Assembly (NCBI GenBank): GCA_024276495.1
Contig: JAJRXC010000067.1
Location: 1 to 46,565, forward strand
DNA length: 46,565 nt
Source: Actinomycetes bacterium
GTDB lineage: Bacteria > Actinomycetota > Acidimicrobiia > Acidimicrobiales > Aldehydirespiratoraceae
Reading direction: 5' to 3'
The position numbers were made by a program, and so were the translations under genes. Below the pieces are notes generated by a model. The model was given only the letters and a program-made list of their open reading frames with translations, was not told where the DNA came from and ran no database searches. Of the stretch, positions 1 to 46,565 are shown in pieces. Positions within the stretch are counted from its first letter, which is position 1; each line of letters begins with the position of its first letter.

Positions 1-2
1 GC

Positions 3-605
3 ATCGGCCATCACGGCACCAACACCGTCGAAGAGCTCTGGTTCGACGAATTCTGCAACCCGATCGCCAACCCCGACCCCGACGACGACAACCTGGTCAT
101 CGCCGCTCGCACCTTCGATGTCGCCGATGTCGGCACCGTCACCATCGAGAGCGACGCCGTCAATGGCCTCACGGTCGTCGACACCACCGCCGCCGACGGC
201 TGGACCGTCAAGATCGACGACGACTCCGACGAGTCCCACGACGACGATGACGACGACGATTCCGATGACGACAAGTCGCATGAGGTCGAGGTGACCTTCC
301 GCAACGGCGACGACAAGGTCGAGTTCAAAGCCGAGGTCGAAGACGGCGCCCTACGAATCCGCATCCGTGACCGCCGCACCAACACCGTCGAAGAGCTCTG
401 GTTCGACGAATTCGGCAACCCGATCGCCAACCCCGACCCCGACGACGACAACGACGACGATCACGAGTCCGACGACGACGACGATGACGACAAGAAGGAC
501 GACGACGACGAAGACGACGACGATGACGACAAGAAGGACGACGACGACGAAGACGACGACGATGACGACAAGAAGGACGACGACGACGAAGACGACGACG
601 ACTGA
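3..605 (+). CDS. Asp-rich repeat protein, 5'-truncated
   Basis: The frame is open from the left edge of the window to the TGA at 603-605, so the N-terminus is missing. The visible part has two copies of a roughly 120-residue unit ending in NTVEELWFDEF and IANPDPDDDN, separated by short predicted beta segments (GTVTIESDAVNGL, KVEFKAEVEDG). It finishes in a tail of three 13-residue units of the type DDDDDDKKDDDDE. There is no catalytic motif. The extreme acidity suggests an exported or surface, possibly cation-binding, protein, but no signal peptide can be checked because the start lies outside the window. I do not recognise the family. A strong hairpin follows the stop. Confidence 0.65.
   Translation: MGHHGTNTVEELWFDEFCNPIANPDPDDDNLVIAARTFDVADVGTVTIESDAVNGLTVVDTTAADGWTVKIDDDSDESHDDDDDDDSDDDKSHEVEVTFRNGDDKVEFKAEVEDGALRIRIRDRRTNTVEELWFDEFGNPIANPDPDDDNDDDHESDDDDDDDKKDDDDEDDDDDDKKDDDDEDDDDDDKKDDDDEDDDD
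16..452 (+). repeat. Direct repeat, 77 bp, two copies 360 bp apart
   Basis: Bases 16-92 and 376-452 are identical except for one base (T at 54, G at 414), which changes Cys to Gly in the translated frame. The offset is exactly 360 bp, so the repeat keeps the reading frame and corresponds to a 120-residue protein repeat. The near-identity of the DNA points to recent duplication or ongoing gene conversion within the Asp-rich gene. Confidence 0.9.
483..599 (+). repeat. Tandem 39-bp repeat, three units
   Basis: Three consecutive 39-bp units begin at 483, 522 and 561, each with the anchor GATGACGACAAGAAG followed by GAC/GAA codons. They encode the Asp/Lys tail of the upstream gene. The unit length is a multiple of three, so copy-number change would preserve the frame. 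Confidence 0.85.
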
Positions 606-630
606 GTCCGACTCCTTGAAGTGACGACGA

Positions 631-662
631 CGTCGGCCGGTGGCTTTGTCCACCGGCCGACG
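631..662. terminator. Hairpin terminator between convergent genes
   Basis: A perfect 13-bp inverted repeat (CGTCGGCCGGTGG at 631-643, complement at 650-662) encloses the 6-base loop CTTTGT. It lies 26 bases after the Asp-rich gene and is followed by TTTCGCG on the plus strand. The U-tract is short, as is common in high-GC actinobacteria. It could serve both converging genes. Confidence 0.7.
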
Positions 663-672
663 TTTCGCGTCC

Positions 673-691
673 GGCCCCGCGGCGCGGGGCC
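673..691 (-). terminator. GC-rich hairpin after the M20 peptidase gene
   Basis: GGCCCCGC at 673-680 and GCGGGGCC at 684-691 form a perfect 8-bp stem with a 3-base loop, 22 bases past the stop of the minus-strand peptidase gene. There is no U-run, so the assignment rests on position and stem strength. Confidence 0.5.
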
Positions 692-713
692 CGGCAGTTG
701 TCGCCTCGAGAGC

Positions 714-2066
714 TCAGCCGAGCAGGGCGGTCACGACGTCGTGGAAGAAGTGGGTCGTGAGATGCAGCGACTCGACATCGATTCGTTCGTTGTTGCCGTG
801 AAAGCGCGACCCGAACTCGGCCGGTGAGATCGCCGGACTCAGCAGTCCGGCTCCGTACGCGACCGCGCCCAGTTCCCGATGGACTCGCGCGTCGGTGGCA
901 CCCACGGTGAGCCACGGGGAAAGTGTGGCGTCGGGGAACGGCCGGTTCACGGCTCGCAGCATCGCATCCCAGAGCGCGCTGTCGGTACGGCTGGTCGACG
1001 ACGGCTCGTCCATCACGGACGTGATCTCGACCGAGCCGTAGAGATCGCCCAGCGCGGCGCGAAGGTGTGCGTTGATCTCGTCGATGCCGTCACCGGGAAG
1101 GGTTCTGATGTCGACATCGATGTCGACGACATCGGGGATGACATTGGTTTTGGTCTGCCCGACGATGACATTGGGAGAGAAGGTGGTGTGGGTGCATGCG
1201 TGCATGTAGCCGGCACCGTCGACGGGGAAGTCGTCGAGCAGCTCGTCGATCTTGGCTTCATCGAGCAGCAGCGCCGAGAACTCCTCGCCGAGGCCCAGCG
1301 CTTCGACCTGGGCCCGCCAGTACTCGTGCACGCGGGCGGGCGAGCGATACTCCGCGAGACGTTGCACGACACCGGCCGCCTTGACCAGCGCGTTGTCGGC
1401 GTCGAAGGGCATCGATCCATGCCCCGGCGTTCCCTTCACCCTCAGCCGTCGCCACGCGATTCCCTTCTCACCCACGGTGACGTTCACCGACGGCGCATCC
1501 GGTGTGCCGCCGTGGAGGCCACCATTCTCGGTCAGCACGAAATCGGTCGTGATCACCTCTGGGTGGTGAGTCGCCATCCAGTGCGCCCCGAAGGTCGAGC
1601 CCGCTTCCTCGTCGGCCGCGGCGAAGAAGACGAGGTCACCTCGCGGCCGGAATCCTCCGGCGGCCAGGCTGCGGACCACGACGGCCATGGATGCCGTCAG
1701 ATTGAGCATGTCCACCGCGCCCCGGCCCCAGACCTCGCCGTCGATGATCTCGGCGCCGAACGGGTCCTCATCCCACCCGTCGGGAGTGATGGGCACGACG
1801 TCGGTGTGACCGTTGAGACAGAGACTCGGCGCGTCGGGGTCACTTCCCTCGATGCGGGCCACCAACGATGTCCGTCCGGGTGCCGCTTCGAACCGCTCGA
1901 CATCGAGCCCGGCGCCCTCCAGCATCCCGGCCAGCAGATCGGCGTTGCGAACTTCCTGTCCGGATGTCGCCGAGCCGTCGTTGACGCATTCGTTGCGGAT
2001 CATGGCCTGCAACAGCTCGACGGTTTCTTCGCCCTTTGGTTTGTTCACGGTTCCAGTATGGATCAT
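714..2066 (-). CDS. M20-family zinc peptidase/deacylase
   Basis: A 450-residue protein of the ArgE/DapE/carboxypeptidase G2-like M20 family, expected to hydrolyse an amide bond with two zinc ions in the cytoplasm. Visible motifs are NGHTDVVP (His87, Asp89), GRGAVDM (bridging Asp119) and DEEAGS (Glu153/154 as catalytic base and ligand), followed by a dimerisation domain and a C-terminal His near FHGNNERI. Length is normal. The ATG at 2066 lies 8 bases after the ABC gene's stop, so it is the last gene of the TetR-ABC-ABC operon. An alternative GTG start exists at 2048. The substrate cannot be named; the neighbouring exporter may move a peptide or acyl-amino acid related to it, which is inference. 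Confidence 0.85.
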   Translation of the reverse strand: MIHTGTVNKPKGEETVELLQAMIRNECVNDGSATSGQEVRNADLLAGMLEGAGLDVERFEAAPGRTSLVARIEGSDPDAPSLCLNGHTDVVPITPDGWDEDPFGAEIIDGEVWGRGAVDMLNLTASMAVVVRSLAAGGFRPRGDLVFFAAADEEAGSTFGAHWMATHHPEVITTDFVLTENGGLHGGTPDAPSVNVTVGEKGIAWRRLRVKGTPGHGSMPFDADNALVKAAGVVQRLAEYRSPARVHEYWRAQVEALGLGEEFSALLLDEAKIDELLDDFPVDGAGYMHACTHTTFSPNVIVGQTKTNVIPDVVDIDVDIRTLPGDGIDEINAHLRAALGDLYGSVEITSVMDEPSSTSRTDSALWDAMLRAVNRPFPDATLSPWLTVGATDARVHRELGAVAYGAGLLSPAISPAEFGSRFHGNNERIDVESLHLTTHFFHDVVTALLG

Positions 2067-2073
2067 CGCGCGC

Positions 2074-3975
2074 TCAGGTGAGCTCCTGTGCCGCTCCGGC
2101 GAACTGAGAGTTGTACAGACGGAAGTAGGAACCTCGGCGGGCGAGCAGCTCGGCGTGGGAACCCTGCTCGACGATACGGCCGTCTTCCATCACGAGGATG
2201 ATGTCGGCACCGCGGATGGTGGAGAGCCGATGGGCGATCACGAAGCTCGTTCGTTGCTCGCGCAACGTGTTCATCGCCTTTTGGATCAGCACCTCGGTTC
2301 GGGTGTCGACGGAGCTCGTCGCCTCGTCGAGGATGAGGATCGCCGGGTCGGCGAGGAAGGCTCGGGCGATCGTCACGAGTTGTCGTTCACCGGCGCTGAT
2401 GTTGGACCCGTCGTCGTCGACGATCGTGTCGTATCCGTCGGGTAGTTGGCGAACGAACCGGTCGACATAGGTGACCCGGGCCGCCTCGATGAGCTCGGCG
2501 TCGCTCGCCTGAGGGTTCCCGTAGGCGATGTTCTCCCGTATCGTGCCGCCGAACAGCCAGGTGTCCTGCAGGACCATTCCGATCTTCGAGCGGAGCTCCG
2601 CGCGGGGAAAGCCGGCGATGTCTCGCCCGTCGAGGGTGATGGTTCCCGAGTCGAGGTCGTAGAACCGCATGAGGAGATTGACGAGCGTGGTCTTCCCCGC
2701 GCCCGTCGGCCCGACGATCGCGACGGTCTGACCCGGTTCGGCGACCACCGAGAGACCTTCGATGAGTGGAGACTCGGGATCGTACGAGAAGTACACGTCG
2801 TCGAAGACGATTCGTCCCCGAACCGGTTGCGCACCCACGGTCGGCTGCTGTTCAGGCGACTGCTCCGGTGCGTCGAGCAGCTCGATCACCCGTTCGAGCG
2901 ACGCGATGCCGGACTGGAACATCGTCGCCATGGAGGCGAGTTGTGTCAGGGGCTGGGAGAACTGACGGGAGTACTGGATGAGCGCCTGCATGTCGCCCAC
3001 GGTGATCGCACCGCTCGAGATGCGAAGACCACCGACCACCGCGACGAGGATGTACTGGATGTTGCCCATCGCGAGCATCGACGGCTGGATCAGGCTCGAC
3101 ATGAACTGGGCGCCGAAGCCGGCCTCGTAGAGCTCGTCGTTGTCCTCCCGGAACCGGGCTTCGACCTCACGTTGACGTCCGAAGCTCTTCACGATCGTGT
3201 GACCGGTGAACACCTCTTCGACCTGGGCGTTGAGGTTGCCGGTGTGGCGCCACTGGTCCATGAAGCGGGGCCGGGCTCGACCACCGATGAGCCTCATGAG
3301 CCACAATGAGACCGGCACCGTGACCAGCGCGACCGCGGCCATGAACGGCGAGATCGTGATCATCATCACGGCGACACCGATGAGCATCAGCGTGGAGGTC
3401 AGGATCTGACTCATGGTCTGTTGGAGGCTCTGGGCCAGGTTGTCGATGTCGTTCGTCACCCGGCTGAGCAGATCGCCTCGGGGCCGGCCGTCGATGTCGC
3501 GCAACGGGAGCCGGTTGAGCTTTTGTTCGACCTGGGCCCGTAGCGAGTACATCGTGCGCTGCACGACTCCCGCCAGGATGTAGGCCTGTCCGTACGACAA
3601 CGCCCACGACGCGACATAGATCCCGATGATCACCAACAACTTGCGATGAAGCTCGCCGTAGTCGATGCCCCCACCACCGACCACCCCTCGCACGATGATG
3701 TCGGTGGCCTGTCCGAGAAGCCGGGGACCGAGCACGACGAGAACGATGCTGGTGACCGACAAGACGGCCACACCGGTCAACCGGAGCCGTTCACCGGCGA
3801 GCAGGTCACCGAGTCGCCGCAGCGCGGCGCCGAAGTCGTTGCTTCGTTCCGCGGGCATGCCGACCGACGCCCCGAAGCGTCCGCTGGACCGATTGGCGGC
3901 ATTGTCGGCGACGGCGATGATTTTGCGGTCCTCCTCGGATGTCCCGCCCTGGGGCCGATCGGACGCCTTGCTCAT
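2074..3975 (-). CDS. ABC exporter half-transporter (consensus-site ATPase)
   Basis: A 633-residue type IV ABC exporter half: about 65 polar residues, six membrane helices, then a nucleotide-binding domain with Walker A GPTGAGKTTLV, an ABC signature ISAGERQL, Walker B ILILDEATSSVD with the catalytic Glu intact, and an H-loop in IAHRLSTI. It overlaps the preceding gene by four bases (3972-3975), which is typical for subunits of a heterodimer. The partner has the degenerate Walker B, so this chain contributes the catalytically competent Glu, as in the TM287/288 and BmrCD families. The polar N-terminal extension is longer than usual. Regulation is presumably by the TetR gene heading the operon; the exported substrate is unknown. 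Confidence 0.92.
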   Translation of the reverse strand: MSKASDRPQGGTSEEDRKIIAVADNAANRSSGRFGASVGMPAERSNDFGAALRRLGDLLAGERLRLTGVAVLSVTSIVLVVLGPRLLGQATDIIVRGVVGGGGIDYGELHRKLLVIIGIYVASWALSYGQAYILAGVVQRTMYSLRAQVEQKLNRLPLRDIDGRPRGDLLSRVTNDIDNLAQSLQQTMSQILTSTLMLIGVAVMMITISPFMAAVALVTVPVSLWLMRLIGGRARPRFMDQWRHTGNLNAQVEEVFTGHTIVKSFGRQREVEARFREDNDELYEAGFGAQFMSSLIQPSMLAMGNIQYILVAVVGGLRISSGAITVGDMQALIQYSRQFSQPLTQLASMATMFQSGIASLERVIELLDAPEQSPEQQPTVGAQPVRGRIVFDDVYFSYDPESPLIEGLSVVAEPGQTVAIVGPTGAGKTTLVNLLMRFYDLDSGTITLDGRDIAGFPRAELRSKIGMVLQDTWLFGGTIRENIAYGNPQASDAELIEAARVTYVDRFVRQLPDGYDTIVDDDGSNISAGERQLVTIARAFLADPAILILDEATSSVDTRTEVLIQKAMNTLREQRTSFVIAHRLSTIRGADIILVMEDGRIVEQGSHAELLARRGSYFRLYNSQFAGAAQELT

Positions 3976-5708
3976 GCCACCGCCCCCTCACCGAGCTGGG
4001 ATTCGACGATCTCCGCGTAGGTGGGACAGGAACGGACGAGATCGTCGTGGGTCCCCCGCCCGACGATCACGCCCGCGTCGAGCACGAGGATCTCGTCGGC
4101 TCGTCTGATCGTCGACACCCGTTGCGCCACGATGAGCACGGCTGCCCCCGCGGTGTGGGTCTCGAGCGCCTCGGTCAAACGCGACGCGGTGGCGACGTCG
4201 AGAGCGGAGAACGAGTCGTCGAAGACGTAGATCTCCGGTTTGACCACGAGCGCGCGAGCGATCGAGAGGCGCTGACGCTGGCCACCCGACACGTTGGTTC
4301 CACCCTGGGTGATCTCGCTGTCGATTCCGTCCGGCATGGTCTGGACGAACCCCGAGGCCTGGGCGACGTCGAGGGCCTCCCAGATCTCTCGGTCGGTTGC
4401 CGCCGGGTCACCGAAGCGGAGGTTGGAGGCGACGGTGCCGGAGAACAGGTAGGGCTTCTGGGGGACGTAGCCGACGGTGCTCCAGAGCAGGTCGGGATCG
4501 AGGTCGCGGACGTCGATCCCGCCGACGAGAACCTGACCCGACGTCGCGTCGACGAGGCGAGGGACGAGGTTCATGAGGGTGGTCTTGCCGCCGCCGGTGC
4601 TGCCGATGATGCCAGTGGTCTGACCGGCACCGATCCGAAACGAGATGTTCCGTAGCACCGGCTGTTCGGCCCCGGGGTAGTGGAAGCCGACATCGCGGAG
4701 CTCCAGGGTGGCGTTCTCGCGGAGTTGGGTGACCGGTCGATCCGGGGCGACGACGGAGGAGACGGTGTCGAGCACTTCTCGGACCCGGTCGGCGGCGACC
4801 GCGGCACGGGGGATCATCGACACCATGAAGGTGGCCATGACGACCGCCATCAGGATCTGGACGAGATAGCTCAGGTAGGCGACCAGGGAACCCACCTGCA
4901 TCCGACCCGCGCCGATGCGATCGGCACCGACCCACAAGACGGCGATGCTCGCCGCGTTGATCGTGAACATGACCGTCGGGAACATCGCCGCCATGAGACG
5001 ACCGGCCCGAAGCGAGGTGGCGGTCAACTGCCGATTCGCCTCGGCGAAGCGGGCGGTCTCCTCGGGCTCACGCACGAACGCCCGCACGACACGGATGCCG
5101 GTGATCTGCTCCCGGAGGATCCGGTTGAGCCGGTCGATGTGGACCTGCATGCGTTGAAACGACGGAACCATCATGTAGACGAGGGGGCCCAGGAACAAGA
5201 CGGCCGCGGGCATGCTCACGAAGAGCACGACGGACAGTCCCACGTCTTCGCGCATCGCCATCACGATGCCGATGATCATCGTGAGCGGCGCGGCGATCAT
5301 CATGGTGGTGGTCAACACGACGAGCGTCTGGATCTGTTGCACGTCGTTGGTGACACGGGTGATGAGCGACGGGGCACCGAAGCGACCGATCTCACGAGCC
5401 GAGAACCCGGTGACCCGATGGAACAGATCGCGTCGGACGTCGCGACCGAAGCCCATCGCGGCCCGGGCGCCGAACCAGACCGCACCGACCGCGAAGACGA
5501 TCTGGATCGCGGTCACCGCCAACATCACGAGCCCGAGACGCCGGATGTACCCGTCGTCGCCGACGAGCACCCCGTTGTCGATGATGTCGGCATTGAGCGT
5601 CGGCAGCGTCATCGCCGCGACGGTCTGGACAGTTTGGAGGGCGACGACGATCCCGAGGGTCCGGCGGTACGGGCCGAGATGGCTGCGAAGGAGCCGACGA
5701 AGACTCAC
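3972..5708 (-). CDS. ABC exporter half-transporter (degenerate-site ATPase)
   Basis: A 578-residue type IV ABC exporter half with six N-terminal membrane helices and an ATPase domain: Walker A GSTGGGKTTLM, signature VSGGQRQR, and a Walker B ending in FDDSFSALD. The residue after the Walker B Asp is Asp rather than Glu, the hallmark of the non-catalytic site in heterodimeric exporters. The start is the GTG at 5708, which overlaps the TetR stop as GTGA; the frame stays open further upstream but there it only shadows the TetR gene. Its stop overlaps the ATG of the second half-transporter, supporting an obligate heterodimer. Confidence 0.92.
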   Translation of the reverse strand: MSLRRLLRSHLGPYRRTLGIVVALQTVQTVAAMTLPTLNADIIDNGVLVGDDGYIRRLGLVMLAVTAIQIVFAVGAVWFGARAAMGFGRDVRRDLFHRVTGFSAREIGRFGAPSLITRVTNDVQQIQTLVVLTTTMMIAAPLTMIIGIVMAMREDVGLSVVLFVSMPAAVLFLGPLVYMMVPSFQRMQVHIDRLNRILREQITGIRVVRAFVREPEETARFAEANRQLTATSLRAGRLMAAMFPTVMFTINAASIAVLWVGADRIGAGRMQVGSLVAYLSYLVQILMAVVMATFMVSMIPRAAVAADRVREVLDTVSSVVAPDRPVTQLRENATLELRDVGFHYPGAEQPVLRNISFRIGAGQTTGIIGSTGGGKTTLMNLVPRLVDATSGQVLVGGIDVRDLDPDLLWSTVGYVPQKPYLFSGTVASNLRFGDPAATDREIWEALDVAQASGFVQTMPDGIDSEITQGGTNVSGGQRQRLSIARALVVKPEIYVFDDSFSALDVATASRLTEALETHTAGAAVLIVAQRVSTIRRADEILVLDAGVIVGRGTHDDLVRSCPTYAEIVESQLGEGAVA

Positions 5709-6310
5709 CGGGCGCCCTCGGACCCGCGAAGGAAGAAGGCCACGATGTCCGCGGCCGGGGTCCGGTCGCCGGTCAGCATCGGGTGGGTCATCGACAAGGT
5801 GAGGGCTCGTAGGAGTCTCGCCGCGACCTCCGGTTCGATGACGAGCCGGTCCCGTTCGCTCGCGAAGAGCTCGGCGAGCGCGTCGCTGTCGGTGAGGGGC
5901 CTGGCCGCGTGCTTCTGGAATCTCGGTCCGAGACTGGACACGAGACGCCACACGTGTTCGACCCGGCGCTGGATGATCTCGGTGGCCGCCACGAGACGCG
6001 GCTCGAACGCCAAGTCCGGGTCGATCGCGTGCAACGCGTTCTCGAGCTCGCCCATGTCGAGCGCGGCTTCGAGCGCCGCGAGGAGGAGCTCGTCCTTGTC
6101 GGCGAAGACACCGAAAATGGTGCCCTCGGCCACGCCGGCCGCGTGGGCGATCTGGCGGGTGGTGACCCGCTCGCCGTACTCGACCAGCAGCGGACCGATG
6201 GCATCGATGATGGCGGCTCGGCGTTTCTGCGGGGGAAGCGCCGACGCCCGTCTCGCCGGGGTGGCCGCGGCGGCGAGCGGGCGGCTGGGGGTTCGGGGCA
6301 CGGCACCCAC
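5705..6310 (-). CDS. TetR-family repressor
   Basis: Up to 201 residues. An N-terminal helix-turn-helix (YGERVTTRQIAHAAGVAEGTIFGVFADKDELL region, about residues 44-75) is typical of TetR, followed by a helical ligand-binding domain. It heads the exporter-peptidase operon and probably represses it. The most upstream GTG is at 6310, but a good promoter (-35 TTGGGT at 6337-6332, -10 TATAGT at 6314-6309) would start transcription near 6301, exactly at a second in-frame GTG. A leaderless mRNA starting at 6301 (198 residues) is therefore plausible, and no Shine-Dalgarno sequence is seen for either start. A palindromic operator lies within the promoter. Confidence 0.88.
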   Translation of the reverse strand: MGAVPRTPSRPLAAAATPARRASALPPQKRRAAIIDAIGPLLVEYGERVTTRQIAHAAGVAEGTIFGVFADKDELLLAALEAALDMGELENALHAIDPDLAFEPRLVAATEIIQRRVEHVWRLVSSLGPRFQKHAARPLTDSDALAELFASERDRLVIEPEVAARLLRALTLSMTHPMLTGDRTPAADIVAFFLRGSEGAR

Positions 6311-6337
6311 TATATGAGTGAGTGCTCACTCACCCAA
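6309..6337 (-). promoter_or_regulatory. TetR promoter with operator in the spacer
   Basis: On the minus strand TTGGGT (6337-6332) and TATAGT (6314-6309) are 17 bases apart. The spacer is almost exactly filled by the palindrome TGAGTGAGTGCTCACTCA at 6315-6332 (8-bp arms, 2-base centre), the TGAGTG/CACTCA type commonly bound by TetR proteins. Binding would block the TetR-exporter operon and possibly the divergent monooxygenase gene, whose start is 49 bases from the site. Confidence 0.75.
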
Positions 6338-6380
6338 GCCTCGTCTCGCCACTGTTTCGAACCACCGGTACGGTCTCCCC

Positions 6381-7877
6381 ATGACCGCACCCGAGCACTT
6401 CGATGTCGTCGTGGTCGGCGCCGGCATCTCCGGCATCGGCGCCGCCTACCACCTCCAGACCCTGTGTCCCGACCGCACCTTCGTCATCCTCGAGGGCCGG
6501 GACGATCTGGGCGGCACGTGGGACCTGTTCCGCTATCCGGGCATACGGTCCGACAGCGACATGCACACCCTCGGCTACCGCTTCAAGCCGTGGACCGCGT
6601 CGAAGTCGATCGCCGACGGGCCGTCGATCCTCGCCTACCTCCGCGAGACCGTCGAAGAGCACGCGATCGGCGACCACATCCGGTTCCGCCACCTGGTCAC
6701 ACGGGCCGAGTGGTCGAGCGTCGACGCGACCTGGACCGTCGAGGTCCGTCGTGGCGACTCCGGCGAGCCGGCGACGTTCACCTGCAACTTCTTGTACATG
6801 TGCGCCGGCTACTACAGCTACAAGGGCGGCTACACCCCCGAGTTCGCGGGCCGCGAACGGTTCGAGGGCCGAATCGTGCACCCGCAGGAATGGCCCGACG
6901 ACCTCGACTACCGCGACAAACGGGTCGTGATCATCGGCTCCGGCGCCACGGCCGTGACATTGCTGCCGGCGATGGCCGACGACGCGGCCCACGTCACGAT
7001 GCTCCAGCGCTCCCCCACCTACATGATCTCGGCTCCCGACCACGACGTGATCGCCGACACCCTCCGCCGCTTCCTCCCCGACCGAGTCGCCTACGCGTTG
7101 ACCAGGAGAAAGAACACGGCCCTCACCGAGTTCTTCTACAACCGAACCCGCACCGCGCCGGACAAGGTGAAGTCCTTCCTGCTGCGCAGGCTGCGCAAGG
7201 AGCTCGACGACGCCGCGATCGAGACCCACTTCACCCCGACGTACGACCCGTGGGATCAGCGAATCTGCCTGGTCCCCAACGGCGACTTCTTCGACGCGCT
7301 GCGCGCCGACCAGGCCGATGTGGTCACCGACCACATCGAGTGCTTCACCGAAACCGGGATTCGTCTCACGTCGGGCGACGAGCTCGAAGCCGACATCATC
7401 ATCACCGCCACCGGGCTCCAACTGGTGACCGTGGGCGACATGGACTTCGTCGTCGACGGCGAACGGGTCGACTTCTCCCGGACCTGGACCTACAAGGGAC
7501 TGGCCTACTCCGACGTCCCCAACATGGTCTCCTGCTTCGGCTACATCGCCGCGTCGTGGACCCTCCGGGCCGACCTCACCTCCGAATACGTCTGTCGGCT
7601 GCTCAATCGCATGCGCGACACCGGCACGGTCCAATGCACACCTCGTCTGCGACCCGAGGACCACGACATGACTCCCCGACCCTGGATCGACGACTTCTCC
7701 TCGGGCTACATGCAACGCATGATGCCGATGTTGCCGAAACAAGGAGACCGGGTTCCCTGGGTCAACACCCAGAGCTACGCGTCGGACAAGCTCCTGCTCC
7801 GCAAGTCACCGGTCGACGACGGCGTCATGCAGTTCACGACGGCCCGTACCCCGGCACGATCAGGACACCTCGGATAA
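6381..7877 (+). CDS. Flavin-containing Baeyer-Villiger-type monooxygenase
   Basis: A 498-residue class B flavoprotein monooxygenase that would use NADPH and O2 to insert oxygen next to a ketone or oxidise a soft heteroatom. It shows an N-terminal FAD Rossmann motif (GAGISG, residues 13-18), the fingerprint F-x-G-x3-H-x3-W at 161-171, and a second dinucleotide motif GSGATA at 186-191. Length and order match the EtaA-like branch. The ATG at 6381 places the FAD motif at the expected distance from the N-terminus; upstream in-frame sequence runs through the TetR operator and is not protein-like. It is divergent from, and may share the operator of, the TetR gene. Confidence 0.9.
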   Translation: MTAPEHFDVVVVGAGISGIGAAYHLQTLCPDRTFVILEGRDDLGGTWDLFRYPGIRSDSDMHTLGYRFKPWTASKSIADGPSILAYLRETVEEHAIGDHIRFRHLVTRAEWSSVDATWTVEVRRGDSGEPATFTCNFLYMCAGYYSYKGGYTPEFAGRERFEGRIVHPQEWPDDLDYRDKRVVIIGSGATAVTLLPAMADDAAHVTMLQRSPTYMISAPDHDVIADTLRRFLPDRVAYALTRRKNTALTEFFYNRTRTAPDKVKSFLLRRLRKELDDAAIETHFTPTYDPWDQRICLVPNGDFFDALRADQADVVTDHIECFTETGIRLTSGDELEADIIITATGLQLVTVGDMDFVVDGERVDFSRTWTYKGLAYSDVPNMVSCFGYIAASWTLRADLTSEYVCRLLNRMRDTGTVQCTPRLRPEDHDMTPRPWIDDFSSGYMQRMMPMLPKQGDRVPWVNTQSYASDKLLLRKSPVDDGVMQFTTARTPARSGHLG

Positions 7878-7924
7878 AGTCGCGTTCGCCGGGCGGACGC
7901 GAGGTGCACCATGTTGCTCAGACC

Positions 7925-8356
7925 ATGTTGATCAGTCAGCTCCTGAAGAAGAAGGGCGACGACGTCGCCACCATCGCGCCGAGCGACTCCATCGCCGACG
8001 TGGTGCGAGCACTCGCGACGCGACGGGTCGGGGCGCTGGTCGTCTCCGCCGACGGCACGACGGTCGAGGGCATCATCTCCGAACGCGACATCGTTCGAGA
8101 CCTGGCCGCGCAGGGATCCGACACCATCAATCGCACCGCCGGCGACCTGATGACCGCCGAGGTCGTCACCTGCGCGCTCGATGCGACGACCGAGCAGCTC
8201 ATGGCCGAGATGACCGCACGACGGATCCGCCACGTCCCCGTCACCGAGAACGGCGCGCTCGTCGGCATCATCAGCATCGGTGATGTGGTGAACGCCCGGG
8301 TCCACGAGCTCGAGATCGAGACCGAGCAGCTCTCCAACTACATCTCCGGTTACTGA
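7925..8356 (+). CDS. Tandem CBS-domain protein
   Basis: A 143-residue protein made of two CBS domains (about residues 10-65 and 78-135), which together form a Bateman module that usually binds adenine nucleotides. Typical CBS signatures are visible: VGALVVSADG, GIISERDIVR, RIRHVPVTENGALVGIISIGDVV. The start is the ATG at 7925; the frame is open far upstream but has no protein-like content there. It is a stand-alone regulator with no attached enzyme. It lies 47 bases after the monooxygenase and 21 bases before the GrdB-family gene. What it regulates is unknown. Confidence 0.85.
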   Translation: MLISQLLKKKGDDVATIAPSDSIADVVRALATRRVGALVVSADGTTVEGIISERDIVRDLAAQGSDTINRTAGDLMTAEVVTCALDATTEQLMAEMTARRIRHVPVTENGALVGIISIGDVVNARVHELEIETEQLSNYISGY

Positions 8357-8377
8357 CGACCGCTACGGTCCTTCGGT

Positions 8378-9301
8378 GTGAACGACACATCCGGGACCGG
8401 GCCCGTCGACTATCTCGAGCTGACGCGGGCGACCTACGAACGACTCGGCTACGACGCCTACCGCTGGACCCACAACACCGACCCGGTCCCGCTCGCCCCG
8501 TTGCCGAGACCTCTCTCGGAGTGCCGCGTCGCGTTGATCGCGTCGGGTGGGATCTACCGGGTCGGCCAGGTCGCGTTCACCCACAAGGACGACACGTCGG
8601 TTCGCCGCATCCCCACCGATGTCGCGATCGACGAGTTGCGAGCCGGCCACTTCGCCTACGACCTCACCGACGCCCGCCGCGACCCCAACGTGGTGTTCCC
8701 ACTCGAACCCCTGCGCCGCCTCGTCGACGACGGCACCATCGGCTCGCTCACCTCCCACGCCCTCACCTTCATGGGCGGCATCTACTCACAGCGCCGCGTC
8801 GTCGCGGAGTTGATTCCCCGGATCGAGCGGGCGCTCGACTCGATGGGCGCCGACATCGCCCTTCTCGTACCGGTTTGACCGGTCTGCCATCAGTCAGTTG
8901 GGCTGATCGCACGGCAACTCGAGACCAACGGCACCCCCACGGTGGCGATGACCAGCGCCTGGTCGATCACCGCCGCGGTCAACACGCCGCGCGCCGCGTT
9001 CCTCGATTTCCCCCTCGGCCACACCAGCGGCCGACCCGGCCGACCCGACGAGCAGCGCGAGATCATCCGCGACGCGCTGCGACTGTTCGAGTCGGCGGGA
9101 CAGTCGGGAACGATCGTCCCGCTCGACTTCGACTGGGGTTCGCCCTGGAAGGACGACCCGACGAAGCTGGTCGGGAACGCCTCCGCCCGACTCGACACCC
9201 CCCAGTACCAAAGCGATGCGGATCGCCGGGCCGCGATCGAACGACACGGAACGACCGCGGCCTGTGCCGCCTGCGACCCCGAGGACGGCCCGCGGGAATG
9301 A
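8378..9301 (+). CDS. GrdB-family selenoprotein (Sec167)
   Basis: A 307-residue protein if the TGA at 8876-8878 is read as Sec. Upstream (residues 1-166) includes ALIASGGIYRVGQ and ALTFMGGIYSQRRV; downstream the same frame continues as PVCHQSVGLIARQLE and ends at TGA 9299-9301. Together they match the glycine/sarcosine/betaine reductase selenoprotein B family, with the redox motif U-P-V-C at residues 167-170. Both halves keep coding character with no frameshift. A hairpin follows the UGA. The start is GTG at 8378, without an obvious ribosome site. No grdA or grdE/grdC partner is present, so true glycine reductase activity is unlikely; a thiol/selenol redox role is inferred. The C-terminus adds a CAAC motif. 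Confidence 0.85.
8885..8916 (+). promoter_or_regulatory. Candidate bacterial SECIS hairpin, GrdB-family gene
   Basis: Directly after the UGA at 8876-8878, ATCAG (8889-8893) can pair with CTGAT (8903-8907), and TGCC (8885-8888) with GGCA (8913-8916). Alternatively TCAG/CTGA closes the small loop TTGGG at 8898-8902, 19 bases after the UGA. The hexamer CAGTTG at 8895-8900 also forms the tip of the hairpin in the second Sec candidate at nearly the same distance. Structure was judged by eye only. Confidence 0.55.
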
Positions 9302-9361
9302 CCGCGCGACGACATCGTCGCCACCGACGGCCCGCCTCCTCTCGCTGCGCACCGACGGCGG

Positions 9362-11053
9362 TCAGCCCCGCAGGAGACGACCCGCGAGCTCACCGGTGGG
9401 TTCGCCGTGATCCATGAAGTGGCGGCCGTTGACGAACGTGTGGTCGATGCCGTCGGCTCGCTGCACGAATCGGGGGGCATCGCCGGGGAAGTCGTGAACG
9501 ATCTCCGGGAGCGTCAACGAGAGGGTATCGAGATCGATCACGTTGACGTCGGCGAAGCTGCCCTCGCGCAACGTGCCGCGATCGGTGTAACCGATGAACT
9601 CCGCCGTGTCGGAGCTGAGCGCGCGCACCCCTTCCTCCAACGTCAGCACCTGCTCGTCGCGCACCCAGTGCGCCAGGACGTAGGTCGGCTGGGACGCATC
9701 CATGATCTGGGTGGCGTGGGCACCGGCATCGGCCAACCCCATGATCGTGACCGGTGAGGTGACGAGCTCGCGGACGGCGTCGTGGTCCTCGTTCATCACC
9801 GGCCAGTTGACGATGGACCGCCCGTCCGACGCCACCATCACGTCGATGTAGGCCTCGATCGGTGTGACCCCGCGTGCGGAGGCGATCGCCGCGATCGAGT
9901 CGGCCGGCGTGTAGTCGTAGCCGGCCGGCTGACCGGCCGGCATGAGGTACATGCGCTCGTAGCGCTCGATCGGCTCGCCGGCACCCTCCTCGACGAGCCG
10001 GGCCCGGATCTCGGGGTCACGAAGGGCATCGAGGCGGCCGGCCAGGTCTCGCTCCCTGATCGGTTGAAACGACGCCAGCCCGTCGAGCAAGGTGTTGGCC
10101 GCGAAGGAGAAGAGCACGCCGACGCTGCGAGGTGTGATCTGGGGACGAAGCTGCGCGCCGGTGCGGTTGGCCTCCTCCGAGCGGCGGATCACGTCGCGGT
10201 AGTGGGTTCCCAACGACTTGATCTGTTGCAGGTTGAACGAGAACGGCCGCCCGGTCCGGCGGCTCAACTCGGCCATCCAGCCGAGCTCCTCGTCGACCCG
10301 TGAGGCGTTGTCGTCGAGCTCGTTGTAGCGAGGCGCCGACTCGAGCACCCCCTTGCCGAGGCGACCCAGCGGTTCCGCGATCGCGAAGAACTCCGAGGGC
10401 GGTGCCCAGGTGCCGGGAACGTTGCGGCCGTCGGGAACCCGGTGAAAGAGGCTTCGTGAGATCGAGTAGCCGAGCGCACCGGCGACGATCGCGTCCTCGA
10501 CGAGACGGGCCATCTCCGCGAGCTGGTCGGGAGTGGCCTCGAAGTCGGGTTCACACGCGGCTTCGCCGGCCACATAGAGCCGCACGGCCACGTCGCCGAC
10601 GTACCCACCGGCGTTGATGCCCTGGGGCATCGCGTCGATCGCATCGAGGTAGCCGCCGAACCCCTCCCAGTTCCAGGGCAACCCGTCGAGAATGCACGAC
10701 GCGGGAATGTCCTCGACCGTCTCCATCGCTTCCGCCAACACGTTGGCATGGCCGGGCCGGACCGGCGCGAACGTCATGCCACAGTTGCCCATCACGACCG
10801 AGGTGACGCCGTGATAGCACGAGGAGGACATCGTGGGGTCCCATCCGATCTGGGCGTCGAGGTGGGAGTGCAGATCGACGAACCCCGGGGTGACGATCCT
10901 GCCTTCCGCGTCGATCACCTGGTTGGCGCCGGCCGCGTCGACCTCACCGACGGCCGTGACCCGGTCACCGTCGATGCCGACATCGGCCCGGCGAGCCGGT
11001 GCCCCGGTGCCGTCGACCACCGTTCCGTTCACGATCACCACGTCATGGGCCAC
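9362..11053 (-). CDS. N-acyl-D-amino-acid deacylase-like amidohydrolase
   Basis: A 563-residue amidohydrolase-superfamily enzyme, closest in look to D-aminoacylases. It shows DLHSHLDAQ (metal-binding H-x-H), NCGMTFAPV, and a C-terminal active-site region around GLADAGAH, plus the usual small beta domain split between both ends (DVVIVNGTVVDGTGAP at the start; GSFADVNVIDLDTL near the end). The start is GTG at 11053 with a strong AGGAGG 8 bases upstream. It is a single gene, convergent with the GrdB-family gene. Its upstream region carries a 31-bp motif shared with the DUF1214-like gene at 28577. The substrate is unknown; family annotation to D-amino acids is often unreliable. Confidence 0.85.
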   Translation of the reverse strand: MAHDVVIVNGTVVDGTGAPARRADVGIDGDRVTAVGEVDAAGANQVIDAEGRIVTPGFVDLHSHLDAQIGWDPTMSSSCYHGVTSVVMGNCGMTFAPVRPGHANVLAEAMETVEDIPASCILDGLPWNWEGFGGYLDAIDAMPQGINAGGYVGDVAVRLYVAGEAACEPDFEATPDQLAEMARLVEDAIVAGALGYSISRSLFHRVPDGRNVPGTWAPPSEFFAIAEPLGRLGKGVLESAPRYNELDDNASRVDEELGWMAELSRRTGRPFSFNLQQIKSLGTHYRDVIRRSEEANRTGAQLRPQITPRSVGVLFSFAANTLLDGLASFQPIRERDLAGRLDALRDPEIRARLVEEGAGEPIERYERMYLMPAGQPAGYDYTPADSIAAIASARGVTPIEAYIDVMVASDGRSIVNWPVMNEDHDAVRELVTSPVTIMGLADAGAHATQIMDASQPTYVLAHWVRDEQVLTLEEGVRALSSDTAEFIGYTDRGTLREGSFADVNVIDLDTLSLTLPEIVHDFPGDAPRFVQRADGIDHTFVNGRHFMDHGEPTGELAGRLLRG

Positions 11054-11081
11054 GATCCATCCTCCTTTGCCGGCGAAGGGC

Positions 11082-11112
11082 CAAGAAGATCAACCCGGCC
11101 ACGATCTGTCAA
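11082..11112 (-). promoter_or_regulatory. Shared 31-bp promoter/operator motif, copy 1
   Basis: Reading the minus strand: TTGACAG, five variable bases, GGCCGGGTTGATCTT, one variable base, TTG. It ends 28 bases before the GTG of the amidohydrolase gene. An equal-length copy at 28609-28639 differs only in the five-base spacer and one other position, and ends 31 bases before its gene. TTGACA could be a -35 box, but no convincing -10 follows, so a regulator site is equally possible. Confidence 0.6.
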
Positions 11113-11148
11113 CCGGCCGCTGGGTGTGGTCGGCGATCGGTGAACGGC

Positions 11149-12573
11149 TCACGGTTGCATCACCACCGCCTTGGGTTCGGTGAAGAACTCGCGGCTGTAG
11201 AGGCCGCCCTCACGGCCGACGCCGGACCACCCCACCCCGCCGAACGGGGCGCGCAGATCGCGCACGAAGAAGCAGTTGACCCAGACCGTGCCGGCCCGCA
11301 GCCGTGCGGCCACGCGATGGGCACGGCGCACGTTCTCGGTGAACAACATGGCGTTGAGGCCGTAGCGGGTGGAGTTGGCCGCGGCCACCGCCTCGTCCTC
11401 GGTGTCGAAGCGTTGGATGGTGACGACGGGACCGAAGACCTCATCGGTGCAGATGCGGGCGTCGACCGGCGCATCGGTGATCACGGTGGGTCGCACCACC
11501 CACGAACCGTCGTCGGCCACCCCACCACAACGGACGTTGGCCTCGGCCGGCAGGTCGGTGAGGAATCCGGCCACCTTGGCGAAGTGGGTCTTGGAGGCGA
11601 GCGGGCCGACGTCGGTGGTCGCGTCGGACGGTGCGCCGACGGTGAGCGCCTCGGCCGACGCCACGAAACGGTCGACGAACGCGTCGTAGATCTCGGACTG
11701 CACGAACAGTCGGCTGCCGGCCAGACAGACCTGGCCGGCGTTGGTGAAGATGGCCCGGTTCGACCAGCTCACCGCCTCGTCGAGGTCGCAATCGGCGAAC
11801 ACGATGTTGGCGCCCTTGCCGCCGAGCTCGAGGCTCACCGGCACGAGCTTGGCCGCGCCGGCCGCGGCGATCACCCGGCCGGTGGTCGACTCGCCGGTGA
11901 ACGTCAGACGGTCGATCCCGTCGGAGGAGGTGAGGAACTCGCCGGCGCTGTCGGGACCGAAGCCGTGCACGACGTTGAGCACACCATCGGGGAAGCCGGC
12001 CTCGGTCGCGAGCCGGGCCAGGAACGATGCCGATGTCGGGGTGTCCTCGGCCGGTTTCAACACCACCGTGTTGCCCCACGCCAGCGCCGGGGCGATCTTC
12101 CAGGTCTCCAACATCAACGGGAAGTTCCACGGCGCGATCGCCGCGGCCACCCCCGCCGGCTCGTAGCGGGCGAAGGCATGGTGGCCGGTGTCACTGGGGT
12201 ACAGCTCCGACGGAGCGAGCCGGGCGTGGTCCGCGAAGAACCGGAAGTTCTGTGCGGCCCGGGGCACGTCCTTGCCGAGCATCGCGCGCAGGGGCTTTCC
12301 CATGTCGTGGGAGTCGGCGGCCGCGAGCTCGTCGGCGCTGGCTTCGATCAGGTCGGCCAGGGCATGGAGCAGCTCGCCACGTTCGGCGAAGCCCATCTTG
12401 GGCCACGGTCCGTCGTCGAACGCCCGCCGGGCCGCGCCGACCGCGGCATCGACATCGTCGCGTGACGACAACGCGACGGTGTCGTGCGGGGTCTGGGTCC
12501 ACGGGTCGATCGTCTCGAACGTGGCCCCGTCACCTGCTTCGCGGGCCTTCCCGTCGATCCAGTTCTCGATCAT
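11149..12573 (-). CDS. dmpC: 2-hydroxymuconic semialdehyde dehydrogenase
   Basis: A 474-residue NAD-dependent aldehyde dehydrogenase that oxidises 2-hydroxymuconic semialdehyde to 4-oxalocrotonate (enol form). The catalytic Cys283 is in [11 protein letters not shown], Glu249 in LELGGKG, and the NAD fold in FTGESTTGR. The start is ATG 12573 with GGAGGG upstream, overlapping the aldolase stop as ATGA; the frame further upstream is only the shadow of the aldolase. Assignment to this substrate rests on its place as last gene of a complete meta-cleavage operon. No semialdehyde hydrolase gene is present, so the pathway uses the dehydrogenase branch, suiting unsubstituted or para-substituted catechols. 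Confidence 0.88.
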
Positions 12574-13598
12574 GATTCCCTCCGTTGGGCGAGGTCGGCG
12601 GCGATCTGGATGATCTGGTCCTCCTGCCCGCCCACGAGTTTGCGGTTGCCGCACTCCATCAAGATGTCGGCCCCCGACACGCGGTAGCGCTCGGCCGCCC
12701 GGTAGGCGTGCTTCAAGAAGCTGGAGTAGACGCCGGCGTATCCCATCACCAGCGAGAGCCGGTCGAGCACGCATTCGTCGTCCATGATCGGGCGGACGAC
12801 GTCTTCGGCGGCGTCGATCATCTTCAACACGTCGAGCCCGGTGCGGATACCGAGCCGCTCGGTGACCGCGGCCAACGCCTCACAGCTCGTGTTGCCCGAC
12901 CCGGCGCCGAAGCGGCGGGTGGAGCCGTCGACTTGCACCGCGCCGGCCCGGACCGCATGGATCGTGTTGGCGAGTGACAGCGAGAGGTTCTCGTGGCCGT
13001 GAAAGCCCACCTGCGCGTCGTCGCCCAACTCGGCCACCAGCGCGGCCACCCGATCGGCCGCGTCCTCGAGGATCAACGCCCCGGCCGAGTCGACGACGTA
13101 CACGCATTGACATCCGGCGTCGGCCATGATCCGGGCCTGCCCGGCCAGCACCTCCGGGCTGACCGTGTGGGCCATCATCAAAAAGCCCACCGTCTCGAGT
13201 CCGATGTCGCGGGCGAGAGCGAAGTGCTGTTCGGAGATGTCGGCCTCGGTGCAGTGGGTTGCCACCCGCACGATCGACACGCCGAGGTCACGGACCGCGG
13301 TGATGTCGTCCTTGGTGCCCAGGCCCGGAAGCATCAACGCGGCGATTCTGGCATCGTGGGCTTCGTCGACCGCCGCTCTCATGAGCACCCGCTCGTCGAC
13401 GAGGGAATGTCCGTAGTTGTACGACGACCCGCCGAGGCCGTCGCCGTGGGTGACCTCGATCACCGGCATTCCCGCGTCGTCGAGCGCTCGCACGATGGCG
13501 CGCACGTGCGCCTCGGTGAACTGGTGGCGCTTCGCGTGGGATCCGTCGCGCAGGCTGGTGTCGGTGACCCGCACGTCGAGCTCGGGTGAGAAGGGCAT
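12570..13598 (-). CDS. mhpE: 4-hydroxy-2-oxovalerate aldolase
   Basis: A 342-residue HMGL-like TIM-barrel aldolase that splits 4-hydroxy-2-oxovalerate into pyruvate and acetaldehyde, passing acetaldehyde to the acylating dehydrogenase. Signatures are [18 protein letters not shown] at the N-terminus (metal and catalytic residues), THGDGLGG, and the metal site in [15 protein letters not shown]. Length matches the DmpG/MhpE family. Its ATG at 13598 shares a base with the stop of the preceding gene (TGATG), so the two channelling partners are translationally coupled. Confidence 0.94.
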
Positions 13599-14494
13599 CA
13601 GTTGGCCGCTCCCTCGGCGAGATGGCGGGCGATCTCCTCGCCCACCCGGGTGGCGGCGGCGGTCATGATGTCGAGATTGCCGGAGTACGGCGGCAAGAAG
13701 TCGCCGGCCCCCTCCACCTCGAGAAAGATCGCGACCCGGCCCCGGTCGTCGTTGCCGGTGGGTTCGTCGAACTGGGGATCGGCGAGCAGGCGATATCCCG
13801 GCACGTAGCCCTGCACCTCGGAAACGACCGCGTGGATCGACTCCGAGATCTTGTCGGTGTCGGCGTCGGCCGGGATCGAGCAGTAGATCGTGTCGCGCAT
13901 GATCAGCGGAGGCTCGGCCGGGTTCAAGATGATGATCGCCTTGCCCGTGGCGGCCTCGCCGATCTGTTCGACGGCCGATGCCGTGGTGCGGGTGAACTCG
14001 TCGATGTTCTGGCGGGTGCCCGGGCCGGCCGACTTCGACGCCACCGTGGCCACGATCTCGGCGTAGTCGACGTCGACCACGCTCGACACGGCGTGCACCA
14101 TCGGAATGGTCGCCTGGCCGCCGCAGGTGACCATGTTGATGTTCATCGCCGAGACGTGTTCGGTGAGGTTGGCCGGCGGCACCACGAACGGGCCCCGAGC
14201 CGCGGGGGTGAGGTCGACGGCGCGGATGCCGGCCTCGCGATAGCGGGGCGCGTTGCGCACATGGACCGACGCGGAGGTGGCCTCGAACACGATGTCGGGC
14301 AGTTCGTCTCGGGCGAGCAGCCAGTCGACTCCTTCCGCCGACGCCTCGAGCCCCTCGGCTCTGGCCCGGGCCAGGCCTTCGCTGTCGGGATCGACACCGA
14401 CCATCCACCCCAGCTCGACATGGTCCGAGCGCAGCAGCTTGTACATGAGGTCGGTCCCGATGTTGCCCGAGCCGACGATCGCGGCGGTGCTCAC
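13598..14494 (-). CDS. mhpF: Acetaldehyde dehydrogenase (acylating)
   Basis: A 298-residue enzyme converting acetaldehyde, NAD and CoA to acetyl-CoA. The NAD motif GSGNIG is at residues 9-14, the catalytic Cys124 is in [10 protein letters not shown], and the C-terminal dimerisation part that docks on the aldolase is complete. The start is GTG at 14494 overlapping the hydratase stop as GTGA. Family length is usually 300-320 residues, so it is full length. The open frame upstream of 14494 is a shadow of the hydratase gene. Confidence 0.94.
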
Positions 14495-15297
14495 GACCCA
14501 CGCTCCTCGTTCTCGAGGCGGGTGGTGACGGTGCCGAGGTCGCCGAACGTCGCCGTCACCGTCTCGCCGGGGGCGACGGGCCGCATGGGTCCGAGCGCGC
14601 CGGTCATGACCACGTCGCCGGCCCTCAGGGGCGCACCCCGGGCGCACAACGTGTCGGCCAGCCAACGGGCCGCGTGCAGCGGGTGCCCGAGACAGGCTGC
14701 GCCGACACCGGTGGAGACCTCCTCGTCGTCGATCGTCATCACCATCTCGATCGTGCGAAGGTCGACCCGATCGAGAGGCACGGGTCGGCCGCCGAGCACG
14801 TAGACACCGCAGCTCGCGTTGTCGGCGACCGTGTCGACGATTCGGATGTCCCAATCGGCGATCCGGCTGTCGACCACCTCGATCGACGGGAGCGCGTACG
14901 CGGTGGCCGAGATGATGTCGTGGAAGCTGTGCTCGCCCCGGTCGAGATCGTGTTCGAGCACCAGCGCCACCTCGGCTTCGGCGCGAGGCGCCAGGAGTCG
15001 GCCCCGCTCGATCTCGATGCCGTCGCCGTACTCCATGTCGGCGAAGAGGGCACCGAAGTCGGGTTGGTCGACACCGATCTGGGCCATCACCGCGTCCGAT
15101 GTGATGCCGATCTTGCGACCGCAGATCCGTCGACCGGCCTCGAGCGACAGTTTGGTGTTGATGTCCTGCACGGCGTAGCCCACGTCGATGTCGGTCTCGG
15201 TGCCGAGGATCGTGCGGACCGGCGGGCAGGCATCACCCGACTCGGCGGCGGCTCGGAGCGCGGCGGCGGCTTCGGCGATCAACGACTCGTCGGCCAT
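14491..15297 (-). CDS. mhpD: 2-oxopent-4-enoate hydratase
   Basis: A 268-residue member of the fumarylacetoacetate hydrolase-like fold, adding water to 2-hydroxypenta-2,4-dienoate to give 4-hydroxy-2-oxovalerate. It has the hydratase-type motifs [37 protein letters not shown] (metal-binding Glu residues) and the run [20 protein letters not shown]. These resemble DmpE/MhpD more than DmpH, which separates it from the decarboxylase paralogue two genes upstream. One base separates its ATG from the tautomerase stop. Confidence 0.92.
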
Positions 15298-15298
15298 G

Positions 15299-15520
15299 TC
15301 ACGTCCTCTCCCTCGCCTCGCGCGCCAGACGGGCCTGCTTGTCGGCCAGGAGCTCGCCGCCGGCCATGAAGTCGGTGTTGGGGAACTCGTCGATCCACAC
15401 CCGCACCGATTCGGGCGGAGCGCCGATGTGCTCGACCATGGCGTCGGTGATCGCGGCCATCAGCGCCCGCTTCTGAGCGGGGGTTCGGCCGGCGGCCATG
15501 TGGACGTTGACCAACGGCAT
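15299..15520 (-). CDS. dmpI: 4-oxalocrotonate tautomerase
   Basis: A 73-residue tautomerase. The start at ATG 15520 gives Met-Pro-Leu-Val, so the catalytic Pro becomes N-terminal after Met removal, which is essential in this family and rules out the longer upstream frame. VRVWIDEFPNTDFMAGG matches the family's C-terminal region with the strand that shapes the hexameric active site. It is slightly longer than the classical 62-residue enzyme. It isomerises 2-hydroxymuconate to the keto acid used by the decarboxylase encoded next door. Confidence 0.93.
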   Translation of the reverse strand: MPLVNVHMAAGRTPAQKRALMAAITDAMVEHIGAPPESVRVWIDEFPNTDFMAGGELLADKQARLAREARERT

Positions 15521-15524
15521 CGCG

Positions 15525-16310
15525 CTAGTCCTTCCCCGTGATCGACACCGAACCGAGGTGCGAGTAGCGGGCGGTTGCCGTCGTGCCGGGGGCGAGCGGA
15601 TGGGCATCGGTGGCAGCCCCGGCCATCACCATCCACCCGGCCTCGAGCTTCCCGCCGTGGGTGCCGAGATGGTTGGCCAACATCGCCAGACAATGCGCGG
15701 GGTCACCCAACAGCGCCGCGCCGGTGGCGGTGCCGGTGACCTCACCGTCGATCTCGAAGACGCAGCCGAGGGTGGTGAGATCGGCGTCGCGGGGTCCGAT
15801 GCCCTCGTCTCCGAGCATCACGCGGGCGGCCGAGGTGTTGTCGGCGATCACATCGGGAAGGGTGAACGAGAAAGCCTCGTAGCGGGAATCGATCACCTCG
15901 ATGCCCCCGACCACCTTCTCGGTCGCGTCGAGCGCATCGGCCGCGGTGACACCGGGGCCGGCCAGGTCCTCGGCGAGCACGAACACGAGCTCGGGTTCGC
16001 AACGCGGATGGATCAACTCACCGAGGTCGACCGCTCCGGATGAATCGAGCACCGACGACGCCAGCACCCAGCCGTAGACGGGCTCCGACACGCCCATCTG
16101 CTCCTGCTTGGCCACGGAGGTGAGGCCGAGCTTTGCCCCCGCGACCGCATCGCCCCGACCGAGTCGGAGCTCGAGCAGCGCCGCCTGGATGGCGTAGGCG
16201 TCGTCGATGCGCAACTCTTCGATCTGGGCGCTGATCGCGCGCACCTCGCGGCGCTCGTCGACCGCGGCGAGCAGATAGCCGGCCCATTCGGCGTGATCGA
16301 TCGAGGTCAT
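15525..16310 (-). CDS. dmpH: 4-oxalocrotonate decarboxylase
   Basis: A 261-residue fumarylacetoacetate hydrolase-fold enzyme. Motifs AGAKLGLTSVAKQEQMGV, PVYGW, LIHPRCEPELVFVL and GGIEVIDSRYEAFSFTLPDVIADN closely follow the DmpH/XylI decarboxylase rather than the hydratase. It decarboxylates 4-oxalocrotonate to 2-oxopent-4-enoate and usually works as a complex with the hydratase, which is encoded two genes downstream. The ATG at 16310 overlaps the Rieske gene stop (ATGA). Confidence 0.92.
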   Translation of the reverse strand: MTSIDHAEWAGYLLAAVDERREVRAISAQIEELRIDDAYAIQAALLELRLGRGDAVAGAKLGLTSVAKQEQMGVSEPVYGWVLASSVLDSSGAVDLGELIHPRCEPELVFVLAEDLAGPGVTAADALDATEKVVGGIEVIDSRYEAFSFTLPDVIADNTSAARVMLGDEGIGPRDADLTTLGCVFEIDGEVTGTATGAALLGDPAHCLAMLANHLGTHGGKLEAGWMVMAGAATDAHPLAPGTTATARYSHLGSVSITGKD

Positions 16311-17566
16311 GAATCGCCCAGCTCCTCGCGGGCGGCGGCCGCGCCGAGGTGGAGCTGCTTCATCTCCTCGGCCAGGGGGCTGTAGCGCATCGATCCGTCG
16401 TTGATCCAGTCGATCGCGAAGCCCGCACCCCGACCGAACTTGGACCGTTCGAGCGGAAGCTTGATCACGTCGTGGGGCTCGCGCACCACCGCCACCGGGT
16501 CGTTCCCCTCGCACACCGCGTCGATGGCTTCACGGAACATCCGCCGGCAGGCCAACACCCCGACGTCGCTCTTGGTGAGCTTCTCGTTGGTGCGATCCGC
16601 GACGGGCCCCTGGGTCACCCACGCCATGATGTCCTGGCCCTCGATGTAGTCGACGATGAAGCGCCCGTCGTCGTCGATCCACTCGATCGGATAGTCCACG
16701 CAGCGGTCGTCGCCGCTCACGTCGGCGCCGTCGGGCGCGTGCACCGTGTAGAACATGACGTGGGTGTTCGTGTCGTCGACCGGCACCCGTATCTGCATCT
16801 GGTACACACCGTTGCCGCCCACCCACATCTTGTAGGGGAACACGAGCGGGTGCCCGACCTTCCAGTCGTCGCTCTCCTCGGACTGGCCTTCCAACAAGCG
16901 GCGTTTGATGATGCCGTGCTCGAACGGATCGAACGCCACCTTCTCGTGCTTGTTGCCGCCGAACGACTCCGGCATCGGCGTGCCCTGCTGGGCGGCGACG
17001 AACTCGAAGTAGTTTCCGTGCAACGCCTCGACGTGGTACGGGTCGACGGAGTTCTCCATGATCTGGAGCCAGTTGCAGGGGATGACCGTGTGGCCGACGT
17101 CGCGCACGCCCTCCATCACGTAGGCCTCGTAGCGGGGCAACTCGGGTGCAGGGTCGGCGCCGATGTAGGCCCACACGAGCCCGCCGAGCGCCTGGGCCCG
17201 GCCCGCCCGCACCCCGCAGCTCTCGCGGAACTTCGGTGACGAGTCGGGCTCGGCGAGGATCTCCACACAGTTGCCATCGGTGTCGAACTTCCAGCCGTGG
17301 TAGCCACACCGCAGGCCGTCGTCCTCGACGATGCCGTACACCATCGAGGCCCCCCGGTGGGGGCAACGCTCGTCGACGATCCCGTAGCTGCCGTCGCCGG
17401 TCTTGAACACCGCCCAGTCCTCGCCGAGAAGCCGGGTGCGCTTCGCGGGGAACTCGTCGAGCTCGCGAACGAACGCCACCGGGTACCAGAAGTGACGCAG
17501 CACCTCGCCCATCGGCGTACCCGGACCCACCTGGGTGAGCTCTTCGTTTTGTTCCTTCGTGAGCAT
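16307..17566 (-). CDS. Rieske non-haem iron oxygenase, large subunit
   Basis: A 419-residue ring-hydroxylating oxygenase alpha subunit. The Rieske [2Fe-2S] site is Cys68-x-His70 and Cys87-x2-His90 (CPHRG, CGYHGW). The mononuclear iron site is Asp175-x2-His178-x4-His183 within NSVDPYHVEALHG. Sequence style resembles single-component (phthalate dioxygenase/PobA-like) alpha-only oxygenases. No beta subunit, ferredoxin or reductase gene is in the operon, so electrons must come from elsewhere. Its position between the phosphotransfer pair and the ring-cleavage enzymes suggests it makes the catechol. Forty-eight bases separate it from the PpsA-like gene, enough for a secondary promoter. Confidence 0.9.
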   Translation of the reverse strand: MLTKEQNEELTQVGPGTPMGEVLRHFWYPVAFVRELDEFPAKRTRLLGEDWAVFKTGDGSYGIVDERCPHRGASMVYGIVEDDGLRCGYHGWKFDTDGNCVEILAEPDSSPKFRESCGVRAGRAQALGGLVWAYIGADPAPELPRYEAYVMEGVRDVGHTVIPCNWLQIMENSVDPYHVEALHGNYFEFVAAQQGTPMPESFGGNKHEKVAFDPFEHGIIKRRLLEGQSEESDDWKVGHPLVFPYKMWVGGNGVYQMQIRVPVDDTNTHVMFYTVHAPDGADVSGDDRCVDYPIEWIDDDGRFIVDYIEGQDIMAWVTQGPVADRTNEKLTKSDVGVLACRRMFREAIDAVCEGNDPVAVVREPHDVIKLPLERSKFGRGAGFAIDWINDGSMRYSPLAEEMKQLHLGAAAAREELGDS

Positions 17567-17614
17567 GACACTCTCCCTTTCGCTCGCCCCGCGACGCGGT
17601 CGGCGGTGCTCGAT

Positions 17615-19411
17615 CTACCCGACGATGGTGACGGTGCCCGACGACCCGTCGACCCTGATGCGGTCGCCGGTCTTGATCTTGTTGGTGGCGAACCCGGTGC
17701 CGGTCACCGCCGGCACGCCGTACTCGCGGCACACGATCGCGGCGTGGCTCATCATCCCGCCGATGTCGGTGACACAGGCCCGGATCTTCGGGAACACCGG
17801 CGCCCAGCTCGGCGCGGTGATCGGGGCCACGAGGATCTCGCCGTCGACGAGCTCGTCGACGTCTTCGGGATCGAACACGAGACGGGCGATGCCCTCGGCC
17901 GTCCCGGGCGAGGCGGCCATGCCGGTCAGCGCGTTCTCGTCGCCGTCGTCGGAACCCAACCAGTTCTGCACCGATTCGGTGGTGATGCCCCACAGCATGA
18001 TCGTGAAGGGCTCGGTGATCACCTCCGGTGGCTCACCGAGGGCCTTGGGCGGCTGCCACGCCGACAGCCGCTCGTGGATCTCGCGCCGGCGGGCGATCTT
18101 GGGGCCCCAGTGGTGGGCGGCGGCGGTCGGGGCGTTGACCGCCCAGTTCGAGTAGTAGTCCCACAGCACCTCGTTCACCTCGTCGCGCCGCAGGAACAAG
18201 ATGTCGTCGTCGGCCGCCATGAGGCCGTCTTTCGCGAGGGTCGCGCCGAGCTCCTTCACCTTGCGCCACACCACGGACATGGTCCAGTGCTCGATGTAGA
18301 AGTTGTGGTTCTCGACATAGGGGAACACCACGCGGGCCAGCCCCAGCTTGCCGTCGAAGGCCTCGCGGTCTTCGTCGGTGCCGAGCAGGTCGCGGTACTC
18401 GTCGACGATCCGGTCACGTTCGGCTCTGATCTCCTCGATCGGGCGGGAGATGTCGTCGCCTGCCTCGATCTTGGCGATGTAGTCCCTGATGAACGCGTAG
18501 GGGATCTCGGGGTAGTCCCGCCAGATCTTGTCGAAGTGGTAGAAGCCGTTGCCGGACGTGAAGTTGAACCAGGGGTCCTCCGCCTCGGCCCATGCGGCCT
18601 GCCACTCGGCCCCGGCGTCGCCGGCCAGATCGACGTTCGCCGGATCGTCGAACGCTCGCGCGATTCCGAGATCGACGGCCTTTTGGGCCAGGACCTTCAG
18701 CTCCTCGTTGGGTCGGAACAGGTCCACTTCGACACCGGCCACCATCTTGGCGATGCCGAGATCGGGAATCGACGGGAAGGCTTCCTTGCAGAACCCGAAG
18801 AAGTCGAGATAGGCCGCGTAGCCGAGGTTGAGGAACTCGAAGTGGTAGTTCCACGTCTTCAAGATGAGGTCCTTGAACCGGTTGTACTCCGAGAGCAGCT
18901 CGTAGCCGCTACCGATGCCCAGCCCGTCGGTGACGACCGAGAGGTCCTCCATCTCCGGCAGGGGACCGAAATCGATCGACTCGATCTGGTCGATGGTGTC
19001 TTTCACCTTGACGAGCCAGTTCTCGTAGAGCTGGTCCCAGTTGGCGAAGTAGTGACCGGCCCGTTCCGTGAACTGGGGGACACGGGCTTCGATCTTCTCG
19101 GGGTCGACGCCCACCGGAGACAGGTAGGCGTAGCCGTAGAGGACCCGGAAATCGACGCCGTCGGCCGGCGGGATGCGGTAGTGGCGGCTGTTCATCTGGC
19201 TGAGCGAGGCGATGGACAGCTCCATGAACGTCGAGTCCCACGGAGTGAGCGCCTTGCCCCAGTGCATCGAGTCCCAGAACCAGAAGCGGCTCTCCTCGTA
19301 CTCGCGTCGCGCTTCTCCGAAGCTGACCGAGTACGGGTAGAGCTCCTCCCACCCGTCGACCCCTTGGGGTCCCTCGATCTTGAATGGACTCGGGAACCTG
19401 TTGTCAGCCAT
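17615..19411 (-). CDS. PEP synthase-like subunit with phosphohistidine domain (PpsA-like)
   Basis: A 598-residue protein. The C-terminal 100 residues are a PEP-utilising swivelling domain with the phospho-acceptor His556 in TDIGGMMSHAAIV. The long N-terminal part is helical, aromatic-rich and resembles the central region of phenylphosphate synthase subunit 1 rather than a PEP synthase barrel. It pairs with the ATP-grasp gene just upstream, 20 bases apart. The size pair of about 67 and 40 kDa mirrors Thauera phenylphosphate synthase and the CreH/CreI cresol kinase of Corynebacterium. The predicted reaction is transfer of the ATP beta-phosphate to a phenolic hydroxyl; the substrate is inferred from the operon. 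Confidence 0.8.
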   Translation of the reverse strand: MADNRFPSPFKIEGPQGVDGWEELYPYSVSFGEARREYEESRFWFWDSMHWGKALTPWDSTFMELSIASLSQMNSRHYRIPPADGVDFRVLYGYAYLSPVGVDPEKIEARVPQFTERAGHYFANWDQLYENWLVKVKDTIDQIESIDFGPLPEMEDLSVVTDGLGIGSGYELLSEYNRFKDLILKTWNYHFEFLNLGYAAYLDFFGFCKEAFPSIPDLGIAKMVAGVEVDLFRPNEELKVLAQKAVDLGIARAFDDPANVDLAGDAGAEWQAAWAEAEDPWFNFTSGNGFYHFDKIWRDYPEIPYAFIRDYIAKIEAGDDISRPIEEIRAERDRIVDEYRDLLGTDEDREAFDGKLGLARVVFPYVENHNFYIEHWTMSVVWRKVKELGATLAKDGLMAADDDILFLRRDEVNEVLWDYYSNWAVNAPTAAAHHWGPKIARRREIHERLSAWQPPKALGEPPEVITEPFTIMLWGITTESVQNWLGSDDGDENALTGMAASPGTAEGIARLVFDPEDVDELVDGEILVAPITAPSWAPVFPKIRACVTDIGGMMSHAAIVCREYGVPAVTGTGFATNKIKTGDRIRVDGSSGTVTIVG

Positions 19412-19431
19412 TTCTCTACCCCCTGGTTTGG

Positions 19432-20514
19432 TCAGTTCTTGTTCTTGTCGTGCAGCGGTGACAGCAAGGTCGACACGATCGACGACATCGGATCCCCGTT
19501 GCCCCTCGAGATCGCTTTCACGTCTTTTTGCGACCACACGGTCTCCGGCCTGCTCTGCAGCATCACGACGTTCTCGCCGGCCGGAAGGTGGCGGTCGATG
19601 GCCCACTCCACGTCTTGTGGGCAGCCGTAGTGCTTCTCGGCTTTCCTCGCGAGGATCGCGACGCCCACGAGGTCTTCGTCGGTGACCGACGGCTGCGTGC
19701 GGCGTTCTTCCTCCACCGGCAGCTTTTTCACCACCCCGTCGGGCGTGAGACGGTATTCGACGTGCTTGTCGGAGATCTCGCGCTTCACCACCTCGCGCAG
19801 CACCTTGTCGACCAGGAAGTTGTCGGGGGTGACCTCGCCCGACACGACCGCCTCGCCGAGCCCCCACGCCGCGTCGATGGCCACTTGGGAGCGGTCGCCG
19901 TTGGTGGGGTTGAGCGTGAACGCGACACCGGCCGCGACCGGGTCGACCATCTTCTGGACACCGACCGACATGGCGATGGAGTGGTGGAGGTAGCCCATCG
20001 AATGGCGGTAGGCGATGGCGCGATCGGTGAACAGGGACGACCAGCACCGTCGCACGTGGTGGATGACCTCGTCGGCGGAACGGATCCACAGGTAGGTGTC
20101 CTGTTGTCCGGCGAACGACGCGTCGGGAAGATCCTCGGCGGTGGCCGACGACCGCACCGCGACCGCCACATCGTCGATCTCACAGTGCCGGCACAACGCC
20201 TCGTAGGCCTCGGTGATGTCGGCTGCGACCTCGTCGGGCACCGGGACCGCCTCCATGCGCGCCCGGATCCGACGGGAGGTCTCGATGTTGGCGGCGTGGT
20301 CGTCGTGATCGATCCCCCGCAGGAGGCCGTTGATGTCGTCGACGAGGTCGCCGTCGCGCCAGATCGATTCGTAGGCGTTGGTGGTGACCGCGAATCCGGG
20401 CGGGACCGGTAGCTCGGCCATCATCATCTCGCCGAGGCTGGCGTTCTTGCCACCGACGAACCCCTTGTGGAGGTCTCGGTCGTAGCGGTCGAACCAGACG
20501 ATGTGATCGGTCAT
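19432..20514 (-). CDS. PEP synthase-like ATP-grasp subunit (PpsB-like)
   Basis: A 360-residue PEP synthase/pyruvate phosphate dikinase ATP-binding domain without the swivelling or barrel domains. Motifs include GGKNASLGEMM near residue 21, AVRSSATAEDLPDASFAGQQ, AWGLGEAVVSGEV and the terminal MLQSRPETVW. It should split ATP to load the phosphohistidine of the PpsA-like partner. The ATG at 20514 gives the usual family N-terminus (IVWFDRYD). An in-frame ATG at 20598 would add 28 residues beginning MCEACP, which cannot be excluded. The gene order, ATP-grasp then His-domain subunit, supports a single two-chain kinase. Confidence 0.83.
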   Translation of the reverse strand: MTDHIVWFDRYDRDLHKGFVGGKNASLGEMMMAELPVPPGFAVTTNAYESIWRDGDLVDDINGLLRGIDHDDHAANIETSRRIRARMEAVPVPDEVAADITEAYEALCRHCEIDDVAVAVRSSATAEDLPDASFAGQQDTYLWIRSADEVIHHVRRCWSSLFTDRAIAYRHSMGYLHHSIAMSVGVQKMVDPVAAGVAFTLNPTNGDRSQVAIDAAWGLGEAVVSGEVTPDNFLVDKVLREVVKREISDKHVEYRLTPDGVVKKLPVEEERRTQPSVTDEDLVGVAILARKAEKHYGCPQDVEWAIDRHLPAGENVVMLQSRPETVWSQKDVKAISRGNGDPMSSIVSTLLSPLHDKNKN

Positions 20515-20641
20515 GGCCGAATCGACTCTCGTCGCGACGAACGAACGCACCGTCGTGAGCTCGTGCTCCCAATCGATGATCGGACAGGCCTCACACATCG
20601 TGTCGACTCTCCCGTACGAGGACGTCGGATGGCAGGGGCCG

Positions 20642-21742
20642 TCATCGCTGATTCTCCATGCCGGCCCACTCGTCGTGGACTGCCCAGACGGGAAGTCGGC
20701 CGACATCGGGGACTTTCACTTCCTGCACCCGGTTGCGGTAGGCGACCAGCGCGTCGCGTTCTCCGGTGGGTCGCGCCGCGTCGCCCACCAACTTCACGCG
20801 CACGTGTTCGGTGTTGTAGGGCTCGCCGGGGTCGTAGCCGAGCGCCGACACCGCGAACGCCCGAACGCACCCGGAGTGGGTGGCGATGGCGAGGCGGGCC
20901 CCGGGGAACTCCGTCGACAGTCGAACGATCCCGGCCCAGAAGCGGCGGACGCACATGGTGGGCGGTTCGAAGTGCAGCAGCGGGATCGTCAACCAGTGCT
21001 CGATGGGGTCTCCTCCGCCTTCCTGGGTGCGCCAGAAGCGGTCCATCTCCACGAGCCAGAGGGGGCGGTCGCCCTGCGCGGATCGTTCGAAACCCTCGAG
21101 CAGCGAGTGGTATTCGCGAAACGCGGCGGTGACGTCCTTGATGCCGTCGGGCGCGGCGAAGCCGAAGTTGCGGAACTCGTCGGCTGGTTCGGGTCCGATG
21201 ATCTCGATGTCTTTTTCGTATTGGGCCAGGCCGTCGAGCAGCCCTCGGTGGATCTGCTCGGAGGTCTCGCGGGCCCGGCTGGTGGCGGCGTGGCGCAACA
21301 CGACCGTCTCGCCGTCCTTGACCCGACGAGACAGGGTGCGGCCGTAGCTGTGGGCCTGCCATGCGCCCTGTGGGGTGAGGCCCGAATCGGTGGAGTAGCC
21401 CTGCGTCTCGCCGTGGCGGATCAGGTAGATGTCGTTGAGCAACTGGCGGGCGGCGCCGGCGGGTGCCGAGATCTCCTTGTTGCGGTTGTCCTCGGTGAGC
21501 GCCTGTTGCATCGGCAGGTCGGCTCGCTGCCACAGCGGCTGCTCGGCTCGGGACGATGCCGGGGTCGCGTCGTCTCGACGGGCCCTGAACTGCCGAAGAT
21601 AGAGGGGCTCGTCGCCATCGTGGCCGAGCGGATCGGATCCGTTGGTGGCGCCGGTTCGTTCACGGAAACGAGCGAGGTAGAGCGGCGCGTCGAAGCGGTC
21701 GGTGGCCTTCGGGGCCTTGGCGGGGACGTCGCGGCGGCTCAC
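20642..21742 (-). CDS. Histidine phosphatase-family protein with N-terminal extension
   Basis: A 366-residue protein. Residues 104-330 form a phosphoglycerate mutase-like phosphatase with the catalytic IRHGET (His110), LRHAATSRARET and a second His in AIATHSGCVRAF. About 100 residues precede it and contain short repeats of the form APLYLARFR, EPLYLRQFR and QPLWQRADL, of unknown role. It starts with GTG at 21742, overlapping the dioxygenase stop (GTGA). In this operon it is a good candidate to remove phosphate from an aryl phosphate after oxidation, analogous in logic to CreD of the 4-cresol pathway. That is inference; a regulatory phosphatase is the alternative. Confidence 0.8.
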   Translation of the reverse strand: MSRRDVPAKAPKATDRFDAPLYLARFRERTGATNGSDPLGHDGDEPLYLRQFRARRDDATPASSRAEQPLWQRADLPMQQALTEDNRNKEISAPAGAARQLLNDIYLIRHGETQGYSTDSGLTPQGAWQAHSYGRTLSRRVKDGETVVLRHAATSRARETSEQIHRGLLDGLAQYEKDIEIIGPEPADEFRNFGFAAPDGIKDVTAAFREYHSLLEGFERSAQGDRPLWLVEMDRFWRTQEGGGDPIEHWLTIPLLHFEPPTMCVRRFWAGIVRLSTEFPGARLAIATHSGCVRAFAVSALGYDPGEPYNTEHVRVKLVGDAARPTGERDALVAYRNRVQEVKVPDVGRLPVWAVHDEWAGMENQR

Positions 21743-22656
21743 GAGTGCACCGTCATGAAGCCCTGGTCGACTTGACCCCGGTAGGTGAAGATCGCTCGTC
21801 CCATCTCCGCTTCGGTCCAGGTGGTGGGCTCGTCGTCGGGGTCGAACGCGTAGCCGCCGGTGTAGACCTCGTTGCGGTTGCCGGCCGGGTCGAAGAAGTA
21901 GAGGCCACATCCCCGCGTGGCACCGTGGCGGGTCGGCCCGGCGTCGATCGGGACGCCGTGATACGCGCAGGTGTCGGCGGCGACGCGGAGGTCGTTCCAC
22001 TCGTCGACCCAGTAGGCGAGATGGTGGAATCCGCCGTCGGGGCCGGTGAGGAACGCGATGTCGTGCGCGGTGTGCGACCGCTCGAGAAAGGTGGTGAGCT
22101 GATGTCCGTCGTCGGCGAGGATCTGCTCGGTGAGGCGGAACTCGAGCACGTCCCGGAAGAAGCGGGTGACACCGTCGACGTCTTCGCACAACAAGAAGAC
22201 GTGATCGAGACGGGGCGGATGCATGCCGACGAGGTCGTCGGGCGCGGGTGGGGGGTTGAGCAGCGGCAACCCGTTGCCGACCTGGGCCATGCCGTACTCG
22301 AGATCGATCGTGTGTCCGCTGGGGCCGACGAACCGGGCGGTGACCCCGGATCCCTCGGCCAGCTCCCCGGGGTGGAAGCGCTCGACGGCGATGCCGGCGT
22401 CGCTGACCCGTTGCGCCACCCGGTCGAGCTCGGCCTCGGAGGTGAGCTTGAACCCGAGGCCGTCGAGCCCGTAGGTGGGCGCCGCGGTGAGGATCAAGGA
22501 GTGGTGCTGGTGCTCGTCCCACCCCTTGAGGTAGGCGCGATCGTCGTCGTGGCCGGTCACCACCAGGCCCACGACCTCGCTGTAGTAGGCCAGGGCGAGC
22601 TCGAGATCGGGCACCCGCACGTCGACGTGGGAGAGGCGGAGGATTCCGTCGGTCAT
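21739..22656 (-). CDS. Extradiol (catechol 2,3-) dioxygenase, copy B
   Basis: A 305-residue vicinal-oxygen-chelate dioxygenase of two glyoxalase-like modules. Iron ligands expected in the C-terminal module are visible: His in PRLDHVFLL, His in GFHHLAYW, Glu in NRNEVYTGGY. It cleaves a catechol beside its hydroxyls to a semialdehyde using Fe(II) and O2. It is a clear paralogue of the next upstream gene (shared DVRVPDLELA, LLNPPP, FFRDVLEFRLTEQ). Seven bases separate the two genes. Different residues in the pocket-forming region suggest different ring substitution preferences, which I cannot assign. Confidence 0.9.
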   Translation of the reverse strand: MTDGILRLSHVDVRVPDLELALAYYSEVVGLVVTGHDDDRAYLKGWDEHQHHSLILTAAPTYGLDGLGFKLTSEAELDRVAQRVSDAGIAVERFHPGELAEGSGVTARFVGPSGHTIDLEYGMAQVGNGLPLLNPPPAPDDLVGMHPPRLDHVFLLCEDVDGVTRFFRDVLEFRLTEQILADDGHQLTTFLERSHTAHDIAFLTGPDGGFHHLAYWVDEWNDLRVAADTCAYHGVPIDAGPTRHGATRGCGLYFFDPAGNRNEVYTGGYAFDPDDEPTTWTEAEMGRAIFTYRGQVDQGFMTVHS

Positions 22657-22663
22657 CGCGTCC

Positions 22664-23572
22664 TCATGTGTGGACGGTGGCGAACCGCTCGTTGAGCGTG
22701 CCTTCGTAGTAGAACACCGCGCGGCCGGCGCGATCGTCGGTCCACGTGATGGTGGGGAAGTCGGGGTCGGGCCGATAGCCGCCCGAGAACACCTCGTTGC
22801 GCGTTCCCATCGGATCGAAGAAGTAGATCGTGTTGCCCCGGGTGAGGCCGTGGCGGGTGGGCCCCACATCGATGCTGATGCCGTTGAACGCCAAGATGTC
22901 GGCCGCTCTGCGAATGTGGTCCCAGTCGTCGAGCCAGAACGAGAAGTGGTGCAGCGCGCCGTTGGGGCCCTGCACGAAGGCGATGTCGTGGGGTTTGGCG
23001 GAACGTTCGAGAAAGGCGATGGTCTGATGGCCGCCACCGTCGAGCAACTGCTCCGTGAGCCGGAAATCGAGGACGTCCTGGAAGAAACGGCTCACCTCGG
23101 GCACCTCCTCGGCGTGTACGAGAAGGTGATCGATCCGCGGCGGTGCGATGCCGACGAGGTCGGGCACGATCGGGGGCGGGTTCAGCAGCGGGAGCCGACC
23201 GCCGACCTTCTCCACCTCGTGGACGAGCTCCATCTCGTGCCCGGACGGCAGCTCGAAGCGGATCGATTCGCCCTGACCGACCTCCTCACCGGCCGAGACC
23301 CGTTGCACGGGCAGGCCGGCGGCCTCGATGCGGGTCTCGAACTCGTCGAGGTCGTCGGGTCGGTCGACCTTGAACGCGAACCGGTCGATCCCGACACGGG
23401 TGTCGTGGCGCACGGCGAGGCAGTGGTGATCCCGCTCGTCCCAGCACTTGAAGAAGATCCGGTCCGACGTGCGGCCGCTGATGTCGAGCCCCATGACCTG
23501 CGTGTAGTACGCGGCCGCCAACTCGAGGTCGGGCACAGTGATGTCCACGTGGCTCAGCCGGTAGATCCCCAT
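22664..23572 (-). CDS. Extradiol (catechol 2,3-) dioxygenase, copy A
   Basis: A 302-residue extradiol dioxygenase, first gene of the aromatic operon. The two-module architecture and C-terminal ligands are intact (His in PRIDHLLVH, His in ALHHFSFW, Glu in TRNEVFSGGY). Start ATG 23572 gives MGIYRLSHVDITVPDLE, aligned with the paralogue downstream. It is divergent from the IclR gene across 80 bases that carry a candidate operator, so both directions are probably controlled by IclR. Product ring-fission semialdehyde would feed the dehydrogenase at the far end of this operon. Confidence 0.9.
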   Translation of the reverse strand: MGIYRLSHVDITVPDLELAAAYYTQVMGLDISGRTSDRIFFKCWDERDHHCLAVRHDTRVGIDRFAFKVDRPDDLDEFETRIEAAGLPVQRVSAGEEVGQGESIRFELPSGHEMELVHEVEKVGGRLPLLNPPPIVPDLVGIAPPRIDHLLVHAEEVPEVSRFFQDVLDFRLTEQLLDGGGHQTIAFLERSAKPHDIAFVQGPNGALHHFSFWLDDWDHIRRAADILAFNGISIDVGPTRHGLTRGNTIYFFDPMGTRNEVFSGGYRPDPDFPTITWTDDRAGRAVFYYEGTLNERFATVHT

Positions 23573-23615
23573 CGGTTTCGAACCTATGGTCGGGCGAGTC
23601 ACCACCGGGCAACTA

Positions 23616-23630
23616 TTCCGCATAGCGGGA
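23616..23630. promoter_or_regulatory. Candidate IclR operator
   Basis: TTCCGCATAGCGGGA is an imperfect palindrome (TTCCGC/GCGGGA around ATA) in the 80-base region between the divergent IclR gene and the aromatic operon. IclR-family sites often contain TTCCG/CGGAA half-sites. It is the only such element seen there; the assignment rests on position and symmetry. Confidence 0.4.
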
Positions 23631-23652
23631 CACCGGGCTACGGTTGGCGGCC

Positions 23653-24420
23653 ATGGCCGGCAACCGACTCTCATCAGTGGCGAGCGCCGTGCGGCTGTTG
23701 AAGGCCTTCACCGCGTCACGTCCGAGTTGGGGGGTCACCGACTTGTCGGACCACCTGGGGCTCTCGAAGTCGACGGTGCACCGCATCCTCGCCACGCTGG
23801 CCGACGAGCGGATGCTCGAGCAGGACGCCCACACGGGCCGCTACCGGCTCGGCCTCACGATGTTCGATCTCGCCGCGGCGGTTCCCACCCAGCGGGGCCT
23901 TCACGAGGCGGTGTTGCTCCCGATGACCGACCTGCGCAACCGCACCGGCGAGACCGTCCAGGTGGGGGTGCTCGACGGTCGGCAGGTGGTCTATGTCGAA
24001 CGGCTCGACAGCCCCAACACGCTCCGCATGTTCACCGAGTTGGGGAGGCGGAACCACGCCCATTGCACCGGATCGGGAAAGGCTCTCCTGGCCTTCGCCT
24101 CCCCGTCGAGGCAGGCCCGCATCCTGCGGGGATGGGAGCTGCCCGCGCTCACCGAGCACACGATCACGTCCACCGCGAAGCTGAAGACGGAGCTGACCGA
24201 GATCCGCCGCCGAGGGTTCGCCGAGAACCGTCACGAGTCCGAGATCGGGGTCGTGTCGATCGCCGCGCCCATCCGTGACGGCACCGGCGGGTGCATCGCC
24301 GCGTTGAGCGTGGCCGGCCCCGCCGAGCGCATCGACGAGCAGCGCGACGCGGTGGCCGAAGCCGTCGTCTTGCTCGCCCACACCGCGTCGAGACGGCTCG
24401 GCCACTCGGGACGGAGCTGA
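23653..24420 (+). CDS. IclR-family transcriptional regulator
   Basis: A 255-residue protein with an N-terminal winged helix (WGVTDLSDHLGLSKSTVHRILATL) and a C-terminal IclR effector-binding GAF-like domain (ETVQVGVLDGRQVVYVERLDS, HCTGSGKALLAF, ESEIGVVSIAAPI). IclR proteins commonly control aromatic catabolism, as activators or repressors responding to pathway intermediates. It is divergent from the dioxygenase operon and leads the plus-strand HAD-hydratase genes without a gap. ATG 23653 is preferred over a TTG three codons upstream. Confidence 0.92.
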   Translation: MAGNRLSSVASAVRLLKAFTASRPSWGVTDLSDHLGLSKSTVHRILATLADERMLEQDAHTGRYRLGLTMFDLAAAVPTQRGLHEAVLLPMTDLRNRTGETVQVGVLDGRQVVYVERLDSPNTLRMFTELGRRNHAHCTGSGKALLAFASPSRQARILRGWELPALTEHTITSTAKLKTELTEIRRRGFAENRHESEIGVVSIAAPIRDGTGGCIAALSVAGPAERIDEQRDAVAEAVVLLAHTASRRLGHSGRS

Positions 24421-25134
24421 ATGAACCTGCACAACCATCCCGCCATGCGGGACAGCCGCGACCGGCCGTTCGATGTCGTGCTCCTCGACTTCGGAGGCGT
24501 TTGCCTGGTCAATCCGGTCGAGTTGCACCATCGCGCCGAGGAGCTCCTGGGGCTCGAACCCGGCACTCTCGACTGGCTCGGCCCGCTCGACCCCGCGACG
24601 GATCCACCGTGGCGGGAGATGACGACCGGGAACGGTCTGTCCGAGCGCGACTACTGGCACCTGAGAGCCGCCGAGGTCGGCGCCGCCGCCGGTCGGGATC
24701 TGTCCCTCACCGACTACATGACGCTGCTCTACGACCCGCCGACCCCCGACATCATCCGACCCGAGGCCACCGCCGTGACGAAAAGGGTTCTCGCGAGCGG
24801 CTGTGGTGTCTCGGTGCTGACGAACGACATGTCGGCCTTCCACGGCGCCGCATGGGCCGAGCGGGTGCCGTTTCTGACCCTCGTCGATCACGTCGTCGAC
24901 TGCTCCGACACCGACATCCTCAAACCCGACCCCTGCGCCTACCGCCGCGCGCTCGACATCCTCGCGGTGGCTCCCGATCGGGTTCTGTTCGTCGACGACC
25001 AGCCCGGGAACGTCACCGGCGCGATCGACGCAGGGATGGAAGCGATGTGGTTCGACATCGCCCACGCCACCGAGTCGTGGGCGGCGATCGCCGACGCCGC
25101 CGGCGTCGGCGTCGGCGACGCCGGGGAGACCTGA
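24421..25134 (+). CDS. HAD-superfamily hydrolase with cap domain
   Basis: A 237-residue HAD hydrolase. Motif I is LLDFGGVC with nucleophile Asp23; motif II is VLTNDMS; motif III/IV is LKPDPCAYRRALD and VLFVDDQPGN. A roughly 80-residue helical cap follows motif I. The acid/base Asp at the usual second position of motif I is a Gly, a pattern seen in non-phosphatase or atypical HADs. It begins directly after the IclR stop. The 150-residue gene at 25905-26357 looks like a paralogue lacking the cap. The substrate is unknown; dehalogenase or phosphatase roles in aromatic metabolism are possible. Confidence 0.82.
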   Translation: MNLHNHPAMRDSRDRPFDVVLLDFGGVCLVNPVELHHRAEELLGLEPGTLDWLGPLDPATDPPWREMTTGNGLSERDYWHLRAAEVGAAAGRDLSLTDYMTLLYDPPTPDIIRPEATAVTKRVLASGCGVSVLTNDMSAFHGAAWAERVPFLTLVDHVVDCSDTDILKPDPCAYRRALDILAVAPDRVLFVDDQPGNVTGAIDAGMEAMWFDIAHATESWAAIADAAGVGVGDAGET

Positions 25135-25135
25135 G

Positions 25136-25903
25136 ATGCCCGGTCCGGCAGAGATCGTCGAGCTCGCCCTCGAGCTCGCCGCCGCGGAAGCCGCCGGCAC
25201 ACCCGTGCCGCGCCCGACGCAGCGCTTCCCCTCGCTGACCTGGGACGACGCCCGGGAGATCGCCCGAGCCCGTGACGGTCTCCGCCGAGAGGACGGCGAC
25301 ACGCACGTCGGGTTCAAGCTGGGGTGGACGTCGGCGGCGATGAGAGACACGCTCGGCATCGACCGCCCCAACTGGGGCACGCTCTGGAGCTCGCAGCTGG
25401 CCACGGGCCGGCTCGGGACGGACCGCCTCCGTCACGCCAAGATCGAGCCGGAGGTCGTGTACACCGCCGGACTCGACCTCGAGGGTCCGAACATCACCGC
25501 GAACGACGTGAGGGCCGCGGCGGCGGGATGGGCCCTCGGCATCGAGGTCGTCCATCCCCGGTACGCCTCCTACGAGTTCACCTGGCTCGACAACACCGCC
25601 GACAACTCCTCCGCGGCGGCGTTCGTACTCGGACCCTCGACCGGCGCCGAGCTCGACCCCGCCTCGGTCGAGCTCACCTTCTCCGCCGGCGGGGCGACGC
25701 GGGTGGGCCGGGGCGACCAGGCGATGGGATCCCCGGCCGAGGCGGTCGCGTGGCTCGTCCGTTCCCTCGCCGCCGAGAACGAGACGCTGCGTGCGGGCCA
25801 GATCGTCTTCTCCGGCGGCCTCACCGCGCCCTTCGATGTCGAGCCGGGCCTGCGCTACCGGGCCGAGGCGCCCGGTCTCGGCACCGTCGAGCTCCGGAGC
25901 TGA
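25136..25903 (+). CDS. 2-keto-4-pentenoate hydratase-family protein
   Basis: A 255-residue fumarylacetoacetate hydrolase-fold protein, third of this family in the window. GFKLGWTSAAMRDTLGI, PNWGTLWSS, KIEPEVVYTAGLDL and IEVVHPRYASYEFTWLDNTADN match the hydratase/decarboxylase family with metal-binding Glu residues. It is more divergent than the two operon copies, so it may act on a substituted dienoate or be an isomerase/decarboxylase of a side pathway. One base separates it from the HAD gene, and it belongs to the IclR-led unit. Its stop is one base from the stop of a converging HAD gene. Confidence 0.85.
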   Translation: MPGPAEIVELALELAAAEAAGTPVPRPTQRFPSLTWDDAREIARARDGLRREDGDTHVGFKLGWTSAAMRDTLGIDRPNWGTLWSSQLATGRLGTDRLRHAKIEPEVVYTAGLDLEGPNITANDVRAAAAGWALGIEVVHPRYASYEFTWLDNTADNSSAAAFVLGPSTGAELDPASVELTFSAGGATRVGRGDQAMGSPAEAVAWLVRSLAAENETLRAGQIVFSGGLTAPFDVEPGLRYRAEAPGLGTVELRS

Positions 25904-25904
25904 A

Positions 25905-26357
25905 TCAGACCACCACGCCGAGGCGGTCCGCGACCGCGTCCCAACTCGCGTCGGGCGCGTTCGGATCGAACCGGATGGTCTGCAACCCCACGGCCGCGGC
26001 CGCGACGACGTTGTCGGGATCGTCGTCGACGAAGAGGGTGCGTTGCGCCGACGCGCCCGTCAGCAACAGGACACGCTCGTAGGCCCGCCGGTCGGGCTTC
26101 AAGATCCCGTTGTCGGTGCACGACACGACATGATCCATCATCCGGAGCAGGGGCATGTCGGCGGCCCAGGCGGGATCGAGCTCGTTGCTCAGGACCGCCA
26201 CGATCATCCCGAGATCCCGCGCAGCCGAGACCACCGCGACCGCGCCCGGACGGATCGAGGCCGGCGGCCGGGAGCCGGCGAGGAACTCCTCGTGCGTGGG
26301 CGTGCACACACCACCGAAGTCGACGACGAGGAGGTCGAACGTCGGGTCAGATTCCAT
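25905..26357 (-). CDS. Capless HAD-family hydrolase
   Basis: A 150-residue HAD protein with motif I LVVDFGGVC, motif II VLSNELD, and LKPDRRAYERVL followed by LFVDDDPDNV. It matches the core of the 237-residue HAD at 24421 but has only a short stretch in place of the cap domain, so the active site would be open to large or macromolecular substrates, or it works as part of a complex. The ATG at 26357 overlaps the end of the sulfotransferase gene by 11 bases, so it is the last gene of the minus-strand unit starting at 28577. Confidence 0.8.
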   Translation of the reverse strand: MESDPTFDLLVVDFGGVCTPTHEEFLAGSRPPASIRPGAVAVVSAARDLGMIVAVLSNELDPAWAADMPLLRMMDHVVSCTDNGILKPDRRAYERVLLLTGASAQRTLFVDDDPDNVVAAAAVGLQTIRFDPNAPDASWDAVADRLGVVV

Positions 26358-27504
26358 CGGCCTCCACGGCGAACGCGTCGGCGTAGTCCGCGAACGCCGC
26401 CCGGACGCGGGCCGGGTCGAGGCCGTAGGGGGCCAGGTCGGCCGGCTTGGCCCGCCGGAGGTCGGTTCGCGGATGGTCGCGGACCCACTGCGCCATCGCG
26501 TCCCGCGCCGCAGCGGGGAGCGCGAACCCCGCCTCGTCGTAGATCCGTTCGATCTCCCGCAACGGATCAGTGACGAAGTCCCGGAAGCGGATGTCGATCC
26601 AGGGCCGCGACGTGCCCGCAGCCCGAAACGCCATGACCCGCTCCACATAGTCGGTGAGGAGCGCCAACATGCTCTCCCCCACCTCGGTGGCGTCGACATC
26701 GTCGCTGTACATCGTCCGCAGCAACATCGACAGCCGGCAGTTCGAGGCGAGCACCTTGGCCGGGTCGCGGTGGAACTGGACGAAGATGGCGTCGGGCACC
26801 ACGGCATGCAGGGCGTCGAGGTAGAGGAGGTGCGGGGAGTTCTTCAGCACCCAGCGGGCCGGGGAAAGGCGGGATTGCAACAAGCGGAGTTGGGTGGCGT
26901 AGTACTCGTAGGTCTGCCGGATCCCCGGATCGTCGCGAACCCATCGGTAGTAGCCGGGTACGTGCATCGAATAGATCTCGTGCGGCACCCGGAAGTCGTT
27001 GCTCAACAGCCAGTGGCACTCGTCGGGTTCCTCGGCATCGGACAGATGCATGTCGAGCAGCTCCGGTGGCATCGCCGCGATCATCGCCCGCTCCCGCACG
27101 ATCCGGGGATCGACACCGTTTGTCCCCGGATCCGGCGGCGGGCAGGGCCGTTTCGCGAACCAGCGCAGCAGCGAACGGTTCGCGGGGTCGCGATCGAGGA
27201 GCCATCCGGCGGCGGTCTGCCCGGTGCGGGGCAGGGTCGCGAGGATCAGCGGCGCCTCGATCACCTGGTCGTGGATCTCGGGATGACCACGGAGGTGGTC
27301 CTGGATCTCGAGCCGGTTGACCAGCCGATCGTGGAACTGCAGGGCCGAGATGGCTCGGCCGGTCTCGGACAGTCGCGCGTCGGTGTTCGCCGCGTCGACC
27401 AGCCGGGCGAACGGCTCTCGCCACTCGTCGCCGCCGAAGTCGTCGAGGCCGGTGTGGTCGGCGGCGGCCTGCTCGAGTCGGGCGAGGTCGAATCTCCCCC
27501 TCAT
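26347..27504 (-). CDS. Sulfotransferase-family protein
   Basis: A 385-residue member of the bacterial PAPS-dependent sulfotransferase family common in actinobacteria. The 5'-phosphosulfate loop reads LPRTGQTAAGWLL (usually PRSGTT), and the 3'-phosphate site is FQFHRDPAKVLASNCRLS or close to it, at about residue 250. The Gln in place of a Thr in the first loop is noteworthy, but this variant is found in the sulfotransferase-like proteins next to DUF1214 genes. It overlaps the preceding gene (ATGA at 27501-27504) and is co-transcribed with it. The acceptor is unknown. Confidence 0.82.
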   Translation of the reverse strand: MRGRFDLARLEQAAADHTGLDDFGGDEWREPFARLVDAANTDARLSETGRAISALQFHDRLVNRLEIQDHLRGHPEIHDQVIEAPLILATLPRTGQTAAGWLLDRDPANRSLLRWFAKRPCPPPDPGTNGVDPRIVRERAMIAAMPPELLDMHLSDAEEPDECHWLLSNDFRVPHEIYSMHVPGYYRWVRDDPGIRQTYEYYATQLRLLQSRLSPARWVLKNSPHLLYLDALHAVVPDAIFVQFHRDPAKVLASNCRLSMLLRTMYSDDVDATEVGESMLALLTDYVERVMAFRAAGTSRPWIDIRFRDFVTDPLREIERIYDEAGFALPAAARDAMAQWVRDHPRTDLRRAKPADLAPYGLDPARVRAAFADYADAFAVEADGI

Positions 27505-28577
27505 GTCCCGCTCCTTTCACGAATCGTGCACACCGGCAGTGCCACGTCGGGCCCGGTCGCGCCGACGACACGGTAGAAGATCGCTCCGTTGTGGTGGCCG
27601 AGCGTGTGCATCGCGTTCGGTCGCCGATCTTCGACCGGCGCGATGGAGATGGTGACGGACCCGTCTTCGTTCGGCTCGCTGGTGACATCGTTGCGATGGC
27701 ACACCAGCGAGTCGTGCTCGATCGGCTCCAGCCAGTGGTTCGTCGTGTGCAGGCCCCAGTATTCGCAGGCCGGCGGCGTGATCCGGATCTCGAGACGCTC
27801 GTCGTCGGCCAGATCGAACGAGCCGATGGCATAGAACGTGTCCGGGTCGGCCCTGACCTCGTCCTCGATCTCCGCCGGGACCGGTTCAATGGTGTTCGAG
27901 AGCCGGCTGATGAGCTCCGTCCATCGGAAGAACCGGCCCGCTGCTCCCGCGACGAACAAGGCGACGATCCCCAACCTCTCGTGTTGGGCCTCGACGGTCA
28001 GCACGTCCATCGCCGGCGCGGCCGTGGGGGTGTCGATGCGTTCGAGATCGAGCTCGGCCGGTCGATCCGTTCGGCACGTCAGCAGTTGGCGGATCATCAA
28101 CGTGTCGGTGGTCGAGGACATCGGGAGCCAGTTCTGCGAACCGGGTGGGGCCTCGTGGCCGATGTCGATCTCGAATCGTCCGGCGGCGCCGCTGCGAATC
28201 CTCCCGGTGGCGAGGTGCCCGACGGGTCGGGCGGTCCCGAACGCCCCGACATGGGTGCTCAGCGCGAGCCGCCGGGCATCGTTCATCGTGCCGTGAAGAC
28301 GGTAGGAGCCACCGGGATCGAGACGGGCGTGGCCGAACCGGTAGTCGGGATTGAAACCGCCGATCCGGGGAGTGTCGTAGTCGATCACCGGACCCGAACG
28401 ACCGTTGAACCTCGACAAGCCGGCGGCGAGCAGCCGCGACAGGTAGCGGGTGCCCTCGGCGCGATCGAGCGGACGGTCGCCGCACAGCGACTCGATGTCG
28501 GCCTGCAACCGCGACATCTGAGCGAAGAGCGCCGGCCAGCCCATCGCGGTGTCCTCGCTCGCCATGTCCTGGGCCAC
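27501..28577 (-). CDS. DUF1214-like protein
   Basis: A 358-residue protein whose C-terminal region (YWGLHTTNHWLEP, DGSVTISIAPVE, NAMHTLGHHNGAIFYRVVG) resembles the DUF1214 fold; function is unknown. There is no signal peptide or membrane segment. It starts at GTG 28577 with AGGAGG nine bases upstream; an ATG four codons later is possible. In actinobacteria such genes often accompany sulfotransferase-like genes, as here. The upstream 31-bp motif is shared with the amidohydrolase gene, suggesting common regulation. Confidence 0.72.
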   Translation of the reverse strand: MAQDMASEDTAMGWPALFAQMSRLQADIESLCGDRPLDRAEGTRYLSRLLAAGLSRFNGRSGPVIDYDTPRIGGFNPDYRFGHARLDPGGSYRLHGTMNDARRLALSTHVGAFGTARPVGHLATGRIRSGAAGRFEIDIGHEAPPGSQNWLPMSSTTDTLMIRQLLTCRTDRPAELDLERIDTPTAAPAMDVLTVEAQHERLGIVALFVAGAAGRFFRWTELISRLSNTIEPVPAEIEDEVRADPDTFYAIGSFDLADDERLEIRITPPACEYWGLHTTNHWLEPIEHDSLVCHRNDVTSEPNEDGSVTISIAPVEDRRPNAMHTLGHHNGAIFYRVVGATGPDVALPVCTIRERSGT

Positions 28578-28608
28578 GACTTCGGTCCTCCTTCCGGCCG
28601 CAAAGGAG

Positions 28609-28639
28609 CAACAAGATCAACCCGGCCGACTCCTGTCAA
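28609..28639 (-). promoter_or_regulatory. Shared 31-bp promoter/operator motif, copy 2
   Basis: Minus strand reads TTGACAG, five variable bases, GGCCGGGTTGATCTT, one variable base, TTG, ending 31 bases before the GTG at 28577. It matches copy 1 at 11082-11112 in 25 of 31 positions, with five of the six differences confined to the central spacer. Confidence 0.6.
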
Positions 28640-28736
28640 ACGGCGAGTCCCATCGGCATCAACGGATGGGAGAGTCTCGGCCCGACGGTCTTGGCTAGTG
28701 TCTCGGCAACACGATCGCAGGCGAAGGACGGTTCAG

Positions 28737-29507
28737 GTGAAAGTGGCGTTCGTCGGCAAAGGGGGATCGGGGAAGTCGACGATCGCCGGAACCTTCGCCC
28801 GGGTGCTGGCGCGAAGAGGCGAAGCCGTTCTCGCGCTGGATTCCGACCCTCTTCCCGGCCTCCCCTATGCCCTCGGACTACCCGTCGACGATCGGCCGAT
28901 CCCCGATGATGCGGTCGTCGCGGGACCCGAGGGTGGGCCACGTTGGGTCCTCTCCCCCGGCCTCGACCCGGCCACGATCATCGAACGCTACGCGGTTCTC
29001 GGCCCGGACGACGTTCGGTATCTCCAGTTCGGCAACACGTCGGGCCACATCTCGACGATCCAGCGGGCCCAGTTCGCCTGGAGCGAGACGGTCAAAGGCG
29101 TCGACACCGACCGCTGGAACCTGGTGGGCGATCTTCCGGGCGGCACCCGCCAGGCCATGTTGGGGTGGGGGAGCTACGCCGACTGCGCGATCCTGGTCGC
29201 CGAGCCGACGAGCAAGTCGTTGCACTCGGCCCGGCGTCTCCTGCGTCTCTCGGACGCCGACTGGGGCCCCACGACGGTGCTGATCGTCGCGAACAAGGTG
29301 CGTCACGCGGACGATGCCGAACGGATCTCGTCGCGGCTGGAACGGCCGGTCACCATCGTGGTCCCGATGTCGGCCGAGATCATGGCCGGCGACCGCCTCG
29401 GCGTCGCGCCGCTCGACGTCGACCCCGACGGATCGTTCGTGGAATCGGTGCGTGCGCTCGTCGACCATGTCGCAGGGTTGTACCATCACGTCGAGGAGGC
29501 GCCATGA
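28737..29507 (+). CDS. CooC/MinD-type ATPase without CxC motif
   Basis: A 256-residue SIMIBI-class ATPase with a deviant P-loop VGKGGSGKSTI at residue 6, a switch I region ALDSDPLPG, DLPGG at the Walker B position and the base-binding VANKVR. At the place where CooC proteins carry Cys-x-Cys it has no cysteine (GNTSGHISTIQRAQ). The start is GTG 28737, placing the P-loop at the normal distance. Its stop overlaps the ATG of the next gene, the Sec candidate, so the two probably act together, perhaps as a heterodimer. It may be a nickel-insertion or cofactor-handling ATPase for the hydrogenase; this is inference from context. Confidence 0.8.
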   Translation: MKVAFVGKGGSGKSTIAGTFARVLARRGEAVLALDSDPLPGLPYALGLPVDDRPIPDDAVVAGPEGGPRWVLSPGLDPATIIERYAVLGPDDVRYLQFGNTSGHISTIQRAQFAWSETVKGVDTDRWNLVGDLPGGTRQAMLGWGSYADCAILVAEPTSKSLHSARRLLRLSDADWGPTTVLIVANKVRHADDAERISSRLERPVTIVVPMSAEIMAGDRLGVAPLDVDPDGSFVESVRALVDHVAGLYHHVEEAP

Positions 29508-30244
29508 AGATCGCGGTCGTGGGCAAGGGTGGGGCAGGCAAGACGACGACATCGGCCGTGCTGGCGCGGAGCCTGGCCCGGCAGGGCCGCGAGGTCGTGG
29601 CGCTGGATTGCGACACGAACCCGAACCTCGGCATCTCTCTCGGCGTCGGGGATCTCGAGACCGAACGTCTGGTGAGTCTTCGGGAGCAACTCGACGACGG
29701 CGACGTGGAGCACGCCGCCGACTGGGACGAGATTCTCGACCGGTTCGGGACGGATGGTCCCGACGGCGTCCGGCTCGGCGTCATCACCCGAATCGAGAAC
29801 CCGGATCCCGGTTGACCTTGATGTGGCTTGTCCGCTGAGCAGTTGCTCAGCTCCGGTGAGTTCGGAACCTCGATCGTCGTCGCGGACCTCGAGGCCGGAA
29901 TCGGCACCCTGTCACGGTTGGGCGATTCGCAGGTCGACCTCACGCTCGTCGTCGTCGAACCGACCCCTCGTTCTCTCGACGTGGGGCGCCGCGCCATCGA
30001 TCTCGCGCGGGAGAACAAGCAGGGACGAGTGATCGTCGTCGTGAACAAGGTCGTCGATGTCGAGACCGATCTGGCCCTCGTCCGCGAGAAGCTGGGTGAT
30101 GCGGAGCTCGTCGTCGTCCCCGACGACGACGCGGTGCTCGACGCCGATCGGGCCGGAACGGCGCTGCTCGACCACGCTCCCGATTGTCCCGCGGCCCGGG
30201 CACTCGTGGAGCTCGTCGATCTCGTCTTCGACTCGGCCGCCTGA
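29504..30244 (+). CDS. CooC-type nickel ATPase, predicted double selenoprotein (Sec104, Sec106)
   Basis: One continuous frame of 246 codons if the UGAs at 29813-29815 and 29819-29821 are sense codons. It has the P-loop VGKGGAGKTTT, DCDTNPNLG, then GUPUCGLSAEQLL (U = UGA), ADLEAG, VVVEPTPRSLDVG and VVNKVVD. The CooC-type protein at 35641-36426 has GCLCSAHATASALL at the same place (Cys107, Cys109), so both UGAs fall on the conserved metal-binding Cys-x-Cys. In CooC that motif binds a metal across the dimer interface and is needed for nickel delivery to CO dehydrogenase. A perfect hairpin lies just downstream. The ATG overlaps the upstream ATPase stop. Two independent nonsense mutations at exactly these codons would be the alternative. 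Confidence 0.82.
29834..29851 (+). promoter_or_regulatory. Candidate bacterial SECIS hairpin, CooC-type gene
   Basis: GCTGAGC (29834-29840) and GCTCAGC (29845-29851) pair perfectly around the loop AGTT. The loop begins 19 bases after the second UGA and 25 after the first, within the 16-37 nt range known for bacterial SECIS elements, and has the expected G in its first two positions. The stem is coding (SAEQLLS). Confidence 0.75.
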
Positions 30245-30269
30245 CCGGGCCCGTCAAGAAGTGGGCCAA

Positions 30270-30316
30270 CTGCCCTCACTGCGCGGAGCCCGCATCGGCA
30301 GCGGCGGTGAGGGCAG
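30270..30316. terminator. Inverted repeat between converging genes
   Basis: CTGCCCTCAC (30270-30279) and GTGAGGGCAG (30307-30316) are perfectly complementary over 10 bp with a 27-base GC-rich loop. The repeat fills the short gap between the Sec-ATPase gene and the converging reductase gene and may terminate both. No U-tract is present. Confidence 0.5.
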
Positions 30317-30325
30317 CCCCGTCGA

Positions 30326-31324
30326 TCACGATCCCCACCTCGATTCGCCATAGTGGCCGAGCTCGCGGGCAAGACGGTCGATTGGCCGTTCGATGTCGTG
30401 GGCGACGAAACGAGCCTCGATCCGGGCGACCGTCTCGGCGCTCGGCCGGAATCGGTGGTCGAAGAACGACTCTTCGTAGATCCGCTCGCGCCGGACGCCG
30501 AGGTTCAGCAACGCCTGACTCATCTCGGCGACCATCGCCCCGTTTCCGACGAGGAAGAAGCATGTGTCGGCGAGGCGCTCGAGGAGGGAGGGGACGGATT
30601 CGGTGACCCGACCGCGAAGGCCCCGCCACTCATCGGAGGGCCGTGACAGGGAGATCGCATACCCGAACTCGGGATTCGTGGCGGCGACGCGCTCGAGCTC
30701 CGGCACGAGGCAGATGTCGGACTCCAGCCGCAGCCCCCAAAAGAGGCGGACGGCACGGTTCGTCCCGAGCAGATCGAGATGCCGCAGCAGGCAGTAGCAC
30801 GGACTCACACCGACCCCGGTGGCGATCATCACCAGGTCCAGGTGATCCTCCCCGAGCAGCATCGAATGGCCGCTGGGTCCGCGGAATCCGACGAGATCGT
30901 CGACACGGAGCTCGCTGAGGAAGACCGACACGGGGCCCGCGTGCACCCGTCGGACCAACAGCTCGAACCGGCGCTCCGTCTCGGAGCCGTCCATCAGGCA
31001 ATACGGGCTGCGGCGGTACCCGTGCGCCGCGTCGGTCATGTCGATCGCGACGAACTGACCCGGGACGAAATCGAATGGCTCGTCATCGACCACCTCGAAC
31101 GCGAGCCGGACCGTGCCGGTCGTGGTCAACGTCTCGACGGCGGTCACCCTGGCGCGCCGCGGCAGTCGGGACGACAGATCGCGGCCGGCGGCTGGCGGCC
31201 GCCGCCACACGCGCCTTCGGGGCCGGTCGGCCGAGCGGTGGGGTCGGGTCCCCCCGGAAGAAGAGGTCACGAGATTGCATGGTAGGCCCGATCGACCGTG
31301 CGTTCGGACGGGCCGACCCGTCAC
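30326..31324 (-). CDS. Ferredoxin reductase-like FAD/NAD(P) oxidoreductase
   Basis: A 332-residue protein with a ferredoxin-NADP reductase fold: FAD-binding barrel with PGQFVAIDM and a flavin-contact motif RRSPYCLM, then a nucleotide domain with ATGVGVSPCYCLLRHL and a C-terminal LVGNGAMVAEM. It lacks a [2Fe-2S] domain. Such subunits pass electrons between hydrogenases or oxygenases and NAD(P)H. It could serve the hydrogenase or supply the orphan Rieske oxygenase. The GTG at 31324 overlaps the PadR stop (GTGA); the first 55 residues are Arg-rich and poorly conserved-looking, so a later start is possible. Confidence 0.75.
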   Translation of the reverse strand: MTGRPVRTHGRSGLPCNLVTSSSGGTRPHRSADRPRRRVWRRPPAAGRDLSSRLPRRARVTAVETLTTTGTVRLAFEVVDDEPFDFVPGQFVAIDMTDAAHGYRRSPYCLMDGSETERRFELLVRRVHAGPVSVFLSELRVDDLVGFRGPSGHSMLLGEDHLDLVMIATGVGVSPCYCLLRHLDLLGTNRAVRLFWGLRLESDICLVPELERVAATNPEFGYAISLSRPSDEWRGLRGRVTESVPSLLERLADTCFFLVGNGAMVAEMSQALLNLGVRRERIYEESFFDHRFRPSAETVARIEARFVAHDIERPIDRLARELGHYGESRWGS

Positions 31325-31674
31325 GAGTTGGTCAATGCCAGCTCGTGGGCCCGAGCCAGGAACAGTCCGACCAGATGCTGGCTCTCCTCGAGCTCCCTGG
31401 TCACGTCGTCGAGTGCTCGCCGCCCTTTCGCCGTGAGCCCGTAGATGCGGCGAGCCGGTCCGGCTCCCGCCGGCTCCCAGTCGGATCGGGTGAGACCGTC
31501 ACGTTCGGTACGACGCAGAATCCGGTAGAGCGTTCCGGTGTCGACCCCGTGCACCCCGAAGCGCTCCAGACTCTGGAGGAGCTCGTAGCCGTGGGCCGGT
31601 CGTTCCCCCAGCAACAAGAGCAGGCACACTCGAATCCACGCGCTACCGGCCCCTACAACCGTCATCGCGGCCAT
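31321..31674 (-). CDS. PadR-family regulator 1
   Basis: A 117-residue PadR protein: winged helix with LLLLLGERPAHGYELLQSLE and the recognition region TGTLYRILRRTERDGLTRSDWE, then a short dimerising helix. AAGGGGG precedes the ATG at 31674. It is translationally coupled to the reductase gene and probably controls it. A 22-bp near-palindrome lies upstream at 31702-31723. It is paralogous in type to the second PadR at 36423, but the proteins are not close copies. Confidence 0.85.
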   Translation of the reverse strand: MAAMTVVGAGSAWIRVCLLLLLGERPAHGYELLQSLERFGVHGVDTGTLYRILRRTERDGLTRSDWEPAGAGPARRIYGLTAKGRRALDDVTRELEESQHLVGLFLARAHELALTNS

Positions 31675-31701
31675 CGGTCCCCCCTTCGATTCACCCCGAG
31701 T

Positions 31702-31723
31702 CGACAGCCTTGCAGGCCTGTCG
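31702..31723 (-). promoter_or_regulatory. Near-palindrome upstream of padR1
   Basis: A 22-base element with arms CGACAG and CTGTCG and centre CCTTGCAGGC matches its own complement at 18 of 22 positions. It lies 28 bases before the PadR start and is a candidate autoregulatory operator. Confidence 0.45.
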
Positions 31724-31780
31724 CCGAAGAACCAGAGCTGGAGGACTGGGGAACGCGTCACCTTGGTGGGGCGACAGAAA

Positions 31781-31796
31781 CCACCCGAATGGGTGG
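31781..31796 (-). terminator. Weak hairpin after hypE
   Basis: CCACCC and GGGTGG form a 6-bp stem with the loop GAAT, 28 bases past the hypE stop on the minus strand. It is the only stem there and may end the maturation operon; no U-run follows. Confidence 0.3.
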
Positions 31797-31823
31797 GACA
31801 TCGGGGTTCAGTGGATCCGGGGG

Positions 31824-32900
31824 TCAGCAGATCCGGGGCAGAGGATCGCCCACGAGCAGGTCGACGATTCTTGTGCCGCCGAACGGCGTGCGCAACACGA
31901 CCAGGCCCGTCGGACCCTCGACGATCTCTCCGATCGCGACCGCGTCGCCGCCCAGCGGGTGCGCCCGCAACGCCCGCAGCGCAGCGTCCGTGTCGTCGGG
32001 GGCGACGACGACGACGACCTTGCCCTCGTTCGCGACGTACAACGGATCGAGACCCAGCAGCTCGCACGCCCCCGCGGTCGCCGGCGACACGGGCAACGAC
32101 TCGCCGTCGATCGAGACGGCGAGATCGCCGGCGACCGCCAACTCGTTGAGTGCGCTGGCGACACCGCCACGGGTCGGGTCGCGCAGCCAGCGAACCCCCG
32201 GGGCCGCCGCCAGCAGGTCGGCGACCAAGCCGTTGAGGGAGGCGCAATCCGAACGAATGTCGGCATCGAACGCCAGCCCTCCTCGGGCCAACATGATCGC
32301 CATGCCGTGCTCGGCGATCCGACCGGAAACCAAGATCCGGTCGCCGACCCGTACCCGATCCGCTCCGAGCCGAAGCTCGGAGTCGAGGCTCCCGATGCCG
32401 GTGGTGGTGATGTAGATCCCGTCAGCGGCTCCCCGCTCGACGACCTTCGTGTCGCCGGCGACGATGTGCACACCGGCCTCGTCGGCCGCCGATGCCATGT
32501 CACCGGCGATCTCTCGAAGATCCTCGATCGCGAAGCCCTCCTCGATGACGAACGCCGCGGTGAGCCACCGGGGGGTCGCGCCCATGACCGCGATGTCGTT
32601 GACCGTGCCGTGAACGGCCAGCCGGCCGATGGTGCCGCCGGCGAAGCGCCACGGCGACACCACGAACGAGTCGGTGCTGACGACGATCGACTCGGCGCCC
32701 GGGGACACAATCGCACCGTCGTCGCGTTCGTTGAGCCCGGGATCGTCGAAGACGTCGAGGAACACCGCGTCGAGCAACGCCTCGCTGGCTTTTCCACCGG
32801 CACCGTGGGCCATGGTCACCACGACGTCGTCGAACACGGGGCGACGGCGGCGAAACCGCTCGACCCGCTCGAAAACCGCGTGCTTGGCGTCGTCGCTCAC
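31824..32900 (-). CDS. hypE: Hydrogenase maturation protein HypE
   Basis: A 358-residue AIR-synthase-family protein that dehydrates the S-carbamoylated C-terminal Cys to a thiocyanate, the source of the active-site CN ligands. It has MAHGAGGKAS, STDSFVVSP, HGTVNDIAVMGATP, DPTRGGVASAL and the diagnostic C-terminus PRIC ending in Cys358. It starts at GTG 32900, overlapping hypD (GTGA). HypE normally works with HypF, which is not encoded in the window. It is the last gene of the minus-strand operon. Confidence 0.96.
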   Translation of the reverse strand: MSDDAKHAVFERVERFRRRRPVFDDVVVTMAHGAGGKASEALLDAVFLDVFDDPGLNERDDGAIVSPGAESIVVSTDSFVVSPWRFAGGTIGRLAVHGTVNDIAVMGATPRWLTAAFVIEEGFAIEDLREIAGDMASAADEAGVHIVAGDTKVVERGAADGIYITTTGIGSLDSELRLGADRVRVGDRILVSGRIAEHGMAIMLARGGLAFDADIRSDCASLNGLVADLLAAAPGVRWLRDPTRGGVASALNELAVAGDLAVSIDGESLPVSPATAGACELLGLDPLYVANEGKVVVVVAPDDTDAALRALRAHPLGGDAVAIGEIVEGPTGLVVLRTPFGGTRIVDLLVGDPLPRIC

Positions 32901-34021
32901 ACCGCTCGGACCGGAATCGGGTCGCGGCCGGCCAGGCGCCCGTAGTTGTAGTAGGCCGCGCACGCACCTTCGCTCGAGACCATGCAGGTTCCGATCGGGG
33001 TGGTCGGCGTGCAGGCCGTGCCGAAGACCTTGCACTCCCAGGGCCTGATCGCTCCCTTCAGAACCTCGCCACACTGACACGCCTTGGGATCGGCCACCCG
33101 GACGCCGGGCACCGAGTAGCGCCGCTCGGCATCCCATGGCGCGAACTCGTCGCCCAGCTGGAGCGCGCTCTGAGAGATGAATCCGAGACCACGCCATTCG
33201 AAATGGGCCCGCAACTCGAAGACTTCGGCCATGACATCGAGCGCCCGGGCATTGCCATCGGTGGTGACGACCCGTCGATACTGGTTCTCGATCTCGCAGC
33301 GCCCGTCACGACGCTGAGCCAACAACATGTGAACCGCCTGGAGGATGTCGAGCGGTTCGAATCCGGCGACGACCAGCGGGATCCCGTAGCGCTCGGGGAT
33401 GAACCGGTAGGGCCGGGTCCCGACGACCGTGCTGACGTGGCCGGGCCCGAGGAAGCCGTCGAGGCGCAGGTCGGGGCTGTCGAGTATCGCCTTGATGGGG
33501 GGAACGATGGTGACGTGGTTGCAGAACACGCTGAAGTTCGTGACATTCCGCTCGCGCGCGGCCAGCAGGGTGAGCGCCGTGGAGGGTGCGGTCGTCTCGA
33601 ACCCGACGGCGAAGAAGACGACCTCCCGATCCGGCTGGGCCTCCGCCATCTCGAGCGCGTCCATCGGCGAGTAGACCATTTCGATGTGCGCTCCCCGGGC
33701 CTTGGCTTCGAGCAGTGTGGAGCGGCTCCCGGGGACCCGGAGCATGTCGCCGAACGTCGCGAAGACGATCCCGGGTGTCTCGGCCACCGCGATCGCATCG
33801 TCGACCCGACCCATCGGGATCACGCACACCGGACATCCGGGGCCGTGGACCAGCTCGATCTGAGCGGGAAGGATCTGCTCGAGACCGTGCCGGTAGATGG
33901 TGTGGGTGTGGCCTCCGCAGACCTCCATGAACTTCAGCGGCTGGTCGCCGGCCAGGCTGACGATTCCGTCCAGGACCTCTCGAACGGCGGCCGGGTCGCG
34001 GAACTCGTCGACGAACTTCAC
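32897..34021 (-). CDS. hypD: Hydrogenase maturation protein HypD
   Basis: A 374-residue [4Fe-4S] scaffold for Fe(CN)2CO assembly. It shows the invariant FMEVCGGHTHTI, HGPGCPVCVIP, GFETTAP and the C-terminal cluster region with Cys in CQCGEVLKG, KVFGTACTP and CMVSSEGAC. The start is GTG 34021, overlapping the SIS gene stop. HypD forms a complex with HypC, encoded three genes upstream. All signature cysteines appear to be in place. Confidence 0.97.
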   Translation of the reverse strand: MKFVDEFRDPAAVREVLDGIVSLAGDQPLKFMEVCGGHTHTIYRHGLEQILPAQIELVHGPGCPVCVIPMGRVDDAIAVAETPGIVFATFGDMLRVPGSRSTLLEAKARGAHIEMVYSPMDALEMAEAQPDREVVFFAVGFETTAPSTALTLLAARERNVTNFSVFCNHVTIVPPIKAILDSPDLRLDGFLGPGHVSTVVGTRPYRFIPERYGIPLVVAGFEPLDILQAVHMLLAQRRDGRCEIENQYRRVVTTDGNARALDVMAEVFELRAHFEWRGLGFISQSALQLGDEFAPWDAERRYSVPGVRVADPKACQCGEVLKGAIRPWECKVFGTACTPTTPIGTCMVSSEGACAAYYNYGRLAGRDPIPVRAV

Positions 34022-34671
34022 GTCGGCTCCTCAGATCGTCGGGGGCCGTGGGCGACGAGCCGGCACAGCAACGACGAGAGATCGGCCTGGGCCTCCTGGA
34101 TGCGATGCACGGCGTCGGATTCGATGACGATGCAGTGGTCGATGTCAGGGTTCTCCGTCAGCGCGCCCCCGCGGTAGCCGGCGAACGCGATCGTGAGAAG
34201 TCCCCGGGTCCGGGCCACCGCGAACCCACGAAGCACGTTCTCCGACTGGCCACTCGTCGAGAAACCCACCGCGACGTCGTCGGACGAGCCCGACGCCTCC
34301 ACCTGACGAGAGAAGACCTGGGCCACCCCGACGTCGTTGCTCAAGGCGCTCAGGACCACGGGATCGGCGGCCAGCGACCGCGCCCTGACGTCGAGGCCGG
34401 AGATCCCCTCGAGCCGGCGAACGAAAGCCGACGCGTCGCACGCACTGCCGCCGTTGCCGAAGACCAGCACCTTCCCCCCGGCCCGTATCCGGTGGCCCAT
34501 CGATCCCGCCGCGGCCTCGATCACGTCGCGATTTTGCCGTCGGGAACGTTCGATGAGCCGCCTCGATTCGTCGATCTTCCGATCGGCCGAGCTCGCCAGA
34601 TCGACCAGGAGCGTCGACGGATCCCGTTCGTCCGACTCGAGAAACGGGTAGAGGAACGACGCCCCGCTCAT
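34018..34671 (-). CDS. SIS-domain (GmhA-like) protein
   Basis: A 217-residue sugar-isomerase fold protein: GGKVLVFGNGGSACDASAFVRRLEG, VGFSTSGQSENVLRG and IAFAGYRGG match phosphoheptose isomerase-like SIS domains. No heptose pathway genes are near. It sits between hypD and a SIS-HypC fusion with 4-base overlaps at both ends, so it is part of the hydrogenase maturation machinery in this lineage. Its role there is unknown; binding a phosphorylated metabolite is a guess. Confidence 0.85.
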   Translation of the reverse strand: MSGASFLYPFLESDERDPSTLLVDLASSADRKIDESRRLIERSRRQNRDVIEAAAGSMGHRIRAGGKVLVFGNGGSACDASAFVRRLEGISGLDVRARSLAADPVVLSALSNDVGVAQVFSRQVEASGSSDDVAVGFSTSGQSENVLRGFAVARTRGLLTIAFAGYRGGALTENPDIDHCIVIESDAVHRIQEAQADLSSLLCRLVAHGPRRSEEPT

Positions 34672-35375
34672 CGGACTTCGTCCAGCGATCGAAGGGCGAC
34701 ACCCGCGTGGACGAGGAGGAGGTCCCCGACCGAAACCGGTCCGACGAGGCTCGTGTCGACGCTGCCGCGCCCCGATGCCATCCGCACGGCGGCGGCTCCC
34801 GGTTCGATCTCCGCGACCTCGGCGAGCGACAAGTCGTCGGCACAAACCGCACAGGAGACCGGCGGGTCGTCGCCGGATCCCAGAACGTCGGGTTGCTCGA
34901 AGCAGACGTGGGTGAGCTCCCAGAGAAGGTGGTACGACCGCACGATCGAGACCTCGTCACCGTCGGCGAGCCAGAGCGGCGTGGCACTGCTCTCGTCGGG
35001 GGGCCGTGCCCCCCACCCGATCCAGAACATCTCGACTCCCCATGCCGGTGCTCGGCGAGCGATCTCGATCAGGGTCGGATCATCGCCGGGACCGATACCG
35101 ATCACGATGTCGCCGGGGTCGGCGCGGCGCCGCACATCGGCCACCGGATCGGCGTCGACGAGGGCCTCGGCGGGGAGCGCCCGCTTTCCGACGACGACGG
35201 GATGAACGAACTCGACCGCCACGTGACGCGCATGGTCGACCCGGCCCGGGGCCACGCTCCACAGCGACGCACCTCGGGAGAACCGACGGGCGATCCTCAG
35301 CGCCGATCGGGCCAGATCCCCGGCGTCACGACTCGGGGATTCCGCTCCGTCCTCGACGGTCGGCGTCGCGGTCAT
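34668..35375 (-). CDS. SIS-like/HypC-like fusion protein
   Basis: A 235-residue protein. The N-terminal 150 residues look like a degenerate SIS domain (ADPGDIVIGIGPGDDPTLIEIARRA). The C-terminal 65 residues resemble HypC: CAVCADDLSLAEVAEI, AAVRMASGRG, VSVGDLLLVHAGVALRSLDE. It lacks HypC's essential N-terminal Met-Cys, so it cannot replace HypC directly; an internal C-x-x-C may stand in. ATG 35375 overlaps hypC's stop. A genuine HypC is encoded immediately upstream. Confidence 0.78.
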   Translation of the reverse strand: MTATPTVEDGAESPSRDAGDLARSALRIARRFSRGASLWSVAPGRVDHARHVAVEFVHPVVVGKRALPAEALVDADPVADVRRRADPGDIVIGIGPGDDPTLIEIARRAPAWGVEMFWIGWGARPPDESSATPLWLADGDEVSIVRSYHLLWELTHVCFEQPDVLGSGDDPPVSCAVCADDLSLAEVAEIEPGAAAVRMASGRGSVDTSLVGPVSVGDLLLVHAGVALRSLDEVR

Positions 35376-35641
35376 CGTGAATCGACGACCTCGAACCCCT
35401 CGAAGCCACCGTCTTCCTCTCCTTCGAAGAACTTGATGAACTCGAGCGTTCGGGCCGCCTCCTCCTCGTCGACGATGCTCATCGCGAACCCGACGTGCAG
35501 CAGCACCCAGTCGCCGACGACCAATCCGTCGTCGATCACGAGGCTGAGGTCGACTCGTCGACGGACCCCGTCGACGTCGACGAGGCCGGAGCGGGTGTCG
35601 ACGTCGATGTCGATCACCCGGGCGGGCAGACCCACACACAT
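35372..35641 (-). CDS. hypC: Hydrogenase maturation chaperone HypC
   Basis: An 89-residue HypC/HupF protein. ATG 35641 gives Met-Cys-Val-Gly-Leu-Pro, keeping the catalytic Cys2 that binds the Fe(CN)2CO unit and the large subunit; the TTG six bases upstream would bury it and is rejected. VGDWVLLHVGFAMSIVDEEEA is the usual C-terminal barrel segment. An acidic tail (FEGEEDGGFEGFE) follows. The start shares a base with the CooC-type gene's stop (TGATG). Confidence 0.95.
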   Translation of the reverse strand: MCVGLPARVIDIDVDTRSGLVDVDGVRRRVDLSLVIDDGLVVGDWVLLHVGFAMSIVDEEEAARTLEFIKFFEGEEDGGFEGFEVVDSR

Positions 35642-36426
35642 CAGCAATCACCAACCGCGGCCCGGCGCGTGCGAAGAGCGAGAAGATCGTGACGGAGCTC
35701 GGCGATCGCCTCGACCGCACGGCACTCGGGCGCGTGGTCGACGAGCGGTCTGGCCTGTCGATCCGCGTCGAGGATCTCGTCGCTCCAGGGGATGCGTCCG
35801 AGCACCGGCAGCCCGAGCCCGGCGCAGAACTCGTCGATCGCGTCGACGTCGTGTGCGTCTCGCAACTTGTTGGCGACCACCATCACCTTCGTGGCGGGCA
35901 GCTCGGCCGCCAGATCTGCCTGGCGACGAACCGTCTCGAGCGACCGGTAGTAGGGCTCCGCCACCAGCAACAACACGTCGGCATGGCGAGCCGTGCCGCG
36001 ACTCAGGTGCTCCGGCGATGCCTCGAGGTCCATGATCGTCACCGTGTCGGGAGCATCACCGAGGTCGGCGAGCAGGGCACTGGCCGTCGCGTGAGCAGAG
36101 CACAGACACCCCTCTCCGGTGTGCTGGGGCATGCCCATCCGGACCATGAGCACACCGTCGGGGGCCACGGACGCGAACCGGTCGAGGGCTTCGTCGGCGG
36201 TGCACGACAAAGCGGGACCGTCGAGACGCCGCGACACGAGCGATGTCGGCAGGAACGGGGTGCCGGCCACGCTGTCGCGATCGGCACCGATGGCGACACC
36301 GAGGTTCGGGTTCGTGTCGGCGTCGATGGCAACGACCCGGAGGCCGGATCTCGCGACGAGCCGCGCCAACGTCGCGGTGAGCGTGGTCTTGCCGGCGCCG
36401 CCCTTCCCGGCGACCGCGACTCTCAT
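35641..36426 (-). CDS. CooC-type nickel-insertion ATPase (Cys-x-Cys form)
   Basis: A 261-residue SIMIBI ATPase: deviant P-loop VAGKGGAGKTTL, IDADTNPNLG, the metal-binding Cys107-Leu-Cys109 within GEGCLCSAHAT, MDLEAS, LVAEPYYRSLETV and VVANKLRD. This is the CooC architecture for nickel delivery to carbon monoxide dehydrogenase, here inside a hydrogenase maturation operon that has no hypA or hypB. It may therefore perform nickel insertion for the hydrogenase. It provides the internal reference showing that the two UGAs in the paralogue at 29504 replace Cys codons. Confidence 0.88.
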   Translation of the reverse strand: MRVAVAGKGGAGKTTLTATLARLVARSGLRVVAIDADTNPNLGVAIGADRDSVAGTPFLPTSLVSRRLDGPALSCTADEALDRFASVAPDGVLMVRMGMPQHTGEGCLCSAHATASALLADLGDAPDTVTIMDLEASPEHLSRGTARHADVLLLVAEPYYRSLETVRRQADLAAELPATKVMVVANKLRDAHDVDAIDEFCAGLGLPVLGRIPWSDEILDADRQARPLVDHAPECRAVEAIAELRHDLLALRTRRAAVGDC

Positions 36427-36767
36427 CCCTTGAGGTCCATCACGATGCCGACCGCCTCGTCGAGGAGGTCGCGGACTTCGGAGAGGTCCTGCGCGTGACG
36501 GCGGGCCGCGCCGAAGCCGGCGCTCGTCAACTCGTAGACGCGACGACGGGGCCCGGACTCCGACGCCTCCCACCAGGACTCGACGACTCGTTCGTGCTCC
36601 ATCGTCCGCAGCATGCGATAGATCGCCGGAGTGTCGATCATCTGCAGACCGAGCTGATGCAGTCGGTCGGTCAACTCGTAGCCGTAGGAGGCGCCGGTCG
36701 ACAACGCGATGGTCAACAGGGGACGCAGGAACTGGCGGGGAAGGGACGCACCCGATGCATCGGTCAT
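36423..36767 (-). CDS. PadR-family regulator 2
   Basis: A 114-residue PadR winged-helix protein (ALSTGASYGYELTDRLHQLG, DTPAIYRMLRTMEHERVVESWWE). It overlaps its neighbours on both sides by four bases, so it is expressed with the maturation genes. It is the likely regulator of the divergent hydrogenase promoter region, where a 13-bp palindrome sits. Confidence 0.85.
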   Translation of the reverse strand: MTDASGASLPRQFLRPLLTIALSTGASYGYELTDRLHQLGLQMIDTPAIYRMLRTMEHERVVESWWEASESGPRRRVYELTSAGFGAARRHAQDLSEVRDLLDEAVGIVMDLKG

Positions 36768-37171
36768 GAGTGGTCGTGGCCCTGGCGGTGGGCGACGCAG
36801 GCATCGGCTTCGTCGGCGGACATGTGGCACCAGCAGTCGTCGCTGCACTCGCCGTGCGCGGGATGCATCAGCTCGCTGAAGGAGTCGAGGAACTCGTGGG
36901 CCCCCTCGGCGAGGCCGCGCGCCGACAGGGCGTACCACTCCCCGTCGATGGTGAGGTAGCCCTCGACGACGAGCCGGTCGAGATAGCTGATTCCCCGCTC
37001 GGCATCGACGCCGAGGAACCGTTCGATGAGCGGCGCATCGACGAGATCGCCGAATCCCTCACCTCGCAGCCAGTACATCACCTGCAGGATCTCGCTTCGC
37101 CAGTACATGGCCTGCAACGACGAGGACTTCGGTGTCGGGAGCGCCCATTCGTCGCGCGAGTCGATGGTCAT
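36764..37171 (-). CDS. Winged-helix-like protein with Cys/His-rich tail
   Basis: A 135-residue protein. The N-terminal 95 residues look like a winged-helix domain (AMYWRSEILQVMYWLRGEGFGD, SYLDRLVVEGYLTIDGEWYALS). The tail is rich in metal ligands: HPAHGECSDDCWCH and AHRQGHDHS at the C-terminus. I do not recognise the family. Its place directly before padR2 in a nickel-enzyme operon suggests a metal sensor or metallochaperone; this is inference. It overlaps genes on both sides. Confidence 0.7.
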   Translation of the reverse strand: MTIDSRDEWALPTPKSSSLQAMYWRSEILQVMYWLRGEGFGDLVDAPLIERFLGVDAERGISYLDRLVVEGYLTIDGEWYALSARGLAEGAHEFLDSFSELMHPAHGECSDDCWCHMSADEADACVAHRQGHDHS

Positions 37172-37428
37172 CGGTCGGCCAGAGATTCGGCCCGGTCGGC
37201 GATGCCCGACAGGGCGGCGGTGATCCCGTCCAACTGTTCGTTGATGCGGGTGACGCTCGGCCCGATCGATGCGCATTGCGTTTCGACCGCCCGCACGCCG
37301 AAGGTGACCTTGGCCAGGTGCTGGGCGCTCATGAACAGTGATCGCGAGATGCGGATCAGGTAGAAGGAGATGACCCACACGACCAGCACGATCTCCACGA
37401 TGGTCAACGAGATGAGAACAGTGCGCAC
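37168..37428 (-). CDS. Small single-pass membrane protein 1
   Basis: An 86-residue protein with one membrane helix at about residues 3-25 (LISLTIVEIVLVVWVISFYL) and a helical cytoplasmic tail (INEQLDGITAALSGIADRAE). The start is taken as GTG 37428, five bases after the preceding stop. It is the third of three similar small membrane proteins heading the maturation operon. Function unknown; possibly a membrane scaffold for the otherwise soluble hydrogenase. Confidence 0.65.
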   Translation of the reverse strand: MRTVLISLTIVEIVLVVWVISFYLIRISRSLFMSAQHLAKVTFGVRAVETQCASIGPSVTRINEQLDGITAALSGIADRAESLADR

Positions 37429-37433
37429 GACGA

Positions 37434-37712
37434 TCAGCCTCCGACTGCCTGGTTTTCGTCTTGGGCCGATGCCAGGAACTCGTCGTGGCGCAACGCCTCC
37501 TCGGTGAGCCGGTCGAGGCGCACGGTCGTCTGGGTCAACATCCAGGTGGTGGCGGTGTTGCGAGCGACGGTGGCGGCGGTCTCCCAGACGTCGAGCGAAG
37601 CGTTCTCGACCCTGCGCACCTGGTTCAAGAGCAGCTGCAGCAGGGCAGTGGCGGCGACGAGGACGATCAACCCGAGACCGAGGCTGACCCACCAGAGGGC
37701 GTTTGTGCTCAT
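37434..37712 (-). CDS. Small single-pass membrane protein 2
   Basis: A 92-residue protein with a helix at about residues 7-28 (WWVSLGLGLIVLVAATALLQ) and a long helical tail (RRVENASLDVWETAATVARN and on) with coiled-coil character. ATG 37712 overlaps the upstream gene's stop (ATGA). Family unknown; organisation is like the two neighbours. Confidence 0.68.
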   Translation of the reverse strand: MSTNALWWVSLGLGLIVLVAATALLQLLLNQVRRVENASLDVWETAATVARNTATTWMLTQTTVRLDRLTEEALRHDEFLASAQDENQAVGG

Positions 37713-37975
37713 GACTGTCCTGCCTTTGCTGCGAGATGTTCGCGCGCCGCGGTCGCGGCCTCGGTGATGCGCACGATCGTACGGTTCGTGGTGTCGATCT
37801 CCCAGAGGCCGGCGGTGTGCTCTCGCGACTCGGCCAGCGCGGCCGTGATCGCCTCGGCCTTGTTCGCCGCTCGCGACGCGCCACGGATCAACAAGACGAC
37901 CAACAACACGACGAGCGCCGTGGCGGCGAGTCCGATCGCCCAGCCGACGATCCATCCTCCGGTTGCGTCGGTCAT
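37709..37975 (-). CDS. Small single-pass membrane protein 3
   Basis: An 88-residue protein with a helix at about residues 8-30 (WIVGWAIGLAATALVVLLVV) and a helical tail. GGAAGGAAG precedes ATG 37975. It is the first gene of the minus-strand maturation operon, divergent from hhyS. Function unknown. The tails of all three small proteins are mostly helical and could co-assemble. Confidence 0.68.
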   Translation of the reverse strand: MTDATGGWIVGWAIGLAATALVVLLVVLLIRGASRAANKAEAITAALAESREHTAGLWEIDTTNRTIVRITEAATAAREHLAAKAGQS

Positions 37976-38044
37976 TGCTTCCTTCCCGGTGTCCGATGAA
38001 CGAACCCACGTCGGCCGCATTCGCGTCGGCCAGTATTGACGGAA

Positions 38045-38068
38045 CTAGTGTGTGTAGACTACACCTAG
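38045..38068. promoter_or_regulatory. Palindromic operator in divergent hydrogenase promoter
   Basis: GTGTAGACTACAC at 38052-38064 is a perfect palindrome around a single base, flanked by CTAG at 38045-38048 and 38065-38068. It contains a TAGACT -10-like box on the plus strand and TAGTCT on the minus strand, with TTGCGG 16 bases upstream of the latter. It lies 73 bases before hhyS and 77 before the first membrane protein gene. A PadR protein is the natural candidate to bind it. Confidence 0.55.
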
Positions 38069-38140
38069 CGGGGGCAGCCGCAAGACCAAACGCGGTGACT
38101 GCCGCGTGTCGCATCGACATGACGGCCGGGAGGACCGAAC

Positions 38141-39364
38141 ATGGCTGAGTACACAAAGGTTCCCGAGGCCCACAGCGACATCCCACTCATGCCGCTCGTC
38201 CTCGACCCCGCCGACCCCTTGGCGCCGGTCGGGCTGCGCAGCCGCCTCAACCCACCGCGTGAGGAGATCTACCAGGGCCCGCTCGAGAAGGTGTACCTCT
38301 TCTGGATCGTCGGCGCCTCGTGCGACGGCTGCACGATCGCCGTCACGGGAGCCACCCACCCCCGCCTCGAGGATCTGCTGCTCGGCAAGGTGCCCGGGCT
38401 TCCGAAGGTCGAGCTCATCCACACGGTCGTCTCCGTCGAGTCCGGTGCCGAATGGACCGAGAACCTGCGGATGGCCGCGGCGGGCGAACTGGATGCCCCC
38501 TACCTGATCTGCTGGGAGGGCTCGATCATGGACGAGACCTACTCGGCCGACGGCTACTGGATGGGGCTCGGCGAAGACCGCGAGACCGGCCGCCAGATCA
38601 CCAGCCTCGAGTGGCTCGACCGGATGGCGCCGGGGGCGGCGGCCGTGCTCGCCATCGGCACCTGCGCGACCTGGGGCGGCATCCCGGCTGCGGCCAACAA
38701 TCCCACCAACGCCATGGGGGTGATGGACCATCTCGGCAAGGACTACCGCTCGACGCTCGGTCTTCCGGTCATCAACATCCCCGGCTGCTCGCCCATCGGC
38801 GACAACATCATCGAGACGGCCGCTGCCGCCCTGCTCTTCTTGAACGGCCTCGCGCCGCTTCCCGAGTTCGACGAGCTCGGACGGCCGGCGTGGCTGTTCA
38901 CCGACACCGTGCATCGTCACTGCCCACGCGCCGGCTACTACGAAGAAGGTGTGTTCGCCGACGAGTACGGCGGCAAGGAGTGTCTCGTGGAGCTGGGCTG
39001 TTGGGGCCCCGTCGTGCAGTGCAACATCGCCGAACGGGGCATCATCGACGGCCACGGTGGCTGCATGAACATGGGAGGGATCTGCATCGGCTGCACCATG
39101 CCCGGATTCCCCGACAAGTTCTCGCCGTTCTACACGGTGGCACCGGGATCGTTCGTGTCGCTGTTCAGCAGTCGGTACACCGGACAGTTCGTCCGCCGGT
39201 TCCGCAATCTGTCGAGACACGACAAGAATCGCTCGGCTCGCTGGGAGAGCAGTGATTCCCCCAGTGGTTGGGCCCGCTACCGCAAGCAACCGACCGGCGT
39301 CGAGAGAGCCGTGCACCGCATCTACAGCAAGGTCCAACACTCGAAGGAAGGCTCGTCCCGCTAG
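38141..39364 (+). CDS. hhyS: [NiFe]-hydrogenase small subunit, group 1h type
   Basis: A 407-residue Fe-S subunit that carries electrons from the active site. Cluster motifs include GASCDGCT (Cys61, Cys64), IGTCATWGG, IPGCSP, then HCPRAGYY, ELGCWGP, CMNMGGICIGCTMPGFPD. No Tat signal peptide is present (it starts MAEYTKVPEA), and the chain has an extra C-terminal basic segment, both as in the actinobacterial-type high-affinity hydrogenases. In that group the proximal cluster uses three Cys and one Asp; the Asp between the first two cysteines would fit. Function: oxidation of trace H2 at the cytoplasmic side. ATG 38141 starts the operon. Confidence 0.95.
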   Translation: MAEYTKVPEAHSDIPLMPLVLDPADPLAPVGLRSRLNPPREEIYQGPLEKVYLFWIVGASCDGCTIAVTGATHPRLEDLLLGKVPGLPKVELIHTVVSVESGAEWTENLRMAAAGELDAPYLICWEGSIMDETYSADGYWMGLGEDRETGRQITSLEWLDRMAPGAAAVLAIGTCATWGGIPAAANNPTNAMGVMDHLGKDYRSTLGLPVINIPGCSPIGDNIIETAAAALLFLNGLAPLPEFDELGRPAWLFTDTVHRHCPRAGYYEEGVFADEYGGKECLVELGCWGPVVQCNIAERGIIDGHGGCMNMGGICIGCTMPGFPDKFSPFYTVAPGSFVSLFSSRYTGQFVRRFRNLSRHDKNRSARWESSDSPSGWARYRKQPTGVERAVHRIYSKVQHSKEGSSR

Positions 39365-39375
39365 GGATCTCGCCC

Positions 39376-41256
39376 ATGTGTTTCAAGAATCTCCCCATCG
39401 ATTTCGATGCCGACGGCAAGGCCACTCTCCGAGCGGACTATGCCGACACCTACTCCGTCGACGTCCAGCCGACGAAACGGTACGTACGGCCGCAGAGCCT
39501 GAGCTCGGCCGTCGCCTCTCCTCCCCGCCTGCGCGAGTGGAGCATCGACCCGGTCACCCGGGTCGCCGGGGCCCTGGCCGTGCACACCACCCTCGATCTC
39601 GAGAAGCGTGAGGCGGTCGACGCCTACTCGCAGGCGATGTTGTTCCGTGGCTACGAGATCATCCTCCAGGGCCGAGATCCTCGCGACGCCATCGACATCA
39701 GCTCGCGGGCCTGTGGTGTCTGCGGCGGCGTGCACTCCACCGTGTCGTCGATGGCGATCGAGCAGGCCTTCGGCATCTGCCCCCCACCCCTCGGTGTCTG
39801 TGTTCGGAATCTCGGCGAGGTCGCCGAGATGTTCTACGACCATCCGATCCATCTCGGACTGCTCGCCGGACCCGACTACTCCACCGCACTCGTCTCGGTG
39901 ACGAACCCCGAGCTGGTCGAGCTCGCCGCTCGCACACCGGCGCGCCACGCCCACCTCCACGGCTACAAGACCGTGAAGGACATCATGGACGCGATGAACC
40001 CGCTCGAGGGGGCGATCTACCTCGAGGCGCTGGAGTACACGCGCTACGGGCGGATCATGTGCACGCTCATGTACGGCAAGTACCCGCATCCGTCGACGCT
40101 GGTTCCGGGCGGTTTGTCGACCACGGTGACGACCTCGACGTTCAACGAGTTCTACTCCTACCTGGGGAAGATCTTCGACTACTCCAAGCGGCTGGCCGGC
40201 TGGTGGGACGACATCTGCGACTTCTTCCTCGAGGCGAATCCGGAGTACGAGCGGGTCGGCGCCCGCCCCGCGAACCTCATCCAGACCGGCATCTGGGACG
40301 ATCCCGAGGCATACGACGCCACCTACGAGAACATGGATCAGTGGGGAAACCGGCGAACGGCGATGCCGGGGATCATTCTCGACGGCGAACTGGTCACCAC
40401 CGACCTCACCCGGATCAACATGGGCATCGAGGAGTTCGTGGAGCACTCCTACTACGAGGATTGGACCACCAACGGATCCGAGATCAAGTTCGAGACCGAT
40501 TCGCTCGGCAACCCGTTGTCGCCGTACCACATGTGGAACAAGACGACGATCCCGAAGCCGGGAGCGAAGAACTTCAAGGAGAAGTACACCTGGGACACCG
40601 CGCCGCGTTGGGACCGCATCAGCATGGAGACCGGCGTCTACGGCCGCATGTGGACCACCGCGATGGCCCAGACCCTCGAGTCGAACCCGTTCATGGATGC
40701 CACCGGCGATGGGCTGAGGCTCTTGATGCCCCGCCACGATCTTCCCGAGCTCGAGCTCGAGTGGAAGATCCCGCGCACCCTAAATGCCCTGGAACGCAAC
40801 CGGGCCCGGGCCTATGGCGTCGGCTTCACCGCCGCGATCGGCATGATCCATCTGATGAAGGCGTTCGAGTACTGGCGCAAGGGGGAGACGGCCCTCAACG
40901 TCCCGTTCAAGGTGCCACAGGACGAACGGGTGGCGATGGGGGTCTGGGAGGCCGGCCGTGGCTACCTCACCCATCACCTCCACATCGACAAGGGCAAGAT
41001 CGTCAACTACCAGATCAACACGCCGTCCACATGGAACGCGGCGCCTCGCGATCCGTTCGGGAACCCGGGTCCCTACGAGGAGGCGATCGTCGGAACCCCG
41101 ATCCTCGAGAGTGTGAGCGACGACAAGATCAAGGGCATCGACATCCTCCGGGCGATCCGCAGCTTCGATCCCTGCATGCCGTGCACGACCCACATGGACA
41201 CCGGCCGCGGAGTGATCACCCGTGAGGTCAACTCCTGCAGCTGCACCCTCGAGTAG
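39376..41256 (+). CDS. hhyL: [NiFe]-hydrogenase large subunit, group 1h type
   Basis: A 626-residue catalytic subunit with the NiFe(CN)2CO site. The L1 motif is SRACGVCGGVHS (Cys113, Cys116), and L2 is DPCMPCTTH (Cys600, Cys603, His606). A 20-residue C-terminal peptide follows His606 and would be removed by a maturation protease after nickel insertion; it ends in SCSC plus three residues. Start ATG 39376 lies 11 bases after hhyS; the longer upstream frame overlaps hhyS and is rejected. The length is typical of group 1h and longer than most group 1 enzymes. Confidence 0.96.
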   Translation: MCFKNLPIDFDADGKATLRADYADTYSVDVQPTKRYVRPQSLSSAVASPPRLREWSIDPVTRVAGALAVHTTLDLEKREAVDAYSQAMLFRGYEIILQGRDPRDAIDISSRACGVCGGVHSTVSSMAIEQAFGICPPPLGVCVRNLGEVAEMFYDHPIHLGLLAGPDYSTALVSVTNPELVELAARTPARHAHLHGYKTVKDIMDAMNPLEGAIYLEALEYTRYGRIMCTLMYGKYPHPSTLVPGGLSTTVTTSTFNEFYSYLGKIFDYSKRLAGWWDDICDFFLEANPEYERVGARPANLIQTGIWDDPEAYDATYENMDQWGNRRTAMPGIILDGELVTTDLTRINMGIEEFVEHSYYEDWTTNGSEIKFETDSLGNPLSPYHMWNKTTIPKPGAKNFKEKYTWDTAPRWDRISMETGVYGRMWTTAMAQTLESNPFMDATGDGLRLLMPRHDLPELELEWKIPRTLNALERNRARAYGVGFTAAIGMIHLMKAFEYWRKGETALNVPFKVPQDERVAMGVWEAGRGYLTHHLHIDKGKIVNYQINTPSTWNAAPRDPFGNPGPYEEAIVGTPILESVSDDKIKGIDILRAIRSFDPCMPCTTHMDTGRGVITREVNSCSCTLE

Positions 41257-41257
41257 G

Positions 41258-41752
41258 GTGCCCGCCCCCACAACCGTCGACGACTGCACACTCGTCGGTG
41301 GTATCGGCCTTCCCTGGCTCCGCGACCTCGACTTCGGTACGCAGTGGATCAATCGCGTGAGCGACCTCGACTGGCCCGACCACGTGCTGATCGAAGACCT
41401 CTCGTACGCCGCGCACCGGGTGCTGCATCGACTTCAGGAGGTCCGCCCCGCCCATGTCGTGCTCGTCGGTGCGATGCCGCGTGACGTCGACCCACCCGGG
41501 ACCATTCGCAGCTACACGCTCGACCTGACACCGCCGCCCCCCGAGGAGGTCCACGAACGGCTCGCCGAGGCGGCCGGCGGCATCATCGATCTCGATCACA
41601 CCCTTGCCGTGTGTCGTCACTGGAACGCGTTCCCGAGCGATACTGTCGTGATCGAAGTCGAGCCGGCCGATCGCTCGTTCGGCCTGGGTTTCTCCGACGA
41701 GATCGAGGCGACGGTCGACCGGGTTCTTGAGCTGGTACGGGAATCGATATGA
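41258..41752 (+). CDS. Divergent hydrogenase maturation protease-like protein
   Basis: A 164-residue protein with the HyaD/HybD-type layout: VGGIGLPWLRDLDFG (metal-binding acidic residue), LIEDLSYAAHRVL, VVLVGAMPRDVDPPGTI, and a conserved-looking His in IIDLDHTL. It differs clearly from the canonical protease at 42870. The GTG at 41258 directly follows the hhyL stop. It might process the unusual hhyL C-terminus or act as a non-proteolytic partner. Confidence 0.72.
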   Translation: MPAPTTVDDCTLVGGIGLPWLRDLDFGTQWINRVSDLDWPDHVLIEDLSYAAHRVLHRLQEVRPAHVVLVGAMPRDVDPPGTIRSYTLDLTPPPPEEVHERLAEAAGGIIDLDHTLAVCRHWNAFPSDTVVIEVEPADRSFGLGFSDEIEATVDRVLELVRESI

Positions 41753-42324
41753 ACGACGAGCGGCTTGCGTTCGCGGACATCCAGGCACACATCGCCGACC
41801 TGGCCGAACCACTGGTCGGCCATCCCGATCCCGCCATCGCCGAGGCGGTGACGGAACTGCTCGACTGGATCGACGTCTTCAACGGCACCGGGATCGGGCG
41901 GCTCATCGATCTGGTGAGGGAATGGCGAGGTGAGATCTTCCTCGGGGCCGCGGCGACCGACCCGATCGTGGGCCCCCTGCTCGCGGCCTACGGGCTCGGT
42001 GAGGGGATCGACGTCGACGAGGCGCGCGTGGCCGTGCAGGCCGCCCTCGCCGAGGTTCGCCCGTATCTCCACTCCCACGGTGGCGACATGGAGTTGATCG
42101 ACATCACCGATGGTGTGGTGCGGCTCAAGCTGCACGGCTCGTGCGATGGATGCACCGCGTCGGATCAGACGATCACCGAACAAGTCGAGACGTCACTTCG
42201 TGAGAACTGGGTCCACTTTCGTCGTGTCGAAATCGAGGAGATGACAGCGGATCCGCACCCGCCACCGGTTCCGGGGTCGATCACGACCGGCCTGCAGATC
42301 CGCCCGAGCACCGACGGCGAGTGA
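41749..42324 (+). CDS. NifU C-terminal domain protein
   Basis: A 191-residue protein. Residues 95-150 form a NifU-type Fe-S scaffold domain (VRPYLHSHGGDMELIDIT, KLHGSCDGCTAS with Cys132 and Cys135). The N-terminal 90 residues are a helical extension of unknown fold and the C-terminus has a Pro-rich tail. It likely delivers Fe-S clusters to HhyS. ATGA overlap with the preceding gene. Confidence 0.88.
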   Translation: MNDERLAFADIQAHIADLAEPLVGHPDPAIAEAVTELLDWIDVFNGTGIGRLIDLVREWRGEIFLGAAATDPIVGPLLAAYGLGEGIDVDEARVAVQAALAEVRPYLHSHGGDMELIDITDGVVRLKLHGSCDGCTASDQTITEQVETSLRENWVHFRRVEIEEMTADPHPPPVPGSITTGLQIRPSTDGE

Positions 42325-42873
42325 ATGGAACCGGACCGGCCAGGCAACCAGGGTGTCGAGACACCCGTGAGCCAACTCCACGACGACATCCCGTTTCGGG
42401 CTCGGGCCCTGGCCCAGGCTCATCCGCTCACCGAATCGGCCTCGTCGTACCGGGAGAGCCGCATCTCGATCGAGCGCGAGACCCAGCCCCTGCCCGAGTT
42501 CGCCGACTGGGCCGCGACCGCGTTCCTCGTCGGGTACTGCGTGCGCCGGGTCGAGGAAGCCGACGCCGCTGAACAGCTGACGGTCGCGTTCGGCCGCGCG
42601 GTCGAGGACCTCGACCTGCTCGGGGCGGCGGCGACCCGAATCGCCGATGATCTCCGTTCCGGTCGCCCGGCGGGGACCGATCTGCTCGATCCCGAGCTCG
42701 TCGAATCCGCGCTCGATGCCGTCATCGGCTCGGAGGTCGACAAACGTCGGGAGCATTGGCGAGAGCACGTCAGCAACGAGGACTGGGCGATGTTCGAGCA
42801 GTACGTCACCTGGTGGGTGGTGCACGGCTACGCCGTGCGGGCGGCCGAACGACCAGCCGTCATCACTTCATGA
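42325..42873 (+). CDS. Conserved-looking hypothetical protein in hydrogenase operon
   Basis: A 182-residue soluble protein of mixed helices (PEFADWAATAFLVGYCVRRV, EDLDLLGAAATRIADDL) without recognised domains. It begins directly after the NifU gene stop and overlaps the protease gene by four bases, so it is an integral operon member. An in-frame GTG at 42367 (VSQLHDD) is a possible alternative start. Function unknown; hydrogenase assembly is inferred from location only. Confidence 0.7.
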   Translation: MEPDRPGNQGVETPVSQLHDDIPFRARALAQAHPLTESASSYRESRISIERETQPLPEFADWAATAFLVGYCVRRVEEADAAEQLTVAFGRAVEDLDLLGAAATRIADDLRSGRPAGTDLLDPELVESALDAVIGSEVDKRREHWREHVSNEDWAMFEQYVTWWVVHGYAVRAAERPAVITS

Positions 42874-43391
42874 GGGTGATCGTAGCCGGTGTCGGCAACG
42901 TCTTGCGCTCCGACGACGGATTCGGCGTCGAGGTCGCCAATCGTCTCTTGCGCCGCGGCCAGCCCGACGGCGTCACGGTCGTGGAGACGGGAATCGCCGG
43001 CATCCAGCTGGTCCAGGATCTCATGGATGGTTACGACGCCGTGATCGTGATCGACACGGTCGACCGTGGTCGACCGCCCGGGACCGTCATGGTGATCGAG
43101 CCCGATGTCGTCGACGTGCAGGAGCTCGACCACAACGAGCGCTACGACCTTCTCGCCGACATGCACATGGCGACGCCCGAACGCTCGTTGATGCTCGCCC
43201 GCGCCCTGGAGATCCTTCCTGACGACGTGTTGATGGTCGGCTGCCAACCCTTCGACGTGGAGTCGCCGGCGATCGGTCTGTCGCCGGCGATCGAGGCCGC
43301 GATCGAGCCGGCCATCGCCGAAGTCGACCGGTGCATCCGTGAGCTTCTCGACCGCGGACCACGCCGTCGACGCGGGGAAGACCATGAGTGA
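42870..43391 (+). CDS. Hydrogenase maturation protease
   Basis: A 173-residue HycI/HyaD/HoxM-family endopeptidase. GVGNVLRSDDGFGVEV holds the first nickel-recognition acid (Asp15/16), VIVIDTVDRGRPPGTV the second Asp, and LADMHMATPERSL the His. It should remove the hhyL C-terminal peptide after His606 once nickel is in place. ATG 42870 overlaps the preceding stop (ATGA). Confidence 0.93.
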   Translation: MRVIVAGVGNVLRSDDGFGVEVANRLLRRGQPDGVTVVETGIAGIQLVQDLMDGYDAVIVIDTVDRGRPPGTVMVIEPDVVDVQELDHNERYDLLADMHMATPERSLMLARALEILPDDVLMVGCQPFDVESPAIGLSPAIEAAIEPAIAEVDRCIRELLDRGPRRRRGEDHE

Positions 43392-44715
43392 GGCGGTCGG
43401 GCGGGAATCGTCGATCACGGCCCTCGAGACGCAGCTCGCGAACACCTCACGGGCCACAGACCCCTTCGGCTGGGCGATCGCCTCGTACCGGCTGGGCTTG
43501 GCCCGAGCCGAGTCGCCGATCGGACGTCCCGAGGACAATCTCCGCTCGGCGCTCGAGCTCTACGATGCCGCGGCCGGCGTTCTCACCGAACGCGGCGCGC
43601 CGATCGAGCACGCGCGGGTGTTGAACGCGGCGGCGTCGGCCCACCGGCTGCTCGGCGATCCGCGGCGGGCCGCCGAGCTCTTCGAACGGGCGTCGCGCGT
43701 GCTCGAGGGGCGGGGCGGCGACGCGGAATGGGCCGGCGTTCTCTCCAACCTGGGCCTCGCCCTGACCGATTGTGGCGAAACCGCCCCGGCCGTCGAGGCG
43801 TTCGAGCGCGCGCTCGAGCTCCTGGCCGGCGATGATGCCGAGCAACGGCGAGCCCGCGTCGCGGCTCGCCACAATCTGGCCCAGACCCTCATGTCCACCG
43901 GGCACCACGACGATCTGGCATCCGCGGTGGAGGTGCTCGAGCAGGCGGCGGCGGAGTGCGTGGATGAGGTCTCACCGCTCCACAAGGCGATGGTCGCGCA
44001 CAGTCTCGGCGTCGCCCGGAAGGGGCAGGCGGAGATCGACGTCGAGGCGCGACGCGAACGGCTCGAACAGGCGATTCGGCACTTCGACGAGAGCCTGGAG
44101 ATCTTCACCGCCTCGTCCTTCCCGTTCCACCACGCGGTGGCGAAGCAGAATCTCGGGCTGGCACTGGCCGGTCGGGGCGACACCGACTCGTTGCGGCGGG
44201 CGCTGTCGTGCTACGAGGACGCGGTGGCCACCTTCGACCCACGTCTGCACCCCACCCACTGGCGGGCGACCTACGAGAACATGGAGGCGCTCGAGGCGCG
44301 ACTCCGGGTCGTCGCGGCCGACCAGTCCCGTCACGATCACTTCGCGACGCTTCTCGGCGACATGGACGCCACCGAGCGGCTCGGGGTGGTGCGCGAGCGA
44401 TTCGCGAGATTCGAACGTCTTCCTCCGAGGCAACAGGTCGATCGATTGTGCGAGTTGACCGACGCCATCGTCCGTCAGCCCCCACGCTCGTTCGTCGCGA
44501 CGCTTCGCACGATAATCGCGGTGCTCATGGAGCTGCCCGACGACCTGTTGCGCTCGGCGCTCGAGGCCCAGCTGATCGCCCATTCGCGGCTCGGCCCCCA
44601 CGAGCGACGCGCCGCGGACTTCGTGCTCGACGAGGCGATCAACGCGCTCCTCTTCGGCCCCCAACGAATCCGGGTGCGCGACTTGCTCGTCGAGATCGGG
44701 TGGGAGCGCCCGTGA
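43384..44715 (+). CDS. TPR-repeat protein
   Basis: A 443-residue alpha-solenoid. Successive TPR-like helix pairs are visible: ALELYDAAAGVLTERGAP, RRAAELFERASRVLE, GVLSNLGLALTDCGETAPAV, KAMVAHSLGVARKGQA and HHAVAKQNLGLALAGRGD. The last 120 residues are helical without repeats. It probably acts as a docking scaffold in hydrogenase assembly. It overlaps the protease gene by eight bases. Confidence 0.83.
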   Translation: MSEAVGRESSITALETQLANTSRATDPFGWAIASYRLGLARAESPIGRPEDNLRSALELYDAAAGVLTERGAPIEHARVLNAAASAHRLLGDPRRAAELFERASRVLEGRGGDAEWAGVLSNLGLALTDCGETAPAVEAFERALELLAGDDAEQRRARVAARHNLAQTLMSTGHHDDLASAVEVLEQAAAECVDEVSPLHKAMVAHSLGVARKGQAEIDVEARRERLEQAIRHFDESLEIFTASSFPFHHAVAKQNLGLALAGRGDTDSLRRALSCYEDAVATFDPRLHPTHWRATYENMEALEARLRVVAADQSRHDHFATLLGDMDATERLGVVRERFARFERLPPRQQVDRLCELTDAIVRQPPRSFVATLRTIIAVLMELPDDLLRSALEAQLIAHSRLGPHERRAADFVLDEAINALLFGPQRIRVRDLLVEIGWERP

Positions 44716-45149
44716 TCGCGCCGGACCCGGTGGTCGAGACCGCCAGGGCCTTCATCGACGCGATCATCTGGGGCGAGCACTCGACGATCTGGTCGTTGTT
44801 CAGCCCCGCCGGCCGCGACCGGGTGCTCGCCGCGGGCCTTCGGGGTGGTCTCGACGCGGTCATGGCCGAACGAATCCGTCTCGACACCGCCTAGCGCTCG
44901 GAGCTCGACGATTTCCTCTCCGGTGTCGTCCGCGGACTTCGCATCGATCTGTCGTCGGCCGACCTCGAGGCGATCGAGGTGCGCCGCGTCGATGCCGATG
45001 GCGCTGGCGCTGGCGCTGGCGCGAGGGTGCGGCTGGAGACCCCCGCCCCATTTCACGCCGACGCGTGGCCGGTCGGGTCGTTGGATCTCTCCGAGATCGA
45101 CGGTCGCTGGCGCATCGACAAGCTGACCCCGCGCCGAACCCGCACATGA
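44712..45149 (+). pseudogene. Hypothetical operon gene interrupted by an in-frame amber codon
   Basis: The frame starts at GTG 44712 (overlapping the TPR gene's stop as GTGA), runs 60 codons to a TAG at 44892-44894, and then continues open as RSELDDFLSGVVRGLRID to a TGA at 45147-45149 that overlaps the next gene's ATG. Both halves read as one 145-residue protein, resembling a small NTF2-like/SnoaL-type domain at best. A CAG-to-TAG change, a sequencing error or stop readthrough would each explain it. The second half includes a (GGCGCT)3 run encoding Gly-Ala repeats. Function unknown. Confidence 0.6.
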
Positions 45150-45877
45150 CGGAGCACCGCGCCACGCAGCACCACACGATCGGCGTGTCGGTCGAGGCGC
45201 TCGCCGCCGCGTGGTCACGTCGCGACCACGTTCCGCAGGGAAGCATCGTCGTCGTCGACACCGAGATCGCCGCCCGTCGCCGTCTCGGCGAACCCTGGTC
45301 GGCGGCGGCCGACGACTCGCTCTCGCTGGCGATGATCCTGCGCCCGGACATCGCCCTGGACGGCCAGGATCTCCTGTGGCTGGTCGCGGCGCTGGCGGCG
45401 GCCGACGCGGGGGCGTCGTGCAGCCGGAGGGATCTCACGATTCGGTGGCCCGACACGATCGGGGTCGTCGGGACCGATGTCGCTGCCGCGTTCGTGAACG
45501 TCGTGACCCAACTCGGGCCGGGGCGGATCGAACATGCCGTCGTGTCGTTGCGATTCCGCTTGTCCCGACTGGGGATCAGCGCCAGTCACCGTGCGGACCT
45601 CCTCGACCAGGCGGCACGCAGTCTCGACGATTCGGCTTCGTTGCTCGCCGAGGATCCCCAACTTCTCATCGACGCCGTCACCGAACGCAGCGACCTGATC
45701 GGCAGTCGGGTGAAGGTCACTCTCCTTCCCCGGGGCGAGGCTCGGGGTCGGGCAACCGCCCTCGACCCATCGGGCCGGCTTGTGCTGGAGACCGCCACCG
45801 GCATGCTCGAGCATGTTCCCGTCGACGGTCTGCGAACGATCGAGACGGTTCGAACCGATCCGACCGGCGTGACCTAG
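45146..45877 (+). CDS. Biotin protein ligase-fold protein, likely degenerate
   Basis: A 243-residue protein. Its middle resembles a BirA catalytic domain (SLSLAMILRPDIAL, DLTIRWPDTIGVVG), and the C-terminal 50 residues match the BPL C-terminal barrel (GSRVKVTLLPRGEARGRATALD, LVLETATGMLEHVPVDG). The biotin-binding GRGRxG loop and the lysine-containing K-x-x-G-I-L segment are not evident, so biotin transfer is doubtful. It overlaps the amber-interrupted gene (ATGA). Its stop TAG at 45875-45877 shares a CTAG with the stop of the converging gene. Confidence 0.65.
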   Translation: MTEHRATQHHTIGVSVEALAAAWSRRDHVPQGSIVVVDTEIAARRRLGEPWSAAADDSLSLAMILRPDIALDGQDLLWLVAALAAADAGASCSRRDLTIRWPDTIGVVGTDVAAAFVNVVTQLGPGRIEHAVVSLRFRLSRLGISASHRADLLDQAARSLDDSASLLAEDPQLLIDAVTERSDLIGSRVKVTLLPRGEARGRATALDPSGRLVLETATGMLEHVPVDGLRTIETVRTDPTGVT

Positions 45878-46565
45878 GTGGACGGACCGACGCCGACGAG
45901 CTCGACGAGGTCGGGCTCGGCTTCGTCGGGCGGGTCACGGTCGTCGGGTTCTGTGGGTGGGCCGGGATTGGCGTAGGGAGGCGCCGTCACTCGGGTGATC
46001 GCGAGCATGGCACCGCCGTAGGCGATGACCAGTATCCCGACCATCACCAGAAGCGGCGGGAAGACATCGACGGGCGGGGGTGTCGTGTCGAGCGTGCGGT
46101 AGTCGTCGGCGACGGCTCGGATCGCCGGTACGACGTCCCCGGCGAAGTAGTCGCGGATCTCCGGGACCGAGCTGACCTGGGACCCGTCGAAGCGGGTGAG
46201 GCCCTCGGTTCCCGGGACGGCCCGCCACGAGTCGGTGACGACCATGAGGTTCACGATCGCCTGCGCCAGATTGGGAGTGTTCTCCGCGATCGCGGCCAGC
46301 ACCGCGTCACCATCGGCCAACGCCGAGTTGTCCGCCACAAAGCCCAACAGATCCGGAATCTCCGCACTCACCCCATCGAGCGGCAACGCCAACAAGAGAT
46401 GATACGTCTGCGGAAAACTCTCCTGGAGCGCCGCCAACACCTCATCGGCGGTCAACCCCGTCGCCCCCGCCACCAACTCCACCAGCGGCCCCACCTCACC
46501 GGCCGCGCCACCCTGCGCGTCGACCAACGGATCCGCCATGTTCGTGATGTTGTCGACGATGCCGA
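45874..46565 (-). CDS. Membrane-anchored hypothetical protein, 5'-truncated
   Basis: The frame runs off the right edge, so the N-terminus is missing (an in-frame ATG at 46539 is probably internal). The visible 230 residues contain an extracytoplasmic-looking helical region (AQAIVNLMVVTDSWRAVPG, EIRDYFAGDVVPAIRAVAD), one membrane helix (FPPLLVMVGILVIAYGGAML) and a Pro/Asp-rich tail. It slightly resembles MCE-associated proteins, but I cannot assign it. It converges on the BirA-like gene with a 4-base overlap. Confidence 0.6.
   Translation of the reverse strand, partial: GIVDNITNMADPLVDAQGGAAGEVGPLVELVAGATGLTADEVLAALQESFPQTYHLLLALPLDGVSAEIPDLLGFVADNSALADGDAVLAAIAENTPNLAQAIVNLMVVTDSWRAVPGTEGLTRFDGSQVSSVPEIRDYFAGDVVPAIRAVADDYRTLDTTPPPVDVFPPLLVMVGILVIAYGGAMLAITRVTAPPYANPGPPTEPDDRDPPDEAEPDLVELVGVGPST

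Follow-up and report, generated by a model that had tools for sequence, protein, structure and literature searches.

A CooC-like ATPase with a predicted Sec-x-Sec-Cys motif, encoded beside a [NiFe]-hydrogenase in Acidimicrobiia

In the nickel-insertion ATPase CooC1, each protomer contributes Cys112 and Cys114 to an interfacial Zn site for which Ni is a competitor (PMC6006190). Selenoproteins were catalogued in 2026, with 119 families and subfamilies counted (PMC13188914); neither a UxU motif nor any CooC, MinD or ParA family appears in Table 1 of that paper, and the words CooC and MinD are absent from its main text. Literature searches by title and start of abstract returned no report of a CooC family with two selenocysteines (Sec), although a report elsewhere is not excluded. 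In Geodermatophilaceae a tRNA-Sec with the anticodon CUA accompanies UAG-Sec codons in FDH, UGSC-motif and AhpC genes, as described in PMC5330540. Here we describe a predicted Sec-containing relative of CooC1 in an actinobacterial [NiFe]-hydrogenase cluster on contig JAJRXC010000067.1 (assembly GCA_024276495.1), using the window, the whole stretch of 46,565 nucleotides, for all coordinates unless another contig or locus is named; genomes, contigs and loci are given by our own G, C and L numbers.

The gene lies at 29504-30244 (+), from M1 to the stop. Its frame is open save for TGA at codons 104 (29813-29815) and 106 (29819-29821) before the terminal TGA, in agreement with the initial annotation that it was otherwise uninterrupted, and its ATG overlaps the stop of the gene upstream within the sequence ATGA (29504-29507). 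Translated with Sec, the product has 246 residues and the motif PDPG-U-P-U-C-GLSAEQLL, i.e. Sec104-Pro-Sec106-Cys107, with the conserved third Cys encoded at 29822-29824. The deviant Walker A form GKGGxGKT(T/S) is present as GKGGAGKTT, and the P-loop residues G7, K8, G9, G10, G12 and K13 are invariant in our alignment. The two in-frame UGAs had been proposed to coincide with the CxC of a CooC-type paralogue in the same window (35641-36426, -), and the alignment does put both on its ordinary CLC motif. On sequence evidence we regard Sec at both positions 104 and 106 as very nearly certain; that selenium is incorporated is an inference.

Pfam identifies a CbiA/MinD/ParA-type nucleotide-binding domain in the UxUC protein, and the top phmmer match in the PDB is CooC1 (3kje; 55.5 bits), in whose alignment Cys112 and Cys114 face residues 104 and 106, such that the CooC-type CxC ligand position is conserved and filled by Sec-x-Sec codons. 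No family in NCBIfam release 20 is over its cut-off for this protein, and the HypB model TIGR00073 is absent from the 21 NCBIfam families that match it at E <= 0.001. An AF2 model has a pLDDT of 90.6, the motif loop (residues 101-110) being less certain at 67, and aligns with 3kje over 230 residues (Z 21.4, rmsd 3.1). MinD (1hyq, Z 23.7) ranks first in this comparison and CooC1 only twentieth, so the fold alone cannot single out CooC; MinD, FlhG, FleN and nitrogenase Fe proteins have fold scores as high as that of CooC1. We conclude that the UxUC protein is a SIMIBI-class ATPase of the CooC/MinD type, with its function inferred in the absence of biochemical data on ATPase activity, dimerisation or Ni/Zn binding.

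Matches to the UxUC protein (E <= 1e-10) occur in 27 of 395 genomes of the class, and for ten of these the top match shows TGA at both of the same columns. There are two TGA codons in the host (G000) and in G223, G324, G388, G138, G330, G314, G225 and G257, and three in G336. All ten carry UPUC or ULUC; the best match in G247 carries CPCC and no TGA. Scanning named genomes turned up 41 loci, 36 of which were examined (L104, L105, L107, L108 and L109 were excluded as short or partial): 17 have UPUC, L087-L089 have CPUC and L070, L090 and L091 have CPCC, and the others either lack the motif or are remoter relatives with CxC, UxC or CLCC. A phylum sample yielded 11 further genomes at E <= 1e-40 among 396 searched, and the ten loci examined have UPUC (4), CPUC or CLUC (5) or CQCC (1); the eleventh, L144, was missed by the motif pattern. 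Some rows come from identical or nearly identical genomes, L069 being the L010 contig and L077 and L083 the contigs of G324 and G388; the motif region of L142 is the same as that of L087, and L071, L073, L074, L078 and L079 are mutually close.

In a set of 32 genes with UxUC, CxUC or CxCC forms (28 Sec-type, 3 Cys-type and that of G247), the residue 104 codon is TGA in 24 and a Cys codon in the other 8, and the residue 106 codon is TGA in 27, TAG in one and Cys in 4, with nothing but TGA, TAG or Cys codons at either column. The initial annotation had proposed asking whether homologues have CxC or CPCC at these columns, and only Cys or Sec codons were found there in the relatives compared. A tree built from 51 selected rows unites the UxUC, CPUC and CPCC rows and a single U-only row with support (99/94), next to a CLCC group, although some inner subfamily forks are weak (85/68, 89/62). 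The UxUC state requires three changes on this tree and CPCC four, which points to repeated exchange between Sec and Cys. CooC paralogues with a single Sec are also seen, of both UxC (GULC, GUTC) and U-only (GUTG, PGUGGL) kinds (L047-L053 and L097), in G225, G058, G330, G138, G257 and a Thermoleophilaceae MAG, several of them with downstream hairpins of their own.

Directly upstream of the UxUC gene is a CooC-like paralogue without CxC but with an intact P-loop (28737-29507, +), whose TGA stop overlaps the UxUC ATG. All 26 loci compared that have a UxUC, CxUC or CxCC gene carry a paralogue of this CxC-less type immediately before it in the same orientation (L069, L072, L074, L075, L077-L080 and L083 were left out of this comparison), the absence of CxC having been established by reading 11 loci; it may be a heterodimer partner. 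Downstream and on the opposite strand are genes for an FNR-type FAD/NAD(P) reductase (30326-31324), which also directly follows the CPCC gene in G247 and is present in the G058 hydrogenase cluster; HypE (31824-33197; TIGR02124, 423.9 bits, the match beginning at residue 127 of the listed ORF); HypD (32897-34021; TIGR00075, 499.4 bits); a SIS-domain (GmhA-like) protein (34018-34845); a HypC-like chaperone (34668-34970; over cut-off for PF01455 at 38.2 bits and below it for TIGR00074); and, beyond the CLC paralogue on its upstream side, a PadR-like regulator (36423-36938).

The forward strand then encodes the [NiFe]-hydrogenase small (38141-39364) and large (39268-41256) subunits, a hydrogenase maturation protease-like protein without a Pfam match (41222-41752; TIGR00072, 50.7 bits against a cut-off of 47.45), a NifU-domain protein (41749-42324) and a maturation protease of the HupD/HycI kind (42756-43391; TIGR00072, 114.7 bits). 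The best PDB match of the large subunit is 5aa5 (518.7 bits), which we take to be the Ralstonia 'actinobacterial-type', group 1h enzyme. We considered Sec in the large subunit itself and rejected it, as there is Cys throughout CGVC and DPCMPC. No match to the catalytic subunit of Ni-CODH (cooS) was found among the window proteins scanned, which do not include all window genes. This context supports the role in nickel handling and hydrogenase maturation suggested in the initial annotation, but the role itself has not been demonstrated.

A long match to a hydrogenase large subunit is present in all 11 of the UxUC or CPCC genomes of the class sample, and the window large subunit finds a relative of 767-1400 bits in G324, G388, G314, G336, G223 and G247 and also in G225, G138, G330, G257 and G058. 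These counts use the longer PF00374 matches; 79 genomes matched this model, about 45 of them only over its first ~90 positions, and such short matches are probably complex I NuoD. HypB and HypA are over cut-off in only one of the same 11 genomes, in both cases G225, and the coexistence there of UxUC with HypA/HypB counts against replacement. For comparison we used other genomes of the class with long, similar-scoring hydrogenases, whose type was judged by match score and not by direct comparison with that of the window (HypB was sought in 27 + 17 genomes, and HypA in 20, excluding the eight with a 740-770-bit hydrogenase). HypB is present in G334, G203, G131, G146, G096 and G197 but not over cut-off in G196, G233, G288 and G058, and it is missing from all eight genomes with a different hydrogenase of 740-770 bits (G156, G007, G038, G241, G133, G210, G090 and G018), in which no UxUC gene was found either; UxUC genomes are thus not alone in lacking HypB. 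HypA is present in G334, G203, G131, G146, G096, G196 and G233 and not over cut-off in G288 and G058 (G197 is outside the HypA set). Replacement of HypA/HypB by the CooC set is suggested by these distributions but not proven, the evidence from HypA being more telling than that from HypB.

Taken as a whole, the explanation that we favor, and think likely though well short of settled, is that a double-Sec CooC-like ATPase loads nickel into the adjacent hydrogenase in place of HypA/HypB. In this scheme SelB with Sec-tRNA would decode both UGAs through one shared bSECIS hairpin, and selenolates of the Sec-x-Sec(-Cys) loop would bind a metal at a dimer interface, as the Cys pair does in CooC1. The site would open and close with ATP binding and hydrolysis, and the UxUC protein, the CxC-less upstream paralogue and the CxC paralogue would together put nickel into the adjacent [NiFe]-hydrogenase, performing the job of the missing HypA/HypB. 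Selenium could be of benefit by making metal exchange tighter or faster, or by allowing the site to recover from oxidation. Insofar as sequence evolution can establish them, the recoding, the SECIS element, the CooC homology and the interchange of Cys and Sec are the established parts, whereas the metal, the dimer type, nickel insertion and the selenium benefit are inferred, and a 'diselenolate' metal site is an inference by analogy with CooC1. The best reading is that the protein acts as a selenolate chaperone for nickel (or zinc) and has taken over the HypA/HypB step, with metal binding and role inferred. The most far-reaching form of the proposal, in which a Sec-x-Sec nickel site, of four selenolates in a homodimer or of two in a pairing with the CxC-less paralogue, drives [NiFe]-cofactor assembly instead of HypA/HypB in H2-oxidising actinobacteria and the selenium is in the maturase, a selenium-based metallochaperone, and not in the hydrogenase, we consider evenly poised between right and wrong.

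It is possible, if unlikely, that the double-Sec protein is real but that its site functions in storage, export or redox sensing, or in the maturation of some other nickel enzyme; in the redox version, U104, U106 and C107 would act as a diselenide or selenenylsulfide switch. Several loci adjoin an importer and have no hydrogenase subunit gene in the stretch examined, as would suit such a role. Genes for an SBP_bac_5 protein, permease and ATPase are upstream in several loci, which also counts as context in favor of the nickel-loading reading, and a solute-binding-protein family is found in 13 of 27 clustered loci (two of the 13 are the same contig). At L071 a solute-binding protein, two permeases and an ATPase precede the CooC pair and match NikA/B/C/E and Opp/Dpp models, although the importer matches to NikA/B/C/E are below the curated cut-offs in the only two loci scanned. 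The stretches examined around L071, L073, L082 and L084-L086 yielded no gene for a hydrogenase subunit, nor did the pieces examined of G225 C34, G138 C97 and G330 C86. A HypF-type family is seen in 6 of the 27 clustered loci (the one representative scanned is over cut-off for TIGR00143). The third Cys adjoining the motif, the U-only paralogues (GUTG, PGUGGL) without a second ligand and the unspecific absence of HypB also fit a role outside hydrogenase maturation. The CO-induced hydrogenase of Rhodospirillum rubrum is reported to mature without involvement of its CooC (PMC6006190), which counts against the favored role. Against the alternative are the long large-subunit matches in all 11 UxUC or CPCC class genomes, the lack of HypA and of HypB in ten of them, and the homology to CooC1, which indicates metal insertion.

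The putative bSECIS hairpin is at 29834-29851 (+) and has a 7-bp stem and the loop AGUU (29841-29844). The initial annotation had recognized this stem and loop but placed the hairpin 19 nt after the second UGA, a spacing that applies to the loop; the stem starts 12 nt past the second UGA and 18 nt past the first, and the loop 19 and 25 nt past them respectively. The published rules for bSECIS elements call for a stem of 4-16 bp, a loop of 3-9 nt with G within its first two bases, 16-37 nt from UGA to loop and an MFE of at most -7.5 kcal/mol (PMC13188914), and the hairpin satisfies these with its 7-bp stem, AGUU loop and 19/25 nt spacing; its hairpin-only centroid energy is -12.8 kcal/mol. The fold of this region of the window alone is unexceptional relative to shuffles (z -0.65 to -1.02); support for the hairpin rests on conservation and not on the energy of a single sequence. 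The sequence GAGCAGTTGCTC is identical across the 28 Sec-type genes aligned, and a 12-nt core is present in 28/28 and 9/9, i.e. 37/37, Sec-type genes, a few near-duplicates included. Codons 112-115 have no synonymous differences among 27 Sec-type genes, compared with a mean of 0.45 over 113 codons, and are the sole zero among 100 four-codon stretches. In an alignment of 27 distinct rows, 97.9% of cells are paired, five of the seven stem pairs are invariant, the outer pair is broken in four rows, and pair 24-37 is CG in 16, UA in 8 and UG in 3; the covariation is 0.195 as compared with 0.087 in shuffles, none of 500 shuffles being as high. The core is altered in four of five Cys-only genes (L070, in the loop only, L090, L091 and L147) and still intact in the fifth, that of G247.

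A single hairpin serving two UGAs raises a further alternative, that only the UGA at 106 is decoded well and that at 104, 18 nt from the stem, poorly, leaving a short form that is dominant or regulatory. The single-Sec CPUC and CLUC forms retain U106 at the 12-nt spacing, and another hairpin, read by eye, starts ~15 nt past the UGA in single-Sec paralogues from G058, G257, G330 and G138, both of which would suit this idea. However, the distance of 25 nt from the first UGA to the loop is within the 16-37 nt range given in PMC13188914, and the first UGA is retained in 24 of 28 Sec-type genes in the main alignment and in four of nine in the phylum-sample set. We therefore consider poor decoding of the first UGA improbable and retain the reading in which both are decoded through the one hairpin.

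The host was expected to have the Sec machinery, and a search of its genome for selA, selB, selC and selD found all four over cut-off: tRNA-Sec (64.6 bits), SelB (275.3 bits) and SelA (394.9 bits), the last two adjacent on contig C79, and SelD (368.6 bits; G000:C48:14587-15504), which has one in-frame TGA and so is likely a selenoprotein itself. All 12 genomes tested for SelA have it over cut-off, as do 10 of 11 for SelD, and tRNA-Sec is found in 247 of 395 genomes of the class. The SelD exception is G324 (UPUC), in which SelA is present but tRNA-Sec, like SelD, is not over cut-off; nor is tRNA-Sec over cut-off in G396 (CPUC, 1.6 Mb). Both cases count against the proposal, though assembly gaps are possible. 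Among four CPCC genomes examined, tRNA-Sec is not over cut-off in G247, G399 (L090) and G400 (L091) and is present in G401 (L070); this tRNA-Sec in a Cys-only genome and the hairpin core kept in Cys-only G247 are further contrary observations.

In the cultured Modestobacter sp. DSM 44400 (L092) the motif is CP-TAG-C, the residue 106 codon being TAG (L092 6316-6318), and the anticodon of its tRNA-Sec is CTA (CUA), as compared with TCA in five other tRNA-Sec inspected; this CTA-anticodon tRNA (L128) is labelled tRNA-Pyl by ARAGORN. Together with the precedent in PMC5330540, these observations make it appear that the codon changed in step with the tRNA in the CooC-like gene too. That the UGAs are stops or pseudogene lesions, or reflect a genome-wide code change, is scarcely credible and we reject it: standard gene calling does end at residue 103 and there are two stops in one frame, but the same two columns recur in many genomes at 48-73% identity with the downstream sequence intact, Cys counterparts exist, TAG occurs with a CTA tRNA-Sec, the SECIS element is constrained, and most long GC3-rich window ORFs end in TGA, so that TGA is not generally read through.

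A second probable selenoprotein is encoded in the window at 8378-9301 (+), with a TGA at 8876-8878 and the motif VPV-U-PVCHQS. Read through, it resembles PrdB/GrdB-type selenoprotein B, over cut-off for PF07355 (32.4 bits) and below it for TIGR04483 (142.2 bits; cut-off 300). Its hairpin has 7 bp, a loop 17 nt past the TGA and an energy of -6.9 kcal/mol, just short of the -7.5 kcal/mol rule of PMC13188914.

Standard gene calling halts at the first UGA, after residue 103, and thus hides the family of the UxUC protein. If the predictions are true, the list of selenoproteins gains a P-loop ATPase of the metallochaperone type with two Sec residues at its metal site, and the nickel-insertion step of [NiFe]-hydrogenase maturation would seem to have been remodelled without HypA/HypB in an actinobacterial lineage. 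The natural UxUC, CxUC, CxCC and U-only relatives constitute a ready series for examining the role of selenium in metal transfer, and the paired UGAs on one SECIS element, together with the UAG version in a cultured Modestobacter, would be useful for studies of Sec decoding.

Of the described systems, the UxUC protein resembles CooC1 of Carboxydothermus hydrogenoformans (3kje), the nickel-insertion ATPase of CODH, in its P-loop GKGGxGKT, its fold and the position of the ligand pair, and differs in having predicted Sec for both ligands followed by a third Cys, and in that its gene sits in a [NiFe]-hydrogenase cluster. CobW is a P-loop GTPase. The CobW-related selenoprotein NF041053, listed in Table 1 of PMC13188914, has one Sec, in UxxC instead of UxUC. 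It is likewise a P-loop NTPase of the metallochaperone kind with Sec, but it belongs to another NTPase class. The Modestobacter gene shares with the UAG-Sec genes of Geodermatophilaceae the CUA anticodon of tRNA-Sec and UAG as the Sec codon, although no CooC-like gene is among those named in PMC5330540. The HypA/HypB pair is different again, in that the UxUC protein is not of the HypB family by sequence and ten of the 11 genomes carrying the gene lack HypA, and ten lack HypB; what the two systems would have in common, including the ATP-hydrolysing archaeal HypB mentioned in PMC12134894, is the proposed step, an NTP-driven delivery of nickel to the hydrogenase large subunit.
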